64,000 nt of DNA from Geodermatophilus sp. TF02-6 (GTDB lineage: Bacteria > Actinomycetota > Actinomycetes > Mycobacteriales > Geodermatophilaceae). Positions within the stretch are counted from its first letter, which is position 1, and every line of letters begins with the position of its first letter. Where the stretch lies: assembly GCF_003319115.1 (NCBI RefSeq), contig NZ_QOHF01000015.1, positions 1-64,000 on the forward strand, read 5' to 3'. Positions 1-64,000 of the stretch are shown here, in pieces. Position numbers and translations under genes: made by a program. The notes under the pieces were generated by a model. The model made no database searches, had not been told where the DNA came from, and saw nothing but the letters and a program-made list of their open reading frames with translations.

Positions 1-15
1 ACCCACCAGACGACC

Positions 16-117
16 GGACCAGCAGGACTACGAGACCAGCAGGACGACCGGACCAGCAGGACTACCGGACCAGCAGGACTACCAGACCAGCAGGACTACC
101 AGACCAGCAGGACTACC
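16..117. repeat. 17-bp tandem repeat, six copies
   Basis: Six head-to-tail 17-bp units, consensus RGACCAGCAGGACTACC, fill this stretch with only single-base differences between units. A partial unit follows, and a degenerate one precedes it. The array covers the last bases and the stop codon of the ABC permease gene on the minus strand and may continue left of the window. There are no unique spacers, so it is not a CRISPR array. It is most simply a minisatellite. Confidence 0.9.
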
Positions 118-811
118 GGACCACCCGGCGCAGACCCACCCAGGCCACGACAGCGAACACCCCGGCAACCACCACCGGCAGAACAACAGCGACCGCAGGC
201 ACCGACTGCTCGGTGAGCCACCGGCCGAGGTCGTCCCACGCGCGACGCCACGTGAAGAGGATGGCCAGCCCACCGAAGACCACGATCGCCCCGGTGATCC
301 CGTACCAGATCCCAGCCGGCCCCCAGCGCTTGGCGATCACGCCCATCCCCACTCCCGCGAAGGCGAACGCCAGCATGGGTGCGCCGGAGACGGGGATCTG
401 GAGCGCGGCGTTGTCGACGTCCAGTCCCGCCGGCGCGAAGTAGTCCAGGCCCACGCCCCAGCCGCCGGTGGCGTCCTCGATCGCCGTGAGGACGGACAGG
501 AGGACGCCGTACCACAAGGACTGCGCCACGGCGACGAGCGCCGTCCCCAGGTAAAAGGTGCGCCGGCTGAGACTGATGCCCATGGCGAACGGCAGCAGTT
601 GCGTGACCGCCAGGGCGAAGATGACCGTCACCGTGATGTAGAGCGACACCACGCCGGCGGTGAAGCCACCCGTGGGCTGGCTGCCGACGTCGGTCAGCGC
701 CCAGATGACCAGGTTGACCCCGAAGCTCAGCGCGACGATCCCCCACGGGATGCCGAGGACCTGCAGCGGGTTGACCAGGTGCAGACGGGCGGCGGCGAGC
801 ACACGCTTCAT
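113..811 (-). CDS. ABC transporter permease, YtrA-linked operon
   Basis: A 232-residue polytopic membrane protein, starting MKRVLAAARLHLVNP, with about six hydrophobic segments and short basic loops. It should form the membrane channel of the exporter whose ATPase is the gene upstream. The ATG overlaps the ATPase stop codon (ATGA, 808-811), which implies translational coupling. Downstream of a YtrA-type GntR regulator and an ATPase, it fits the small exporters of cell-envelope-active compounds or antimicrobials found in Gram-positive bacteria. The substrate cannot be read from the sequence. The stop codon lies inside the 17-bp tandem repeat, so the C-terminus (LRRVVR) may be polymorphic between strains. 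Confidence 0.85.
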   Translation of the reverse strand: MKRVLAAARLHLVNPLQVLGIPWGIVALSFGVNLVIWALTDVGSQPTGGFTAGVVSLYITVTVIFALAVTQLLPFAMGISLSRRTFYLGTALVAVAQSLWYGVLLSVLTAIEDATGGWGVGLDYFAPAGLDVDNAALQIPVSGAPMLAFAFAGVGMGVIAKRWGPAGIWYGITGAIVVFGGLAILFTWRRAWDDLGRWLTEQSVPAVAVVLPVVVAGVFAVVAWVGLRRVVR

Positions 812-1713
812 CGTGGGACCTCCTCGAGGTCGTCGGGGGCGGCAGCGGGTGCGGGGACGGTGTGGCCGCGCAGGCTCAGGGCGACCACGAGCTGCTGAAG
901 CGACGTCGGCTCGACGGCCAGCCCCGCGGGGACGTCGTCGGCACGGCTGCGGACGACGGCACGGCTGTGCCCGCCGAGGGACTCCAGGTGCAGCAGCTCG
1001 TGCCGGCGGGCGAAGGCCTGCACCTCGGCGGTCGGCCCGGTCACCGTGACCGCGCTGGTACGCAGCGACTCGGCGTCGGCGTCCAGCGCGACCCGTCCGG
1101 TGTCGAGGAGCACCACCCGCTCCAGCAGGTCCCCGACCTCCTCGATGAGGTGCGTGGAGACGATCACGGTCCGCGGGTGTGCGGCGTAGTCGGCCAGCAG
1201 GCGGTCGTAGAACAGCCGGCGGGCGACGGCGTCCAGACCCAGGTAGGGCTCGTCGAACAGGGTCAGCGGGGCCCGGGAGGCCAGCCCGATGACGATGCCG
1301 ACCGCCGAGACCATGCCCCGGGAGAGCTTCTTCACCGGCCGGCGCAGCGGCAGGTCGAAGTCCCGGACCAGGTCGGCGGCCAGGTCGGCGTCCCACCCGG
1401 GGAACACCGTGGCGGCCGCACCGAGCGCGTCCCGCACGCGGAACTGGTCCGGATAGCGCTGTCCCTCCTTGACGAAGCAGACCCGGGCGAGGACGGCGTC
1501 GTCCTCGTACGGGGTAGCCCCGAACACCTCGACCCGGCCACGGGTGGGCAGGCGGTGACCGGTCAGCAGCTGCATCAGCGTGGTCTTGCCCGCCCCGTTG
1601 CGGCCGAGCAGGCCGGTGATGGCGTCCGCCTCGAACGCGGTGCTGACGGAGTCCAGGGCGGTGTGGCCGCGGAACCACATGGTGACGTCGTGCACGGCGG
1701 CCGCGGCGGTCAT
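808..1713 (-). CDS. ABC transporter ATP-binding protein
   Basis: A 301-residue ATPase with Walker A GRNGAGKTT near residue 36, signature LSRGM near 134, and Walker B LTLFDEPYLGLD with the catalytic Glu near 160. The switch His follows in VSTHLIEE. After the roughly 220-residue nucleotide-binding domain comes a short C-terminal extension, as in many DrrA/YtrB-type exporters. It pairs with the permease downstream (4-bp overlap) and its ATG overlaps the end of the GntR gene (1710-1713), so all three are one operon. It should drive export; the substrate is unknown. Confidence 0.93.
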   Translation of the reverse strand: MTAAAAVHDVTMWFRGHTALDSVSTAFEADAITGLLGRNGAGKTTLMQLLTGHRLPTRGRVEVFGATPYEDDAVLARVCFVKEGQRYPDQFRVRDALGAAATVFPGWDADLAADLVRDFDLPLRRPVKKLSRGMVSAVGIVIGLASRAPLTLFDEPYLGLDAVARRLFYDRLLADYAAHPRTVIVSTHLIEEVGDLLERVVLLDTGRVALDADAESLRTSAVTVTGPTAEVQAFARRHELLHLESLGGHSRAVVRSRADDVPAGLAVEPTSLQQLVVALSLRGHTVPAPAAAPDDLEEVPR

Positions 1714-2096
1714 CGCGCCTCCTCCCAGCGGTCGATCATCGCGGCGAGTTCGCGGCCGGAGATGCCGAGCTTGCGCGCCTCGGCCATCAGGGGACGGACG
1801 TACTGGTCGGCGAACTCGCTGCGCCGCCGCTTGAGCAGCTGCTCACGGGCGCCCGGGGCGACGAACATCCCGACTCCTCGTCTCTTGTAGAGGACCCCGT
1901 CGGCCACCAGCTGGTTGAGCCCCTTGGCGGCGGTGGCGGGGTTGATGCGGTGGAAGGCGGCCAGCTCGTTGGACGAGGGCGCCTGGCTCTCCTCGGCGAG
2001 GGAGCCGTCGACGATCGCGTTCTCGACCAGCGCGGCGACCTGCCGGAAGATCGGGCCGCCGTCCTCGATCACGCCGGGTCCCGCGGAGGACCCCAC
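1710..2096 (-). CDS. GntR-family regulator, YtrA subfamily
   Basis: A 128-residue repressor-like protein. The winged-helix domain (PIFRQVAALVENAIVDG to RRGVGMFV) is followed by a short helical tail (about 45 residues). Absence of a large effector domain is typical of YtrA-type GntR proteins that control their own ABC operon. The GTG at 2096 is used here; a second in-frame GTG at 2072 gives MIEDGGPIFRQ, closer to the usual family N-terminus, so the true start is uncertain. A near-perfect palindrome lies just upstream (2106-2129) and is the likely autoregulatory operator. The gene is first in the operon and divergent from the epoxide hydrolase. Confidence 0.88.
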   Translation of the reverse strand: MGSSAGPGVIEDGGPIFRQVAALVENAIVDGSLAEESQAPSSNELAAFHRINPATAAKGLNQLVADGVLYKRRGVGMFVAPGAREQLLKRRRSEFADQYVRPLMAEARKLGISGRELAAMIDRWEEAR

Positions 2097-2105
2097 AGGT
2101 TCCCT

Positions 2106-2129
2106 GGTCCATTACTCATGTAATGAACC
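2106..2129. promoter_or_regulatory. Palindromic operator upstream of the gntR-ABC operon
   Basis: The core is CATTAC-TCAT-GTAATG (2110-2125), a perfect 6-bp inverted repeat with a 4-bp spacer, and GGT/ACC arms one base further out extend the symmetry. It is AT-rich against a very GC-rich background and lies 10 bp before the GTG of the YtrA-like regulator, in the divergent gap before the epoxide hydrolase. Autoregulation is an inference from position and symmetry. Confidence 0.7.
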
Positions 2130-2162
2130 GTAGAACCTTCGGCGGGGTGTGCGCAAGGCCAC

Positions 2163-2174
2163 TACGGTGACCGG
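2163..2174 (+). promoter_or_regulatory. -10 element of a probable leaderless transcript
   Basis: TACGGT (2163-2168) matches the actinobacterial TANNNT -10 and is followed by only 6 bp before the ATG of the epoxide hydrolase. No Shine-Dalgarno sequence is present, so transcription probably begins at or next to the start codon. Confidence 0.5.
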
Positions 2175-3308
2175 ATGGACGCCGCAGCCCTCCCGCCGTT
2201 CACCGTCGACGTCCCCGATGAGGCGGTCGAGGACCTGCGTCGCCGGCTGCGCGCCACGCGCTGGCCGGAGCCGGAGACGGTCGAGGACTGGTCGCAGGGC
2301 GTGCCGCTCGGGTACCTGCAGGACCTCTGCACGTACTGGGCTGAGGGCTACGACTGGTCGGCGCGGCAGGCGCGGCTGGACGCCGTCCCCCAGGTCCTCC
2401 CCGAGGTCGACGGCCTGCCGATCCACCTGCTGCACGCACGCTCGCCGCACGAGGGCGCGCTGCCGCTGGTCCTCACCCACGGCTGGCCCGGGTCGGTGTT
2501 CGAGTTCCTCGACGTCCTCGGCCCGCTCACCGACCCCGAGGACCCGCGGGACGCCTTCTCCGTCGTCGTCCCCTCGCTGCCCGGGTTCGGGTGGAGCGGC
2601 AAGCCGACCGCGCCGGGCTGGGGCCTGGCCCGCACCGCCGACGCGTGGGCCGAGGTGATGACCCGGCTGGGGTACGACCGCTTCGGCGCCCAGGGCGGGG
2701 ACATCGGGTCGTTCGTCTCGGCCAACCTCGCCGCCCGCCACCCCGACCGGGTCGTCGGGATCCACCTGAACATGGTGGTCACCGGCCCGCCGGAGGGGCG
2801 GACCGAGTTCTCCGAGCGGGAGCAGCGGGCGCTGGAGCGCGAGCGGCACTACCGGGCCGTCGACGCGGCCTACAACCAGCAGCAGCGCACCCGACCGCAG
2901 ACGCTCGGCTACGGGTTGACCGACTCGCCGGCCGGGCAGTGCGCGTGGATCCTGGAGAAGTTCTGGTCGTGGACCGACACCGGGGGCGACCCGGTCGGCG
3001 TGCTCGGTGCCGACCGGATCCTCGACCACGTCTCGACCTACTGGTTCACCCGCTCGGCGACGTCGTCGGCGCGGATGTACTGGGAGATGGCCCAGGCGCC
3101 GGCGGAGCGCACCCCGACCGTCCGCGTGCCCATCGGGGTGTCGCAGTTCCCCTCCGAGATCTTCTCGCCGCCGCGCGAGTGGGCGCAGGTGCAGTTCCCC
3201 GACCTGCGGCTGTGGCGGGAGCACGAGCGGGGCGGCCACTTCGCCGCGATGGAGCAGCCGGAGGTCCTGGTCGACGACGTCCGGGAGTTCTTCCGCCCGT
3301 TGCGCTGA
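2175..3308 (+). CDS. Epoxide hydrolase (EHN-type, alpha/beta hydrolase)
   Basis: 377 residues, the usual length of microsomal-type epoxide hydrolases. The N-terminal EHN region (FTVDVPDEAVEDLRRRL to about residue 105) precedes the alpha/beta-hydrolase core. The oxyanion motif HGWPGS is near residue 98, the nucleophile Asp lies in QGGDIGS near 175, and the catalytic His is in GGHFAAMEQP near 354. The enzyme would open epoxides to vicinal diols via a covalent ester on Asp. It is monocistronic and divergent from the GntR operon, whose operator lies in the shared gap. The natural substrate is not deducible; xenobiotic or lipid epoxides are typical for the family. Confidence 0.9.
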   Translation: MDAAALPPFTVDVPDEAVEDLRRRLRATRWPEPETVEDWSQGVPLGYLQDLCTYWAEGYDWSARQARLDAVPQVLPEVDGLPIHLLHARSPHEGALPLVLTHGWPGSVFEFLDVLGPLTDPEDPRDAFSVVVPSLPGFGWSGKPTAPGWGLARTADAWAEVMTRLGYDRFGAQGGDIGSFVSANLAARHPDRVVGIHLNMVVTGPPEGRTEFSEREQRALERERHYRAVDAAYNQQQRTRPQTLGYGLTDSPAGQCAWILEKFWSWTDTGGDPVGVLGADRILDHVSTYWFTRSATSSARMYWEMAQAPAERTPTVRVPIGVSQFPSEIFSPPREWAQVQFPDLRLWREHERGGHFAAMEQPEVLVDDVREFFRPLR

Positions 3309-3577
3309 CGCGGGAACGGAACCGTCACACGGCCCGGACAGCGTCCGTGCCCGGTCCCGGTCCGGACGGGACGAAGCTGGTGAGCGTCCACCAACCGATC
3401 CCGTGAGCGCGGGCTCGCCGAGCGCGGGTGGCGTCGTCCCCGGCGAGGTGGTGCCGGCCGAGGGCGTGATCGAGATGCTGCCGGCCGCGCTCGCCGGGTG
3501 CGGCGGACCGGGCCGTGCGGGGGACCGGCGGACGGCGCCCCCGCGGCCGGCTGCTCAGCCGGGGAGGCGCCTGATCG

Positions 3578-3739
3578 TCACGCCTGCTGCTCGCCCTCCT
3601 CGCGGGCGGCTTCATCGAGCACCTTGGGGTCGTCCATCACGCCGCCGGCCGGGTCGGGGTTGCCCAGGGCCGTCTCGGCGGGCAGCTGCTCGACGTGCTG
3701 GCGGGCGCGCTCGCGCAGGTCGTCGGTGGGTTCGGACAC
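3578..3739 (-). CDS. Small acidic hypothetical protein (53 aa)
   Basis: A GTG at 3739 with a strong GAGGAGGA ribosome-binding site 5-8 bp upstream opens a 53-residue frame: SEPTDDLRERARQHVEQL, then a Pro/Asp-rich stretch, and an acidic Glu-rich end before TGA at 3578. Composition (hydrophilic, no Cys, no membrane segment) and codon pattern look like a real small actinobacterial protein. It is isolated, with no clear operon partner. I do not recognise a named family and propose no function. Confidence 0.65.
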   Translation of the reverse strand: MSEPTDDLRERARQHVEQLPAETALGNPDPAGGVMDDPKVLDEAAREEGEQQA

Positions 3740-3831
3740 GGATCCTCCTCAGTGGTTCGTGAACACCGGCTGCCCTACCCACGCCGTGCCAGAGTGACCC
3801 GCGTGCGCCCGACCCCGACCCGAGGAGCCCG

Positions 3832-3930
3832 ATGACCGACCCCGCCTCCCTGCCGGACCTGGTCAGCCCCGCGCTCGGCGGGGCGGTGGTCGCCGCCGAC
3901 GTGGCGTCCGGGACCGGTCCGCCTCGCTAG
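3832..3930 (+). pseudogene. Allantoicase N-terminal remnant
   Basis: Only 32 codons, from ATG 3832 (preceded by CGAGGAG) to TAG 3928. The product reads LPDLVSPALGGAVVAAD, which resembles the N-terminus of allantoicase (typically ...LPDLA.R.LGGAVVAANDEFFA...). The remaining roughly 300 residues are absent and the frame runs into a stop just after the conserved GGAVVAA. I read this as the 5' stub left by a deletion. The neighbouring 8-oxoguanine deaminase supports a former purine-catabolism locus. A chance resemblance cannot be excluded on so short a match. Confidence 0.6.
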
Positions 3931-3957
3931 GGTCGACAACCGTCCTCCGTCACCGTC

Positions 3958-4269
3958 GTGGAGCGCACCGTGCACCGTTCCGGCCACCGACCGGTCCTGC
4001 TCGCCGCCCCCGCCCTGGGGCTCGTCCTGGCGGCGTGCGGCTCCACGCTCGAGCAGGACGAGCTGGAGACCCAGGTCGCTGCGGCCCTCGAGCAGGAGGC
4101 CGGCGTGCGGCCCGAGGTCTCGTGCCCGAGCGACCTGGACGCCGTGGTGGACGCCACCACGCAGTGCAGCGCCACCGACCCGCAGACCGGGCGGGTGTTC
4201 GCCTTCCGGATCACGGTCACCTCGGTGGAGGACGGGATCGCCCACTTCGACGTCTCACCGGCCCAGTAG
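3958..4269 (+). CDS. DUF4333-type lipoprotein
   Basis: A 103-residue exported protein. After a short basic N-terminus and a hydrophobic segment comes the lipobox LAAC near residue 27, so lipidation and anchoring to the outer face of the membrane are expected. The mature part has two Cys (VSCPSDL and TQCSATD) that could form a disulfide, with a beta-rich pattern ending VTSVEDGIAHFDVSPAQ. This matches the small DUF4333 lipoprotein family common in Actinomycetes, whose function is unknown. The GTG at 3958 is used; an in-frame GTG at 3970 is equally possible. Confidence 0.75.
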   Translation: MERTVHRSGHRPVLLAAPALGLVLAACGSTLEQDELETQVAAALEQEAGVRPEVSCPSDLDAVVDATTQCSATDPQTGRVFAFRITVTSVEDGIAHFDVSPAQ

Positions 4270-4343
4270 CGGCGGGCCGGCGGATGTGGTCGTCCCGGCC
4301 GGGGGATCGGCGTCCGCACGTCCCCGGACGAGGGAGAGGACGG

Positions 4344-4838
4344 ATGAGCGCGTACACGTCCGCGCCGTGGTCGAACCTGTACCTCGCCGTCGCCGGGACC
4401 GCCGGGGCGCTGCTCGGCCTGCTCTTCGTCGCGGTCTCGATCAACATCGCGCAGGTGCTGCGGGTCGCCTGGCTGCCGCTGCGGGCGGGGGAGACCCTCG
4501 GGGTGCTGGTGGTCCTGTTCGCGACGGCGGTCTTCGTGCTCGTCCCGGGTCAGGGCCGGACGGCGCTCGGTCTCGAGCTGGCCGCCATCGGGTTCCTGCT
4601 GGCCGGCGTCGACGGCGGGCTGCGGCTCCGGCGCGGCCGGCCCGCGGGCGCGCCGCTGCCCGCCGTCGTCATCCCCGCGGTGATCACGCTGCTGACCGGT
4701 GCACCGCTGCTCGGAGCCGGCGTGAGCCTGGTCGCGGGCGTCGGCGGCGGGCTGTACTGGACGGTGCCCGCGCTGCTGGTCGGCTTCGCGGGTGCTGTGG
4801 TCAACGCCTGGGTGCTGCTGGTGGAGATCCTGCGGTGA
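4344..4838 (+). CDS. Small integral membrane protein, unknown function
   Basis: A 164-residue protein with about five hydrophobic segments, starting MSAYTSAPWSNLYLAVAGTAGALLG. The ATG at 4344 has GGGAGAGGA just upstream. The first segments (GLLFVAVSINIAQVL) resemble a family of small actinobacterial membrane proteins without assigned function. It ends 16 bp before the 8-oxoguanine deaminase and may be cotranscribed with it, but nothing in the sequence suggests a transport or enzymatic role. Confidence 0.8.
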   Translation: MSAYTSAPWSNLYLAVAGTAGALLGLLFVAVSINIAQVLRVAWLPLRAGETLGVLVVLFATAVFVLVPGQGRTALGLELAAIGFLLAGVDGGLRLRRGRPAGAPLPAVVIPAVITLLTGAPLLGAGVSLVAGVGGGLYWTVPALLVGFAGAVVNAWVLLVEILR

Positions 4839-4854
4839 GCGCGCGGCGGGCAGG

Positions 4855-6246
4855 ATGGCGACCGTGGAGAGCGCGCAGACCGCGGACCTGCTCGTGCACG
4901 ACGCCGAGCTGCTGGCCACCGTGGACGACGACCGCCGCGAGATCGCCGGCGGCTGGGTGGCGGTCACCGCCGGGGTGGTCAGCGGGCTCGGCGGGCCGGG
5001 CGACCCCGCTCCGGACGCCGTCCGCCGGGTCGACGCCCGCGGCTGCCTGGTCACGCCGGGCCTGGTCAACACCCACCACCACCTGTACCAGAACCTCACC
5101 CGGGCCTTCGCCCCCGCGCTGACCGGCGGCCTGTTCGACTGGCTGACCACCCTCTACCCGCTGTGGGCGCGGCTGGACGAGCAGGCCGCGTACGTGTCGG
5201 CCTACGTGGGCCTCGTCGAGCTGGCGCTCGGCGGCTGCACCACCTCGACCGACCACCTGTACGTGCACCCGCGCGGAGCGGGTGACCTGATCTCGGCGGA
5301 GGTGGCTGCGGCGCGGGACCTGGGCGTGCGGTTCCACCCCACCCGCGGCTCGATGTCGCTGTCGGTGGAAGACGGCGGGCTGCCTCCGGCCTCCGTCGTC
5401 CAGGACGACGACGCGATCCTCGCCGACTCGCAGCGCCTGGTGGCGGCCCACCACGACCGCTCGCCGCACGCCATGACCCGGATCGCGCTGGCGCCCTGCT
5501 CCCCGTTCAGCGTCTCGCCGGCGCTCATGACCCGCACCGCCGAGCTGGCCGAGACCCTCGACGTCCGCCTGCACACCCACCTCGCCGAGACGCAGGACGA
5601 GGACGCCTTCTGCCTGGCCACCTTCGGCCGCCGCCCGGTCGACCACCTGGCCGACGTCGGCTGGCTCTCCGACCGGGTGTGGCTGGCGCACCTGGTGTGG
5701 CCGTCGGCGGCCGAGGTCGAGCGTCTCGGGGTCGCGCGGGTCGGGGCGGCGCACTGCCCGTCGTCCAACATGGTCCTGGGCAGCGGGATGGCGCCGGTCG
5801 CGGAGCTGCGGGCGGCCGGCGCGCCGGTGGGCCTGGGCGTCGACGGGTCGGCGTCGGCGGACTCCGCGTCGCTGTGGCTGGAGGCCCGCACGGCGATGCT
5901 GCAGGGCAAGCTGCGGCACGGGGCGGGGTCCACGTCGGCCCGCGGCGCTCTGGAGATGGCCACCCGCGGAGGTGCGGCCTGCCTGGGCCGCGCCGGGGAG
6001 GTCGGCGAGCTGTCGGTCGGGGCGTGCGGCGACCTGGTCGTGTGGCCGCTGGACGGCGTCCGCTTCGCCGGCGCGCTGTCCGACCCGGTGGAGGCCTGGC
6101 TGCGCTGCGGTCCGGTGTCGGCGCGGCACACCGTCGTCGCCGGGCGGTTCGTGGTCGACGACGGTGTCCCGGTGCACCCCGCGCTCGACGAGCAGCTCGC
6201 CGTGCACCGCCGGGTCGCCGCCCGCATGCAGGTACCTCCCGGCTGA
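4855..6246 (+). CDS. 8-oxoguanine deaminase-like amidohydrolase
   Basis: 463 residues of the cytosine deaminase/TrzN-AtzB-like amidohydrolase family. Metal-binding HHH follows VTPGLVNTHHHLYQN near residue 70; the second metal His and the catalytic Glu lie in LHTHLAETQ near 245, another His in VWLAHLVWP, and the Asp in GLGVDGSASADS near 330. The overall pattern (TRAFAPALTGGLFDWL, HCPSSNMVLGSG) matches 8-oxoguanine deaminases (EC 3.5.4.32), which convert 8-oxoguanine to urate; related family members deaminate hydroxyatrazine products. The ATG at 4855 is used. A possible allantoicase stub 0.9 kb upstream hints at a former purine-degradation cluster. A 22-bp palindrome begins directly after the stop codon. 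Confidence 0.82.
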   Translation: MATVESAQTADLLVHDAELLATVDDDRREIAGGWVAVTAGVVSGLGGPGDPAPDAVRRVDARGCLVTPGLVNTHHHLYQNLTRAFAPALTGGLFDWLTTLYPLWARLDEQAAYVSAYVGLVELALGGCTTSTDHLYVHPRGAGDLISAEVAAARDLGVRFHPTRGSMSLSVEDGGLPPASVVQDDDAILADSQRLVAAHHDRSPHAMTRIALAPCSPFSVSPALMTRTAELAETLDVRLHTHLAETQDEDAFCLATFGRRPVDHLADVGWLSDRVWLAHLVWPSAAEVERLGVARVGAAHCPSSNMVLGSGMAPVAELRAAGAPVGLGVDGSASADSASLWLEARTAMLQGKLRHGAGSTSARGALEMATRGGAACLGRAGEVGELSVGACGDLVVWPLDGVRFAGALSDPVEAWLRCGPVSARHTVVAGRFVVDDGVPVHPALDEQLAVHRRVAARMQVPPG

Positions 6247-6313
6247 CCTGGGCATGGGAAGCGATACCGGCGTCCGGCGCGCCAGGACGCAGGTATCGCT
6301 TCCCATGCCCAGG
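6247..6313. repeat. Long palindrome, family A copy 1 (bidirectional terminator-like)
   Basis: Two perfect 22-bp arms (6247-6268 and 6292-6313) containing CATGGGAAGCGATACC flank a 23-bp centre. The centre itself holds the inverted repeat GCGTCC/GGACGC. The element starts at the base after the deaminase stop and ends 4 bp before the egtE stop, filling the gap between two convergent genes. There is no T-tract. A copy sharing the CATGGGAAGCGAT core lies at 42150-42220. Termination or mRNA 3'-end protection are the obvious roles; both are inferred. Confidence 0.85.
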
Positions 6314-6317
6314 GCGG

Positions 6318-7448
6318 TCACAGGGCGCAGGCGAGGGCCTCGAGGTCGTCGAGGGTGGCGTCCAGGTGCGGAGAGACCCGCAGCACCGGCCCGGTCATCT
6401 CGCCCGGGGCGCGCTGCGGCTCGATCGCGGTGGTGACGATGCCGTGTTCGGTGAGCAGCCGGGCCCGCGTGGTGACGACGTCGACGCCGTCCGGCGGGCG
6501 CAGGGTCGTGGTCGCGGTCGGCTCGTCCCGCGGCTCGACGACCCGCCAGCCGGCGGCGCCCTCCAGCACGTCGCGGGCGGCGCGCCCCAGCGCGGCCAGC
6601 CGCTCCCGCACCCGCGCCGGACCGGCGGCCACGTGCTCGCCCACGGCCAGCACCAGACCGACCCGGCCGGCCACGTGCGCCTCCCCCGACTCGAAGGCAC
6701 GCAGCGGGGGGACGCCGTCCGGCGCGGCCAGCACCGGGGTCAGCTCGGCGGCGACCGCCGGGCGCACGCAGAGCAGGCCCACCCCGCGCGGGCCGGCCAG
6801 CCACTTGCGGGAGGTCGAGTAGACGATGTCGGCGCCGACGTCGGTGTCGACGTGCCCGAGGGACTGGGCGGCGTCGAGCACCAGCGGCACCCCGGCCGCC
6901 CGGCACAGTGCCGCGACCTCGGCGGCCGGCTGCACGATGCCGCGGTGGCTGCCGATGTGGGTCAGGTGCACCAGCCGCGGCGGGTCGGTGGCCAGCAGCC
7001 GGGCCACGCCGTCGAGGTCGGCCCGCCCCAGGTCGTCCACCGGCAGCGGTTCGGGCGCCAGGCCCGCGGCGCGCAGCTGGGCGGCGTTCGGCGCGTACTC
7101 CCCGGGCAGGCAGCCCACCCGCGTACCGGCGGGCAGCCGCCAGCCGGCCAGCAGGGTGACCAGCGCGGCCTGCGCCGACTCGACGAACACCACGTCGGCG
7201 GCGGCCATCCCGACCAGGCCGCCGACGACCGAGCGGCCCTGCTGCAGCAGGTCCTCGGCGGTCGCCTCGGCCACGTACCCGCCGAGCTCGGCCTCGTGCC
7301 GGGCGTGGTGCGCGGCGGCCTCGAGCACCCGGGAGCTCTGCCGGCTGCAGGCGGCGCTGTCCAGGTGCCGGCCCGCCGGACGGGGTCGGACGGAGCGCCA
7401 GGAGGCGCCGAGGTCCTCGTGCACGAGGTCGGTGTCGAGGGCGGTCAC
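6318..7448 (-). CDS. egtE: Hercynylcysteine sulfoxide lyase-like PLP enzyme EgtE
   Basis: A 376-residue class-V aminotransferase-fold protein. The PLP lysine lies in STSRKWLAGPRG near residue 214, after the cofactor Asp in VLDAAQSLGH. EgtE performs the last ergothioneine step, releasing the thione from hercynylcysteine sulfoxide with loss of pyruvate and ammonia. The assignment rests mainly on its place at the end of egtABCD, since the fold alone does not separate it from cysteine desulfurases. The GTG at 7448 has GAGGAGG upstream and is preferred to the longer frame. It is separated from egtD by about 450 bp holding an anti-sigma remnant, so it may use a separate promoter. Confidence 0.85.
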   Translation of the reverse strand: MTALDTDLVHEDLGASWRSVRPRPAGRHLDSAACSRQSSRVLEAAAHHARHEAELGGYVAEATAEDLLQQGRSVVGGLVGMAAADVVFVESAQAALVTLLAGWRLPAGTRVGCLPGEYAPNAAQLRAAGLAPEPLPVDDLGRADLDGVARLLATDPPRLVHLTHIGSHRGIVQPAAEVAALCRAAGVPLVLDAAQSLGHVDTDVGADIVYSTSRKWLAGPRGVGLLCVRPAVAAELTPVLAAPDGVPPLRAFESGEAHVAGRVGLVLAVGEHVAAGPARVRERLAALGRAARDVLEGAAGWRVVEPRDEPTATTTLRPPDGVDVVTTRARLLTEHGIVTTAIEPQRAPGEMTGPVLRVSPHLDATLDDLEALACAL

Positions 7449-7553
7449 GGGATCCTCCTCGTTGGCGCTCGTCGGTTCCGTGCCCGACGGTGCTCTGCCC
7501 CTGCGTGGCCTCGCACGCTCGGTCACGGAGCACCACGCTAGGCGGGCGCCCGC

Positions 7554-7868
7554 TCAGCTCTCCAGGGTGCCGCGGGCCACCGAGACCCCGGAGTGGCCCG
7601 GGTCGCCGTCCAGCGGCTCGACGGAGACGTCGACGACCGGGTGCTCGCCGAGGTCGAGCCCCGGCGGGAGCTGCAGGGTCACCTCGCCGCCGCCCTGGAC
7701 GACGCCGAGCGGGACGAGGCCCCGCACCGCCTCGTCGAGCAGCCACACCTCGTAGAAGCCGTCCGGTGGGTCGGCGACGGCGCTGTCGACCAGCGGGCCG
7801 CCGGCGCGGGCCGCCGACCGCGCCTCGGAGAGCGCCGCCTCGCGTCGTCCGGGGGCACGGGCGCGACC
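7554..7868 (-). pseudogene. RskA-type anti-sigma factor C-terminal remnant
   Basis: Reading on the minus strand after an in-frame TAG at 7869-7871, about 104 codons end at TGA 7554. Their conserved core (GFYEVWLLDEAVRGLVPLGV, then VVDVSVEPLDGDPGHSGVSV) is the extracytoplasmic C-terminal half of anti-sigma-K factors. The zinc-binding N-terminus, the membrane segment and a convincing start codon are all missing; the only in-frame internal start is GTG 7748. This is a truncated gene stranded between egtD and egtE, and no SigK-like gene adjoins it. Confidence 0.7.
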
Positions 7869-7905
7869 CTAGGCCCTGCGGCGCCGGTCGGCGGCGGCCG
7901 AGTTC

Positions 7906-8889
7906 CTAGGCGGGGACGGACAGGGCGGGGACGGACAGGGAGACGCCGAAGTCGCCGTCGGGGTCGGTCCACCAGGAGGTCATGGCCAGGCCGGCGGCGG
8001 CCAGCTCGGCCTCCACCCCGGAGCGGCGGAACTTCGCCGACACCTCGGTGCGCATCTCCTCCCCGGCCGCGAACGCGACGTCGAGGTCGAGGGCGGCCAC
8101 GTGCACCACCTGGTCGACCCGCGAGCGCAGCCGCATCTCGATCCACTCCCGCTCGGCGTCCCACACCGCGACGTGCGCGAACGCGGCGGGGTCGAAGTCG
8201 GCGCCCAGCTCCCGGTCCAGCACCGCGAGCACGTTCCTGTTGAACTCCGCGGTCACCCCGGCCGCGTCGTCGTAGGCGCGCAGCAGGCGGGCCGGGTCCT
8301 TGACCAGGTCGGTGCCGAGGAGGAACGAGTCCCCGGGCTGCAGCGTGCCGGCCAGCTCGGCGAGGAACGCGGCCCGCTCGGGTGGCTCCAGGTTGCCGAT
8401 CGTCGAGCCGAGGAAGGCCACCAGCCGCCGTCCCGACCGGGGTAGCTCGCCCAGGTGCCGGGTGAAGTCGCCGACCACCGCCTCGACCTCCACCCCGGGG
8501 TACTCCGCGGTGATCGCCGCCCCGGCGGCCTGCAGCACCGACGGGTCGACGTCGCAGGGCACGAACCGGCGCAGCGTGCCGGCCTCGCGCAGCGCGGTGA
8601 GCAGCAGGCGGGTCTTCTCCGACGTCCCGCTGCCCAGCTCGACGAGGACGTCGGCCCGGGAGACGGCGGCGATCTCCCCGGCGTGTGCGGTGAGGACGGC
8701 CCGCTCGGCCCGGGTCGGGTAGTACTCCGGCAGCCGGGTGATCTCGTCGAACAGCTCGCTGCCCCGCTCGTCGTAGAACCACCGCGGCGGCAGCGACTTC
8801 GGCGTCGCGGTCAGCCCGGCGAGGGCATCGGCGCGCAGCGCGTCCGCGGCGTCGCCGGGGGCGAGGTGGCTGGTCAGCGAGATCGACAC
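7906..8889 (-). CDS. egtD: L-histidine N-alpha-methyltransferase EgtD
   Basis: A 327-residue SAM-dependent methyltransferase of the EgtD (DUF2260) family. SAM motif I is [16 protein letters not shown] near residue 81, and the conserved [20 protein letters not shown] block lies at residue 31. [11 protein letters not shown] near 160 and the acidic [11 protein letters not shown] near 280 are family signatures of histidine recognition. The enzyme trimethylates histidine to hercynine, the entry point of ergothioneine synthesis. The GTG at 8889 overlaps the end of egtC by 16 bp, so the two are translated from one mRNA. The C-terminus carries a small repeat (SVPALSVPA). Confidence 0.95.
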
Positions 8890-9587
8890 GGGTCTCCTCG
8901 GGTCAGCGGGGTCAGCGTCAGGCCGTCGGGGGTCACCTCGACCAGGTGCCGGTCCGGGACGTCGGTCCACCGCGGGTCGTCGTCCCACGGCTCGCTGGCC
9001 AGCGCGGTCCCGTCGGCGCACACCAGCGCGGAGAGGGTGTCGCCCCACGTGGTGGCCAGCAGCCGGGAGCCGTCGGCGGCCAGCAGGTTGAGCCGGGCGG
9101 CGGGGTCGGCCGCGGCCACCTCGAGCACCGTCGCGCCGAGGTGCTCCGGGCCCCGGGCGAACACCAGGGCCGCCAGCAGCGCGCTGTCCACGGTCGACTC
9201 GGCGTCCCGCGCCGGGGGCAGCACCGCGCGGTCGACCAGGCCGTTGTGCGACAGCAGCCACCGCCCGTCGGTGAACGGCGCCACCGCGCTCTCCTCCAGC
9301 GGCATGCCCACCGTCGCCGACCGGACGGCGGCCACCACGCACCCCGACGCGAGCACCGGCGCCACCGAGGCGAAGGACGGGTCGCCCCACAGCGGCCGCG
9401 CCGAGCGCCAGCGCGCCGGCTGCGACCGGCCGGGGGTGAAGAAGCCCACCCCCCAGCCGTCGGCGTTCACCGTGCCGTACCGCTGGCGGCGCGGCGCCCA
9501 CGACTGCACCAGCAGCGAGGACGGCGGCTCCAGCACGAGCGAGGCCAGCGTGCGCGGCCGGCCCAGCCAGGCCAGGTGGCGGCACAC
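8874..9587 (-). CDS. egtC: Gamma-glutamyl-hercynylcysteine sulfoxide hydrolase EgtC
   Basis: A 237-residue class-II (Ntn-type) glutamine amidotransferase-like hydrolase. The start GTG-TGC at 9587 leaves Cys2 as the N-terminal nucleophile (CRHLAWLG), which fixes this start over the longer open frame. The [10 protein letters not shown] block and LLSHNGLVD are the expected substrate-binding motifs. It removes the gamma-glutamyl group from the EgtB product. Its start codon is 2 bp from the egtB stop and its end overlaps egtD, so translation is tightly coupled. Confidence 0.94.
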
Positions 9588-9589
9588 GG

Positions 9590-10882
9590 TCAGGCGGCCA
9601 TCTCGTCGACGGACCAGGCCAGCCGGATCCCGCTGAAGACCTGCCGCCGGACCGGGTGGTCCCAGTTGCGGAAGCTCGGCCGCAGGATGGACGGCGCCAC
9701 CGCCCAGGAGCCGCCGCGCAGCACCCGGTAGTCGCCGCCGAAGAAGGGTGCGGAGTAGTCGGCGTAGAGCATCGGCCGGAACCCCGGCCACGGGGTGAAC
9801 GCCGACGAGGTCCACTCCCAGACGTCACCCGTCAGCTGCTCGACGCCGTAGGCCGACGCCCCGGCCGGGTAGGCGCCCACCGGGGCCGGGCGCAGCGCGT
9901 CGCCGCCCAGGTTGGCCAGCGCCGGCGTCGGCTCGGCCGCGCCCCACGGGAAGCGGCGCCGCCGCCCGGTGGCCGGGTCCCAGACGGCGGCCTTCTCCCA
10001 CTCGACCTCCGTGGGCAGCCGGGCGCCGGCCCAGGCCGCGTAGGCCTCGGCCTCGAAGAAGGTGACGTGCTGGACCGGTTCGTCCGCCGGCAGCGCCTCC
10101 ACGACGCCGAACCGGGTGCGGGTGCCCTCGGCGCCCCAGAACTGCGGCCGCTCCAGCCCCGCCTCCACCCGGTGCGCCCAACCCCGCGCGGACCACCAGC
10201 GCGGGTCGGCGTACCCGCCGTCGGCGACGAACGCCGCGTACTCGGCGTTGGTCACCGGCACCCGGCCGATCCGGAACGCCGGCACGTGGACGGCGTGCGC
10301 GGGCCGCTCGTTGTCCAGCGAGAACGGCTCGTCGGCGGCGTCCACCCCGAGCACGAACTCCCCGCCGGGCACCAGCACCGACGTGCCGGCGACACCGGGG
10401 CGGCCGGGCGGCAGCGGCGTCCCGGCGCCGAGCAGCGGCGGGCCGGAGCGCACTCCCAGCGCCTGCAGCATGGTCTCGTCGTGCTGCTGCTCGTGGCTGA
10501 CCACCATCGCGACGTCGAACGGGTCGTCCTCCGCGCCGAACCGCGCCAGCCGGTCGAGCACCCGGCCGCGCACCTCCCCGCAGAACGCCCGGGCCTCCAC
10601 CGGTGGCAGCAGCGGCAGGCGGGCGCGGACGGCGCGCGGGTGGGTGAACGCGTCGTAGAGGGCCTCGACGTCGGCCGGCAGCAGGCCCGGGCGGCGGGCG
10701 TCGCCGCGGCGCAGCAGCCAGAGGTCCTCCTGCTGGCCGACGTGCGCGAGGTCCCACACCAGCGGGCTGAGCAGCGGGGTGTGCTGGCGCAGCAGCTCCG
10801 GCTCGTCGTGGTCGGTCAGGTGCAGCGTGCGCTGCCGGGCGGCGCTCAGCTCGCGGGCCAGGATCTCGGTCAGGTCGGTCAT
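9590..10882 (-). CDS. egtB: Hercynine oxygenase (sulfoxide synthase) EgtB
   Basis: A 430-residue non-haem iron enzyme. The N-terminal DinB-like domain contains [10 protein letters not shown] (first iron His) and HEQQHDE near residue 140, the other iron ligands. The C-terminal FGE-sulfatase domain starts near [16 protein letters not shown] and ends with [11 protein letters not shown] and [20 protein letters not shown]. It joins gamma-glutamylcysteine to hercynine using oxygen. The ATG at 10882 overlaps the egtA stop (ATGA). Confidence 0.96.
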
Positions 10883-12126
10883 CGGGCGTCTCCCGTGGCT
10901 GAGAGGAGCGCGGCGCCGGGGCCGTCGCGGCGGGCGGTGTCGAGCAGGGCGTCGCCGGGGCAGCGGCCGCGGTCGACCAGCTCGGCGAGGGCCTCGACCT
11001 CCGGCCGCAGGGCCGCCGGGACGACGTCCACGGCCGCCGCCAGGCAGGCCCGGGCCGCGGTGTGCAGCGCCGGGTCGGCCAGGCCGAGGCGGGCGGCGCG
11101 GTCCCACGCGCCGGCGACCCCGGCGGTGGCCGCCGCGGCGTGCCCGGCCGCGACCGGGTCGTCGAGCAGCGTCGTCGTCACCGCCGCCAGCGCCGGCCAC
11201 CACGGTTCGGGAGCGGCGTCGAGGTAGCGGATCTCCAGGTAGCCGCGTGGCCGCACCGGCGGGAACAGCGTGGTCAGGTGGTAGTCGAGGTCGGCCGCGG
11301 TGGGACGCCGGCTCCCCAGCGGGGCGGTGCCGGTGACCCAGTCGGCGAACCGGACGCGGGCCCGCACCGGCGCCGCGCCGCCGGTGTCCGGGTCGCGCAC
11401 CAGCATCACCGGCGCGGTCAGGGCGTACTCGGCCCACTCGCCGGCCGGGTCGGCGCCGCCGAGCAGCGGACCGCAGCGGGCCTGGTCGAGGTCACCCCAC
11501 ACCCGCTGCCGGTGCGACGCCGCCCCGGTCGGGCGGCCCGCGGCCAGCGGCGAGCAGGCCGAGACGGCGACCAGGACCGGGCCGAGCTGGTGGGCCAGCG
11601 CCACCCGCTCGCTCCAGCCGGCACACGGCCCGGCCTCCAGGTTGACCTGCAGCGACGCGGTACCGGCCATCATCGCCGTCCCCGCCGCGGCGCAGCCCAC
11701 GGCGGCGAAGTGCTGCTCCATCGCGGTGTACCGAGCCGCCGGGCTGACCCGCCGCGGCGGGCGCAGCGGGTCGGCGCCCACCGGCGCCAGCCCGAGCCGG
11801 TCGGCAGCCAGCGCGGCGGCGAGGGCGGCCCGGTCGGCGCGCAGCGCCGTCACCGCGCCGGCGACGTCCGGCTCCGGCGGCCCGGACAGCTCCACCTGGC
11901 CGCCCGGTTCCAGCGTGACCCGGCTGCCGCCCGGCAGCGCGGGCAGCACGCCCACCAGTGCGCTGATCCGCCGCCACGGCACCCGGGACGCCGGGGCGTC
12001 GAGGTCGACCAGGTGCGCCTCCAGCTCCAGGCCCACCGCGCCGACCGGGCCGGGGCGCAGCGCGGCGGCGGCCACGTGCGCGACCGCGGCGTCCAGGTCG
12101 AGGACGGACTCGTACAGTTCGGTCAC
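10879..12126 (-). CDS. egtA: Ergothioneine-pathway glutamate-cysteine ligase EgtA
   Basis: A 415-residue glutamate-cysteine ligase (GCS2-type), first gene of the egt operon. Family features are [11 protein letters not shown] near residue 30, [14 protein letters not shown] near 130, [14 protein letters not shown] and [15 protein letters not shown] near 310. It makes gamma-glutamylcysteine for EgtB. The start is ambiguous: GTG at 12126 is used, but an in-frame GTG at 12135 lies better spaced from GGAGGGG. The operon order egtA-B-C-D-E matches Mycobacterium. A CAGTAT -10-like sequence lies about 100 bp upstream. Confidence 0.92.
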
Positions 12127-12285
12127 CGGGGCCACGGGCCCCACCCCCTCCAGGTCCGGACCGGTCGACGTCGACCGCGGGTCGGTGCGGGGGCGGCCCG
12201 TCGGAGCGGCCGTCCTCGGTTCCCATACTGCCCACGACCACCGACAGAACGCACGTCCCGGGGGTGTTCGGGTGAGGATCGGGGG

Positions 12286-12756
12286 GTGGACGCCGACCGG
12301 GACCGTGACCCCACCGGCCGGGCGCGCAACGCCCGGCCCCGCGACGCGCTGGGCCGCCCGCAGCCCCGCGGGGCCGTGGGCGAGGAGCGCGCTCCCGAGG
12401 GAGTGGTCCGGACGCCGGACGAGGCGCTGGCCGAGGCGCAGCGGCTGCTCGACGCGGGTCGGCCCTTCCACGCCCACGAGGTGCTCGAGGACGCGTGGAA
12501 GTCCGCGCCGGAGCCGGAGCGGCAGCTGTGGCGGGGGCTGGCCCAGCTCGCCGTCGGCCTCACCCACGCGGCGCGGGGCAACGCGCGCGGTGCGGCCACG
12601 CTGCTCGAGCGGGGGGCCGGCACCATCGGGCCCTACGCGGCCGGTCCGCCGCACGGGGTCGACGTCGCGGGGCTCGGCTCGTGGGCCCGGGCGCTCGCCG
12701 CCGAGGCGGCGTCGGGGCGGTCCCCCGACCCGCGCCCCCCGCGCCTGCGCGGCTGA
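12286..12756 (+). CDS. DUF309 domain protein
   Basis: A 156-residue soluble protein. After a basic, Pro/Arg-rich N-terminal 45 residues comes the DUF309 helical domain with the hallmark FHAHEVLEDAWK and LWRGLAQLAVGLTHAARGN. The family is widespread in bacteria and archaea; the invariant His/Glu pair suggests metal binding, but no function is established. It is divergent from egtA. The GTG at 12286 follows GAGGATCGGGG. Confidence 0.85.
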   Translation: MDADRDRDPTGRARNARPRDALGRPQPRGAVGEERAPEGVVRTPDEALAEAQRLLDAGRPFHAHEVLEDAWKSAPEPERQLWRGLAQLAVGLTHAARGNARGAATLLERGAGTIGPYAAGPPHGVDVAGLGSWARALAAEAASGRSPDPRPPRLRG

Positions 12757-12920
12757 CCGCCGGGCGCCCGCGACCGGTGCGGCCGGGCCGCGGTGCTCCC
12801 CCGCCGGGGCCGGTGACCGGTAGCGTTCCCGGTGCCCTGATCACCTCCTCAGCCCGTCGCCGCAGTACGCCTCCGGTCGGGCCGCGCACCGACGTCGTCC
12901 GTGGGGAGCGGGAGGACCCG

Positions 12921-14228
12921 ATGAGCGCTGCTGCGGCGGCTGCCCCTCCGAGCGTGGGCCGGCGCGTCGCCCCGCTGTTCCCGGCCGTCGCGGCGAGCTA
13001 CCTCGGCTACGCGATGATGGCCACGCTGTTCGTCCCCATGCTGATGTCGCGCACGGACGGCTACCTGCCGGCCGGGGACGGGCTGGCCCGGCGGACGACG
13101 CTCATCGGTCTGCTGCTGGCGCTGTACCCGATCGGCCAGTTCGTGGGCAACCCCGTGCTCGGGGCACTGTCGGACCGTTTCGGCCGGCGCCCGGTCGTCC
13201 TCGCGTCGAGCGCGGCCACGATCGTCTGCTACGTCGGCATCGCCGCCGCGCTGACCGTGCGCGACCTGGTGCTCCTGGCCCCGTTCCTGCTGCTGTGCGG
13301 GCTGGTGGAGGGCAACATCGCGCTGACGATGAGCGCGATAGCCGACGTCACCAGCGAGGACGCGCGGCCCACCTACCTCGGGTACGTGTTCGCGGTCACC
13401 AGCGTGGCCTACACCGTGGGCCCCCTCGGCGGGGGTGCGCTGGCCGAGCACGCCGGCTACGCGCTGCCGTTCTGGATCGTCCTCGGCGCGCTGGTCGCGG
13501 TGCTGGTCTGGCTGTACGTGGCGTTCGCCGAGACGCTGCCTCGCCCGGCCCGCCGCCGCAGCCGGCTGCTGGGCTCGCTCGCCGCACTGTCGGAGGTGGT
13601 GACCGACCCCCTGCTGCGCCGCCGCTACCTGGCCGGCCTGGTGCTCTACGTCGCCGCGATGGGCTTCTGGCGGGTGGTCACCATCTACCTGGTCGACGAG
13701 TGGCACCTGTCGGTCGGGCCGGTGACCGCGTGCTACGCGGCGCTGGCCGTCGCTGCGGGGGTGGCGAACCTGGTGGTGGTGCCCCGCCTGCACGGGCGCG
13801 TGCCGTTGGGGCCGCTGGCGGTCGCCTGCATGCTCGGCGGCGCAGCGGCCATGGCCGCCGTCCCCGCCCCCTCGGCGCTGGGGGTGCCCCGTGCGCTGGC
13901 CGTCGCGGTCGCGCTGGCCGCGGCCGCCAGCCTGCTGCTGGCCATCGCGCTGTCGGCCGTGGCCGGCCTGCTGTCCGCGGCCGCCCCGGCCGACCGGCAG
14001 GGCACCGTCCTGGGCAACAACGCCGCCCTGCTGGTGCTCGGGGAGGTCATCGGGGTCAGCGGGGGCTCGGCCATCGCCGGGATCGATCCGGCCCTGCCCC
14101 TGCTCGTCCTCGCGGTGCTCGCCGCGCTGGCACCGGTCGTCATGGGCAGGCGGCACCCGGACCGGACGGCGCCGCCGGACGCGCGCGTACGGGGAGCGCC
14201 GGCCGACCGTCCCGGAGCGGGCCGGTGA
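12921..14228 (+). CDS. MFS transporter, multidrug/tetracycline-type
   Basis: A 435-residue major facilitator with about 12 membrane segments. Motif A, GALSDRFGRRPVV, follows TM2 near residue 80, and the second half repeats the six-helix pattern. TetA-like helices (SYLGYAMMATLFVPML; GYVFAVTSVAYTVGPLGGG) suggest drug/proton antiport in the cytoplasmic membrane. The C-terminal tail is charged. The ATG at 12921 has GGGAGGA upstream. The substrate is unknown; no regulator adjoins it. Confidence 0.87.
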   Translation: MSAAAAAAPPSVGRRVAPLFPAVAASYLGYAMMATLFVPMLMSRTDGYLPAGDGLARRTTLIGLLLALYPIGQFVGNPVLGALSDRFGRRPVVLASSAATIVCYVGIAAALTVRDLVLLAPFLLLCGLVEGNIALTMSAIADVTSEDARPTYLGYVFAVTSVAYTVGPLGGGALAEHAGYALPFWIVLGALVAVLVWLYVAFAETLPRPARRRSRLLGSLAALSEVVTDPLLRRRYLAGLVLYVAAMGFWRVVTIYLVDEWHLSVGPVTACYAALAVAAGVANLVVVPRLHGRVPLGPLAVACMLGGAAAMAAVPAPSALGVPRALAVAVALAAAASLLLAIALSAVAGLLSAAAPADRQGTVLGNNAALLVLGEVIGVSGGSAIAGIDPALPLLVLAVLAALAPVVMGRRHPDRTAPPDARVRGAPADRPGAGR

Positions 14229-14274
14229 GCACGGCCCTGGCCGCCGCACGGTGACCGGGAGCACACTGCCCGGC

Positions 14275-15072
14275 ATGACCTCCACCGTCGAGCGCACCCG
14301 TGAGGTGTGGGCCGCCGGGGACTACCAGCGGGTCGGCGTCCGGCTGGTCCCCGCCAGCGAGCAGCTCGTCGCCGACCTCGGGGTGCGCCCGGGGGACCGG
14401 CTGCTCGACGTGGCCGGCGGCACCGGCAACACCGCGCTGGCCGCGGCCCGCCGCGACGCCGACGTCGTGTGCAGCGACATCGTCCCCGAGCTGCTGGAGC
14501 ACGCCCTCCGCCGGGCCGGGCTGGAGGGGCTGGAGTTCACGACGGAGGTGGCCGACGCCGGCGCGCTGCCCTTCCCGGACGGCTCGTTCGACGTCGTCGT
14601 CTCCACCTTCGGCGTCGTCTTCGCCGCCGACCCCGAGCAGGCCGCCCGGGAGCTGCTGCGGGTGCTGCGGCCCGGCGGTCGGCTGGGGCTGACCGCCTGG
14701 CGCCCCGACGCGCCCGGGGGGCGGCTGGTGTCGCTGATCGCGCGGCACGATCCGCAGGACGCCGTCGGCGACCCGCTGCGCTGGGGGACGCCGGAGGGGG
14801 TCGAGGGGCTGCTCGGCCGCGGGGAGGTGGCGCAGGTCCGGCACACCGAGCGGACCGTCGACTTCACCGCTCCGTCGCTGGCCGCGCAGTGGCAGCGCTA
14901 CCGCGACTGGTACGCCCCGGTGCACGTGGCCTGGCAGCGGCTCGACGCGGCCGGGCGGACGGCGCTGGAGACGGAGTTCACCGACATGTGGGGCAGCTCC
15001 ACCCGTGGCGGCGGCCCGGGGGTCGTCGTCCCCAACACCTACCTGCAGACGACGGCGGTGCGCTGCGGATGA
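14275..15072 (+). CDS. Class I SAM-dependent methyltransferase
   Basis: A 265-residue methyltransferase of the UbiE/Methyltransf_11 type. Motif I is LLDVAGGTGNTALAAA near residue 43, the acidic residue ending strand beta-2 lies in VCSDI, and ALPFPDGSFDVVVSTFGVVF near 100 is motif IV. LLRVLRPGGRLGLTAW is motif VI. The acceptor cannot be deduced. It lies 10 bp upstream of the SRPBCC gene and is probably cotranscribed, a pairing that suggests small-molecule modification. Confidence 0.87.
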   Translation: MTSTVERTREVWAAGDYQRVGVRLVPASEQLVADLGVRPGDRLLDVAGGTGNTALAAARRDADVVCSDIVPELLEHALRRAGLEGLEFTTEVADAGALPFPDGSFDVVVSTFGVVFAADPEQAARELLRVLRPGGRLGLTAWRPDAPGGRLVSLIARHDPQDAVGDPLRWGTPEGVEGLLGRGEVAQVRHTERTVDFTAPSLAAQWQRYRDWYAPVHVAWQRLDAAGRTALETEFTDMWGSSTRGGGPGVVVPNTYLQTTAVRCG

Positions 15073-15082
15073 GAGGGGACCG

Positions 15083-15520
15083 ATGAGGAGCTACCAGGCC
15101 GCGACGCGGATCGACGCGCCCCCGGACCAGGTGTGGGGGCTGCTGACCGACGTCCACGGCTGGCGGGACTGGGCCTCCGGCGTCGACCGGGTCGAGGGCC
15201 GGGTGGCCCTCGGCGAGAAGCTGACGCTCTACGCCACGATGATCCGCAACCGGCCGTTCCAGGTGACGGTCACCGAGCTGCGCCCGGGCGAGGTCATGCG
15301 CTGGCGCGGCGGGCTGCCGTTCGGACTTGCGGTCATCGACCGCACCTACCGCCTCGACGGCCAGGACGGCGGCACGGTGCTCACCGTGCGCGAGGACCAG
15401 ACCGGCCCCCTCGCCTTCGTCACCGAGCGCAGCACCCCCGACCTCGACCCCTCGTTCCGCCAGTTCTGCGCGGGTCTCAAGGCGGTGGCCGAGGGGCGCA
15501 CCTCCCGCCACTCCGGCTGA
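15083..15520 (+). CDS. SRPBCC-family protein
   Basis: A 145-residue START/Bet v1-like fold: helix-grip beginning TRIDAPPDQVWGLLTDVHGWRDWASGV, then strands ending VLTVREDQTGPLAFV. The family binds hydrophobic ligands or acts as polyketide cyclase-like enzymes. The ATG at 15083 has GAGAGGGGA upstream and lies 10 bp after the methyltransferase stop. The ligand is unknown. Confidence 0.85.
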   Translation: MRSYQAATRIDAPPDQVWGLLTDVHGWRDWASGVDRVEGRVALGEKLTLYATMIRNRPFQVTVTELRPGEVMRWRGGLPFGLAVIDRTYRLDGQDGGTVLTVREDQTGPLAFVTERSTPDLDPSFRQFCAGLKAVAEGRTSRHSG

Positions 15521-15574
15521 TCCGGGACGGGCGCGTCGTCCCGGGCGCGTCGTCCCGGTGGCGGCTCCGGTGGT

Positions 15575-16147
15575 CTAGACCAGTCCCCTGCTGGCCGAGC
15601 GGGCCCTGCCGGGACGCAGCCGGATGTCGACGGGCAGGTCCGGGTCGTCGACGGCCTGCCGTGCGTGGCCGACGGTGCGGTCCTCGAGGGCGCGCCGGAT
15701 CTCGGCGATGTCGGCGTAGTCGGCCAGGTCGACGGTCAGCACGAGCCGGCGGCCGCCCTCGTCGCGCAGGTGGGCCGAGGCACCGGCGACGCCGCGCAGC
15801 CTCTCGACCTCCTCCTCCACGGCGTCGCTGAACCCGCCGGCGTGGACCGTGGTGAGCCCGTCGCGGTCGTCGACGGTGAGGTCCAGACGCCCGACGCGGT
15901 CGGTCGCCAACTGGGCGAACAGCCACCGCAGGCCCAGCAGGGCCAGCACCAGGCACCCGACCGCCACGGCCCACCAGAACCACGGTTGGTCGTCGGGGTA
16001 GGTGCGCACCCGGTCGGGCAGCACCGGGTCGGTGCTGTCGCCGACGAGACCGAAGCTCACGGCCAGGCCGGCCACGCCGGCTGCGAGGAGGACCAGGCCG
16101 AGCAGCAGCAGGACGACGCGGTTCACCCCGTTGACCCGGCGCCTCAT
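15575..16147 (-). CDS. amaP: Asp23 membrane anchor AmaP-like protein
   Basis: A 190-residue protein with two N-terminal membrane helices (NRVVLLLLGLVLLAAGVAGLAVSF and WAVAVGCLVLALLGLRWLF) followed by a cytoplasmic beta-rich domain (RLDLTVDDRDGLTTVHAGG onward). This is the layout of AmaP, which tethers Asp23 to the membrane in Staphylococcus. It is last in the minus-strand Asp23 cluster and overlaps the preceding gene by 4 bp (16144-16147). Confidence 0.8.
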   Translation of the reverse strand: MRRRVNGVNRVVLLLLGLVLLAAGVAGLAVSFGLVGDSTDPVLPDRVRTYPDDQPWFWWAVAVGCLVLALLGLRWLFAQLATDRVGRLDLTVDDRDGLTTVHAGGFSDAVEEEVERLRGVAGASAHLRDEGGRRLVLTVDLADYADIAEIRRALEDRTVGHARQAVDDPDLPVDIRLRPGRARSASRGLV

Positions 16148-16674
16148 CGGGAGGCCTCCTGGGAGACGGTGACCCGCGCGCGCAGCCGGTCGGCGAGGCC
16201 GAGTTCGCGCAGCTGCCCGGTGACCGCGTCGGACACCCGCTGCTGCAGGTCCCCCGGTGAGCGCAGGGCGGTGGCCGCCCGCACCCGCACGGCGCGCCGT
16301 CCGGCCCTGGCCCGCGCGTCGCGCACCCCGTCGGTGCGGCGGGCGGCGCTGGACAGGGTCCGCTCGATCCCCCGGCGGGACGCCGTGACCCGGACCCCCT
16401 CGGTCCGGGCCGGCAGCGTCAGCGACCCGGGCCGGCCGCGGCGCACCGCGGCGAGCAGGAGCAGCAGGCCGAGGACCACCATGCCGATCAGCACCGCGCG
16501 CACGATGCCGTCGCCGAAGCTCTGCTCGCGCAGCCAACTCGTCCACCGGTCGTAGGGGACGACCAGGTGGGGGCGGTCGAGGGCGGCCAGCACGATCTCG
16601 ACGACCGCGAGCAACCCCCCGAGGAACAGCCCCAGGGCGAGCAGGGTGGCGAGGACCCGGTTCAGCACGTGCAC
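16144..16674 (-). CDS. DUF6286-type membrane protein of the Asp23 cluster
   Basis: 176 residues with two predicted membrane helices (ATLLALGLFLGGLLAVVEIV and AVLIGMVVLGLLLLLAAV) and a basic cytoplasmic domain (about 95 residues). The general plan parallels the adjacent AmaP-like protein, suggesting a second membrane anchor for Asp23-domain proteins. This class of protein recurs in actinobacterial Asp23 operons. Function beyond envelope stress is not established. Confidence 0.75.
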   Translation of the reverse strand: MHVLNRVLATLLALGLFLGGLLAVVEIVLAALDRPHLVVPYDRWTSWLREQSFGDGIVRAVLIGMVVLGLLLLLAAVRRGRPGSLTLPARTEGVRVTASRRGIERTLSSAARRTDGVRDARARAGRRAVRVRAATALRSPGDLQQRVSDAVTGQLRELGLADRLRARVTVSQEASR

Positions 16675-16702
16675 GTGTGCTCCTCTCTCGAGCGTTCCCT
16701 CG

Positions 16703-17149
16703 TCACCGCACGCGGCGCGGTCGAGCCGCGGGGGAGCTCATGCTCACGACGTCGATGTCGATGTGGTCGATCCGGATCCCGGTGAGGTGCCGGACGTCCT
16801 GGCGGATCTGTCGACGGACCCGGTCGGTGACGGCGCGCACCGACGCCGGCCAGCTGACGGCGATGGAGGCGTCGACGGTGGCGGTGGAGCCGTCGACCCG
16901 GGCGTCCACCGAGGCCTCGGTGGTGGAGCGGGCGTCGCCCACGTTGACCCCGAGCAGCCGGCGGGGGGCGGCGCTGGCTCCCTCGACCCGGGTCACCGCG
17001 TACCCCGCGACCCGGTCGACCACCCGGTCGGCGACGACCAGCCCGCCACGGTCGGCCGGGTCGCCCAGCTCGGGGAAGGCCGTGCCCACGTCGGCCGGCT
17101 GGAGGGCTCCGGTGGGTGCGTCCGCCGAGGTGGAGAGGGCCGTGCTCAT
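16703..17149 (-). CDS. Asp23/Gls24-domain protein
   Basis: A 148-residue Asp23-type protein. GGLVVADRVVDRVAGYAVTRV near residue 36 and VDASIAVSWPASVRAVTDRV near 90 are the two halves of the Asp23 domain, ending in HLTGIRIDHIDIDVVSM. Compared with the first Asp23 protein of the cluster it lacks the Tyr-Gly-Val-Pro motif, having SWPAS instead. It probably lies under the membrane with AmaP. The ATG at 17149 overlaps the end of the small membrane protein gene. Confidence 0.83.
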   Translation of the reverse strand: MSTALSTSADAPTGALQPADVGTAFPELGDPADRGGLVVADRVVDRVAGYAVTRVEGASAAPRRLLGVNVGDARSTTEASVDARVDGSTATVDASIAVSWPASVRAVTDRVRRQIRQDVRHLTGIRIDHIDIDVVSMSSPAARPRRVR

Positions 17150-17331
17150 CGAGAGCCGCGGCCGCCGCCGCCCAGGTAGGGGGTCAGGTCCAGCTGGCCG
17201 GAGACCACCTTGCCGACGAGGAACCCGACCACGCCGAGGACGGCCGTGCCGACGCAGGCGTCGAAGCCGCCGACGACCCAGGCCAGACCGAGCAGCAGGC
17301 CGGTGAACAGTCCCACCACGGTGGGGGGCAT
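17146..17331 (-). CDS. DUF2273-like small membrane protein (61 aa)
   Basis: Two hydrophobic helices (VVGLFTGLLLGLAWVVGGF and CVGTAVLGVVGFLVGKVVSG) in 61 residues, with a Gly/Arg-rich C-terminus. Small proteins of this shape are regular members of Asp23/AmaP operons and probably help build the membrane anchor. The ATG at 17331 has a GGAGG sequence upstream. It overlaps the next gene by 4 bp and is itself overlapped by the open frame of the gene upstream. Confidence 0.75.
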   Translation of the reverse strand: MPPTVVGLFTGLLLGLAWVVGGFDACVGTAVLGVVGFLVGKVVSGQLDLTPYLGGGGRGSR

Positions 17332-17474
17332 GGAACACCTCCGATGGAGAGGGGAGTGGATGGGGGATCAGCGCCCGCGGCGACGGCGCCGCGGGCGGCG
17401 CCGAGGTCCGGGTGGTGGGCCTTCAGCAGAGCCCGGCGTCGCCGGCGCTCCTCGGGGTCCGACTGGTACGGCAT
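17184..17474 (-). CDS. Small basic protein with HPD motif, possibly frameshifted
   Basis: The ATG at 17474, with GGAG upstream, opens MPYQSDPEERRRRRALLKAH followed by HPDLG. This short Arg-rich helix plus HPD resembles the J-domain loop. After HPDLG the sequence becomes low-complexity and the frame runs 148 bp into the next gene, which is unlike a tidy operon gene. A reading-frame shift after DLG would give a basic tail and a stop at about position 17370. I treat the N-terminal 25 codons as probably real and the rest as doubtful. Confidence 0.35.
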   Translation of the reverse strand: MPYQSDPEERRRRRALLKAHHPDLGAARGAVAAGADPPSTPLSIGGVPCPPPWWDCSPACCSVWPGSSAASTPASARPSSAWSGSSSARWSPASWT

Positions 17475-17494
17475 GTGTGTGGCTCCGGACCCGC

Positions 17495-17824
17495 TCAGGC
17501 CGACGACCCGGCCGGCAGCGCGGGCCGCTCGTCGGGCAGGAGCAGGTCGTGGACGTGGACGTCGACGGGCCGGTCCCCGGCCAGGGGTGCGACCGCCTCC
17601 CGGATCTGCTCGGCCACGGCGGCCATCGGCAGGCCGTGGACGGCGATCACCGCGACCCGGACGCGGTCCGGCGAGACGTACACCCCGTCGACCCGTCGTC
17701 CGGGCAGGTAGGTGGCCGTCGAGCGCGGTCCACCCGCGTGCAGCGAGGCCACCGCCGGGCAGGCCGCCACCGCGGCGGCGAGGGCGTCCGCCTCGACCGC
17801 CACGGTGTCCGGCCCGGCGCTCAT
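17495..17824 (-). CDS. Minimal Asp23-like protein
   Basis: A 109-residue protein with a short Asp23-like fold: ACPAVASLHAGGPRSTATYL, then VRVAVIAVHGLPMAAVAEQI and a VDVHVHDLLLP strand. The IAVHGLPMAAVAEQIR segment aligns with the IAVDYGVPIPQVAEQVR segment of the other Asp23 proteins here. The ATG at 17824 overlaps the preceding Asp23 stop (17821-17824), so it is translated with it. It may be an accessory subunit. Confidence 0.75.
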   Translation of the reverse strand: MSAGPDTVAVEADALAAAVAACPAVASLHAGGPRSTATYLPGRRVDGVYVSPDRVRVAVIAVHGLPMAAVAEQIREAVAPLAGDRPVDVHVHDLLLPDERPALPAGSSA

Positions 17825-18285
17825 CGGACCCGCGGGGGCTCCTGCGGGCCCTCGTCGTCGCCGGGCAGGTGGATGTCGTTGACCGAGATGTTGACCTCGG
17901 TGACCTGCAGGCCGGTCATCCCCTCCACCGAGGCGATGACGTTGCGCCGCACCGAACGGGCCACGTCGACGATCGGCACGCCGTACTCGGTGACCAGGTC
18001 CAGGTCGACCGCGGCCTGCTTGTCCCCGACCTCCACCGACACGCCCTGACCGATCGACTGGCTGGCGCCGGGGATCCGCTCGCGCAGCGCACCGATCGTG
18101 CGGGCCGCGCCACCGCCGAGGGCGTACACCCCGGAGACCTCCCGCGCCGCCAGGCCGGCGATCTTCTGCACCACGTCGTCGGCGATCGTGGTGTTGCCCT
18201 GGCTGCTCTGCAACGAGGACGGAGACGCCTGCGCGATGGTGCTGGAGGACGTCGAGGTGCTGGTGGAGCTCGGTGACTGCGTCAC
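17821..18285 (-). CDS. Asp23/Gls24 family envelope stress protein
   Basis: A 154-residue protein, first gene of the minus-strand cluster. A Ser/Thr-rich N-terminus of about 30 residues precedes a full Asp23 domain: TTIADDVVQKIAGLAAREV, VDLDLVTEYGVPIVDVARSV and MTGLQVTEVNISVNDIHLP. Asp23 proteins form a membrane-associated layer and counter cell-wall stress in Firmicutes. The GTG at 18285 has AGGAAGG upstream. The gene is divergent from the ECF sigma factor at 18473, with a shared promoter region of less than 190 bp. Confidence 0.9.
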   Translation of the reverse strand: MTQSPSSTSTSTSSSTIAQASPSSLQSSQGNTTIADDVVQKIAGLAAREVSGVYALGGGAARTIGALRERIPGASQSIGQGVSVEVGDKQAAVDLDLVTEYGVPIVDVARSVRRNVIASVEGMTGLQVTEVNISVNDIHLPGDDEGPQEPPRVR

Positions 18286-18472
18286 GGTGGTGCCTTCCTG
18301 AGCATCGGGTACGACTACGGTCCTGTGCCGAGGGGCAGCAGCGGCGATGCGGGTACGCCGTCCTGTCCGCGCGGCGGCGGCTCACACCTCTTTCGACACA
18401 CTCCAGCGGGGAAGGGTTACGGGCCATGGCCAGGAGAACGCAACGGCGCACCGTCTCGCCGGTCGTCCGCTC

Positions 18473-19051
18473 GTGACAGGAGGACCATCGGGCGATGACG
18501 CTCCGGCCGATCCGACCGAGGCCCGCTGGGTGGAGCTGGCCCGCGCGGGGGACGAGGACGCCTTCGCGGCGCTGGTCCGCACCCACCAGGACCGGCTGTA
18601 CGCGGTCGCGCTGCGCATGACCGGCGAACCGCACGACGCCCAGGACGTCGTCCAGGAGGCGCTGCTGCAGGCCTGGCAGCACCTGCCCACCTTCCGCGGC
18701 GACGCCCGGTTCTCCACCTGGGTCACCCGGATCGTGGTCAACCGCTGCCACAACCTGCGCCGGGCCGCCCGACCCGTCCAGCCCCTGCCCGACGAGGAGG
18801 ACGCGGCAGCGACCCTGCCGTCCTCACCGGCCGCGGAGACCCTGGCCGTCTCGGCGCGCCGGCGCGAGGCCGTCCGCCAAGCGCTGCTCGCCCTGCCCTT
18901 CGACCAACGCGCTCCCCTGGTGCTGACCACGTTCAGCGGCTGTACGTACGGGGAGACGGGGCGGATCCTCGGGATCAGCGAAGGGGCCGCCAAGGTCCGG
19001 GCCCACCGCGCTCGGCGTGCTCTGTCCGACCGTCTGCGGGAGTGGAAGTGA
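18473..19051 (+). CDS. ECF-type RNA polymerase sigma factor
   Basis: A 192-residue sigma-70 factor of the ECF class. Region 2 begins DEDAFAALVRTHQDRLYAVA and includes DAQDVVQEALLQAWQHLPTF and RFSTWVTRIVVNRC; region 4 runs from LLALPFDQRAPLVLTTF to ISEGAAKVRAHRARRAL. The start is uncertain: the GTG at 18473 is used, though the frame is open back to an ATG at 18347 that follows a TACGGT -10-like sequence. The next gene, overlapping by 4 bp, carries an anti-sigma-type zinc motif, so the pair probably forms a stress-sensing switch for the divergent Asp23 operon. Confidence 0.88.
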   Translation: MTGGPSGDDAPADPTEARWVELARAGDEDAFAALVRTHQDRLYAVALRMTGEPHDAQDVVQEALLQAWQHLPTFRGDARFSTWVTRIVVNRCHNLRRAARPVQPLPDEEDAAATLPSSPAAETLAVSARRREAVRQALLALPFDQRAPLVLTTFSGCTYGETGRILGISEGAAKVRAHRARRALSDRLREWK

Positions 19052-19719
19052 CCGCGGTGCCCGGCAACGAGGAGAACGCCGCTCCCGGCGGCGCCGGCGG
19101 TGGAGACCGGCTGCCCTGCGGCGCCTCGGTCGACGACCTCTTCGCCCAGGTGACCGCCGGCGCCCGGCCGAGGGACGCCGACCACCAGCGGACCTGCCCG
19201 CACTGCCGGGCCCACCTCGCCGAGCTGCAGGAGCTCTGGGCGCCGGTGGAGGCGCTCGCCGCGGAGGAGGTGCGCGCCCCTGCGGGCCTGCTGCAGGCGG
19301 TCATGGCGCAGGTGCGGGAGCTGTCCCGCCACACCTGGTACGCCGTGCTGCCCGGACCCACCGGTTCCACCCGCGTGGCCGCCCGGGTCGTCGGGGCCGT
19401 CGCCCGGCTCGCCGCCGAGTCGGTCCCCCACGTCACCCTGGCCCTGGGCGGAGGACACACGGCCACTCCTCCCGGCGGCACTCCCGACCCCGACCGCATC
19501 GCCGGGCAGGAGAGCGAGTCCGCCACCGACGTCGGCGTCGCGGGCACCCGCGTCGTCGTCGACGTCCAGATCGCCGTGGACTACGGCGTCCCGATCCCGC
19601 AGGTCGCCGAGCAGGTGCGCGCCCAGATCATCCGCCACCTGGATGCGCAGACCGGGCTGACCGCCAGCGAGGTCGACGTCACCGTGGTCGACGTCCGTCC
19701 GCCGGGGACCGCCCGGTGA
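19048..19719 (+). CDS. Zinc anti-sigma motif fused to an Asp23 domain
   Basis: A 223-residue two-part protein. The N-terminal part has DHQRTCPHCRAHL, the exact Hx3Cx2C arrangement of zinc anti-sigma (ZAS) domains, followed by APVEALAAEEVRAPAGLL. The C-terminal part (about residues 145-218) is an Asp23 domain: TRVVVDVQIAVDYGVPIPQV, then TGLTASEVDVTVVDV. The GTG at 19048 overlaps the sigma stop (GTGA). The fusion suggests a soluble anti-sigma that docks onto the Asp23/AmaP layer and releases sigma on envelope damage. The domains are seen directly; the mechanism is inferred. Confidence 0.82.
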   Translation: MTAVPGNEENAAPGGAGGGDRLPCGASVDDLFAQVTAGARPRDADHQRTCPHCRAHLAELQELWAPVEALAAEEVRAPAGLLQAVMAQVRELSRHTWYAVLPGPTGSTRVAARVVGAVARLAAESVPHVTLALGGGHTATPPGGTPDPDRIAGQESESATDVGVAGTRVVVDVQIAVDYGVPIPQVAEQVRAQIIRHLDAQTGLTASEVDVTVVDVRPPGTAR

Positions 19720-19800
19720 CCCGCCGGTGCGCAGATCCTCCGCGACCGCAGTGACCGCAAGGGGGGACGGCGGCGGCCGCGGTGCGACCATGGTCGCGCC

Positions 19801-21321
<1,521 letters not shown>

Positions 21322-21433
21322 CCGGGGCGGCCGGCCGGGGTGTGCGGTGCCTCTCCCGAGGCGCCGACCGTGGTCGGGTGGTGTGGTTGCCGGGTCGCCG
21401 TGCCGCCGGTCGGCGCCGGGTGCTGGAGGTGCG

Positions 21434-22060
21434 ATGACCGTGGACGCCGGGAGGGTCGGCCCGCTCGGGCCGGCCGACGTCGATGCGGCGGTGGCCGTCC
21501 TGGCGGCCAGCCACGCCGACTACCCCGCCTTCCGCCACGTCTGGCCGCGGCCGCAGGTCCGCGCCCGCGCGCTGCGGCCGTTCCTCCGAGCGAGCGTCGC
21601 CGATGCCGCCGCCCTGTCCGCCAGCACCGTGGGCCGCGACCGGGACGGCGTCCTCGCCGTGGCGCTCTGGCTGCCGCCCGGCGCCTTCCCCTGGTCGACG
21701 GCGCGCAAGCTGCGGGCGGCGCCGGCGTTGCTCCGCACTGCGCTGGCCGCGCCGCGCTCCGCTCCGGCGTTCGCCCGGATCGGCTCCTCCGCCGAGCGGA
21801 CCCACCCCGGCGAGCCGAGCTGGTACCTCGAGACGCTGGGCGTGCACCCCCGCGCACAACGGCAGGGCTGGGGGCAGCGGGTGCTCCGACCGGGCCTCGA
21901 GCGGGCCGACCGCGAGGGGCGGGCGTGCTACGTCGAGACGTCCGACCCCGCCAACGAGCGCTTCTACCGGTCGCTCGGCTTCGAGGTGGTGGCTCCCCGC
22001 CTCGAGCACCTGCCCGGCGGCCCGCCCTACCTGGGCCTGCGCCGCCCGCCGGGCGGCTGA
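21434..22060 (+). CDS. GNAT-family N-acetyltransferase
   Basis: A 208-residue GNAT protein. The acetyl-CoA pyrophosphate loop is recognisable as LGVHPRAQRQGWGQRVL near residue 138, and the following VETSDPANERFYRSLGFEVV is motif B. The N-terminal half is variable, as usual, so the substrate is unknown. The ATG at 21434 has TGGAGG immediately upstream. Confidence 0.87.
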   Translation: MTVDAGRVGPLGPADVDAAVAVLAASHADYPAFRHVWPRPQVRARALRPFLRASVADAAALSASTVGRDRDGVLAVALWLPPGAFPWSTARKLRAAPALLRTALAAPRSAPAFARIGSSAERTHPGEPSWYLETLGVHPRAQRQGWGQRVLRPGLERADREGRACYVETSDPANERFYRSLGFEVVAPRLEHLPGGPPYLGLRRPPGG

Positions 22061-22103
22061 GGGCCGACCGCCGCGCCTGCGCGAGCCGTCGTCCGGAGGT
22101 CGG

Positions 22104-22295
22104 CTACCCCTGCTCGGGGTCGGCGTCCTCGTCGGCGGGCGCCGACTCCTCCGGCTCGAAGCTGTCGGCCTCCCCGAGCCCCATGCCCACGCCGGTACCG
22201 GACGGGTCCGGCGTTCGACCGCTGCCCTGCGACTCCGACGGGGCCGACGGGCGGGTCTCGTCCACGGGCGGCCGGCCCTGGGCGCTCTCGGTCAT
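22104..22295 (-). CDS. Small acidic low-complexity protein (63 aa)
   Basis: The ATG at 22295 has a GGAGGAGAGAGGA ribosome-binding stretch upstream. The product (TESAQGRPPVDETRPSAPSE, ending SAPADEDADPEQG) is acidic, Pro/Ser-rich and without hydrophobic segments, so probably disordered. No family is recognised. Upstream, on the same strand and frame, lies a fragment resembling an amidohydrolase. Confidence 0.55.
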   Translation of the reverse strand: MTESAQGRPPVDETRPSAPSESQGSGRTPDPSGTGVGMGLGEADSFEPEESAPADEDADPEQG

Positions 22296-22399
22296 CTCCG
22301 GGTTCCTCTCTCCTCCGGGATCGCCGGTCCCCGTCGGGGCGGCGCGGTCGCCGAGGGCCGGGCGAGCTCGGGTCCCTCCGGCGGCGGTTCGCGGGGCGG

Positions 22400-22511
22400 C
22401 AGCGGGTCGGGCGTCGAAGCCCTGGTGCGCGTGGGCGTCGACCAGCCCGGGCAGCAGCGTGCCGTCACCGGGCCAGACGCGGTCGGCCGTGCACCGGGTC
22501 TGGTCCACCGG
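22400..22511 (-). pseudogene. Amidohydrolase N-terminal fragment
   Basis: On the minus strand the codons read RVWPGDGTLLPGLVDAHAHQ followed by GFDA. This matches the strand-and-metal motif (TLLPGLVDAHxH) that ends the N-terminal beta-sandwich of imidazolonepropionase-like amidohydrolases. Nothing resembling the rest of such an enzyme follows: the frame becomes Ala/Arg-rich and merges with a small acidic gene. It is best read as a decayed gene; start and end are approximate. Confidence 0.45.
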
Positions 22512-22601
22512 GCCTCCCCCCAGTCGCCTGGTCCGGACGCTAGGGACGGCGGCCGTGCCCGGCAAGGGGCCGCGGCGGCACGCCCACGGCATCCTGGGGT
22601 C

Positions 22602-23774
22602 GTGAGCGCTGACGTGCCCCTCGTCTTCGACGAGCTGACCGAGGAGGGGCTGCGCTCCGCGGGCAGTCTCAAGTGGACCCGCTACGGCGAGGCGATCGGC
22701 GCCTTCGTCGCCGAGATGGACTTCGGGACCGCACCCGCGGTCACCCGGGCGCTGCACGAGGCGGTGGACGCCGGCCGCTTGGGCTACCTGCCCACGCCGG
22801 CGGCGCTGGACATGGCCCGGGCCTGCGCGCGGTGGCAGGCAGACCGCCACGGCTGGCCGGTGCCGGCCGAGTGGATCACCCCGCTGCCCGACGTCATCGC
22901 CGGGCTGCAGGCGGCGATCGAGCACTTCACCCCGCCGGGCAGCCCGGTCGTGCTGCCCACGCCGGCCTACATGCCCTTCCTCCTCGTCCCCGGGTTGATG
23001 GGCCGCGAGCTGGTCGAGGTGCCCATGGTGGACGACGGCGGCCGGCTCACCTACGACCTCGACGCCCTGGACCGCGCCTTTGCCGCCGCCGGTGGGCGGC
23101 TGCTGGTGCACGTCAACCCGCACAACCCGACCGGGCGGGTGTTCACCGCCGACGAGCAGCTGGCCCTGGCCGAGGTGGTCGACCGGCACGGGATCCGGGT
23201 GTTCTCCGACGAGATCCACGCCCCGCTGGTGTACCCGGGCGCGGTGCACCGCCCCTACGCCGCGCTCTCCCCGGCGACCGCGGCGCACACGGTGACCGCG
23301 ACCTCGGCGTCCAAGGCGTGGAACCTGCCCGGGCTCAAGGCCGCCCAGTTCCTGGTCAGCAACGAGGCCGACGCCGCGTCCTGGGCGGAGAAGGGGGCGT
23401 TCGCCGCCCACGGCGCGGCGACCCTCGGGGTGCTGGCCGCCACCGCCGCCTACACGGAGGGCGCCGCCTGGCTGGACGACGTCCTCGCCTACCTGGACGG
23501 CAACCGCCGGCTGCTCGGGGAGCTGCTCGCCGAGCGGCTGCCGCAGGTCCGCTACACCCCGCCGGAGGGCACCTACCTGGCCTGGCTCGACTGCCGGGAG
23601 CTCGGGGTGGAGGGCTCGGTCGGCGACCTCCTGCTCGAGCGGGCCGGGGTCGCGCTGGTCGACGGGCCGGCGTGCGGCGCGCCGGGGGCGGGCCACGTGC
23701 GGCTGAACTTCGCCACCCCGCGGCCGGTGCTGCGCACCATCGTCGAGCGGATGGCCGCCGCCGTCCGCAGCTGA
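22602..23774 (+). CDS. PatB/MalY-type PLP-dependent aminotransferase or C-S lyase
   Basis: A 390-residue fold-type I PLP enzyme. WTRYGEAIGAFVAEMDFG is the characteristic N-terminal block of the PatB/MalY group. HVNPHNPTGRVF near residue 170, FSDEIHAPLVYPG near 205 and the PLP lysine in TSASKAWNLPGLK near 235 complete the active site. Most members are cystathionine beta-lyase-like (C-S lyases) rather than aminotransferases. The GTG at 22602 follows a CATCCT -10-like hexamer at 6-bp spacing without a good Shine-Dalgarno. Confidence 0.87.
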   Translation: MSADVPLVFDELTEEGLRSAGSLKWTRYGEAIGAFVAEMDFGTAPAVTRALHEAVDAGRLGYLPTPAALDMARACARWQADRHGWPVPAEWITPLPDVIAGLQAAIEHFTPPGSPVVLPTPAYMPFLLVPGLMGRELVEVPMVDDGGRLTYDLDALDRAFAAAGGRLLVHVNPHNPTGRVFTADEQLALAEVVDRHGIRVFSDEIHAPLVYPGAVHRPYAALSPATAAHTVTATSASKAWNLPGLKAAQFLVSNEADAASWAEKGAFAAHGAATLGVLAATAAYTEGAAWLDDVLAYLDGNRRLLGELLAERLPQVRYTPPEGTYLAWLDCRELGVEGSVGDLLLERAGVALVDGPACGAPGAGHVRLNFATPRPVLRTIVERMAAAVRS

Positions 23775-23855
23775 CCGGCCCCCGCCGTCACCGGCCCCGT
23801 CCAGAGGCTCAGGCCCCCTCCCGGGTCCCACTGGCCACGTCCCGGGCACCGCCCT

Positions 23856-23888
23856 GAGCTTGCGAAGGGTGGGGAGGACGGGGTCCTC
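23856..23888. repeat. Dispersed G-rich 34-bp repeat, copy 1
   Basis: GAGCTTGCGAAGGG, then TGGGG, then AGGACGGGGTCCTC. The end AGGAC-GGG-GTCCT is a short palindrome. The copy lies between two convergent genes (PatB-like and GH15), 2 bp before the GH15 stop. Related copies lie at 33545-33577, 33583-33616, 41097-41130 and, in part, at 54270-54284. Confidence 0.75.
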
Positions 23889-23890
23889 GT

Positions 23891-25681
23891 TCAGCCCACC
23901 CGCTCGCCCACCGGCCGGGCGGCGGTGGACAGCCGGCGGGCGGTGTCGACGAGCGGGACGTGGCTGAAGGCCTGCGGGAAGTTGCCGACCAGGCGCCGGG
24001 CCCTGGGGTCGTACTCCTCGGACAGCAGGCCCAGGTCGTTGCGCAGCCCGAGCAGCCGTTCGAACACCGCGCGGGCCTCGTCGTGGCGGCCGAGCAGGGA
24101 GTAGTTGTCGGCGAGCCAGAACGTGCAGGCGAGGAAGGCGCCCTCGCCCGGCGGCAGCCCGTCGGCGGTGTTGCCCGGCTGCTGGGTGTAGCGCTGCACG
24201 AAGCCGTCCCGGAGCAGCTCGCGTTCGATGGCGGCGACGGTGCCGCGGACGCGGTCGTCGGTGGCGGGGAGGAAGCCGACCAGGGGCACCATGAGCAGCG
24301 CGGCGTCGAGCTCGGCGGAGCCGTAGTACTGCGTGAAGGTGCCGCGCTCGGCGTCGAAGCCCTCGTGGAGGATCTGCTGGCGGATCTCCTCGCGCAGGCC
24401 GCGCCACCGGTCGACCGGGCCGGGCAGGCCGAAGTCCTCGACCGCCTTGACGCCGCGGTCGACGGCGACCCAGGCCATGAGCTTGGAGTGGGTGAAGTGC
24501 TTCGGCCCGCCCCGGACCTCCCAGATGCCCTCGTCGGGTTCGGTCCAGTGCTCCTCCACGAACCGGAGCAGCTCCAGCTGCAGCGTCCAGGACGGGTCCT
24601 CCCGCTGCAGCCCCGACCTGCGGGCCAGGTGCAGGGCGTCCATGACCTCGCCGTAGACGTCGAGCTGGAACTGCTTGGCCGCCGCGTTGCCGATCCGCAC
24701 CGGGTTCCCGTCGTAGCCGGGCAGCCAGTCGGCGACGTACTCCTCCAACCGCCGCTCCCCGGCCACCCCGTACATGATCTGCATCTCGGCCGGGTCGCCG
24801 GCGACCGCCCGCAGCAGCCACCTGCGCCACTGCGCGGCCTCGGTCGAGAAGCCGCAGTACAGCATCGACTGCAGGGTGATGGTGGCGTCGCGCAGCCAGC
24901 AGAACCGGTAGTCCCAGTTGCGCACGCCGCCGAGCTGCTCGGGCAGGGACGTCGTCGCGGCGGCGACGATGCCGCCGGTGGGGGCGTAGGTGAGCGCCTT
25001 GAGGGTGATCAGCGAGCGGTGGACCGCCTCCTTCCACTCGCCGTCGTAGGTGCACTGCGCCATCCACTCGTGCCAGTACGTCTCCGTGCTGTGCAGCGCG
25101 ACCATCGGGTCGACCGGCAGGGGCGTGGGCAGGTGCGAGGCCTGCCAGGTGAGCACGAACGGCGCCGCGAACCCCTCACCGACGCTGAAGTCGGCGACGG
25201 TGGCCAGGTCCTGTCCCCGCACCTCGACCGGTGTGCGCAGCCACACCGCGTCCGGCCCGGCGACGGCGACCAGCGCGCCGCCCTCCCGGTAGACCCAGGG
25301 CACCACGTGCCCGTAGTCGAAGCGCAGCCGCAGGTCCATGCGCATCGGCACCCGTCCGCGCACGCCCTCCACGATGCGCACCAGGTCCGGGGCCTCGCCC
25401 CGGATCGGCATGAAGTCGGTCACCCGGACCGTGCCCTCGTCGGTGTCGAACTCGGTCTCGAGCACCAGCGTGTCCTCGCGGTAGCGGCGACGGGTGGCCC
25501 GCACCGGCACGGCCGGAGCCAGCAGCCAGCGGCCGTGCTCCTCGGTGCCCAGCAGCGCGGCGAAGATCGCGCCCGAGTCGAAGCGGGGGAAGCACAGCCA
25601 GTCCACCGATCCGTCCCGGCCGATCAGGGCGGCGGACTGGGTGTCCCCGACGACGGCGTAGTGCTCCAGGGCCAGCGGCAC
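23891..25681 (-). CDS. Glycoside hydrolase family 15 (glucoamylase or trehalase)
   Basis: A 596-residue GH15 protein. The N-terminal beta-domain begins LEHYAVVGDTQSAALIGRDG and WLCFPRFDSGAIFAALLG. The (alpha/alpha)6 barrel contains NWDYRFCWLRDATITLQS near residue 268. LLSEEYDPRARRLVGNFPQA followed by FSHVPLV, near 560, carries the conserved Glu and His region. Mycobacterial homologues of this kind hydrolyse trehalose; others are glucoamylases. Both release glucose, which suits the glucose-dehydrogenase-like gene 17 bp upstream in the same operon. The GTG at 25681 has GGGGAGG upstream. Confidence 0.9.
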   Translation of the reverse strand: MPLALEHYAVVGDTQSAALIGRDGSVDWLCFPRFDSGAIFAALLGTEEHGRWLLAPAVPVRATRRRYREDTLVLETEFDTDEGTVRVTDFMPIRGEAPDLVRIVEGVRGRVPMRMDLRLRFDYGHVVPWVYREGGALVAVAGPDAVWLRTPVEVRGQDLATVADFSVGEGFAAPFVLTWQASHLPTPLPVDPMVALHSTETYWHEWMAQCTYDGEWKEAVHRSLITLKALTYAPTGGIVAAATTSLPEQLGGVRNWDYRFCWLRDATITLQSMLYCGFSTEAAQWRRWLLRAVAGDPAEMQIMYGVAGERRLEEYVADWLPGYDGNPVRIGNAAAKQFQLDVYGEVMDALHLARRSGLQREDPSWTLQLELLRFVEEHWTEPDEGIWEVRGGPKHFTHSKLMAWVAVDRGVKAVEDFGLPGPVDRWRGLREEIRQQILHEGFDAERGTFTQYYGSAELDAALLMVPLVGFLPATDDRVRGTVAAIERELLRDGFVQRYTQQPGNTADGLPPGEGAFLACTFWLADNYSLLGRHDEARAVFERLLGLRNDLGLLSEEYDPRARRLVGNFPQAFSHVPLVDTARRLSTAARPVGERVG

Positions 25682-25698
25682 GACCCGACCTCCCCTGC

Positions 25699-26745
25699 CT
25701 AGGCCTGCATCTCGAGCACGACCTTGACGTCCTCGGCGTGCCGCTGCAGGGCGTCGGCGTACCCGTCGAGGGGCACCCGTCGGGTGATCAGCCGCTCCAG
25801 CCACCCCGTGTCGGCGTCCGCGAGGGCCTGCGCGGCCTGCTCGTAGTGCGCCCGGTTGGCGTTCACCGAACCGAAGATCGCGTCGTTCTCCAGGACGATC
25901 TCCCGGCCCAGCGCCCCGGCGTCGACCGTGACGTTGCGGCCCCTCGGCGAGACGCCGGTCAGGCAGACGACCCCGTCGTGCCCGGACTGGTAGAGCACGT
26001 CCATGACCACCGACGGGACGCCGGAGCACTCGACGATGACGTCCGGCGCCAGACCGATCTCGCCGATGGGCTGCGTGTGGTACTCGGCACCCAGCGCCCG
26101 GGTGAGCTCTGGCTTGACCCCGTGCTCGACGACGTCGAGGACGTGGACCTCCAGGCCGCGCTGCACACCCAGGAGCGCGGCGAGCAGACCGATCGGCCCG
26201 GCGCCGGTCACCGCCACCGTCCGCGGCTCCCAGTGCACCCGGTGACCGATCCGCTCGATGTGGTCCCAGGCCTTGGCCACCACCGTGGTGGGTTCCAGCA
26301 GCACCCCGACCTGCGACAGCGCCGGGTCCAGCGCCACGGCGAAGTCCGGGGAGATGCGGTAGCGCTCCGAGGCGTAGCCGTGCAGTCCCTTGATGCCGCG
26401 TTCGGTGTACCGGCCGTTGCGGCACATGTCCCACTCGCCGACCGCGCAGTTGGCGCACGGCACCGGGTCGGGCCGCCGGACGATGCCCACCACGAGGTCA
26501 CCCGCGGCGAAGCCGGAGTCCGCCGGCGCCTCGGCCACCCGGCCCAGCGACTCGTGCCCGATGACCAGGTGGTCCTCGCCCGGGGGTGCCTCGCCGTAGT
26601 CCCCGGCGGCGATCTCCAGATCGGTCCCGCAGATCCCGATGGCCAGGGTCTCCACCAGCAGCGGCCCGTCGGCCACCGGTGGCTCCGGCACGTCCTGCAC
26701 ACCAGCCGAGCCGGCCTGACCCGGCCGGACCGTCAACGCCCGCAT
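25699..26745 (-). CDS. Zinc-dependent glucose 1-dehydrogenase-like MDR enzyme
   Basis: A 348-residue medium-chain dehydrogenase/reductase. The catalytic zinc Cys is in IGICGTDLEI near residue 39, with GHESLGRV following. Structural-zinc cysteines lie in PCANCAVGEWDMCRNG near 100. The nucleotide-binding loop is VTGAGPIGLLAALLG. TERGIKGLHGYASERY and LLEPTTVVAKAW are signatures of archaeal/haloarchaeal-type glucose dehydrogenases. It probably oxidises glucose to gluconolactone. The operon with GH15 suggests oxidation of the glucose released from trehalose or alpha-glucan. Confidence 0.85.
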   Translation of the reverse strand: MRALTVRPGQAGSAGVQDVPEPPVADGPLLVETLAIGICGTDLEIAAGDYGEAPPGEDHLVIGHESLGRVAEAPADSGFAAGDLVVGIVRRPDPVPCANCAVGEWDMCRNGRYTERGIKGLHGYASERYRISPDFAVALDPALSQVGVLLEPTTVVAKAWDHIERIGHRVHWEPRTVAVTGAGPIGLLAALLGVQRGLEVHVLDVVEHGVKPELTRALGAEYHTQPIGEIGLAPDVIVECSGVPSVVMDVLYQSGHDGVVCLTGVSPRGRNVTVDAGALGREIVLENDAIFGSVNANRAHYEQAAQALADADTGWLERLITRRVPLDGYADALQRHAEDVKVVLEMQA

Positions 26746-26826
26746 GCCGTGCCCCTACCCCGCGCCCGGGCCGCGGATGCGCCCGATCCACCCACGGCGA
26801 CGGCGGATCCGCGCGATCATGACCGC

Positions 26827-27699
26827 GTGCCCGAGCTGCCCGAGGTCCAGGCGCTGGTCGCCTTCCTCCAGGAGAACGCCGTCGGGCGGGTCGTGACCCG
26901 CGTCGACCTGGCCGCCGTCCAGGCGGTCAAGACCTTCGACCCGCCGCTGTCGGCGCTGGGTGGGCTGGAGCTCACCGGCGTCACCCGGCACGGCAAGTTC
27001 CTCGACCTCGACGTCTCCGGGTTGCACCTCGTCGTCCACCTGGCCCGGGCCGGCTGGCTGCACTGGCGCACCGGGCTGCCCTCCGCCCCGCCCAAGCCGG
27101 GCAGGGGGCCGCTCGCGCTGCGGGCGCACCTGGCGCCACTGGACGACGACCCGCCCGCTCCGGGCTTCGACCTCACCGAGGCCGGCACCCGCAAGAGCCT
27201 GGCGGTGTACCTGGTGCGCTCACCGGCGGAGGTGCCCGGCATCGCGCGGCTGGGCCCCGACGCGCTCGCGGTCGACCGGGACACCTTCACCCGGCTGCTG
27301 GCCGGGCGGTCCGGCCAGCTCAAGGGGGCGCTGACCGACCAGACGCTGCTCGCCGGCATCGGCAACGCCTACTCCGACGAGATCCTGCACGCCGCGCGGC
27401 TGTCGCCGTTCAAGATGGCCGACAAGCTGACCGACGACGAGGTGGTGCGCCTGTACGACGCGGTGCGGGGCACGCTCACCGACGCCCTCGAGCGCCAGGT
27501 CGGGCAGAAGGCGGCGACGCTCAAGGGCGAGAAGCGCTCGGGGCTGCAGGTGCACGCCCGCACCGGCCTGCCCTGCCCCGTGTGCGGGGACACCGTCCGC
27601 GAGGTCAGCTTCGCCGACACCTCGCTGCAGTACTGCCCCACCTGCCAGACCGGCGGCAGGCCGCTGGCCGACCGCCGGCTGTCCAAGCTGCTGCGCTGA
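26827..27699 (+). CDS. Fpg/Nei-family DNA glycosylase-like protein
   Basis: 290 residues. The mature N-terminus PELPEV supplies the catalytic Pro and Glu. A Lys lies in RHGKFLDLDV, the H2TH region is LTDQTLLAGIGNAYSDEIL near residue 175, and a CPVCG...YCPTC zinc finger is at the end. This is base-excision repair machinery that removes oxidised bases and cleaves the strand. Before YCPTC the residue normally Arg (R258 in E. coli Fpg) appears to be Thr, so DNA contact by the zinc finger may differ. The GTG at 26827 is divergent from the dehydrogenase gene. Confidence 0.88.
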   Translation: MPELPEVQALVAFLQENAVGRVVTRVDLAAVQAVKTFDPPLSALGGLELTGVTRHGKFLDLDVSGLHLVVHLARAGWLHWRTGLPSAPPKPGRGPLALRAHLAPLDDDPPAPGFDLTEAGTRKSLAVYLVRSPAEVPGIARLGPDALAVDRDTFTRLLAGRSGQLKGALTDQTLLAGIGNAYSDEILHAARLSPFKMADKLTDDEVVRLYDAVRGTLTDALERQVGQKAATLKGEKRSGLQVHARTGLPCPVCGDTVREVSFADTSLQYCPTCQTGGRPLADRRLSKLLR

Positions 27700-27710
27700 C
27701 CGTCCCGCGG

Positions 27711-28361
27711 TCACCTCGGGAGCGCGGGACCCGACCGGCCGGTGAACGCGAGGAAGCGCTGCTGCACGGGCGCGTCCTCGGGAGCGGGCAGCGCCGGGCC
27801 GAGCCCACCGGGACGGCGCAGCAGGGGCTCGTTGGCCTCGCCCCACGCGAGCACCGCGGCGGTGAGGTCCTGCGGGAGGACGACGTCCTGGCCGGTGGCG
27901 GTGGCGAGGTCCCAGGTGTGCGCGAGCGTGTCGAACGGGAAACCGGCCAGGAAGGTGGCGAACCGGACCGGCCCGAACGCCCGGGTGGGGATGGTGCGCT
28001 CCAGCGTCTGCGGAGTGAGCAGGGGCCGGGTCCGGCTCCGCGCGGCCGTCCAGGTGTCGACGGGGTCCTCCCCGGCCAGCTCCCGCGCGGGGGGATCGGC
28101 CGGGGTCGGCGGCGGGTCGCCCTGCGCCCAGGCGGCGAGCAGGCGCTGCCCCCACACGAGGTGACCGAGCACGTCGGCCGCCGTCCAGCCCGGGCACGGC
28201 GACGGGTCGGTCCACCGGCCCGGGGCGACTGCGGCGACCACCGCGTCGATCGTGGCGCCGGCTTCGTCGAAGGCGGCCAGCGCCGCGTCGGGGGTCACCG
28301 CCCGCAGGTCGGCCGGTCCGCCGGGCGGGCGCGCTGCGGCGGACGGAGAGACGTCGGTCAT
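27711..28361 (-). CDS. TIGR03086-type DinB-like metal-binding protein
   Basis: A 216-residue member of the mycothiol-dependent maleylpyruvate isomerase-like/DinB superfamily. WTDPSPCPGWTAADVLGHLV near residue 50 is the family block with the first metal His. FPFDTLAHTWDLATATGQ near 150 holds the second. No substrate is known for this subfamily. It lies downstream of, and colinear with, the ArsR and SRPBCC genes (gap 79 bp) and is possibly in the same operon. Confidence 0.82.
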   Translation of the reverse strand: MTDVSPSAAARPPGGPADLRAVTPDAALAAFDEAGATIDAVVAAVAPGRWTDPSPCPGWTAADVLGHLVWGQRLLAAWAQGDPPPTPADPPARELAGEDPVDTWTAARSRTRPLLTPQTLERTIPTRAFGPVRFATFLAGFPFDTLAHTWDLATATGQDVVLPQDLTAAVLAWGEANEPLLRRPGGLGPALPAPEDAPVQQRFLAFTGRSGPALPR

Positions 28362-28440
28362 GGCCGCTCCCGCGGGTGCCGGGCCAGGGGGGTCCGGGAT
28401 CGTGCCGAGCGGAACGGCACCCGGGTCATCGGGCTGTCCA

Positions 28441-29244
28441 TCACGTTCCGCTGACCGTGCTCGCGGTCGGCTCGGCGGACCGCTCCCGCAACCAGGTCGT
28501 CCACCGTGGCTCGTCGTGCTGCGCGATCGTGGATGCCTCGGGGCCGTGGACGTAGAGCCACACCGAGACGCTGATCTGATCACCGGTGCCCTCCGCGGCG
28601 AGGAACGCCGTGCCCGGGGCGGGCTCGTCGAGCAGCAGGTGGAGCCGGCTCCCGGGAACGACGTCGCTGACGGTCCCACCGAGCGGCGGGCTGCCCGGCC
28701 CGCCGTGGACCCGCTCGCCGGGCTGCGGGGACTCCGGCAGGGCCAGGGCACGGAGGAGCCCGGTCCAGGCGTCCTGCCGCGGGCCGGCCCACGTCGCCGT
28801 GGGCAGCAGCGGCGTGCCCGTCTGACCGGGGAAGTGCTGCTGGTGCAACTGGAGGTTGCGCAGGAACAACCGCCAGCCCTCGGTCATGGCGTCGTACTGG
28901 TCGTCCCACGGACCGCCGTCGCCGAAGCCGGAGTTGACCAAGCGGACGACGCACGAGCCGCCGTCCCGCGCCTCGACCAACCACTCGAACGCCAACCCCG
29001 GCACGCCCTCGCCGTCGTCGAAGACGACACGGTGCGGCGGATCCCACTCGGCCACCCGGCCCTCGACCCGCATCTCGTCCCCGGGCCCGAACCTCGACAC
29101 GCAGACGCCGCCAGCCCGCGGTTCGACGGTGGTCGGCACGTACCAGGAGGTGATGCCGGGGCCGGACGCGATCGCCTCCCACACCTGCTCGGGGGTGCCG
29201 GTGACCACGACCGACAGGTCGATCGTGCGCCGCTGCTCGCTCAT
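28441..29244 (-). CDS. SRPBCC/AHSA1-type protein
   Basis: 267 residues, longer than a single START/AHSA1 domain. The N-terminal domain (TIDLSVVVTGTPEQVWEAIA to RLVNSGFGD) has the helix-grip pattern. The C-terminal part (TWAGPRQDAWTGLLRALALP onward) looks like a second, weaker copy. The ATG at 29244 overlaps the ArsR stop (29241-29244). Pairs of ArsR-type regulator plus AHSA1-domain protein are common in Actinomycetes; ligand and role are unknown. Confidence 0.8.
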   Translation of the reverse strand: MSEQRRTIDLSVVVTGTPEQVWEAIASGPGITSWYVPTTVEPRAGGVCVSRFGPGDEMRVEGRVAEWDPPHRVVFDDGEGVPGLAFEWLVEARDGGSCVVRLVNSGFGDGGPWDDQYDAMTEGWRLFLRNLQLHQQHFPGQTGTPLLPTATWAGPRQDAWTGLLRALALPESPQPGERVHGGPGSPPLGGTVSDVVPGSRLHLLLDEPAPGTAFLAAEGTGDQISVSVWLYVHGPEASTIAQHDEPRWTTWLRERSAEPTASTVSGT

Positions 29245-29846
29245 CCGCCCTCCTCGTGGGTCTCGCCGGACCGCGCCGGCCTCGGGTGCGCCGCCACGAC
29301 CAGCCGGTACCAGCGACCCGCCGGCGCCGCCTCGTCGTGGTAGCGGCCGGCCAGCGCCGTCACGGCTTCGGCGAGGCCGGCCGTGAAGGCCGCGCGGTCG
29401 GCGGGGGTCGCGAACCTGATCTCGGTGTCGATGGCCAGCGTCGGCAGCGTGCGGCCGGTCGCCGCCGCTCGCCGGCTCTGCGCCGCGACCTCGCGGACGA
29501 GTCGGGCCGCGAGCGCCACGAGGTAGCCGGCCGACAACCGGTCGGTACGCCGCGGATCGGCGGCGACGGCGCCGACCGCGCCGGGTGAGACCACGTACGC
29601 CGCGGCGCTCGCGCGGAGCACTCGCTCGGTCAGCCCGCGCCGCGGCCGCTCCTCCACCAGCTCGACCAGGCCGTGCGCCTCCAGCGCCCGCAGGTGGTAG
29701 TTGACCCGCTGCCGCGGCAACTCCAGCGCCGCCGCCACCGTCGAGGCCGACCCCGGCTCGCTGAGCGCCGCCAGCACCTGCGCGCGGGTCTGGTCCAGCA
29801 GGGCGATCGCCGCCTGCGGATCCTCGACGACCTCGACCTCCCGCAC
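29241..29846 (-). CDS. ArsR-like winged-helix regulator
   Basis: A 201-residue protein. The N-terminal winged helix (DQTRAQVLAALSEPGSASTV, then LPRQRVNYHLRALEAHGLVE) is followed by about 120 residues without a recognised domain, probably for effector or dimer contacts. No metal-binding Cys cluster is present, so it is not a classic metal sensor. A symmetric operator overlaps its own promoter at 29861-29882, which points to autorepression. The start is GTG 29846, 6 bp after a -10 element. Confidence 0.85.
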   Translation of the reverse strand: MREVEVVEDPQAAIALLDQTRAQVLAALSEPGSASTVAAALELPRQRVNYHLRALEAHGLVELVEERPRRGLTERVLRASAAAYVVSPGAVGAVAADPRRTDRLSAGYLVALAARLVREVAAQSRRAAATGRTLPTLAIDTEIRFATPADRAAFTAGLAEAVTALAGRYHDEAAPAGRWYRLVVAAHPRPARSGETHEEGG

Positions 29847-29852
29847 CCGCCC

Positions 29853-29882
29853 AGTGTCGAATTGACAGGAATTGTTGTCAAT
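29853..29882 (-). promoter_or_regulatory. Promoter and overlapping operator of the ArsR operon
   Basis: On the minus strand, TTGACA (29881-29876), a 17-bp spacer and GACACT (29858-29853) form a near-consensus promoter. Six bases later comes the GTG, so the transcript should be leaderless. ATTGACA (29861-29867) and TGTCAAT (29876-29882) form an inverted repeat with an 8-bp spacer that covers the -35 and the spacer. Binding of the regulator here would block RNA polymerase. Confidence 0.75.
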
Positions 29883-29983
29883 AGCCGGTGCGGGTTCGCG
29901 GCAACCGCGCCCGCCACGGAGTCGGAGGCGTGGTCAGGAGGCCCGGCGCGTCGCGGACAGGGCCGAGGTCCAAGGCCGCGGTA

Positions 29984-31213
29984 CTAGTCGTCCTGGCGGC
30001 GGGCGGTCAGCCAGGAGGCGGCTCGCGCGACCACGGAGCTGTTCACCCCGGCGTCGTCCTGCTCGCCCGGCACGTCGGCGAGCGAGCCGACCGCCGTCCA
30101 CCAGTCGGTCAGCGGCGGGGGCGCCAGGACGTCGACCCGCTCACCCGGGCGCGGCACGGCCACCCGCACGTCCGACCGCTGGGCCGCGGCGCACAGCCGT
30201 AGCACCGGCTCGGCCCAGCGGTGGAAGGCCAGGTTGAACGTCGCCCAGTGCACGGGCACCAGCAGGCCGCCGCCGAGGTCGCCGTGGGCGCGCACGGCCT
30301 CCTCCGGATCCATGTGGATGTGCGCCCACGCGGGGTTGTAGGCGCCGATCGGCAGGAGGGTCAGGTCGAACGGACCCAGCAGCGCGCCGATGCCGGCGAA
30401 GGCCGGGGTGTAGCCGGTGTCGCCACCGAAGAAGACCCGGTGCTGCGGGCCGGCGACGACCCAGGAGGCCCACAGCGTGGTGTCGCGGGTGAGGAACCGC
30501 CCGGAGAAGTGCCGCGCCTCGGTGCAGGTGATCGTCAGCCCGGCGACGCTGGTCGCGCCGTCCCAGTCCAGTTCGACGATCCGCTCATCGGGTACGCCCC
30601 AGCCGCGCAGGTGCGCCCCGAGGCCCAGGGGCACGACGAACTGCGCGGTCTGCGTGCGCACCAGCCCGCGCACCGTGGGCAGGTCGAGGTGGTCGTAGTG
30701 GTCGTGCGACACGAGGACGGCGTCCACCGGGGGCAGCTGGTCCAGCGGCAGGGGCACCGGGTGCAGCCGGGTCGGGCCGATCAGCGGGGACGGCGAGACC
30801 CGCTCTCCCCACACCGGGTCGACGAGCACCCGGCGCCCGTCGACCTCGATCAGCGCGCTGGAGTGGCCGAACCAGGTGACCGCCAGCTCGCCCGCCTGCG
30901 CCGACAGCTCCGGCCGGGCCAGCGGTACCGGGGAGGCCGGGCGGCCGGAGTGGCGCTCCTCGTGCATCTGGCGGAGCAGCCCGCGCTGGGCACTGGCCGA
31001 GGGCAGCGCCGGTGTGGCCAGGCGGTTGTGGAACCGGCCCTCGGAGAACTGCGGGGAGCCGGCGGCGTACGGGCGCACCTGTCGCCGGCTGGCACCCAGC
31101 GCGGTGGGCAGCCCCCAGGCGGCGCGGACCACCCAGGTGGCGGGCCCGGCGAGGGTGGCGGCGAGGGCGAGCGCGGCGCGGCGGGACGCAGGGGAGGGCA
31201 CGACCGCCAGCAT
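29984..31213 (-). CDS. MBL-fold metallo-hydrolase, NAPE-PLD-like
   Basis: 409 residues. The first 35 residues are hydrophobic and may anchor or export the protein. In the core, GELAVTWFGHSSALIEVDG starts the metallo-beta-lactamase fold, SHDHYDHLDLPT near residue 164 is the HxHxDH metal site, FFGGDTGYTP holds the bridging Asp, and LLVPVHWATFNLA the last His. This pattern (UlaG/NAPE-PLD group) suggests a phosphodiesterase, perhaps on lipids. The ATG at 31213 faces a MarR regulator 132 bp away, which could control it. Confidence 0.83.
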   Translation of the reverse strand: MLAVVPSPASRRAALALAATLAGPATWVVRAAWGLPTALGASRRQVRPYAAGSPQFSEGRFHNRLATPALPSASAQRGLLRQMHEERHSGRPASPVPLARPELSAQAGELAVTWFGHSSALIEVDGRRVLVDPVWGERVSPSPLIGPTRLHPVPLPLDQLPPVDAVLVSHDHYDHLDLPTVRGLVRTQTAQFVVPLGLGAHLRGWGVPDERIVELDWDGATSVAGLTITCTEARHFSGRFLTRDTTLWASWVVAGPQHRVFFGGDTGYTPAFAGIGALLGPFDLTLLPIGAYNPAWAHIHMDPEEAVRAHGDLGGGLLVPVHWATFNLAFHRWAEPVLRLCAAAQRSDVRVAVPRPGERVDVLAPPPLTDWWTAVGSLADVPGEQDDAGVNSSVVARAASWLTARRQDD

Positions 31214-31345
31214 CCCAGCCGTCGGGACCGGACGGCGCCGAACCCGGGAGGGGTCGACGTCCTGCGCCGGGTCGGGGAAGTCTGCCCACCCGCGCCGGAC
31301 TGGCCGAAGCCAACTGTTGCTGTCCTGTAATGAGAGGGTACTCCC

Positions 31346-31900
31346 GTGACCGGCGACGACGTGCTGCTCGCGCTCACCCGCGCGGTCGTGGGTCTGTCGA
31401 CCCGCGCGGCCGGGCAGGTGGGCGGCATCTCGGTCCACCAGTTGCCCGCGCTGACCGTGCTGTGCGAGCAGGAGGGGACCGAGCTCGCCGAGCTGGCCCG
31501 CGCCCTCGGGATCACCGTCTCGACGGCCAGCCGGCTGGTCGACCGGCTGGTCGCCGCCGGGCTGGCCGACCGGCAGCACTCGCCGCGGACCCGCCGGGAG
31601 GTCGTCCTGCAGCCCACGGCGGCCGGTCGGGCCGTGCTGGAGCGCTACGACGCGCTGCGGCTCACCGCGCTCCGGGCGGCGCTGGAGGCCCTCCCCGCCG
31701 CTCGCCGCGACACGGTGCTCGCTGCGCTGGACGAGTACGGGACGGCGCTGCGGACACCGCCGGCGCCGCGCCCGGCCGAGCCGGAGGGCGGCGACCCGGC
31801 GTGCTGGCTGCACCGGGTCTGCCCGGCGTGCGGCCGGCTGGCCGACGAGGACCCGCCCACCCGGTGCGCCGCCTGCGGGGAGCCACTGCCCGAGGAGTGA
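31346..31900 (+). CDS. MarR-family regulator with C-terminal zinc ribbon
   Basis: 184 residues. The MarR winged helix is clear: ISVHQLPALTVLCEQEGTEL, TVSTASRLVDRLVAAGLADR and the wing SPRTRREVVLQPT. Unusually, a Pro-rich linker leads to a C-terminal CPACG-x13-CAACG ribbon (residues about 159-180), which should bind zinc. The GTG at 31346 is used. It is divergent from the MBL hydrolase. The ribbon may sense metal or redox state, but no function is established. Confidence 0.83.
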   Translation: MTGDDVLLALTRAVVGLSTRAAGQVGGISVHQLPALTVLCEQEGTELAELARALGITVSTASRLVDRLVAAGLADRQHSPRTRREVVLQPTAAGRAVLERYDALRLTALRAALEALPAARRDTVLAALDEYGTALRTPPAPRPAEPEGGDPACWLHRVCPACGRLADEDPPTRCAACGEPLPEE

Positions 31901-31989
31901 GCGCCCGGTCCGAGCGTGGCCCCTCGGGCGGCCTCCCTGCAGGGCCCGAGACGGGACCGGTGGTGCCCTGGAGGGGGCCTCTCAGCCAC

Positions 31990-32032
31990 CGTCGAGGCGC
32001 GCGTCCCCGCTCCGGGGGCGCGTGCCTCGACG
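31990..32032. terminator. GC-rich hairpin after the marR gene
   Basis: CGTCGAGGCGCGCGTCCCC pairs with GGGGCGCGTGCCTCGACG with one bulge or mismatch, giving a strong stem of about 18 bp. It lies 90 bp after the marR stop and just before a much longer palindrome. No T-run follows, as is usual in Actinomycetes. The terminator role is inferred. Confidence 0.6.
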
Positions 32033-32052
32033 GGTGTCGGGGGTGCCGTCTG

Positions 32053-32142
32053 CGGATGATCAGCTCAGCTGATCGTCCGGCGTCCTGGCTCGGTGTCGAC
32101 GGTGAGCCAGGACGCCGGACCGTGAGCTGAGCTGATCATCCG
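32053..32142. repeat. Long palindrome, family B copy 1
   Basis: Arms of 39 bp with only three mismatches, beginning CGGATGATCAGCTCAGCT and ending inward at CCTGGCTC, surround a 12-bp centre containing GTCGAC. The element lies between the convergent marR and small-membrane-protein genes. A second copy with the same GGATGATCAGCT ends and CCTGGCTC/GAGCCAGG centre is at 54158-54248. Confidence 0.87.
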
Positions 32143-32187
32143 CGAACGGCCGGGCGGATCGGCCGCGAGCGAGCTGGTCGCCGGCGG

Positions 32188-32421
32188 TCAGGCGGCCCGG
32201 GCGGGGGCGGCCTCCGGCGTCAGGACGGCGTCGACGGGTGCGGGGGCTGCCACGACCGGGACGGCGCGGTGCATGCGGCGGTGGCGGACGGCCCAGCGGC
32301 TGACCAGGCCGGTGAGGACGACCAGCCCGGCGACGAGCTGCTCGCCGGGCGCGGTGACCGCGACGGCGAGCGCCGCGGCGTAGACCGCCGTGAGCAGCAC
32401 GGCGGGGACGGACAGGTGCAC
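32188..32421 (-). CDS. Small membrane protein (77 aa), unknown function
   Basis: Two hydrophobic segments (VPAVLLTAVYAAALAVAV and LVAGLVVLTGLVSRWAV) followed by a basic stretch RHRRMHR and an Ala/Pro-rich tail. The ATG at 32421 follows GAGGAG. It lies about 100 bp downstream of the Mn-catalase gene on the same strand and may be cotranscribed. No family is recognised. Confidence 0.6.
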   Translation of the reverse strand: MHLSVPAVLLTAVYAAALAVAVTAPGEQLVAGLVVLTGLVSRWAVRHRRMHRAVPVVAAPAPVDAVLTPEAAPARAA

Positions 32422-32521
32422 GGTGGGCTCCTCGGGCAGAGGGCGTCCCGCCGGTCGGCGGCCGGGTCGGGTGCGGACCGGGCCGCCGGCGCGGCGACGG
32501 CGCAGGACGGGCTGGACCGGC

Positions 32522-33382
32522 TCAGGTGAGCAGGTCCTTGGCCTTCTGCAGGAACGACTGCCCCGGCTGCTGCGGGGTCCCGAACAGCCGCGGGTCGCCG
32601 GGCGGCAGGATCGGCGCGTCGGCGGTCGCCTCGATCGGCTGCGCCGTGAACTGGGCGCGACCGTCGACCGCCGGCCCCGAGGCCCACCGGCCGGCCGTCG
32701 CCTCGGGGCCGTCGGAGGCGTCGATGAAGGCGTAGCCGAAGTTGTCGGGCTCCTCCTCCAGCGGGAACGCCTCGGGCACCGGGATGCCCTCGAGGCCGTC
32801 GGCCTTGAGCTCCTCGGCCGCGGCGAGCCACTGCATCTGGTGCATGTGGTCGCGAGCGATGAGGAACTTGAACATCTCGTGCACGCCGGGGTCGTCGGTC
32901 ATGTTGTAGAGGCGGCACACCTGCAGCCGGCCCATCATCTCGGCGGTGGCGTTGTACTGGAAGTCGGCCAGCAGGTTGCCGCTCGCGGTGACGTACCCGC
33001 CGCTCCACGGCACGCCCATGCTGTCCTTGTAGTAGGCGCCGCCGCCGTTGACGATCGCGTGCTGCGGGTTGGTCTGCCCGTACGCGGCGGCGGCCTCGTT
33101 GGTGCGGTCGGCGGAGTCCGGCTTGAGCGGCTGGTGGTCGAGCAGCCGGTCGATCATCGTCACGATCATCTCGACGTGGGCCAGCTCCTCGGTGCCGATG
33201 GCGAGGAGCATGTCCTTGTACTTGCCGGGCAGCCGGCAGTTCCAGCCCTGCAGCAGGTACTGGGTGGCGACCGTCATCTCGCCCCACTGGCCGCCGAGGA
33301 TCTCCTGCATCCGGCGGGCGAACGTGGCGTCCGGGCCGTCGGGCTTGGCCTCGTACTGCAGGGCGTGGGTGTGGGTGAACAC
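32522..33382 (-). CDS. Manganese catalase
   Basis: A 286-residue ferritin-like dimanganese catalase. Expected metal ligands are in GEMTVATQYLLQGW near residue 34, IGTEELAHVEMI near 66, EMMGRLQVCRLYN near 150 and IARDHMHQMQW near 180. It would dismutate hydrogen peroxide without haem. The C-terminal tail (PPGDPRLFGTPQQPGQSFLQ) is typical of the family. The GTG at 33382, with GAGGAGAA upstream, fixes the N-terminus as FTHTHALQYEAKP. Confidence 0.92.
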   Translation of the reverse strand: MFTHTHALQYEAKPDGPDATFARRMQEILGGQWGEMTVATQYLLQGWNCRLPGKYKDMLLAIGTEELAHVEMIVTMIDRLLDHQPLKPDSADRTNEAAAAYGQTNPQHAIVNGGGAYYKDSMGVPWSGGYVTASGNLLADFQYNATAEMMGRLQVCRLYNMTDDPGVHEMFKFLIARDHMHQMQWLAAAEELKADGLEGIPVPEAFPLEEEPDNFGYAFIDASDGPEATAGRWASGPAVDGRAQFTAQPIEATADAPILPPGDPRLFGTPQQPGQSFLQKAKDLLT

Positions 33383-33544
33383 GGGTTCTCCTCGCGTCGT
33401 CGTGAGCACCGCCGGTGCGGTGACACGAGGGGGATGCCCGGTGCTGGTGGCCCGCCCGTGCCGAGCCCTGGCCCGCCCGTGCCAACCTGCGCGTCGCCCC
33501 CTGCAGGGCCTCCCCGAGGGCGGCCCCCTCCCGGGTACCACCCC

Positions 33545-33616
33545 GAGCTCGCGAGGGGTGGGGAGGAGGGGGTCCTTCTGCCGAGCCTGCGAGGGGTGAG
33601 GGGGACGGGGTCCTCC
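33545..33616. repeat. Dispersed G-rich 34-bp repeat, copies 2 and 3 in tandem
   Basis: Two copies lie head to tail: 33545-33577 (GAGCTCGCGAGGGG ... GGGGTCCTT) and 33583-33616 (GAGCCTGCGAGGGG ... GACGGGGTCCTCC). They lie 24 bp after the end of the histidine-kinase gene. Just upstream, at 33501-33510, is CTGCAGGGCC, another motif repeated at 31937 and 37815. The 258-bp gap between the catalase and kinase genes holds no gene that I can support. Confidence 0.75.
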
Positions 33617-33640
33617 CACCTGCACGGGGGCCAGGGTCCT

Positions 33641-34375
33641 TCACCGGTCGGGCAGCTGCACGGTGAGGGTCAGCGCGTCGCCGTCGCGGTTCCACACGAC
33701 CTGGCCGCCGAGCTCGCGGGTCTGCCGCTGCACCGACCACAGGCCCAGCCCGGTCAGGTCCGGCGGCGGGACCTCGGTGCGCAGGTGCCCGACCAGCCGC
33801 TCCGGACGGACGACGGCCTGGGTCAGGGCGAGGTCGACCCAGCCCGCCCGGCAGGTCGCGGCCAGCCGCACCGCGGCGCCCTCCCCGTGCCGGTGGGCGT
33901 TCTCCAGCAGGTTGGTGAGGATCCGCTGCACCCGGGCGTCGGCCACCGAGACCTCCTCCGCGCCCCCGCCGAGCTCGACGGTGAGCTGGGCGGCCGGCAG
34001 CCCGGAGGCGGCCACGGACGCGCGGACGACGTCCCCGAGCCGGCGGGTGCCGGGCGCGCGCGGCGCGGCCCCGCCGGTGGCGGCCGCCGTCCGCAGCATC
34101 GAGGACAGGTGGGCGGTCTGCGCGCGGGCCAGCGCCAGCACCTCGCCCGGGTCCGGCGCCGGCCCGCCCGGTGGGTCCCCCAACCGGCCCAGCGACCCCA
34201 GCAGCGCCTCCAGCGAGGCCAGCGGCGTGCACATGTCGTGGCACAGCGCCTGCACCAGCGCCTCGGGCGGGGTGGGGACGTCGGACCCCGCGGACCGCGG
34301 GCGGCCCCGCAGCAGGCGGCGCAGGCCGGGCAGCAACCCGGGCGACGGGATCGGGGGGTTGGCGACGAGGGTCAT
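33641..34375 (-). CDS. Soluble histidine kinase without a sensor domain
   Basis: 244 residues. HisKA begins ALVQALCHDMCTPLASLEAL with the phospho-acceptor His near residue 46. The ATPase part has RILTNLLENAHRHGEGAAV (N box) near 158 and DLTGLGLWSVQRQT (G box) near 210. There is no membrane segment or input domain; only about 37 residues precede the His region, so it must receive its signal from a partner or from the cytoplasm. It is divergent (58 bp) from a LuxR-type response regulator, its probable partner. Confidence 0.82.
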   Translation of the reverse strand: MTLVANPPIPSPGLLPGLRRLLRGRPRSAGSDVPTPPEALVQALCHDMCTPLASLEALLGSLGRLGDPPGGPAPDPGEVLALARAQTAHLSSMLRTAAATGGAAPRAPGTRRLGDVVRASVAASGLPAAQLTVELGGGAEEVSVADARVQRILTNLLENAHRHGEGAAVRLAATCRAGWVDLALTQAVVRPERLVGHLRTEVPPPDLTGLGLWSVQRQTRELGGQVVWNRDGDALTLTVQLPDR

Positions 34376-34433
34376 GGGCACCTCCGGAGTGCGTCCGGTC
34401 AGCAGCGCCGGCGCGGCCGACCGCCGGGGAGAG

Positions 34434-35126
34434 ATGGAGTTGACCGACGCCGGTGCTGAGCGCCGTCCCTCGGTCGACGTGGTGCTGGTCGACGACCACC
34501 CGTTGTTCAGCCGGGGGCTGGCTCTGCTGCTGCCCCGCGTCAGTGACGGGCGGGTGAGGGTCGTGGGGACGACGGACGACGCCTCCGCGGCGGCCGCGCT
34601 GGTCCGCCGGCACCACGCCGACGTCGCCGTCGTCGACCTGCACATGCCGCCGCCGGGCGGGACGCGGGCGATCGCCGCCATCCGCCGCGCGGACCCGGTG
34701 GTGCGGGTCGTGGCGCTGTCGGGGCTGCCCGAGGCCGACGCCGCGTTCGAGGCGCTGCGGGCGGGCGCGGCGGCCTTCCTGCCCAAGACCGCCGACCCCG
34801 AGGCGCTGGTGCGCCCGCTGCTGGCCGTGCTCGACGGGTGGTCGGTGCTGCCGGAGGACCTGCTGCGCCAGTTGCTCGCGGACGCCGCGCCGACCGGGGA
34901 GCTGGGCGTCGCCGAGCGGCTGACCGCCGACGAGCGCCGGCTGTGGCGGCTGGTGGCCGAGGGCGCGAGCACCGTGGAGATCGCCACCGCGCTGCACGTG
35001 TCGGAGCGGACCGCCAAGCGGCTGGTCGCCGCCCTGCTGCGCACCCTCGGGGTGACCACCCGGGTGGAAGCCGCCGCGCTCGCCGGCCGCGTGAACCTGG
35101 GCCGGACCCCGCTCTCGCAGGGGTGA
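34434..35126 (+). CDS. LuxR-type response regulator
   Basis: A 230-residue NarL-type regulator. The receiver has acidic pair DD in VVLVDDHPLFSRG near residue 20, the phospho-acceptor Asp in VAVVDLHMPPPGG near 67, and Lys in AAFLPKTADPEAL near 115. The output domain (LTADERRLWRLVAEGASTVE, then ALHVSERTAKRLVAALL) is a LuxR helix-turn-helix. The ATG at 34434 faces the histidine kinase across a 58-bp gap, so both may share a regulated promoter. Confidence 0.88.
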   Translation: MELTDAGAERRPSVDVVLVDDHPLFSRGLALLLPRVSDGRVRVVGTTDDASAAAALVRRHHADVAVVDLHMPPPGGTRAIAAIRRADPVVRVVALSGLPEADAAFEALRAGAAAFLPKTADPEALVRPLLAVLDGWSVLPEDLLRQLLADAAPTGELGVAERLTADERRLWRLVAEGASTVEIATALHVSERTAKRLVAALLRTLGVTTRVEAAALAGRVNLGRTPLSQG

Positions 35127-35243
35127 GCCGCGCTCCGACGCGGGCTCGCAGGTCATCGCCGTTCCGGTACCCGCGACGGTCGCCGGCCAGTCGCGGACCG
35201 GGTCGCCGCAGTGAGCCGCGTCACCCGCGGACGGCGGCGGTCC

Positions 35244-36803
35244 TCACGGGAGCGGTCCTCGTCGAGCTGCCCGCGGGCCGGCTGCCGGCCGGCGCCCCGG
35301 CCGGTCCGTCCAGGAACGCAGGCCGCGCGCCCACGTCCCCGACGACGCCGCCGCGGTGAACGCCGCGACGTCCGCGGCGGCCATGTCGACCGCGGCGTAG
35401 CCGCCGCTGCCGGCGCCCACGCAGGCCACCACCGTGGCCAGCCCGGCACGCCGCTGGAACGGGCTCTGCCGCACCTTCCAGCCCACGACCGCACGGCGCT
35501 GCAGCACCGCCTGCTCGCGCACCAACCACCCGCTGCGCACGCTGAACGACCGCGGGCCGGCCCGGTGCCCGAGCGCCCGGTAGCGGCCGGTGCCCGCGGG
35601 CACGCCCAGCACGGTCAGGACGACGCCGGGGACCGGCGCCCACCACCAGCCGAGCGCGGCCGCGACCGCGACGCCGAGTGCGGTGACCAGCACCCCGCTG
35701 GCCAGGGAACGGACCAGCCGTCGGCGCAGCGCCGCGGGCGGATGAGCGGTCAACGGGCCGGGGTCCTCGACCAGCCGGTCCAGCAGCGCAACGGCCGTCG
35801 TCCGCGGGCCGAGGGGCAGCAGCTGGCCCCGCCGGCTCGCCTGGCCGAGCCCGGTGACCAGGGCGTTGACCCGGGCGGCACCCACCCACCGCATGCCCAG
35901 GCCCTCGCTGAGCGTGCCGCCGCGGATGCGGTCGACCTCGAGCTCGGTGTGCCGCCGGGTGAGCAGCCCGCGGACGGCGACCAGCGACCCGCCGCGGCGC
36001 AGCAGCCGGAACCGCCAGTTCACGACCGCGGCGCCGACCACCGCGGCGAGGGCCAGCAGCGGCACCGCGGCGACCAGGGCGGCGACCAGCACCCGGGGGT
36101 CGGAGACGTCCGGTCCCGGGACGGCGGGGATGACGGCGTCGGGCAGCTCGTCGAGGAACCGGAACAGCGTCCCGACGGCGGCCAGCGGGACGACCAGGTA
36201 GCTGCCGACCAGCGGCGCGTAGAGCAGCCAGCGGGGGTCGGAGCGGGTGAGTTCCTCCTCCTCCGGGGGCTCGGGCTGCCCGTCGTCCCCCGGCGGCGGC
36301 GCGGTCGCCGGCCGGTGGGCCAGCAGCCGCGCACGCAGCCGGTCGCCCTCGGCCCGCGGGACGCCGTCGACGAGCAACTCCTCCTCGTCCGCGCCGACCG
36401 AGCCCGCGGCGGCGTCGATGCGCACCCGCACCAGGCCGAGCAGCCGGTGCAGCGGCGGGGTCTCGACCTCCACGCCGCGGATGCGGTCGTTCGGCACGGT
36501 GCGCACCGACCGGGCCAGCAGCCCGCGGGTGACCACCACCGCGGTCGGCCCGTCGGCGTAGCCGAACCGCCACCAGGACAGCGCGGCCGCGGCCAGGGAC
36601 AGCGCGGTGACCGCCGCCGCGAGGAGCACGATCGTGCCGACGCCGTCGTCCAGGCCGACGACCGCCGCGACCGGGATGAGCAGCGGCACCAGCTGGCGGG
36701 CCTGCCGGAACGTGGCGGTGTGCACCAGGACCACGCGCGGCGACGTCCGCCGCACCTCCCCCGGGGGCCTTTGTGGCCACGATGGCCGCCCCGGTCCGCT
36801 CAC
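35244..36803 (-). CDS. YdbT-type PH-domain membrane protein
   Basis: 519 residues with three bacterial PH-like (DUF304/bPH2) repeats: RTVPNDRIRGVEVETPPLHR near residue 80, ELEVDRIRGGTLSEGL near 270, and VLQRRAVVGWKVRQSPFQRR near 450. Paired hydrophobic helices precede each repeat. The family (YdbS/YdbT in Bacillus) works in the membrane with a smaller partner, here the gene upstream. Its GTG overlaps that gene's stop (36800-36803). A role in envelope stress or resistance to secreted compounds is known for relatives. Confidence 0.83.
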   Translation of the reverse strand: MSGPGRPSWPQRPPGEVRRTSPRVVLVHTATFRQARQLVPLLIPVAAVVGLDDGVGTIVLLAAAVTALSLAAAALSWWRFGYADGPTAVVVTRGLLARSVRTVPNDRIRGVEVETPPLHRLLGLVRVRIDAAAGSVGADEEELLVDGVPRAEGDRLRARLLAHRPATAPPPGDDGQPEPPEEEELTRSDPRWLLYAPLVGSYLVVPLAAVGTLFRFLDELPDAVIPAVPGPDVSDPRVLVAALVAAVPLLALAAVVGAAVVNWRFRLLRRGGSLVAVRGLLTRRHTELEVDRIRGGTLSEGLGMRWVGAARVNALVTGLGQASRRGQLLPLGPRTTAVALLDRLVEDPGPLTAHPPAALRRRLVRSLASGVLVTALGVAVAAALGWWWAPVPGVVLTVLGVPAGTGRYRALGHRAGPRSFSVRSGWLVREQAVLQRRAVVGWKVRQSPFQRRAGLATVVACVGAGSGGYAAVDMAAADVAAFTAAASSGTWARGLRSWTDRPGRRPAAGPRAARRGPLP

Positions 36804-37309
36804 GTCACCTCGTCGCGGACCAGCTCGGCCCGGTGGGCGAGGTCGTCGGCGACCCGCTGCGCGACGTCGGCCTCCAGGTGCGGCACCCGCACCGTCCCCT
36901 GGGAGGACGCGGTGAGCACGGCGACCGAGGCGAGGCCGAACAGCTGCTGGAACACCCCGCGCGTCACGTCGACGGTCTGGATGCGGGAGATCGGCACCAG
37001 CGTCCAGGTGCGGGTGAGCCAGCCGGTGAGGGTGTACACCGCCTCCTCGGTGACCTCCCAGCGGTGCACCCGGTAGCGGACCCACGGTCGCACCCCGATC
37101 GCGACGACCGCGTACCCCAGCACCAGGGCCGGCAGCACCCAGCGCAGCACCGGCACGGGGCCGTCGTCCGGCACGAGGAGCAGGAACACGGCCACCAGGA
37201 CGCCGGAGGACAGCGTGCCCAGCACCCCCTCGGTGACCCACAGCCCGATCGCCGAGCGGGACAGCGACCAGGCCGGGTCGCGGACGGGCGCGGCGGTCTC
37301 GGCGGTCAT
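36800..37309 (-). CDS. YdbS-type PH-domain membrane protein
   Basis: 169 residues: two membrane helices (LGTLSSGVLVAVFLLLV and WVLPALVLGYAVVAIGV) then one bPH2 domain with RTWTLVPISRIQTVDVTRGV and QQLFGLASVAVLTAS, the family signature. It is the small partner of the YdbT-like protein, to which it is coupled by a GTGA overlap. The ATG at 37309 is used. Confidence 0.85.
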   Translation of the reverse strand: MTAETAAPVRDPAWSLSRSAIGLWVTEGVLGTLSSGVLVAVFLLLVPDDGPVPVLRWVLPALVLGYAVVAIGVRPWVRYRVHRWEVTEEAVYTLTGWLTRTWTLVPISRIQTVDVTRGVFQQLFGLASVAVLTASSQGTVRVPHLEADVAQRVADDLAHRAELVRDEVT

Positions 37310-37414
37310 CGCCGTCCATCCTGTCAGCGCACGGCCCGTCGGCTCGGCGGGGCGGTGTCCGCGGCCCGGGCTGCGCGCCGACGCCGGCTCCGACAGCCCC
37401 GGAGCGACCGGCGA

Positions 37415-37462
37415 CGTCCGGTGCCGTGCTGGCACGATCGTCCGGTGCCGCGCTGGCACGAT
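37415..37462. promoter_or_regulatory. Tandem 24-bp operator-like repeat upstream of rhodanese
   Basis: Two directly adjoining 24-bp copies (37415-37438 and 37439-37462) differ at one base. Each contains the inverted repeat GTGCC-nnGCn-GGCAC, and the second ends with CACGAT just 7 bp before a GTG-ATG start. The arrangement looks like two operators overlapping the -10 region. The binding protein is unknown. Confidence 0.6.
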
Positions 37463-37472
37463 GGGGTGCGTG

Positions 37473-37802
37473 ATGCCGCAGCAGGTCCCGACCGTGCCCG
37501 CCAGCGAGGTCCCCGAGGATGCCGTCGTCCTCGACGTCCGGGAGGACGACGAGTGGGTGGCCGGCCACATCGAGGACGCGACCCACATCGCGATGGGGGA
37601 CGTACCCGCCCGTCTCGACGACCTGCCCGAGGGCGATCCGCTCTACGTCACCTGCCGCGGTGGCGGCCGCTCGGCGCGGGTGGCCGCGTGGCTGAACGCC
37701 AACGGCTACGACGCGGTGAACGTCGGCGGGGGCATGGGGGAGTGGGAGGCCGCCGGCCGCCCCATGGTCAGCGAGACCGGCCAGCCCCCCTTCGTCCGCT
37801 GA
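37473..37802 (+). CDS. Rhodanese-domain protein
   Basis: A 109-residue single rhodanese domain. [20 protein letters not shown] near residue 17 is the family CH2-A motif, and the active-site loop is [11 protein letters not shown] with the catalytic Cys near residue 62. The protein probably transfers sulfane sulfur or senses sulfur state. The GTG-ATG start has no Shine-Dalgarno, and an operator-like tandem repeat overlaps its promoter. Confidence 0.87.
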
Positions 37803-37836
37803 GGAAGGGCCCTCCTGCAGGGCCTCTCCCCGGCCG

Positions 37837-37896
37837 CGATCACCGGCGAGTGGCTGCCCGACACGCCCGGTGGGGGCAGCCACTCGCCGATGATCG
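37837..37896. repeat. Intergenic palindrome, family E
   Basis: CGATCACCGGCGAGTGGCTG, then CCC, pairs with the inverted GGGCAGCCACTCGCCGATGA, then TCG, with one or two mismatches around a 14-bp loop. It fills the gap between the convergent rhodanese and acyl-CoA synthetase genes. Terminator-like, with no T-run. Confidence 0.8.
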
Positions 37897-37911
37897 GCGC
37901 AGCAGGGGGGC

Positions 37912-39525
<1,614 letters not shown>

Positions 39526-39581
39526 GGCCGCATCGTGCCAGTGGCCCCGCTCACGTTCCACCGGCGCAGACACGCTGGCGC

Positions 39582-39725
39582 TCACCGGCTCGGGAGCGAC
39601 CGGGCGACCGCGAACAGCGCCACCGCGACCAACGCCAGGACGACACCCAGGCCCACCGCCAGAGCGGCGACCCCGAAGGCCACCACGGAGGTGAACAGAG
39701 AGGCGCGCAGGGAGGAGGCGGTCAT
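39582..39725 (-). CDS. Small membrane peptide (47 aa)
   Basis: TASSLRASLFTSVVAFGVAA, then LAVGLGVVLALVAVALFAVA, with a short basic end. This is a hydrophobic hairpin or a single long helix and nothing more. The ATG at 39725 lies within the 10-bp palindrome GGTCATGACC. No family is recognised. It precedes the acyl-CoA ligase on the same strand. Confidence 0.5.
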   Translation of the reverse strand: MTASSLRASLFTSVVAFGVAALAVGLGVVLALVAVALFAVARSLPSR

Positions 39726-39843
39726 GACCTGCTCACGCCGCGGGTCCTCCCGGTCCAGTTCGGCGCAGGTGAGGCCGCCGCTGGCCGCCATCGCGTGCAC
39801 CGGATCGGGAGCGTCGACCCCGGGTCGAGGTCGCGGCGGGAGG

Positions 39844-41052
39844 TCACGGCGCGAGGACGACGGGCAGCTCGGCCAGGCCGCGGATCACGAACTCCGGACG
39901 GCGGACCGGCTCGCCGCCGAGCTCCAGCCGCGACGTGCGGTCCAGCAGCGCCCCGAACGAGGCCTGCAGCTCCACCCGGGCCAGTGGCGCACCGAGGCAG
40001 AAGTGGATGCCGGCGCCGAAGGAGAGGTGCGGGTTGTCGGTGCGGCCGACGTCGAGGGTGTCGGGGTCGGCGAAGACGGCCGGGTCGCGGTTGGCCGCGC
40101 CCAGCAGCGCGGCGATCTTCTGCCCGGCCGGCACGGTCACCCCGCCGACCTCGACGTCCGCGGTGGCGGTGCGCTCGAACAGCTGCAGCGGTGAGTCGAA
40201 GCGCATCAGCTCCTCGATCGCCGTGGGCAGCAGGCCGGGGTCCTCCCGCAGCCGCCGCAGCTGGTCGGGGTGGCGCAGGAGGGCGAGCAGCCCGTTGCCC
40301 GTGACGTTGACCGTGGCCTCGTGGCCGGCGTCGAGCAGCAGGATGCAGGTGGTGACCAGCTCGTCCTCGGTGAGCCGGTCGCCGTCGGTGTCCCGCGTCT
40401 GCACCAGGGAGCTGACCAGGTCGTTCGCCGGATGCGCGCGGCGGTCGGCCACCAGCCCGCGCAGGTACGCGACGAACTCGGCGGCGGCCCGCTCGGCGGC
40501 GTCCTCGACGGCCGTCGTCCGCCCGTACTCGTACATCTTCACGATCGCGTTCGACCACGGCCGCAGCAGCGGCCGGTCGGCGAGGGGGATGCCCAGCAGT
40601 TCGGCGATGACGTCGACCGGCAGTTGCTCGGCCATGCCGGAGAGCACGTCGACCGGCTCCCGGCCGCCCGAGCGCTCGACCAGCCCGTCGGCCAGCCGGC
40701 CGGCCAGCTCCGCCACCCACGGCCGCAGCCGCTCGACGTGCCCGCGGGCGAAGGCGGCGCTGACCAGCCGGCGCAGCCGGGTGTGGTCGGGGGGCTCCAT
40801 CTCCAGCAGCGCGTTGCGGTGGATCAGGTTGAAGCTGCCGAACCGCTCCGCCGGCTCCCTGTCGCGCCAGATCCGCCCCAGCCGCCGGTCGCGCAGGACG
40901 GCGTTGCACTCGCCGTGGGTGAACGCCAGCCACAGCCCCAGCCCCTCGTGCCACTGCACCGGCGCCTGCGCCCGGGCCCGCGCGAAGGCGGGGTAGGGGT
41001 CGGCGACGACGGCGGGGTCGGTGAGGTCGAGCGGGACGGCGGTGGTGGTCAC
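39844..41052 (-). CDS. Cytochrome P450
   Basis: A 402-residue soluble bacterial P450. The I-helix oxygen-binding motif is LLLDAGHEATVN near residue 238, the K-helix ExxR lies in AIEELMRFDS near 280, and the haem loop is FGAGIHFCLGAPLAR with the Cys near 350. It hydroxylates an unidentified hydrophobic substrate using external ferredoxin and reductase, neither of which is encoded nearby. The GTG at 41052 is used. Confidence 0.94.
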   Translation of the reverse strand: MTTTAVPLDLTDPAVVADPYPAFARARAQAPVQWHEGLGLWLAFTHGECNAVLRDRRLGRIWRDREPAERFGSFNLIHRNALLEMEPPDHTRLRRLVSAAFARGHVERLRPWVAELAGRLADGLVERSGGREPVDVLSGMAEQLPVDVIAELLGIPLADRPLLRPWSNAIVKMYEYGRTTAVEDAAERAAAEFVAYLRGLVADRRAHPANDLVSSLVQTRDTDGDRLTEDELVTTCILLLDAGHEATVNVTGNGLLALLRHPDQLRRLREDPGLLPTAIEELMRFDSPLQLFERTATADVEVGGVTVPAGQKIAALLGAANRDPAVFADPDTLDVGRTDNPHLSFGAGIHFCLGAPLARVELQASFGALLDRTSRLELGGEPVRRPEFVIRGLAELPVVLAP

Positions 41053-41096
41053 CCCCGGAGCCTAGGGAAAGGACCTCCCTGCCCCCACGGCTCGTT

Positions 41097-41130
41097 GAAG
41101 GACCCCGTCCTCCCCACCCCTCGCGAGCTC
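41097..41130. repeat. Dispersed G-rich 34-bp repeat, copy 4 (inverted)
   Basis: On the minus strand it reads GAGCTCGCGAGGGG, TGGGG, AGGACGGGGTCCTTC, the cleanest copy of the family. It lies in the divergent gap between P450 and the SEC-C protein, unlike the other copies, which are at gene 3' ends. Confidence 0.75.
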
Positions 41131-41202
41131 GGGACGGGACCCGGGACGGGGCCGGAGTCTCTGGACGGGGGCCGCCGCAGCCGCCCACCTACGCTCGTCG
41201 CC

Positions 41203-42138
41203 ATGGCCCGCCCCGCGACCCGCAAGCGTCCCGCCGCCCCTGCCGCCGACGGTGGCGTCAACCCCAAGGCGCCCTGCCCGTGCGGCTCGGGCCGCCGCTA
41301 CCGGCACTGCCACGGCTCGGGCTACGCGCCGCCGGTCTCCCGGCCGTTCGAGGGGCTGCCGGGCGAGCCGCACTGGGTGGCGCTGCGCGAGCTGGTCCCG
41401 GCCGCCACCGCGCCGCTGCGCACGGCCGACGGCCGCGACGTCACCCTGGCCAGCGTGCTGCCCGGCGGCGCGCCGGCGCTGGTGCGGGCCACCGGGGAGA
41501 TCCTGCTCGGCGTCCAGCTGCCGGCCTCCTCCGACGACGTCAGCCGCGACCTGGGGACGGCGCTGGCCGCGGCCCTGCAGGCGCCTGCCGGCGCGCCGGT
41601 CGACCCGGGCCCGGTCGGCGGCGTCGGCTCGGCCGGGCCGCGGCTGCAGGAGCTGGTCGACCCGGACGCCCCGCTCGAGGTCACCGTCCACCCCGACTTC
41701 GGCTTCTGGCTCGAGGGCACCGACCCCTCACCGGCCGCGCGCGCCGGGCTGGAGCAGGCCAACCAGGCGGTGTTGCCGACCGAGTTGCTGCCGGGGCTCG
41801 GCGCCGCCTACTGGGTGCGGCCCAGCGGCGAGCGGGCGCACCTGCGCTGGGTGCGGTCGGAGGCGGAGGAGCCGCTGCTCGACGCGCTGGCCCGGCTGCG
41901 GGCGGCCGAGGCGATCACCCTCGGTGCGGGCACCCGCTACGCCGGGGCCTTCCGCGCGCACGGCCTCGTCGTCCCGGTGTGGGACCTGCCCGCCGACGCC
42001 CCGGCCGCCGACTGGACCGGCCCGGCCACCGAGTTCCAGGCCCGGCTGGAGCAGGCGCTGGCCGTGACCGACCCGCTGACCGCCGACGAGCGCCGGGCCC
42101 GCGCCGGCCTGCTCTCCCGCCAGGTGACCATCCGCTGA
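41203..42138 (+). CDS. SEC-C motif/DUF5926 protein
   Basis: 311 residues. A basic N-terminus leads into the SEC-C zinc motif CPCGSGRRYRHCHG near residue 25, after which the DUF5926 domain fills the rest (GLPGEPHWVALRELVPAATA onward). SEC-C motifs bind zinc and often contact nucleic acid or SecB-like partners. DUF5926 is common in Actinomycetes and has no assigned role. A TACGCT -10 7 bp before the ATG and no Shine-Dalgarno suggest a leaderless transcript. Confidence 0.87.
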   Translation: MARPATRKRPAAPAADGGVNPKAPCPCGSGRRYRHCHGSGYAPPVSRPFEGLPGEPHWVALRELVPAATAPLRTADGRDVTLASVLPGGAPALVRATGEILLGVQLPASSDDVSRDLGTALAAALQAPAGAPVDPGPVGGVGSAGPRLQELVDPDAPLEVTVHPDFGFWLEGTDPSPAARAGLEQANQAVLPTELLPGLGAAYWVRPSGERAHLRWVRSEAEEPLLDALARLRAAEAITLGAGTRYAGAFRAHGLVVPVWDLPADAPAADWTGPATEFQARLEQALAVTDPLTADERRARAGLLSRQVTIR

Positions 42139-42149
42139 CCCCCGCGGCC

Positions 42150-42220
42150 CACCCGGGCATGGGAAGCGATACGTGCGTTTCAAGCCCGAAAACGCGTGCA
42201 TCGCTTCCCATGCCCGGGTG
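42150..42220. repeat. Long palindrome, family A copy 2
   Basis: Arms of 31 bp (42150-42180 and 42190-42220) with three mismatches, and the core CATGGGAAGCGAT shared with the copy at 6247-6313. It starts 12 bp after the SEC-C protein stop and lies 225 bp before the arabinose importer genes. The conserved core in two unrelated gene neighbourhoods makes it a repeat family rather than a chance hairpin. The flanking 306-bp gap otherwise holds the importer promoter. Confidence 0.83.
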
Positions 42221-42348
42221 GCAGCCGGGTGATGACGGCGGCGTCGCCCGGGGTGACGGGTCCGCGGATCGCGTGACGGGGAGCGGACGCGTCGTCACCC
42301 GATGGCGCGAGCGTTACGAGACCGTGACGCGAGCTCGTCCGCCAGGGG

Positions 42349-42379
42349 TTGACGCACCGTGGTTGTTAGCGCTCACACT
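42349..42379 (+). promoter_or_regulatory. Importer promoter with LacI-type (AraR) operator
   Basis: TTGACG (42349-42354) is a -35, with CACACT (42374-42379) a possible -10. Inside lies TGTTAGCGCTCACA (42364-42377), a near-palindrome matching the LacI-family consensus TGTTAnCGCTnACA. The same motif recurs before araB at 47736-47749. C. glutamicum AraR is reported to bind a similar sequence. Repression by the regulator at 46680 is the expected mechanism. Confidence 0.75.
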
Positions 42380-42444
42380 TGTTCGCTCGCCATCGGCGGA
42401 CCTGCGCCGGGTCGAGCGCGCAGCAGTCTCGAGGAGGAGATCAC

Positions 42445-43599
42445 GTGAGCAAGAGGCTCGGCTTCGCCGCCCTCAGCGCCAGCCTGGCGCTGACCCTGGC
42501 GGCGTGCGGCGGCGAGGGTGCCGGCGGGAGCGGGGGCGCCGGCAGCAGCGCTGCCGCGGAGGACCTGACCATCGGCGTCTCGATGCCGACCCAGACCTCC
42601 GAGCGCTGGATCAACGACGGCAACAGCGTCAAGCAGCAGCTGGAGGACAAGGGCTACACGGTCGACCTGCAGTACGCCAACGACGACATCCCGACCCAGT
42701 CGCAGCAGATCGACCAGATGATCACCGAGGGTGCCGACATCCTGGTGATCGCCGCCATCGACGGCACCGCCCTCTCGGGCCAGCTGGAGACCGCGGCGTC
42801 CAACGACATCCCGGTCATCTCCTACGACCGGCTCATCCGCGACAGCGCGAACGTCGACTTCTACGTCAGCTTCGACAACTTCGCCGTCGGCCAGGCCCAG
42901 GCCAACGCCCTGCTCACCGGGCTGGGCATCAAGAACGAGGACGGCTCGGCGGGCAGCGCCACCGGTCCGTTCAACATCGAGCTGTTCGCCGGCTCGCTGG
43001 ACGACAACAACACGCACTTCTTCTTCGACGGCGCCATGGACGTCCTGCAGCCGCTGATCGACGACGGCACGCTGGTCGTCAAGTCCGGGCAGACCGACAT
43101 CGAGCAGGTCGCCATCCTGCGCTGGCAGCAGGAGACCGCGCAGAAGCGCATGGAAGACCTGCTGACCGGCACCTACAACGACGGCTCGAAGGTCAACGGC
43201 GTCCTGTCGCCCTACGACGGCCTGTCCCGCGGCATCATCACCGCGCTGACCAACGCCGGGTACGGCCCGACGCTCAGCTCGCAGCCGAACCCGATGGCGG
43301 TCGTGACCGGGCAGGACGCCGAGATCGCCTCGGTCAAGCTGATCAACGACGGGGTCCAGAGCTCGACGATCTTCAAGGACACCCGCAAGCTCGCCGAGCA
43401 GGCCGTCATCGCCGCCCAGGCGTTCGCCGAGGGCAACCAGCCGGAGGCCAACAACACCGACACGTACGACAACGGCGTGAAGGTCGTCCCGTCCTACCTG
43501 CTGCCGGTCCAGACGGTCTACAAGGACAACATCCAGTCCGTGCTGATCGACTCCGGCTACTGGACGGCCGACGAGGTCGCCAAGGGCCAGTCGGACTGA
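42445..43599 (+). CDS. Sugar ABC transporter substrate-binding lipoprotein (ChvE-like)
   Basis: 384 residues. A signal peptide ends at lipobox LTLAACGG near residue 18, so the protein is lipid-anchored outside the membrane. The mature domain is a periplasmic-binding fold of the ChvE/multiple-monosaccharide type (IGVSMPTQTSERWINDG, NDIPVISYDRLIRDS, GVLSPYDGLSRGIITALTNA). L-Arabinose is the likely ligand from the araBDA neighbours and shared operators. The GTG at 42445 follows GAGGAGGAG. Confidence 0.9.
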   Translation: MSKRLGFAALSASLALTLAACGGEGAGGSGGAGSSAAAEDLTIGVSMPTQTSERWINDGNSVKQQLEDKGYTVDLQYANDDIPTQSQQIDQMITEGADILVIAAIDGTALSGQLETAASNDIPVISYDRLIRDSANVDFYVSFDNFAVGQAQANALLTGLGIKNEDGSAGSATGPFNIELFAGSLDDNNTHFFFDGAMDVLQPLIDDGTLVVKSGQTDIEQVAILRWQQETAQKRMEDLLTGTYNDGSKVNGVLSPYDGLSRGIITALTNAGYGPTLSSQPNPMAVVTGQDAEIASVKLINDGVQSSTIFKDTRKLAEQAVIAAQAFAEGNQPEANNTDTYDNGVKVVPSYLLPVQTVYKDNIQSVLIDSGYWTADEVAKGQSD

Positions 43600-43613
43600 T
43601 TCGCACCCCCAGC

Positions 43614-43653
43614 CCGGCCGGGCCCGGCAGCCGTCGCTGCCGGGCCCGGCCGG
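43614..43653. terminator. Strong stem-loop between binding protein and ATPase genes
   Basis: A perfect 18-bp stem (43614-43631 pairs with 43636-43653, sequence CCGGCCGGGCCCGGCAGC) with a CGTC loop lies just after the binding-protein stop. The downstream importer genes follow on the same strand, so it probably acts as a partial terminator or RNA stabiliser giving more binding protein than ATPase, a known pattern in sugar importer operons. Confidence 0.75.
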
Positions 43654-43782
43654 CACCACCGGGACCGCCGTCCCCCGCACGACCTGCCCACCCCGTCCGG
43701 GTGGCGCACACTCTCTCCACCATCCGCGGGCGCGCCGTGAGCACCGACGGGCTGCGCCCCGACGACAGGACGACGAGGTCCC

Positions 43783-45321
43783 ATGGACGACCACCTCCTG
43801 GAGATGCGCTCCATCACCAAGACCTTCCCCGGCGTCAAGGCGCTGGAGGACGTCAACCTGGCGGTCCGCCGGGGGGAGATCCACGCGATCTGCGGTGAGA
43901 ACGGTGCCGGCAAGTCGACCCTGATGAAGGTCCTGTCCGGCGTCTACCCGACCGGCAGCTACGAGGGCGAGATCGTCTACGACGGTCAGCCGGTCCGCTT
44001 CAACGGCATCCGCGACAGCGAGCACGTCGGGATCGTGATCATCCACCAGGAGCTCGCCCTGGTGCCGTACCTGTCCATCGCCGAGAACATCTTCCTGGGC
44101 AACGAACGCAGGGGGCGCGGCGGGCTCATCGACTGGAACAAGGCCAACGCCGAGGCCGGCCGCCTGCTCGACGAGGTGGGCCTGACCGAGAACCCGGTCA
44201 CCCCGGTCGGCCAGCTCGGCGTGGGCAAGCAGCAGCTGGTCGAGATCGCCAAGGCGCTGTCCAAGGACGTCCGCCTGCTGATCCTCGACGAGCCGACCGC
44301 CGCGCTCAACGACAACGACTCCGCGCACCTGCTCGACCTGCTGCGGCGCCTCCGGGAGCGCGGCATCACCTGCATCATGATCTCGCACAAGCTGGGCGAG
44401 ATCACCGCGATCGCCGACCAGGTGACCGTCATCCGCGACGGCCGGACGGTCGAGACGCTGAGCCTGCACGCCGGCGAGGTCACCCAGGAGCGGATCATCC
44501 GCGGGATGGTCGGCCGCGACCTGCAGAGCTTCTACCCCGAGCGCCAGTCGCGCCCCGGCGACGAGGTGCTCCGGGTCGAGGACTGGACCGTCTGGCACCC
44601 GACGCAGGACCGTAAGGTCGTCGAGGGCGCGAGCTTCACCGTCCGGGCCGGCGAGGTCGTGGGCATCGCCGGCCTCATGGGCGCCGGGCGCACCGAGCTG
44701 GCGATGAGCATCTTCGGCCGCTCCTACGGGCGCAACGTCTCCGGCCGGCTGTTCGTGCGCGGCCGGGAGGTCAAGGCCCGCAGCGTCGCCGAGGCGATCG
44801 ACATCGGGATCGCCTACGCCACCGAGGACCGCAAGCACTACGGCCTCAACCTGATCGACGACATCCGGCACAACATCTCCGCGGCGGCGCTGGACAAGCT
44901 CGCCAGCGCCGGCTGGGTGAACGACAACGAGGAGATCAAGGTCTCCGAGGGCTACCGCCGGGACATGAACATCAAGGCGCCGAGCGTCACCGCGGTCGTC
45001 GGCAAGCTCTCGGGCGGCAACCAGCAGAAGGTCGTGCTGTCCAAGTGGCTGTTCACCGACCCCGAGGTGCTCATCCTCGACGAGCCCACCCGGGGCATCG
45101 ACGTCGGCGCGAAGTACGAGATCTACACGATCATCAACCGGCTGGTCGCGGCCGGTAAGGCGGTGCTGGTCATCTCCTCCGAGCTGCCCGAGCTGTTGGG
45201 CATCTGCGACCGCATCTACACCCTGTCGGCGGGTCGGATCACCGGTGAGATGCCCGTCGGCCAGGCCACCCAGGAGAACCTCATGGAGCTCATGACCAAG
45301 GAGAAGGAGCTCGTGGCATGA
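43783..45321 (+). CDS. Sugar ABC transporter ATPase (two NBDs)
   Basis: A 512-residue double ATPase of the GguA/XylG/MmsA type. NBD1 has Walker [10 protein letters not shown] near residue 38 and Walker [15 protein letters not shown]2 has a degenerate Walker A (LMGAGRTEL) near 304 and the signature LSGGNQQKV near 410 with Walker [12 protein letters not shown]. It drives uptake in the importer with the flanking genes. The ATG at 43783 is used; its end overlaps the permease start. Confidence 0.94.
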
Positions 45322-46583
45322 CCAGGACCGTGCCTCCGTCGTCGGAGCCGGAAGCGCAGACGGCGACGGCTCCCAAGGACGTCGCGCCTGCCACCGCCCT
45401 GCGCACCGGGACCAGTGACGTCCGCACGCTGATCACCCGCAACCTGCGGCAGAGCGGCATCTACGTCGCCTTCGTGGTGATCATCGCGCTGTTCGCGGTC
45501 CTCACCGGCGGGACGTCGCTGTCGCCGAACAACGTCACCAACATCGTCCTGCAGTACAGCTACATCCTGATCCTGGCCATCGGCATGGTCATCGTGATCA
45601 TCGCCGGCCACATCGACCTGTCGGTGGGGTCGGTGGTGGCGCTCACCGGCGCGGTCTCCGCCGTGCTGGTGATCCGGCACGGGATGCCCTGGTGGGTGGG
45701 CGTGCTCGCCGCCCTGGCCGTCGGCATCGCCATCGGCGCCTGGCACGGTTTCTGGGTCGCCTACGTCGGCATCCCCGCGTTCATCGTCACCCTCGCCGGC
45801 ATGCTGCTGTTCCGCGGCCTGACGCTGCAGGTGCTGGACAACATCTCGCTCTCGCCGTTCCCCCCGCAGTACGGCCGGATCGCCAGCGGCTTCCTCAACG
45901 GGCTCATCGGCGGCAACGGGTACGACGCGTTCACCCTGCTCGTCGGGGCGATCGCGGTCGCCGGCTACGCGGTGAGCACCTGGCGCACCCGCACGGCACG
46001 CATCCGCTACCAGCAGCCGGTCGAGTCGTTCCCGCTGTTCGTCGCCAAGATCGTGGCCGTCGGCGCCGTCGTCATGGCGTTCGCCTGGCAGCTGGCGCAC
46101 GCCCGCGGTCTGCCGATCGTGTTGATCATCCTGGCCGTGCTGATCATCGCCTACGGCATCATCACCAAGCGCACCGTCTTCGGGCGCCAGGTGTACGCCA
46201 TCGGCGGCAACCTGGCGGCGGCGACGCTGTCGGGTGTCAAGGTCCGCGCGGTCAACTTCTGGATCTTCGTCAACATGGGCTTCCTGGCCGGGGTCGCCGG
46301 CGTGGTGTTCTCCTCGCGCTCCAACGGCGCCCAGCCCGCCGCGGGCAACATGTTCGAGCTCGACGCCATCGCCGCGGCCTTCATCGGCGGCGCGGCCGTC
46401 ACCGGCGGTGTCGGCACCGTCGTGGGCGCCATGGTCGGTGGTCTGATCATGGCCGTCATGAGCAACGGCATGCAGCTCATGGGCGTCGACCAGTCCGTGC
46501 AGTCGGTGGTCAAGGGCCTGGTGCTGCTGCTGGCCGTGGCCTTCGACGTCTACAACAAGCGGCGGGCCGGCGCCGCGCGCTGA
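45318..46583 (+). CDS. Sugar ABC transporter permease
   Basis: A 421-residue permease with about 10-12 membrane helices of the GguB/XylH/MmsB family. [20 protein letters not shown] near residue 97 and [19 protein letters not shown] near 155 are family blocks; [20 protein letters not shown] is the conserved C-terminal loop. The ATG at 45318 overlaps the ATPase stop (ATGA). Confidence 0.93.
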
Positions 46584-46679
46584 GTGCGGAGGCGGCCCCG
46601 CGGCGGTCCCGCGGGGCCGGCCGCACCGCCACGGGGTCGACGGGGCCGGCGGCCCGACCCCTCGACGGAAGGGGTGACG

Positions 46680-47741
46680 GTGGAGCCGGAGGGGGTGTCC
46701 CGGGCGCTGGCCATGTCCGACGTGGCCGCCCGCGCCGGTGTCTCCCACCAGACGGTGTCCCGGGTGGTCAACGGGCACCCCCACGTGGCCCCGCAGACCC
46801 GGGAGCGGGTCGAACGGGCCATCCGCGAGCTCGGGTACCGGCCCAACACCGCCGCTCGGGCGCTGGTCACCGGCTCGACCCGCACCTTCGGCTTCGTCAC
46901 CGTCACCATCAACCAGTACGGCCCGGCCCAGACCCTGGTCGGCCTGGAGCAGGCGGCGCGGTCGGCGGGCTACTCGCTGTCGGTCACCGTCCTCGACGAG
47001 GCGACCGCGGAGGCCATGCACGACGCGGTCGACCGGTTCGCCGCGCAGTCGGTCGACGCGGTCCTGGCGCTGGCCACCTACGACGATGCGGCCGAGGCGC
47101 TGCACCTGGTCTCGACGCCGGTGCCGCTGGTCACCGTCCAGAGCGGAGGAGCGGTGGAGGAGCCCGCCGTCGGCGTGGACCAGGTGACCGGAGCCCGGCT
47201 GGCCACCCGGCACCTGCTCGACCTCGGGCACCGCACCGTGCACCACGTCGCCGGGCCCGCCGACTCCAAGGAGGCCCGCGACCGCATCGCGGGCTGGCAG
47301 GCGGAGCTGTGCGCGGCCGGCGCCTGCGCGCCCGGCTATCCCCGCGGCGACTGGACGCCGTCCTCGGGCTACGCCGCCGGCCGGGAGCTGGCCGCCCGCC
47401 GCCGGGCCGGCGAGGAGGTCACCGCGGTGTTCCTGGCCAACGACCAGATGGCGCTGGGCCTGCTCGCCGCCCTCCACGAGGAGGGCCTGGAGGCCCCGCG
47501 GGACGTCAGCGTGGTCGGCTTCGACGACCTACCCGAGGCGCCGTACTTCACCCCGCCGCTGACCACGGTGCGCCAGGACTTCGCCGAGCTGGGCCGCCGG
47601 GCGGTGCAGCTCGTGCTCGCCCGGCTCCGGGGCGAGGACTTGCGCCTGGAACCGGTGCCGCCGGCCCTGCTGGTGCGGTCGAGCACCGGGCCGGCACCGG
47701 TCACCGCGGTGCCCGCCCATGGCCGACCATCATCGTGTTAA
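46680..47741 (+). CDS. araR: LacI-family regulator, probable AraR
   Basis: 353 residues. The N-terminal LacI helix-turn-helix (MSDVAARAGVSHQTVSRVVN) is followed by the hinge (YRPNTAARALV) and a periplasmic-binding-like sensor domain ending DVSVVGFDDLPEAPYFTPPL. It lies between the importer and araBDA genes, and motifs of the LacI type precede both units. Derepression by L-arabinose or a metabolite is inferred. The start is ambiguous: the GTG at 46680 has GGAAGG correctly spaced; the GTG at 46674 is the alternative. The stop codon overlaps the downstream operator. Confidence 0.88.
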   Translation: MEPEGVSRALAMSDVAARAGVSHQTVSRVVNGHPHVAPQTRERVERAIRELGYRPNTAARALVTGSTRTFGFVTVTINQYGPAQTLVGLEQAARSAGYSLSVTVLDEATAEAMHDAVDRFAAQSVDAVLALATYDDAAEALHLVSTPVPLVTVQSGGAVEEPAVGVDQVTGARLATRHLLDLGHRTVHHVAGPADSKEARDRIAGWQAELCAAGACAPGYPRGDWTPSSGYAAGRELAARRRAGEEVTAVFLANDQMALGLLAALHEEGLEAPRDVSVVGFDDLPEAPYFTPPLTTVRQDFAELGRRAVQLVLARLRGEDLRLEPVPPALLVRSSTGPAPVTAVPAHGRPSSC

Positions 47742-47749
47742 CGCTGACA
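47736..47749. promoter_or_regulatory. LacI-type operator before araB
   Basis: TGTTAACGCTGACA matches the motif at 42364-42377 at 12 of 14 positions. Its first bases form the last codon and the TAA stop (47739-47741) of the regulator gene, and araB starts 60 bp further on. Repression at this site would control araBDA. Confidence 0.75.
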
Positions 47750-47808
47750 TCGCCGATGGTGACGCCGTCCGGTCGTCGTCGCGACCACCACCGGGAGCAG
47801 GAGGACTG

Positions 47809-49584
47809 ATGTCGCAGCCGAGGGCCGCCGAGGCCCACGTCGTCGGGGTCGACTTCGGGACGCTGTCCGGACGCGCGGTCGTGGTCCGGGTGGCCGACGG
47901 CGCGGAGCTGGGCAGCGCCGTCCACGCCTACGAGCACGCCGTCGTCGACCGGACGCTGCCGTCGACCGGGCAGCCGCTGCCGCCGGACTGGGCGCTGCAG
48001 ATGCCGGGGGACTGGCTGGCGGTCCTCCGGACGGCGGTGCCCGAGGCGCTGGCCGCCAGCGGGGTCGACCCGTCCTCCGTCATCGGCATCGGCACCGACT
48101 TCACCGCCTGCACCGTGCTGCCGACCACCGCCGACGGGACGCCGCTGTGCGACCTCGAGCGGTTCCGCGACCGGCCGCACGCCCACCCCAAGCTGTGGAA
48201 GCACCACGCCGCCCAGCCGCACGCCGACCGGATCAACCGGCTGGCGGAGGACCGCGGGGAGAAGTGGCTGGCCCGCTACGGCGGCCGCATCTCCAGCGAG
48301 TGGGAGTTCGCCAAGGCGCTGCAGCTGCTCGAGGAGGACCCGGAGGTCTACGCCGGCACCGAGCGCTGGGTGGAGGCGGCCGACTGGATCATCTGGCAGC
48401 TGTGCGGCACCTACGTCCGCAACGCCTGCACCGCCGGCTACAAGGGCATCCACCAAGACGGGCGCTACCCCTCGCGGGAGTACCTCGCCGCGCTGGACCC
48501 GGCGTTCGAGACCTTCGTCGAGGAGAAGCTGGAGCACCCGATCGCCCAGCTCGGCGAGCGGGCCGGCTCGCTGACCGCCGAGGCCGCCGCGTGGACCGGC
48601 CTGCCGGAGGGGATCGCCGTCGCCGTCGGCAACGTCGACGCGCACGTGACCGCGCCGGCCGCCCGGGCCACCGAGCCCGGGCAGATGCTCGCGGTCATGG
48701 GCACCTCCACCTGCCACGTCATGAGCAGCGACGTGCTCGGCGAGGTGCCGGGCATGTGCGGCGTGGTGGACGGCGGCATCGTCCCCGGGCTGTGGGGCTA
48801 CGAGGCCGGGCAGAGCGGGGTCGGCGACGTCTTCGGGTGGTTCGTCGACACCGCCGTCCCGGCCGCCTACGCCGACGCGGCCGCCGCCCGGGGGCTCGGG
48901 CTGCACGAGCACCTCACCGAGCTGGCCGCCGCCCAGGAGGTCGGCGAGCACGGCCTGGTCGCGCTGGACTGGCACGGCGGCAACCGCTCGGTGCTGGTCG
49001 ACCACGAGCTCTCCGGCGTCGTCCTCGGGCAGACGCTGGCCACCCGCCCGGAGGACACCTACCGGGCGCTGCTGGAGGCGACCGCGTTCGGCACCCGCAC
49101 CATCATCGAGGCGTTCGAGGGCAGCGGCGTCCCGGTGACCGAGCTGGTCGTCGCCGGCGGGCTGCTGAGGAACCGCTTCCTCATGCAGGTCTACGCCGAC
49201 GTCACCCGGCGTCCGCTGTCGGTGATCGGCTCCGACCAGGGCCCGGCGCTGGGCTCGGCGGTCTTCGCCGCCGTGGCGGCCGGCGCGTACCCGGACGTGC
49301 ACGCGGCGGCCGCCGCGATGGGCAAGGTGCAGCGGGCGGTCTACGTCCCCGACGAGGAGCGGGCCGCGCGGTACGACGCCCTCTACGCCGAGTACGTGCG
49401 GCTGCACGACCACTTCGGCCGCGGGGGCAACGACGTGCTGCACCGGCTGCGGGCCATCCGCCGGGACGCCGTCGCCCGGGCCGGCCGCCGGGAGACCGAG
49501 CCGCAGGTCGCCGACGTCGAGACCACCTCGTCCGCCCTGGTCCCGGAGTCCGGCACCACCACATCTGCCCTGACCGTGGAGTGA
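47809..49584 (+). CDS. araB: Ribulokinase AraB
   Basis: A 591-residue FGGY kinase. The N-terminal ATPase fold starts [17 protein letters not shown]; substrate contacts lie near [20 protein letters not shown] and [19 protein letters not shown]; the C-terminal domain has [25 protein letters not shown] and [14 protein letters not shown]. It phosphorylates L-ribulose to the 5-phosphate. It is first gene of araB-D-A. The ATG at 47809 follows AGGAGGA. Confidence 0.95.
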
Positions 49585-49589
49585 TCGGT

Positions 49590-50270
49590 GTGACTGCCAC
49601 CCAGCCCCGCACCGAGCGGGGCACCCACCGGGCGCAGCGCGAGCACGTCGCCGCCCTGCACGCCGAGCTCACCCGCTACCGGCTGGTGACCTGGACCTCG
49701 GGGAACGTCTCCGAGCGGGTGCCCGGCGAGGAGCTGTTCGTCATCAAGGGCAGCGGCGTCTCCTACGACGAGCTGACCTGGGAGGGCATCACCGTCTGCG
49801 ACCTCGACGGCAACGCCGTGGACGGGGTGAAGTTGCCCTCCAGCGACACCGACGCGCACGCCTACGTCTACCGGCACGTGCCCGAGGTGCACGGCCAGGT
49901 GCACACCCACAGCCCCTACGCCACGGCGTGGGCGGCGCGTGCGGAGGAGATCCCGTGCGTGCTCACCGCGATGGCCGACGAGTTCGGCGGGCCGATCCCG
50001 GTCGGGCCGTTCGCGCTCATCGGGGACGACTCCATCGGCCGGGGCATCGTGGAGACGCTGCGCGGCTCGCGCTCGCCGGCGGTGCTCATGCGCAACCACG
50101 GCGTCTTCACCATCGGCCCCTCGGCGCGCGCGGCGGTGAAGGCCGCGGTCATGACCGAGGACGTCGCCCGCACGGTGCACCTGTCGCGCCAGCTCGGCGA
50201 GCCGCTGCCGATCGCGCAGGCCGACGTCGACTCCCTGTACGCCCGCTACCAGAACGTCTACGGACAGTGA
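49590..50270 (+). CDS. araD: L-ribulose-5-phosphate 4-epimerase AraD
   Basis: A 226-residue class-II aldolase-type epimerase. Zinc histidines lie in [13 protein letters not shown] near residue 102 and [12 protein letters not shown] near 170. [20 protein letters not shown] near 34 is the phosphate loop. It makes D-xylulose 5-phosphate. The GTG at 49590 has GGAG 8 bp upstream; an upstream GTG at 49581 overlaps the araB stop. Confidence 0.94.
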
Positions 50271-50281
50271 GGACGGACATC

Positions 50282-51784
50282 GTGGATTCCTTCGCCGGAG
50301 CGGAGGTCTGGTTCCTGACCGGCAGCCAGGGGCTGTACGGCGAGGAGACGCTGCAGCAGGTCGCCGGGCAGTCGCAGCGGGTCGCCGCGGCGCTGGACGA
50401 GGCCGGTGAGGTCCCGGTCCGGGTGGTCTGGAAGCCGGTGCTCACCGACGCCGGCGCGATCCGCCGGGCGATGGGTGCGGCCAACGAGGACCCGTCCTGC
50501 GTCGGCGTCATCACCTGGATGCACACCTTCTCCCCGGCGAAGATGTGGATCTCCGGGCTCGAGGCGCTGCGGCTGCCGCTGCTGCACCTGCACACCCAGG
50601 CCGACGCCGCCCTGCCGTGGGCGACGATCGACATGGACTTCATGAACCTCAACCAGGCCGCGCACGGCGACCGGGAGTACGGGTTCGTCCTGACCCGGCT
50701 GCGCCTGCCGCGGACGACGGTCGCCGGGCACGTGTCCGACCCACGGGTGCGGGCCCGGGTCGGCTCGTGGGCGCGGGCGGCGACGGCGGCGCACGCGGCG
50801 CGGTCGCTCAAGCTGGCCCGCTTCGGCGACAACATGCGCAACGTCGCGGTGACCGAGGGCGACAAGGTGGAGGCGGAGATCCGCTTCGGCATGTCGGTGA
50901 ACACCTGGGGGGTCGACGACCTGGTCGCCGTGGTGGATGCCGTGGAGGACAAGGCCGTCGACGCCCTCGTCGAGGAGTACGGCGACCGCTACGACTGGGC
51001 CGACGACTGCCGGCCGGGCGCGCCACGGCACGAGGCGGTGCGCTACCAGGCCCGCGTCGAGGCGGCGCTGCGCAGCTTCCTCGAGGACGGCGGCTTCGGC
51101 GCGTTCACCACCAACTTCGAGGACCTCGGCGGGCTGCGCCAGCTGCCGGGCCTCGCCGTCCAGCGGCTGATGGCCGACGGCTACGGCTTCGGCGGCGAGG
51201 GGGACTGGAAGACCTCGGCGCTGCTGCGGGTGCTGAAGGTGGCCGCCGCCGGGCTGCCCGGCGGGACCTCCTTCATGGAGGACTACACCTACGACCTCAC
51301 CGGCACCCCGAAGATCCTCGGCGCGCACATGCTCGAGGTGTGCCCGACCCTCGCCGGGGAGCGGCCGCGGGTGGAGGTGCACCCGCTGTCCATCGGCGGC
51401 CGCGAGGACCCGGCCCGGCTGGTGTTCACCGCGGCCCCCGGCGCGGGCGTCGTCGTCGGCTGGTGCGACCTGGGCGACCGGTTCCGCTGGGTGGCCGACG
51501 AGATCGACGTCGTCGAACCGGACGAGCCGCTGCCGAACCTGCCGGTGGCCCGCGCGGTGTGGCGGCCGCGGCCGGACTTCGAGACGGCGACCGAGGGCTG
51601 GCTGACCGCCGGCGGCCCGCACCACACGGTGCTGTCGACGGCGCTCGGGGCCGACGAGCTCACCGACCTGGCCGAGGTGTTCTCCACCGAGCTGGTGCTC
51701 ATCGACGCCGACACCACCCGGCGCAGCCTGGCCAAGGAGCTGCGCTGGAGCGCCGCCTACCACCGCCTCGCCCAGGGCCTGTAG
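50282..51784 (+). CDS. araA: L-arabinose isomerase AraA
   Basis: A 500-residue arabinose isomerase. [20 protein letters not shown] opens the protein, and [50 protein letters not shown] (catalytic Glu) and [14 protein letters not shown] (metal His/Glu) are family blocks. It isomerises L-arabinose to L-ribulose. The GTG at 50282 is preferred; a GTG at 50267 overlaps the araD stop. It ends the operon. Confidence 0.95.
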
Positions 51785-51818
51785 ACCCGGGCCTCGTCCG
51801 GCCGGCGGTCCCGTCGGG

Positions 51819-52415
51819 TCACCCCGCGAGGAGCGCCTCCCGGCGCAGCAGCGTCTCGACGGCGTCCCGGGCCCGTTCCCGTGCTCGGCCGTCGCCCTCG
51901 AGCAGGGCGGACAGGATCGTACCGTCCACCACGGCGACGAGCGTGGCGACGTCGGCGCCCGGCCGGCCGCAGCGCTGCAGCACGTCGACGAGCAGGGCGT
52001 CGACCCGGTCGCGGGTTCCCCGCAGCACCGGCCGCAGCGCGGGGTGGCGGCCCGTGGCGAGGAATCGCTCGTAGAAGGCCAGCAGCTCGGCGTCGTCCCG
52101 GCGCCGGCCCAGGAGGACCTCGACCAGCGCCGCGGCCGTGACGGCCGGGGAGCGGCGCCGCCGCGGCAGCGCGTGCACCAGCGCGCCGGCCGCGGCCAGT
52201 TCCTCCGCGGCGATGCGCTCGGTGGCGGCGGCCAGCAGGTCGTCGAGGCCGGCGAAGTAGTAGGTCGTGGCCGCCAACGGCACCCCGGCGGTGCGTGCGA
52301 CGGCGCGGTGCGAGACGGCGTCGGGTCCCGCCGCGGCGAGGAGGGCCGCGGCCGCGGCGACCAGCGCGTCCCGGCGCGCGGCGCCCCTGGGCGTGGCGGC
52401 GTCCGGTCCGGGCAC
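51819..52415 (-). CDS. TetR-family regulator
   Basis: 198 residues. The N-terminal helix-turn-helix (DALVAAAAALLAAAGPDAVS, RAVARTAGVPLAATTYYFAG) is followed by an all-helical ligand domain. It starts 1 bp after the SMR pump stop, so pump and regulator form an operon. Repeats at 52777-52815, upstream of the pump, are the probable operators for feedback control. Start GTG 52415. Confidence 0.88.
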   Translation of the reverse strand: MPGPDAATPRGAARRDALVAAAAALLAAAGPDAVSHRAVARTAGVPLAATTYYFAGLDDLLAAATERIAAEELAAAGALVHALPRRRRSPAVTAAALVEVLLGRRRDDAELLAFYERFLATGRHPALRPVLRGTRDRVDALLVDVLQRCGRPGADVATLVAVVDGTILSALLEGDGRARERARDAVETLLRREALLAG

Positions 52416-52416
52416 C

Positions 52417-52743
52417 TCAGTGTGCCGAGGACGGCGACAGGTTGAGCCCCACGACGCCCGCGACGATCAGCAGGATCGACAGCAACCGGACGACGGTGAC
52501 CGGGTCGCGCAGGAACACCATGCCGACGACCGCGGTGCCGGCCGCGCCGATGCCGGTCCACACCGCGTAGGCGCTGCCGACCGGGAGCTGGCGCAGCCCC
52601 AGGCTGAGCAGCGTGAAGCTCACCGCCGCGCAGGCGGTGAAGGAGAGCGTCCAGCCCCACCGCGTGAAGCCGTCGGACAGCTTCAGCGAGACGGCGAACG
52701 CCGTCTCGAACAGTCCCGCCACGATCACCAGCGCCCAGGCCAC
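52417..52743 (-). CDS. SMR-family efflux pump
   Basis: A 108-residue four-helix protein. The essential membrane Glu lies in VAGLFETAFAVSLKLSDGFT near residue 13, and GSAYAVWTGIGAAGTAVVGM near 57 is the family block. Small multidrug resistance dimers exchange cationic drugs or guanidinium for protons; the SLKLSDGFTRW pattern is nearer the SugE/Gdx branch. First gene of the SMR-TetR operon; start GTG 52743. Confidence 0.88.
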   Translation of the reverse strand: MAWALVIVAGLFETAFAVSLKLSDGFTRWGWTLSFTACAAVSFTLLSLGLRQLPVGSAYAVWTGIGAAGTAVVGMVFLRDPVTVVRLLSILLIVAGVVGLNLSPSSAH

Positions 52744-52776
52744 GTCGTCCCCCTCCGGACCGGCTCCGCATCGAAC

Positions 52777-52815
52777 TGGTACGACCGTACAGCTTGGTTG
52801 GTACGGCCGTGCCAG
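52777..52815. promoter_or_regulatory. Probable TetR operators before the SMR-TetR operon
   Basis: Two near-palindromes, GGTACGACCGTAC (52778-52790) and GGTACGGCCGTGCC (52800-52813), share GTACGnCCGTrC and are spaced 22 bp apart. Together they form a larger imperfect inverted repeat. They lie 35-70 bp before the pump start, where the promoter should be. No guanidine-riboswitch motif is seen. Confidence 0.7.
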
Positions 52816-52853
52816 ACGGTGGTCGGCCTTCGGCGCCGGACCCGGAGCGGGTG

Positions 52854-54098
52854 TCAGAGCGGGACGCGGGAGACGGGGCAGGACATGCAGCGTGGGCCGC
52901 CGCGGCCGCTGCCGAGCTCGGAGCCGACGATCCGGACCACCTCGATCCCGGCCGCCTCGAGCGCTTCGTTGGTGACGGTGTTGCGCTCGTAGGCGACGGT
53001 CAGCCGCGGGGCGAGGGCGAGGGTGTTGTTGCCGTCGTCCCACTGCTCGCGCTCGGCGGTGACCGGGTCCAGGCCGGTGTCGATCACCCGCAGCCGGTCG
53101 AGGCCCATCGCCGCCGCGGCGGCCTCCAGGAACGGGGCCGGGCCGCGGACGGCCAGGTCGGTCGTGTCGGCGTCGGCGAGCCGGCCGGCCCCACCCTCCC
53201 CGGCGGTGACCGTCCAGGCCACCAGGTCGTGGGCGACGGCGGGGTACATGACGAACGCGTCGACGTCGACCATGGTGGCGACGGTGTCCAGGTGCATCGT
53301 GGCCCGCTGCTGGGCGATCGGGACGACCAGCACCGTGTGCGCCAGGCCGCGGGCGAACACCCGCCGCGCCAGCCGCTCTGCGCCGCCGGGCGTCGTCCGC
53401 TCGCCCACGCCGACCGCCACCACCCCGGGCGCCAGCAGCAGCACGTCACCGCCCTCGAGGTGCTCCAGGGAGGCGTCGTAGAGCTGCTCGGCACCGGCGA
53501 AGCGCGGGTGGTGGGCGTAGACGGCGGCGGTGATGGTGCTCTCCCGGTGGCGGGCCGGCATCGCCAGGGAGGTGACCGCCACCTCGTCGCCCACCCACAC
53601 CGACGAGTCGCGGGTGAACAGCAGGTTGGGCAACGGCCGGACGACGAAGTCGGAGCGGTCCATGAGCTCGTAGGAGAGGCCGCGCGCGCCGGGCAGCTCG
53701 TCGTGCGCCAGCCCGGCGATGAGCGTGGCGGCGAGGTCCTCGGGCGGGAGGTCGCCCAGGTGGGCGGCCGCCGTCCGCGTGAGCGTGGCCCCCAGCCGCG
53801 GGTCGTCGACGGCCGCGTCGATCAGCTCCGCGCGGGCCGCCGGGACGTCGAGCACCTCGGCCAGCAGCCGGTCGACGTAGAGCACCTCGACCCCGCGGGC
53901 GGTGAGCGCGGCGGCGAAGGCGTCGTGCTCCTCCTGCGCCCGCGGCACCCACGGCACCCCGTCGAAGAGCAGCTGGTCGTTGTTGCGCGGGGTCAGCCGG
54001 CGCAGCTCGTCGCCGGGCCGGTGCAGCAGGACGGTCCGCAGCGGCCCGACCTCGCTGGTCGCGCCCGGGATGGCGGTGTCGGCGGCGGGTGCGGTCAT
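52854..54098 (-). CDS. arcA: Arginine deiminase ArcA
   Basis: 414 residues. [15 protein letters not shown] near residue 155, [15 protein letters not shown] (Glu/Asp) near 212, [14 protein letters not shown] (catalytic His) near 275 and [12 protein letters not shown] at the end (nucleophile Cys) are the arginine-deiminase signatures. It hydrolyses arginine to citrulline and ammonia. No ArcB, ArcC or arginine transporter is adjacent, so it acts alone here. Family-B palindrome copy 2 lies upstream. Confidence 0.94.
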
Positions 54099-54157
54099 GA
54101 GGCGAGGCTGGCACAGCCGGTGGACGACGGCCGCGCACCACCGCCTGGTGGGCCCGG

Positions 54158-54248
54158 CGGATGATCAGCTGAGCTGGTCGTGGCGCGTCCTGGCTCACGG
54201 TCGACGGTGAGCCAGGACGCGTCGCGGTGATCCCAGCTGATCGTGCGG
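54158..54248. repeat. Long palindrome, family B copy 2
   Basis: The ends CGGATGATCAGCTGAGCTG and the inner GCGTCCTGGCTCAC/GTGAGCCAGGACGC arms around GTCGAC repeat the layout of the copy at 32053-32142. The outer arms have diverged here more than the inner ones. It lies between the arcA start and the end of the AGPS-like gene. Confidence 0.83.
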
Positions 54249-54269
54249 GCCGGGGCCGGGCCGGGACCC

Positions 54270-54284
54270 AGGACGGGGTCCTTC
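54270..54284. repeat. Partial copy of the dispersed G-rich repeat
   Basis: AGGACGGGGTCCTTC, the 3' half of the 34-bp repeat family, lies 1 bp before the stop codon of the AGPS-like gene. The 5' half is absent. Confidence 0.6.
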
Positions 54285-54285
54285 G

Positions 54286-55992
54286 TCACTCGGGGAGCAG
54301 GACGCCGGGGTTGCAGACACCCGCCGGGTCCAGCCGCTGCTTGACCGCCCGCAGCACCTCCACGCCCAGCGGGCCGATCTCGCGCTCCAGCCAGGGTCGG
54401 TGGTCGGCGCCGACGGCGTGGTGGTGGGTGAGCGTGCCGCCGGCGGCCATGAGCGCGTCGGTCGCCGCACGCTTGGCGGAGAGCCACTGCTGGATGGGCA
54501 GGGCGTCGTCGCGGTCGGCGAGCACGGTGACGTACAGCGAGGCGCCGGTCGGGTAGCCGTGCGAGACGTGGCTCATCACCAGCGCCGGCTTGCCGCGCCG
54601 GCCCAGCGACTCGCCCAGCGCCCCGCGGACGGCGTCGTAGACGGTGGGCAGCGCCGTCCAGGTGGCCGCCGTCTCCAGGGTCTCGACCAGCAGGCCGGCG
54701 TCGAGGAGGCTGTCGCGGGTGTAGGGCGCGGCGAACCGGTGCCTCCGCCACGACTCGCCGACCCGCCGGCCGACCCGCACCGCCCCGCTCTCGCGCAGCA
54801 CCGAGACCGCCGCCCGCCGGCGGGCGCGCAGCAGCGGGGGCAGCCCCTCCCAGCCGACGACCAGCAGGCAGCCCTCGCCGCGCCGCCGCACCCGCAGCAC
54901 GCCGCGCAGCGCCGCGGCGCCTCGGCCCGCGGCCATGAGCAGGTTGGCGCGCGTCTCGTCGGGGTCGGAGAGGCGGACGACGTCGGGCAGCAGGTCGTGC
55001 CGGGCCAGCCGCTGCAGCCCGGCCAGCCCGGCGGCCCACGACCGGAACGACCAGCCCTCGTAGGCGCGGGCCCGCGGCCGGGGGCGGACCCGCAGCGTCA
55101 GCTCGGTGATGACGCCGAGCGCCCCCTCCGACCCCAGCACCAGACCCAGCAGGTCGGGGCCGGCCGCCGACGCGGGTGGGGAGCCGACCTGCAGCACCCC
55201 GGACGGCGTGGCCAGCGTCAGCCCGGCCACCAGGTCGTCGAAGCGGCCGACGCCGGTGGAGGCCTGCCCCGCCGAGCGGGTGGCCGCGTACCCGCCCAGG
55301 GTGGCGTACTCCCAGCTCTGCGGCAGGTGCCCGAGGGTGAGGCCGGAGCGCTCCAGGTGCTCCTCCAGCGCCGGGGCGCGCATGCCCGGCCCCACCGTCA
55401 CCAGGGACGACGCGACGTCCAGCGCCCGCACCCCCGCCATCCGGGCCAGGTCGACCGAGACCGACGGCCGGTCGTCGGCGTCGATGCCCGACAGGCCGCC
55501 GACGACGCTGGTGCCGCCGCCGAAGGGCACCGCGACGACGCCCATCCCGCTGCACAGCGCCAGCAGCGCGGCGGTCTCCTCGGTGCTGCCCGGTGCGACC
55601 ACGGCGTCCGGCGCGTCGGAGGCGTCGCCCTCGCGCCGGCGCAGCAGGTCGAGGTAGCTCTTGCCGCCGGCGTGGCGCAGCCGGGTCTCCCGGTCGGTGC
55701 GCACGTGCTCCTCGCCCAGCAGCTCGACCAGCCGCAACCGGTAGTCCTCGGCCAGCCGGGAGGGCGCCAGCCGGATGTCGGCGACCGGCACCGGCGGGGT
55801 GCGCCGCGGCGTCCAGTCCAGCTCCCGCGCCAGGTGCCGGCGGGCGGTCCTGGGCAGCAGCTCCGCGAGGTCGGGGAAGGCCGTCAGCTGCAGGGTGCCG
55901 TCGTCGGCCTCCGTCCCGCCGGTGACCGTCGCGTCGCGGGGGCGGGTGGCCGGCCCCCAGCCCTGGATCGTGAGTTCGGGCTGCTCGGGCAC
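54286..55992 (-). CDS. FAD-binding oxidase, alkyl-DHAP synthase-like
   Basis: 568 residues. The FAD-binding PCMH domain has VAVPFGGGTSVVGGL near residue 165 and GHLPQSWEYATLGGYAATRS near 215; the C-terminal domain holds THHHAVGADHRPWLEREIGP and ends DPAGVCNPGVLLPE. This is the AGPS-like flavoprotein group seen in Actinomycetes, including M. tuberculosis Rv2251 near glpD1. It is divergent from glpD with only a 16-bp gap. Ether-lipid or related glycerolipid chemistry is a reasonable guess, no more. Confidence 0.86.
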   Translation of the reverse strand: MPEQPELTIQGWGPATRPRDATVTGGTEADDGTLQLTAFPDLAELLPRTARRHLARELDWTPRRTPPVPVADIRLAPSRLAEDYRLRLVELLGEEHVRTDRETRLRHAGGKSYLDLLRRREGDASDAPDAVVAPGSTEETAALLALCSGMGVVAVPFGGGTSVVGGLSGIDADDRPSVSVDLARMAGVRALDVASSLVTVGPGMRAPALEEHLERSGLTLGHLPQSWEYATLGGYAATRSAGQASTGVGRFDDLVAGLTLATPSGVLQVGSPPASAAGPDLLGLVLGSEGALGVITELTLRVRPRPRARAYEGWSFRSWAAGLAGLQRLARHDLLPDVVRLSDPDETRANLLMAAGRGAAALRGVLRVRRRGEGCLLVVGWEGLPPLLRARRRAAVSVLRESGAVRVGRRVGESWRRHRFAAPYTRDSLLDAGLLVETLETAATWTALPTVYDAVRGALGESLGRRGKPALVMSHVSHGYPTGASLYVTVLADRDDALPIQQWLSAKRAATDALMAAGGTLTHHHAVGADHRPWLEREIGPLGVEVLRAVKQRLDPAGVCNPGVLLPE

Positions 55993-55995
55993 GGC

Positions 55996-56001
55996 TACAG
56001 T
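55996..56001 (+). promoter_or_regulatory. -10 element for a leaderless glpD transcript
   Basis: TACAGT lies 7 bp before the glpD GTG within the 16-bp gap between two divergent start codons. Such a gap leaves no room for a Shine-Dalgarno leader on the plus strand, so the mRNA is probably leaderless, with the rest of the promoter inside the AGPS-like gene. Confidence 0.5.
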
Positions 56002-56008
56002 CTGCCGG

Positions 56009-57538
56009 GTGCCCGGTCCCGGACCCGTCCACGGCGCGGTGCTCTCCCCGGAGCGGCGGGCCGCCGACCTGGACGCCGTCGCCGGTGCCGCGGTCGACGT
56101 GGTGGTCGTCGGCGGCGGGGTGACCGGCGCGGGCGCGGCCCTGGACGCCGCCGCGCGCGGGCTGTCGGTCGTGCTGCTGGAGCGCGCCGACCTGGCGGCG
56201 GGCACCAGCCGGTGGTCGTCCAAACTCGTCCACGGCGGGCTGCGCTACCTGGCGCACGGCGAGCTCGGGCTGGCCCGGGAGAGCGCCCGCGAGCGCGCCG
56301 TCCTCATGGGGGTGACCGCGCCGCACCTGGTCCGCCCGCTGCCCTTCCTCGTGCCCGACGCCGCCGGGCGGACGGCGAGCGCGCTGGCCGCGCTCGGCGG
56401 GCGGCTCGGGGACGCCGTCCGGGCCTCGGTGCCCGGCGGCCGCCGTTCCCTGCCCGCGACCCGGCGCGTCGGCGCCGCCGAGGTCGCCCGGCTGACGCCG
56501 GGCGTGCGCGGCCGCGGGGGCGGGGTGGTGTTCTGGGACGGGCAGCTGGCCGACGACGCGCGGCTGGTGGTGGCCCTGGCCCGGACGGCGGCCGCGGGCG
56601 GCGCCCGGATGGTGACCGGCGCGGCGGTGCGCGCGGTGGACGGCGCCGACGTGCACGTCGAGCTCGACGACGGCGAGGCCCTCGCGCTGCGGGCCGGGGT
56701 GGTGGTCAACGCCACCGGTGTGTGGGCGCAGCGGCTGGCGCCGGGCGTGCGGCTGGTGCCCTCGCGCGGGTCGCACCTGGTGGTGCCGGCGGCGCGGCTC
56801 GGGGCGCCGTCCGCCGCGCTGACCGTGCCCCTGCCGGGGTCGCGCTCGCGCTACGTCTTCGCCCTGCCGCAGCCGGAGGGGCTGGTGTACCTGGGGCTGA
56901 CCGACGAGCCCGTGCCCGGCCCGGTGCCCGACGCCGACCCGCTGCCGTCGGACGCCGAGGTGGCGCAGCTGCTCGACACGGTCAACCAGGTGCTGGTCGA
57001 GCCGCTGACCCGCGCCGACGTCGTCGGCTGCTACGCCGGGCTGCGGCCGCTGGTGCTGCCCGCGTCGGCCGGCGCCGGTCCCGGGAACGCCACCGCCGAC
57101 CTCTCCCGGCGGCACCTGCTGCGGGAGGACGGCCCGGTCCTCACCGTCGTCGGCGGCAAGCTGACCACCTACCGGGCGATGGCCGAGGAGGTCGTCGACG
57201 CGGCGGTCGCCCGCCTCGGCCGGGGTGCGCCGCGGTCGCCGACCGCCCGCCTGCCGCTGGTCGGGGCGGCGCCGCGGACAGCGCTGGACCGGGTGGCCGC
57301 GCCGCGGCGGCTGGTGGCGCGGTACGGCACCGAGGCCCCGGCGGTCGCGGCCCTGGGCAGCGAGCCGGTGGTCGACGGCCGGCCGGAGACGGTGGGGGAG
57401 CTGCGCTTCGCGGTGCGGGCCGAGGGGGCGCGGTCGGTCGCCGACCTGCTCGACCGCCGGGTGCGGATCGGGCTGGTGCCGGCCGACCGGGCGCGCGCCG
57501 TGCCGGTCGCCGAGCGGGTGCTGGCCGCCGAGCTCTGA
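56009..57538 (+). CDS. glpD: Glycerol-3-phosphate dehydrogenase GlpD
   Basis: A 509-residue FAD enzyme. The dinucleotide fold is VVVVGGGVTGAGAALDAAAR near residue 32, followed by GTSRWSSKLVHGGLRYLAHG near 67. LVPSRGSHLVVP and LTVVGGKLTTYRAMAEEVVD near 385 are glpD signatures. It oxidises glycerol-3-phosphate to DHAP at the membrane, feeding electrons to quinone. The GTG at 56009 is used. It pairs divergently with the AGPS-like gene. Confidence 0.92.
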   Translation: MPGPGPVHGAVLSPERRAADLDAVAGAAVDVVVVGGGVTGAGAALDAAARGLSVVLLERADLAAGTSRWSSKLVHGGLRYLAHGELGLARESARERAVLMGVTAPHLVRPLPFLVPDAAGRTASALAALGGRLGDAVRASVPGGRRSLPATRRVGAAEVARLTPGVRGRGGGVVFWDGQLADDARLVVALARTAAAGGARMVTGAAVRAVDGADVHVELDDGEALALRAGVVVNATGVWAQRLAPGVRLVPSRGSHLVVPAARLGAPSAALTVPLPGSRSRYVFALPQPEGLVYLGLTDEPVPGPVPDADPLPSDAEVAQLLDTVNQVLVEPLTRADVVGCYAGLRPLVLPASAGAGPGNATADLSRRHLLREDGPVLTVVGGKLTTYRAMAEEVVDAAVARLGRGAPRSPTARLPLVGAAPRTALDRVAAPRRLVARYGTEAPAVAALGSEPVVDGRPETVGELRFAVRAEGARSVADLLDRRVRIGLVPADRARAVPVAERVLAAEL

Positions 57539-57560
57539 GCCGGCCGCCCCCGGTGCAGAC

Positions 57561-57631
57561 CTCGCGGCCAGATCGGCGATCTGGCCGCTTCCTGGCCCCG
57601 GAGGCGACCACATCGCCGATCTGGCCGCGAG
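57561..57631. repeat. Intergenic palindrome, family D
   Basis: Perfect 20-bp arms (57561-57580, CTCGCGGCCAGATCGGCGAT, and its inverse at 57612-57631) extend inward with a few mismatches to about 32 bp. The centre itself contains further copies of CTGGCC. It sits between glpD and the next plus-strand oxidase gene, so it should terminate or process the glpD transcript. Confidence 0.82.
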
Positions 57632-57716
57632 GAGCGCGGGCCGCCCTGCGCGGGGAGCCGGATGTCGGGCGGGTCACTAGGCTCGTCGCAGCGGCCGAGA
57701 CGGAGGGGCCCACCCC

Positions 57717-59120
57717 GTGGCCGTGAGGGGGTGCGACGTGGCGCTGGATCCCGGGGTGCTGGCCGAGCTGGAGTCCATCGTCGGCCGCGAGCACGTGCGC
57801 CACCGCGAGGGCGAGGTCGCGCCCTACGCCCGCGACGCCACCCCGCTGTTCTCCTCCCCGCCGGACGCGGTGGTGTTCCCGGCGCGCACGGCCGAGGTCG
57901 CCGCCGTCCTGCGGCTGGCCACCGCGCACCGCATCCCGGTCGTGCCCCGCGGCGCCGGGTCGAACCTGTGCGCCGGGACGGTGCCGCTGCGGGGTGGGAT
58001 CCTGCTGGTGCTCACCCGGATGGACCGCGTCCTCGAGGTCAGCGCCGACGAGCTGCTGGTCCGCGCCGAGCCCGGCGCCACCACGGCCGCGGTCGCCGAG
58101 GCGGCAGCCGCGAAGGGGCTGCTGTTCGCCCCCGACCCGGGCAGCCGCACCGTCTCCACGGTGGGCGGCAACGTCGCCACCTGCGCGGGCGGGCTGCGCG
58201 GCCTGAAGTACGGGGTGACCCGCAACTACGTCCTCGGCCTGGAGGTCGTGCTGCCCACCGGCGAGGTCATCCGCACCGGCGGCCGGCTGTGGAAGGACGT
58301 CGCCGGCTACGACCTCACCCGGCTGCTGACCGGCTCGGAGGGGACCCTCGGCGTCATCACCGAGGTGACCCTCGCGCTGCTGCCCATGCCGGCCACGGCG
58401 AGCACCGGGGTGGCCTACTTCCCCTCGCTGGCCGACGCCGGCCGCGCGGTCGGTGCGGTCCTCGGCTCCGGCGTGGTGCCGGCGACGCTGGAGTTCCTCG
58501 ACCGCACCTGCATCGGCGCGGTGGAGGACTACGCCCGGCTGGGGCTGCGCACCGACGCCGGCGCGCTGCTGCTGTTCGGGGACGACGGCGAGCCGGACGC
58601 CGTGGAGCGCAACCTGACCCGCATGGGCGAGCTGTGCGCCGACGAGGGGGCGCTGGAGGTCACCGTGGCCAAGGAGGTCGCCCAGTCCGAGGCGCTGCTG
58701 GCCGCCCGCCGCTGCTCGCTGCCCGCGCTGTCCCGGCTCGACACGCTGACCGTGCTCGAGGACGTCACCGTGCCCCGCCCGCGGCTGGCCGAGATGGTCG
58801 ACCGGATCGAGGCCGTCGCCACCCGGCACGACCTGCTCATCGGCACCTTCGGCCACGCCGGTGACGGCAACCTGCACCCCACCGCGGTCATCGACGTCCA
58901 CGACCCGGCGGCCGCCGAGCGCACGCACGCCGCCTTCGCCGAGATCTTCGCCGCCGCCCTCGAGCTCGACGGCACCATCACCGGGGAGCACGGCGTCGGC
59001 GCGGCCAAGCTGCCCTACCTGCGCGACCGGTTGGGCGACGACCAGATGGCCCTGACCAAGCGGATCAAGGCCGCCTTCGACCCGGCCGGCATCCTCAACC
59101 CGGGCAAGGTGGGCTCGTGA
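57717..59120 (+). CDS. FAD-linked oxidase, glycolate oxidase subunit GlcD-like
   Basis: A 467-residue FAD_binding_4 oxidase. The FAD site has VVPRGAGSNLCAGTVPLRGG near residue 82, RTVSTVGGNVATCAGGLRGL near 145 and LLTGSEGTLGVITEVTL near 205. The C-terminal HAGDGNLHP and GEHGVGAAKLPYL motifs carry metal or flavin ligands. It oxidises an alpha-hydroxy acid such as glycolate or D-lactate. It overlaps its partner by 4 bp. Start GTG 57717 after CGGAGGGG. Confidence 0.9.
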   Translation: MAVRGCDVALDPGVLAELESIVGREHVRHREGEVAPYARDATPLFSSPPDAVVFPARTAEVAAVLRLATAHRIPVVPRGAGSNLCAGTVPLRGGILLVLTRMDRVLEVSADELLVRAEPGATTAAVAEAAAAKGLLFAPDPGSRTVSTVGGNVATCAGGLRGLKYGVTRNYVLGLEVVLPTGEVIRTGGRLWKDVAGYDLTRLLTGSEGTLGVITEVTLALLPMPATASTGVAYFPSLADAGRAVGAVLGSGVVPATLEFLDRTCIGAVEDYARLGLRTDAGALLLFGDDGEPDAVERNLTRMGELCADEGALEVTVAKEVAQSEALLAARRCSLPALSRLDTLTVLEDVTVPRPRLAEMVDRIEAVATRHDLLIGTFGHAGDGNLHPTAVIDVHDPAAAERTHAAFAEIFAAALELDGTITGEHGVGAAKLPYLRDRLGDDQMALTKRIKAAFDPAGILNPGKVGS

Positions 59121-60394
59121 GCGCCGAGGTGTCGGGCGCCACCGACGCCCCGGGAGCGGCCGGCGCGGCGTCCCGGGGCATCTTCCCGGCCGAGCTGCTC
59201 GACCGGTGCATCTCCTGCGGCTTCTGCCTGCCGGCCTGCCCGACCTACGCCCTGAGCAAGGACGAGAAGTCCTCCCCGCGGGGCCGGATCACCCTGATGC
59301 GCGCGCTGGAGACCGGCGTCCTGGACGACGACGACCCGACCCTGCGCGAGGAGTCCTCGTTCTGCCTGGGCTGCCGGGCGTGCGAGCCGGTCTGCCCGGC
59401 CGGCGTCCAGTACGGCGAGCTGCTCGAGCACTGGCGCTCCTCCCAGTGGCAGGGCCGGCGCCGGCCGCCGCTGGCGCGGGTGCTCACCAACGTCGTCGTC
59501 CGCAACTGGCTGGTGCGGCGCCTGGGTACCTTCCGCGGGCACGCGCGCACCGCGACCGTGGCCCCGCAGGGTCCGCACCTGATGCTCGGCTGCTTCGAGC
59601 GCGCGCTGTTCCCCGGCGTGAGCCGGGCCGCGCGGCGGCTGCGCCCGGAGCTGGACTGCCCCGCCGACCAGGGCTGCTGCGGCGCGCTGCACGCGCACAA
59701 CGGCGACCTGGAGCTGGGCCGGGAGATGGCCCGGCGGCTGGGCGAGCAGCTGCCGGGCACGATCGTCACCACCGCCGGCGGCTGCGCGGCGCACCTGACC
59801 GGTGTGCTCGGCCGCGACCGGGTGGAGGAGTTCTCCGAGTACCTCGTCGGTCGGTCAGCCAGCGACGGGTCGCTCTCCGTCGGCGAGCTGCGCGTCGACG
59901 GACGGCGGGCCCGGGTCGCCCTGCAGGACTCCTGCCACCTGCGCAACGGGATGGACGTGTGGCGTCAGCCGCGGGAGCTGATCGCCGCGGTCGCCGACCA
60001 CGTCGAGCTGCCCGGCGCCGCCCGGTGCTGCGGCTCGGCCGGCACCTACTCGCTGCTGCGGCCGAAGGACAGCCGCCGGGTGCTGGCCCCCAAGCTCGAC
60101 CAGATCGAGGCGGCCGGCGTCGACTACGTCGTCGTGGTCAACCCCGGCTGTCAGCGGCAGCTGGTCGGCGGCCTGCGGCGGCGTCGGTCGCGGGTGCGCG
60201 TGCTGCACCTGACCGAGCTGCTGGCCGCCGCGCAGGACGGCGGGCTGCCCCGCCGTCGGCTGCGGCTGCCCGCGCGGCCCCGCCGCGCCCAGGTGCCGGC
60301 CGACGAGCCGGCCGGGTTGGCGGCGCACCTCAACGACCGCCCGCTGCCCGACGACCCGGGTGCGTCCGGCGCCGGCCGGCCGGACGCTCTCTGA
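59117..60394 (+). CDS. Iron-sulfur subunit GlcF-like of a glycolate/D-lactate oxidase
   Basis: 425 residues. Two 4Fe-4S ferredoxin motifs, CISCGFCLPACP near residue 34 and CLGCRACEPVCP near 83, precede two CCG domains (CCGALHAHNG near 195 and CCGSAGTYSLL near 305). It passes electrons from the GlcD-like flavoprotein to the quinone pool. The start GTG overlaps the partner's stop (GTGA). The Arg-rich C-terminus (about 45 residues) is extended. Confidence 0.91.
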   Translation: MSAEVSGATDAPGAAGAASRGIFPAELLDRCISCGFCLPACPTYALSKDEKSSPRGRITLMRALETGVLDDDDPTLREESSFCLGCRACEPVCPAGVQYGELLEHWRSSQWQGRRRPPLARVLTNVVVRNWLVRRLGTFRGHARTATVAPQGPHLMLGCFERALFPGVSRAARRLRPELDCPADQGCCGALHAHNGDLELGREMARRLGEQLPGTIVTTAGGCAAHLTGVLGRDRVEEFSEYLVGRSASDGSLSVGELRVDGRRARVALQDSCHLRNGMDVWRQPRELIAAVADHVELPGAARCCGSAGTYSLLRPKDSRRVLAPKLDQIEAAGVDYVVVVNPGCQRQLVGGLRRRRSRVRVLHLTELLAAAQDGGLPRRRLRLPARPRRAQVPADEPAGLAAHLNDRPLPDDPGASGAGRPDAL

Positions 60395-60430
60395 TCGGTC
60401 GCCTCCCCCGCCCTCCGCCAGCTCTCCGTC

Positions 60431-60474
60431 CGCCCTCCCTGCGCCCTCCCTCTGCCCTCCCTCTGCCCTCCCTC
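60431..60474. repeat. 11-bp pyrimidine tandem repeat
   Basis: Four units of YGCCCTCCCTC lie just before the family-C palindrome. The strand asymmetry (C/T on plus) is marked. No function is known. Confidence 0.75.
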
Positions 60475-60480
60475 CGAGTC

Positions 60481-60546
60481 GATCATGGGGTTGTTGCGGG
60501 ACGACACGCGGTGGGCGGCGTGTCGAGCGGCAACAACCCCATGATC
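60481..60546. repeat. Intergenic palindrome, family C
   Basis: Perfect 17-bp arms GATCATGGGGTTGTTGC and its inverse surround an inner CGACACGC/GCGTGTCG pair. It stands about 90 bp after the GlcF-like gene. It is probably the operon terminator; no T-run follows. Confidence 0.82.
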
Positions 60547-60843
60547 AACTCCGGAGGAGGTGGGGAGGTCCGCGACCGCGACACGCCGGCGTCCGGCGGC
60601 CGCCGCGGAGTGACCGGCGGCCGCTGACCGGCCGAGCACGCTGCGCGACCGGAGGGATGTCGACAAGGCAGCGCGTGCTGAGGCGGTTCACCGGCTGCTC
60701 GGCGGGGGGTGGGCAACGATCCGGTGACGGGGCCGTCCGCACCGGGGTCGAGGGCGGCGGCCGGCGCGGCAGGGGGACCTAGCTTTCGGCTGTCCGCGGC
60801 GCTCCCGGTCGCGGCGTCCGACGTCCTCCGAGGAGACCGCAGC
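60547..60843. other. Intergenic stretch without a supported gene
   Basis: Nothing here passes as a gene on either strand. Open frames are short or antisense-like. Near its end, TAGCTT followed by GAGGAGA upstream of the next ATG could be promoter and ribosome-binding signals for the small protein at 60844. Confidence 0.5.
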
Positions 60844-61101
60844 ATGAGCGCGTCCGTTGCACCGACGACCCCGCTGTCGACCGGGAACGAGCCGGACCGG
60901 GCGGGTGTGGGGCTGAGCCTGACGGCGCTGCTGGACCTGGTCGGTGTGCCCGCCGACCGGGCCCCGGCCTCGGGCTGGCCGGCGCCGATCCGCCGCACGG
61001 CCGGCTGGTCGGCCACCGGGCTGCGCGAGCGGCTGCGCACCTGGGTGCAGCGGGCGGCCAACTGGGGCGCCGGCCCGCAGGGCGCCTGGTGCGCCTGGTG
61101 A
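60844..61101 (+). CDS. Hypothetical protein (85 aa)
   Basis: The ATG at 60844 follows CCGAGGAGA. The middle (GVGLSLTALLDLVGVPADRA) looks like one amphipathic helix; the end is Trp-rich (AANWGAGPQGAWCAW). There is no transmembrane segment or recognised domain. It precedes a larger hypothetical gene by about 55 bp on the same strand, so they may be an operon. Confidence 0.6.
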   Translation: MSASVAPTTPLSTGNEPDRAGVGLSLTALLDLVGVPADRAPASGWPAPIRRTAGWSATGLRERLRTWVQRAANWGAGPQGAWCAW

Positions 61102-61159
61102 ACCGGGCGGCCGGCCCGCCCTGTCCGACGACTGACCCGCAGCACGGAGAGGTGCAGTG

Positions 61160-62191
61160 ATGCTGTTCTGGCCGACGGTGGCCGTGGTGGGCTTCCTCGC
61201 CCTGACCGGGGTGGTCATCGTGCTGGGCGCCGGCTCGACCGCCCGCTACGAGGCCGAGCGCCGGCGCGTGCGCGAGCAGGCGCAGCCGCCGGCCGTGCCG
61301 TCGGGGGGAGGGCAGCCCCCCGCCGGTGGCCCTGCGGCACCGGGAGGGATCCGGCGCGACCTGCGGACGCCGCACCCCCCGGGTGGCGCCGCCACCGAGG
61401 CCGGGCAGCGCTCCCGGACGGCGGTGGGCGTGCTGGTCGGCCCAGACGGCGAGGGCGGGACCGGGCGGGCCGCCCCGCCGAGGCGACGGCGCGCGGCGGC
61501 CCGCCGGCAGTCCGGTCGGCGGACGCCACCCGCGGCTCCGGCGGGGCCCGACGGCACCGACCGGCTCGAAGACGGGCCGGCCGCCGGGAGCACGACGGTC
61601 GGGTGGTGGCTGGCCACCGAGCTCCGCGGCGCGGGCGCCACCGACGGCCGAGCCGTCCGGGCGATGGCCGGCCCCTTCGGCGACCGGGTGGACGCGGACT
61701 GGGCCGCCCTGGCCGGCGGGCTCCCGGCGTCCGCGGGCGCCCGGGCCGTCTACGGCGTGCGTCGACCCGACGGGACGCTGTCCCCGCGGACCGAGCCGGA
61801 GGAACGGGCGTGGTTCGCCGAGCTCGGCTCGCAGCTGGACAGGCTGGCCGAGGACTGGGACGTGCTGGTGTCGGACACCGACCCGACGACCACGCTGGTG
61901 GTCGAGGTGGCCGCGGCGCTGCTCGAGGCCGGGTTGCCGCTGCACGACTGCGACGGGTCCGGCCCGGCCGGCGGGGTGTGCCTGGTCCCCGACCCCGCCG
62001 CCCGCGGCATCCTGGTCAGCTGGCGCCAGCACGACCGGATGAGCCGGCAGCAGGTCCGGGGCGCGGCGCCGGACGCGGCGGTGCAGCAGGCGATGAACGC
62101 CGCGGTCGCCGACGTCCTGACCCACCTGGGCTTCGCGGTCGAGCCGCTCGGGTCGACCGGTTGCCACCTCGTCGCCCCTGGTCAGCGGTGA
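61160..62191 (+). CDS. Hypothetical membrane-anchored protein
   Basis: 343 residues. One N-terminal membrane helix (FWPTVAVVGFLALTGVVIVL) is followed by a Pro/Arg/Gly-rich linker of about 110 residues and a soluble domain from about residue 145. The soluble domain has ERAWFAELGSQLDRLAEDWD, LEAGLPLHDCDGSGPAGGVC and GILVSWRQHDRMS. I recognise no family. The GTG-ATG start at 61157/61160 has GGAGAGG upstream. Confidence 0.65.
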   Translation: MLFWPTVAVVGFLALTGVVIVLGAGSTARYEAERRRVREQAQPPAVPSGGGQPPAGGPAAPGGIRRDLRTPHPPGGAATEAGQRSRTAVGVLVGPDGEGGTGRAAPPRRRRAAARRQSGRRTPPAAPAGPDGTDRLEDGPAAGSTTVGWWLATELRGAGATDGRAVRAMAGPFGDRVDADWAALAGGLPASAGARAVYGVRRPDGTLSPRTEPEERAWFAELGSQLDRLAEDWDVLVSDTDPTTTLVVEVAAALLEAGLPLHDCDGSGPAGGVCLVPDPAARGILVSWRQHDRMSRQQVRGAAPDAAVQQAMNAAVADVLTHLGFAVEPLGSTGCHLVAPGQR

Positions 62192-62243
62192 CGGGGACGA
62201 CCGCGGCCGACCCCGCCGGGCCGGCGGGGTCGGCGCAGCCGGG

Positions 62244-63815
62244 TCAGAGGGCCTGCTGGGCCAGCTGCTCGGCGATGTGGTCGGCCTGCCGGATGGCCAG
62301 CGCGACGATGGTCAGCGTCGGGTTGGCCGCCGCTCCGGTGGTGAACACCGAGCCGTCGGAGACGAACAGGTTGGGGACGTCGTGCGCCCGGCCCCACCGG
62401 TCGACCACGCCGTCCTCGGGCCGCTCGCTCATCCGGGCGGTGCCCATGTTGTGCGAGGCCGGGAAGGGTGGGGTGCGGATCGTCTTGACCGCGCCCACCG
62501 CCTGGTAGAGGGTGCGCGCCCGGTCCGCGGCGTAGTCGCGCATGTCGATGTCGTTCTTGTGGTCGTCGAAGTGCACGTTGGGCACCGGGAGCCCGTGCTG
62601 GTCGGTGACGTCGGGATTGAGCGTCACCCGGTTGGTGGCGCTGGGCATGTCCTCGCCGACCAGCCACATGCCGGCGAAGTTCTCGTAGGCGTCCATCAGC
62701 TCGGTGAAGTCCCGGCCCCACGAGTGCGGGTTCATGAACGAGGCCATGAACGCCGGCCCGAGGTGGATGGTCTCCATGTAGAACCCGCCGACGAAGCCGC
62801 GGTCGGGGTCGTGGTACGCCTCGTCCTCGACGATGCCGGCCATGGTGTTGCCCCGGTAGAAGTGCACCGGCTCGTCGAACACCCCCCAGCAGGTGTCGCT
62901 CATGTGCCGCATGTAGTTGCGCCCGACCTGGCCGGAGGAGTTGGCCAGCCCGTCGGGGTGCAGGTTCGAGGCGCTGCCCAGCAGCAGCCGCGGCGTCTCG
63001 ATGGCATTGCCGGCCACGCAGACCACCCGGGCCCGCTGCAGGTGCTCGGCGCCGTCGGCGTCGGCGTAGACGACGCCGGTCACCCGGCCGGCGTCGTCGT
63101 GCTCGATGCGCAGCACCATGGACTCGGGCCGGACTTCGAGGTGCCCGGTCGCCTCGCCCTTGGGCAGGTCGGAGACCAGCGGGGACCACTTGGCCCGCGA
63201 CCGGTTGCCCTCGAAGCAGAAGCCGTCCTGGACGGTGGCCGGCCGCCCGTCGTAGGGCACCGAGTTGTGCGCGTAGTGCCCGGTCGAGTACTTCTGGTAG
63301 CCCATCCGGCGGGCGCCCTCGAAGAGCACCTTGGCGTTGTTGTCCGGCTGGTGCAGCGGCATCCCGTGGGTGCCGGCCACGCCCATGTTCGCCTCGGCCC
63401 GGTCGTAGTAGGGCTCGAGTTCCTCGAGGGTGATCGGCCAGTCGAGCAGGGTGGCGCCGGGGATCTCGCCGTAGACGGTGCGGGTCCGAAACTCCCAGTC
63501 CTGGAAGCGCGGGCAGCAGCCGGCCCAGTGCACCGGCGACCCGCCGACGCACTTGCTGTGCCAGGCGGGCAGGTTGGGGAAGTCCTCGGCCAGCCGGTAG
63601 GTGCCGCTGTTGGTGCGCATGTCCAGCCAGGCCAGCTGGTTGAACGCCGGCCACTCGTCGTCGACGTGCTCCTCGGGCTCGACGCGCTTGCCGGCCTCGA
63701 GGACGACGACGTCGATGCCCTTCTGGGCGAGCTGGTTGGCCAGGGTGCCACCGCCGGCGCCGGAGCCGATGACGACGACGACCGAGTCGTCGGTGAGGTC
63801 GAACGGTGCGGGCAC
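62244..63815 (-). CDS. GMC-family FAD oxidoreductase, gluconate 2-dehydrogenase-like
   Basis: 523 residues. The FAD dinucleotide fold is VVVVIGSGAGGGTLANQLAQ near residue 12, followed by VVLEAGKRVEPEEHVDDEWP. KCVGGSPVHWAG near 89 and the C-terminal catalytic His in ASHNMGTARMSERP, with VFTTGAAANPTLTIVALAIR, are the GMC/gluconate 2-dehydrogenase large-subunit signatures. It oxidises a sugar or polyol. The start GTG 63815 is 3 bp from the upstream gene, whose end looks like the small (gamma) subunit. Confidence 0.9.
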   Translation of the reverse strand: MPAPFDLTDDSVVVVIGSGAGGGTLANQLAQKGIDVVVLEAGKRVEPEEHVDDEWPAFNQLAWLDMRTNSGTYRLAEDFPNLPAWHSKCVGGSPVHWAGCCPRFQDWEFRTRTVYGEIPGATLLDWPITLEELEPYYDRAEANMGVAGTHGMPLHQPDNNAKVLFEGARRMGYQKYSTGHYAHNSVPYDGRPATVQDGFCFEGNRSRAKWSPLVSDLPKGEATGHLEVRPESMVLRIEHDDAGRVTGVVYADADGAEHLQRARVVCVAGNAIETPRLLLGSASNLHPDGLANSSGQVGRNYMRHMSDTCWGVFDEPVHFYRGNTMAGIVEDEAYHDPDRGFVGGFYMETIHLGPAFMASFMNPHSWGRDFTELMDAYENFAGMWLVGEDMPSATNRVTLNPDVTDQHGLPVPNVHFDDHKNDIDMRDYAADRARTLYQAVGAVKTIRTPPFPASHNMGTARMSERPEDGVVDRWGRAHDVPNLFVSDGSVFTTGAAANPTLTIVALAIRQADHIAEQLAQQAL

Positions 63816-63818
63816 GGC

Positions 63819-64000
63819 TCAGTCCTCCTCGCCGCTCCGGGCCTGACCGGCCTCGGTCTGGATGCGGGCCTCGTCGCCGTCGCGCTCGTCGCCGATGGTC
63901 TCGGCCACCGGCGCGTCGCGGCGGTCCGGGGCGTCGTCGAGCCAGTCGACGTCGTCGAAGCCGCGGTGCAGGTAGCCGCCCTCGTCGGTGGACGGGCCCT
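63819..64000 (-). CDS. Partial gene, probable gluconate 2-dehydrogenase subunit 3 family
   Basis: Only the last 59 codons lie in the window; the rest is to the right. The product ends with GPSTDEGGYLHRGFDDVDWL, then an acidic, hydrophilic tail to GQARSGEED. Its position 3 bp before the GMC subunit start supports a subunit-3 (gamma) assignment, but the conserved N-terminal half is out of view, so the family call is tentative. Confidence 0.55.
   Translation of the reverse strand, partial: GPSTDEGGYLHRGFDDVDWLDDAPDRRDAPVAETIGDERDGDEARIQTEAGQARSGEED

Follow-up and report, generated by a model that had tools for sequence, protein, structure and literature searches.

A candidate ECF sigma/anti-sigma switch beside an Asp23-AmaP operon in Geodermatophilus and other actinomycetes

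The soil actinobacterium Geodermatophilus sp. TF02-6 encodes an ECF sigma factor and a fusion of a zinc domain to an Asp23 domain that, in our reading, form a narrow sigma/anti-sigma switch for the Asp23-AmaP layer lining the membrane; we regard this reading, layer sensing and promoter use included, as on balance probable. The ZAS-Asp23 protein would be translated together with the sigma factor and hold it through a putative four-helix zinc domain, and the Asp23 half of the fusion would sense the state of the layer at the membrane by docking or subunit exchange. When the layer is disturbed or subunits run short, the sigma factor would be freed and would transcribe the asp operon, and in many relatives its own gene too, from a promoter of the form GT[AG]A[CG]-N15/16-GTGTC. 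Transcription of the asp operon would then rebuild the layer and restore inhibition. Sequence comparison supports the layout, the conservation of ZAS-type ligands, the homology of the zinc half, the co-occurrence of the element with ZAS-type sigma loci and a single intergenic site; sigma binding, promoter use by this sigma factor, docking of the Asp23 half and the signal are steps that we infer.

The window, a stretch of 64,000 nucleotides, holds a minus-strand Asp23 operon (18285 to 15575) that diverges from the plus-strand sigma and fusion genes (Table 1). From 18285 the operon encodes Asp23, small Asp23-like, DUF2273-like, Asp23, DUF6286 and AmaP proteins. Pfam, NCBIfam and gene maps confirmed this divergent arrangement, which the first-pass annotation had described. 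A genome-wide Pfam search for Asp23 (4.7-Mb genome, E up to 0.1) returned three matches, all at the present locus.

Table 1. Features of the sigma-fusion unit and the divergent Asp23 operon, in window coordinates.
Feature	Position	Strand	Evidence
AmaP-like membrane anchor protein (190 aa)	15575..16147	-	NCBIfam NF033218, 56.2 bits against cut-off 55; hydrophobic segments
DUF6286 membrane protein (176 aa)	16144..16674	-	Pfam PF19803, 3.6e-23; hydrophobic segments
Asp23 protein asp3 (148 aa)	16703..17149	-	Pfam PF03780, 1.3e-11, 45.3 bits against cut-off 28
Small DUF2273-like membrane protein (61 aa)	17146..17331	-	Weak Pfam match, E 0.089, below cut-off
Shortened remnant of HPDxGGD small-protein gene	17331..17474	-	Length compared with full-length relatives
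Small Asp23-like protein asp2 (109 aa)	17495..17824	-	Weak Asp23 match, E 0.14, 13.0 bits, below cut-off 28
Main Asp23 protein asp1 (154 aa)	17821..18285	-	Pfam PF03780, 1.9e-30, 105.9 bits against cut-off 28
Predicted ECF promoter of asp operon (26 nt)	18395..18420	-	-35 GTAACC (18420-18415), -10 GTGTC (18399-18395)
ECF sigma factor	18473..19051	+	Pfam Sigma70_r2 1.2e-20, r4_2 6.6e-14; also NCBIfam
ZAS-Asp23 fusion, predicted soluble anti-sigma factor (223 aa)	19048..19719	+	Pfam, profile searches, AlphaFold2 model
Putative zinc ligands C24 (19117-19119), H46 (19183-19185), C50 (19195-19197), C53 (19204-19206)	19117..19206	+	Alignment columns
Asp23 domain of fusion, residues 106-217	19363..19698	+	Pfam, genome search, AlphaFold2 model

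Within the operon, the AmaP-like and DUF6286-type membrane proteins of the first-pass annotation were borne out by family matches and hydrophobic segments. It had also listed three Asp23-like proteins, of which asp1 and asp3 score above the Pfam cut-off and asp2 below it, although an asp2-type gene was called in 76 of 116 related loci and occupies the corresponding place in many relatives by gene maps. The DUF2273-like call likewise lies below its cut-off, yet such a gene was called in 99/116 loci, again in the corresponding place in many relatives. An HPD-motif gene that had been marked as doubtful proved real in relatives (called in 30/116 loci; full-length proteins of 79-123 aa), but the window copy is a shortened remnant: its ATG lies 143 nt from that of the DUF2273 gene, compared with 297 nt in locus L062. 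Searching Pfam with this copy and the proteins of five relatives gave nothing credible; a single hit, below threshold, was to an unrelated model. We rejected the idea that the window copy encodes a functional J-domain protein because it is shortened and lacks a credible Pfam family.

On the plus strand, the start of the fusion gene overlaps the sigma stop by 4 nt. The fusion's Asp23 domain scores 49.5 bits against a PF03780 cut-off of 28, and no hydrophobic segment in the protein exceeded the threshold used. These data uphold the earlier description of an ECF sigma gene followed, with an overlap, by a gene that joins Hx3Cx2C to Asp23. The motif reads HQRTCPHC (residues 46-53), and C24 supplies a fourth putative ligand, giving the upstream cysteine plus Hx3Cx2C by which a ZAS domain is recognised.

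Sequence searches place the zinc half among anti-sigma domains of the ZAS type. Searched against the PDB, the ZAS profile matched RsiW (2.4e-5), RslA (6.7e-4) and ChrR (0.15), with an unrelated zinc-finger chain at 0.018 in the same search; the whole-protein profile gave RsiW 3.1e-4, an unrelated zinc finger 0.0015 and RslA 0.048. The nearest solved chain to the window sigma factor in a sequence search of the PDB is SigW (5wuq_A, 1.8e-23), the partner of RsiW, so the best matches of the two window proteins are themselves a pair, SigW-RsiW of Bacillus subtilis. RsiW is membrane-anchored, unlike the fusion with its lack of a hydrophobic segment over threshold. All four ligand columns are filled in 44/44 aligned ZAS-type partners, an invariance that is partly by construction because these were picked by the pattern C-x15..35-Hx3Cx2C, and which shows a constant C24 column rather than a universal motif; Hx3Cx2C is present in 27/35 matches of the first fusion profile.

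The locus combines traits of several known systems. RsrA is a soluble ZAS anti-sigma factor with an N-terminal zinc domain, encoded beside an ECF sigma gene. The fusion resembles such ChrR/RsrA/RshA-type proteins in these respects, and ChrR additionally carries a sensor domain at its C-terminus (PMC8999054); unlike ChrR-type proteins, the fusion ends not in a cupin but in Asp23, the family of the operon's own products. For ECF286 and ECF292, the predicted anti-sigmas are soluble proteins of the Asp23 family, and the window shares the layout of these groups, an ECF sigma gene adjoining a gene for such a protein, the predicted inhibitor (PMC8999054). The passage describing them (PMC8999054) mentions neither a zinc domain nor a promoter or target, whereas all three are proposed here. 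No experimental work on a pair of ECF sigma and Asp23-type anti-sigma was found in the literature searched. The primary paper on ECF286 and ECF292 is reportedly Casas-Pastor 2021. In Staphylococcus aureus the Asp23-AmaP operon is under SigB and is not known to include an ECF sigma factor or zinc fusion. As in the window, both families are encoded there in one operon; AmaP holds Asp23 under the membrane and Asp23 forms filaments (PMC6954212).

The arrangement is widespread in actinomycetes. A sigma match lies near the operon in 74 of the 116 loci examined (120 of 121 were used, L080 being dropped for lack of an asp1 match; four exact duplicates, L101, L106, L107 and L135, were dropped and close relatives kept). 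The comparison across actinomycetes suggested at first pass thus found the same layout recurring in many families, and we rejected both a lone-genome oddity and a chance arrangement. Sigma partners comprise 45 ZAS-Asp23 proteins and 24 Asp23-like proteins without the zinc motif, with five loci set aside: L110 (sigma broken), L113 and L127 (partner absent beside sigma), and L143 and L171 (another kind of pair). Gene boundaries in relatives come from a simple purpose-written caller. The partner start overlaps the sigma stop in 68/68 pairs with a called partner, by 4, 10, 14, 16 or 19 nt, in a count made with a gene caller that favoured short overlaps.

An ECF-type element, GT[AG]A[CG]-N15/16-GTGTC, precedes asp1 and/or sigma in many of these loci, and the search for ECF promoter motifs upstream of 18285, suggested at first pass, gave a predicted promoter at 18420-18395, conserved in relatives, with 16 nt between GTAAC and GTGTC. 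The element was first spotted by eye in loci L062-L101 and then tested on L103-L182. Among held-out loci it occurs in 15/18 ZAS, 0/20 zinc-less and 3/34 sigma-less cases (Fisher 1.2e-7 and 5e-8, values that overstate independence because close relatives stayed in the set). The ZAS count includes L104, which is really of ZAS type and carries the element but was missed by the partner caller (14/17 otherwise); the zinc-less count includes L175, the same locus as the already inspected L101 (0/19 without it), and as called that row reads 1/23, the one being L110. Both L110 and L113, among the set-aside loci, carry the element. Overall it is present in 36/74 sigma-bearing loci, whereas 50 rounds of shuffling gave a mean of 2.2 and at most 5, and a de novo dyad search before asp1 ranked CGTGA..GTGTC first. 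Shuffles, swapped and reversed patterns and the held-out loci led us to reject a chance motif.

Genome-scale searches point to a narrow set of targets. An extended element occurs once per genome in 5/5 fusion-bearing genomes of the genus and in 0/8 other genomes of the genus that were searched; the pattern was shaped on its five genomes, so its uniqueness per genome and absence from the other eight are the informative parts. In the TF02-6 genome, one form of the element, GTRACN15-16GTGTCSA, has eight matches, of which only the asp1 site is intergenic; the other seven fall within called genes and are antisense to them. Because the element tracks ZAS loci and the asp1 site alone is intergenic, the sigma factor most likely controls few genes beyond the Asp23 operon next to it. 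The interpretation put forward at first pass is therefore supported in part: comparison favours a largely self-contained circuit, given the conserved element at the Asp23 operon, the single intergenic match of eight and the ZAS-type zinc half.

We next consider the readings that compete with the proposed switch. The sigma factor might mainly regulate other genes, with the Asp23 operon a neighbour under a different regulator that owns the conserved element. The promoter is indeed assigned purely by pattern, 13/45 ZAS loci lack the element in its present form, and the search would miss targets whose element has diverged further; however, the element follows the ZAS-type sigma rather than the operon, it also lies upstream of the sigma gene at many loci in which that gene comes first in the operon, and the asp1 site is the one intergenic match in its genome, leaving this reading quite improbable. 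Less likely still, the fusion could be a layer component with a structural zinc domain, the sigma factor being controlled by abundance alone, as L113 and L127, with a sigma and no recognisable adjacent anti-sigma, might suggest; the zinc domain's best PDB matches, anti-sigmas solved with their sigmas, and the overlapping genes of all called pairs argue against it.

Where the signal enters is a further choice. Oxidation or zinc loss at C24/H46/C50/C53 could unfold the anti-sigma and free the sigma factor, as in RshA and ChrR, with the Asp23 half merely localising it. RsiW, the nearest solved relative, is controlled by proteolysis rather than redox, which counts against this. So do the 24 sigma partners, of 69 classified, that have neither the motif nor any cysteine in their first 70 residues yet keep the Asp23-like half and preceding helix (profile E 3.4e-21), and the sigma tree, in which some zinc-less cases nest among zinc-type ones (a quick tree of 70 rows that left out L066, L110, L143 and L171, and whose seven changes are an overcount because the labels of L104 and L127 are wrong). 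All four putative ligands do co-occur in the ZAS type, and soluble ZAS anti-sigmas normally respond to oxidative stress (PMC8999054), but we hold a redox or zinc sensor to be unlikely. Its absence from those 24 partners shows that the zinc motif is not essential to the family and makes its role as the sensor doubtful, and we rejected it as the sensor that defines the family. Since the Asp23-like half persists while zinc ligands are present in some partners and absent from others, the Asp23 half of the anti-sigma is the probable entry point of the signal. We tentatively entertain a stronger form of the switch, possible but favoured by us less than the proposal itself, in which the anti-sigma is itself a layer subunit: its Asp23 half would join or cap Asp23-AmaP polymers, the sigma factor would read free versus assembled Asp23, and zinc would merely stabilise the sigma-binding half.

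Asp23-type anti-sigmas are already predicted in print for ECF286 and ECF292 (PMC8999054). The novelty here is an ECF-type promoter element together with a likely main target. A 2022 review set both groups aside because experimental data were lacking (PMC8999054), and the molecular function of Asp23 is described as still unclear (PMC6954212). From our analysis comes a promoter that ECF sigma factors linked to Asp23 may use, a 26-nt site that can now be named and is open to test. If the main target is the sigma factor's own Asp23 operon, sigma activity would be a simple reporter of the state of the Asp23 layer. If the anti-sigma is truly a layer subunit, the cell would gauge how complete its membrane-lining protein coat is and order replacements.

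The first-pass annotation had read the locus as an ECF sigma gene overlapped by an Asp23 fusion gene and diverging from an asp operon, and coordinates and domain matches agree with that layout. The fusion, a predicted anti-sigma, joins a zinc anti-sigma (ZAS) domain (putative ligands C24, H46, C50 and C53) to an Asp23 domain. The Pfam Asp23 cut-off is exceeded by asp1, asp3 and the fusion, and the 4.7-Mb genome (53 contigs) holds three Asp23 Pfam matches, all at this locus. DUF6286 and AmaP each score above their own family's cut-off in the domain search; asp2 and the DUF2273-like gene fall below theirs. Of three further Asp23-like proteins proposed earlier, asp1 and asp3 thus stand at the Pfam level and asp2 does not. 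The HPDxGGD small-protein gene is only a shortened remnant in the window; relatives' copies measure 79-123 aa, and six scanned copies matched no credible Pfam family.

Features of the ECF sigma and asp operon locus
Feature	Position	Strand	Remark
asp operon	18285 -> 15575	minus	order asp1, asp2, HPD-gene remnant, DUF2273-like, asp3, DUF6286, AmaP
HPD-gene remnant	17331-17474	minus	
ECF sigma gene	18473-19051	plus	
Fusion gene	19048-19719	plus	223 aa; 4-nt overlap with ECF sigma gene

At E 0.001, a fusion query matched 33 of 61 genomes (own plus relatives), many through Asp23 alone, and 107 of 296 sampled from the class; at E 1e-30 or better, 9 of the 61 matched, 4 of them among 25 other same-genus genomes. 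We compared 40 stretches from relatives' genomes, 80 named loci (the best 80 of 572 in an asp1 scan, which biases this sample to close relatives) and the window. A usable asp1 was present in 120, and removal of four exact duplicates (L106, for one, is identical to L063 in the asp1 region) left 116 loci. In this set, 74 loci have a sigma match within 6 kb and 42 have none. The neighbourhood recurs across Actinomycetes: a ZAS-Asp23 partner accompanies 45 of the 74 sigma genes (27 and 17 as called, plus L104 by correction), a partner without the zinc motif 24, and neither 5. ZAS-partner hosts include Blastococcus, Nocardia, Lentzea, Saccharothrix, Actinosynnema, Prauserella and Amycolatopsis. Of 44 called ZAS-type pairs, 23 share the window's divergent arrangement relative to the asp operon; another 19 lie ahead of it on the same strand and 2 behind. 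Two loci (L113, L127) retain an ECF sigma at the Asp23 operon with no recognisable anti-sigma gene adjoining. In L066, a shortened sigma match extends as far as that of asp1, and the divergent promoter region in between is apparently absent, owing to a deletion or an assembly fault.

A search upstream of 18285 for an ECF promoter motif yielded a conserved candidate pointing at asp1. Intergenic regions compared by eye revealed GTAACC-N-GTGTC toward asp1 in the window's clade and CGTGACG-N-GTGTCC in other families. The pattern GT[AG]A[CG]-N14..19-GTGTC occurs in 36 of 74 sigma-bearing loci (shuffle mean 2.2, maximum 5, 50 rounds) and 4 of 42 sigma-less loci. With spacer 14-16, the discovery loci (L062-L101), where the element was first seen, carry it in 17/27 ZAS, 2/4 zinc-less and 0/8 sigma-less cases, and the held-out loci (L103-L182) in 15/18 ZAS (14/17 as called), 0/20 zinc-less and 3/34 sigma-less cases. 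Swapped and reversed control patterns each occur in 2 of 116 loci. In sigma-bearing loci the spacer measures 15 in 32 cases and 16 in 14. Beyond the pattern, a C precedes GT[AG]A in 31 of 40, and a C-W-W-C run follows GTGTC, its C's present in 27 and 29 of 41. A dyad count free of any preset pattern ranked CGTGA..GTGTC first before asp1 in ZAS loci (15 loci) and placed it among six tied for commonest before sigma (14 ZAS loci).

The element stands ahead of both sigma and asp1 in eight sigma-led operons (L071, L072, L083, L114, L118, L124, L133, L147); the window and its nearest relatives have it toward asp1 only. Each of five fusion-bearing same-genus genomes has a single copy of the extended form GTAACYCN13-14GTGTCSAA, at the asp operon. 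Eight same-genus genomes where the fusion gene was not detected have no copy, and G026, which belongs to a different genus of the family (locus L066), has the fusion and lacks the extended element. The looser GTRACN15-16GTGTCSA matches the window's own genome eight times (control pattern, 0); seven matches lie within genes called on the opposite strand, leaving the asp1 site as the sole intergenic one. By eye, three sigma-less same-genus loci (L090, L091, L093) share a different conserved block upstream of asp1, TTGTTGTTTAC with a G-rich stretch downstream, perhaps the promoter of another sigma class. Five mycobacterial loci with a zinc-less partner (L151, L167, L177, L112, L162) share, also by eye, a possible promoter variant before asp1, clearest as GTTCGGTT..CGACTA.

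Either half of the sigma partner might receive the signal, the ZAS domain through zinc/thiol chemistry or the Asp23 domain. Zinc-less partners (144-194 aa) retain an Asp23-like domain and the helix located just after the zinc motif in ZAS-type partners, and profile comparison of the two groups gave 99.4% probability (E 3.4e-21), spanning helix and Asp23. Pfam Asp23 at E 0.01 detects only 28/44 ZAS-type and 9/24 zinc-less partners, so part of the support for the Asp23-like assignment comes from comparing their profiles with asp1 (98.1% and 95.8%, respectively). The sigma tree contains one starred group of 16 zinc-less rows; further zinc-less rows (L094, L095, L096, L175; L149, L150, L172; L089) sit among zinc-type rows, and the motif therefore changed state more than once. 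Because the zinc motif comes and goes while the Asp23-like half stays, this pattern weighs against zinc/thiol chemistry as a universal signal and favours signalling through the Asp23 half.

According to excerpts of PMC8999054, the ECF sigma groups ECF286 and ECF292 adjoin soluble Asp23-family proteins, predicted anti-sigmas, and were set aside for lack of experimental data, with ZAS groups given separately. Literature searches on Asp23 with ECF sigma or anti-sigma factors and on ECF286/ECF292, judged by titles and abstract openings, listed no recognised experimental study of such a pair. What appears new here is the four-ligand ZAS-Asp23 architecture as against its zinc-less sister, although the primary ECF classification may already describe the zinc half, and the putative promoter element, whose only intergenic match in the window's genome is the asp1 site.

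In S. aureus, AmaP holds Asp23, which forms filaments, under the membrane, and deletion of asp23 or amaP induces the cell-wall stress response (PMC6954212, in excerpt); by analogy, the actinomycete proteins may form a similar layer. Hints to the signal are mixed: excerpts report that desiccation of Curtobacterium aetherium raises Asp23 genes along with two sigma factors, not further specified (PMC12029717), and that one Asp23 gene goes down in Streptomyces venezuelae after ethanol shock (PMC9769785). We propose that the sigma would be held by the ZAS-Asp23 fusion through predicted binding, and that the fusion's Asp23 half would sense the state of the Asp23-AmaP layer. Once freed, the sigma would transcribe the asp operon and often its own gene from the predicted promoters, closing a feedback loop.
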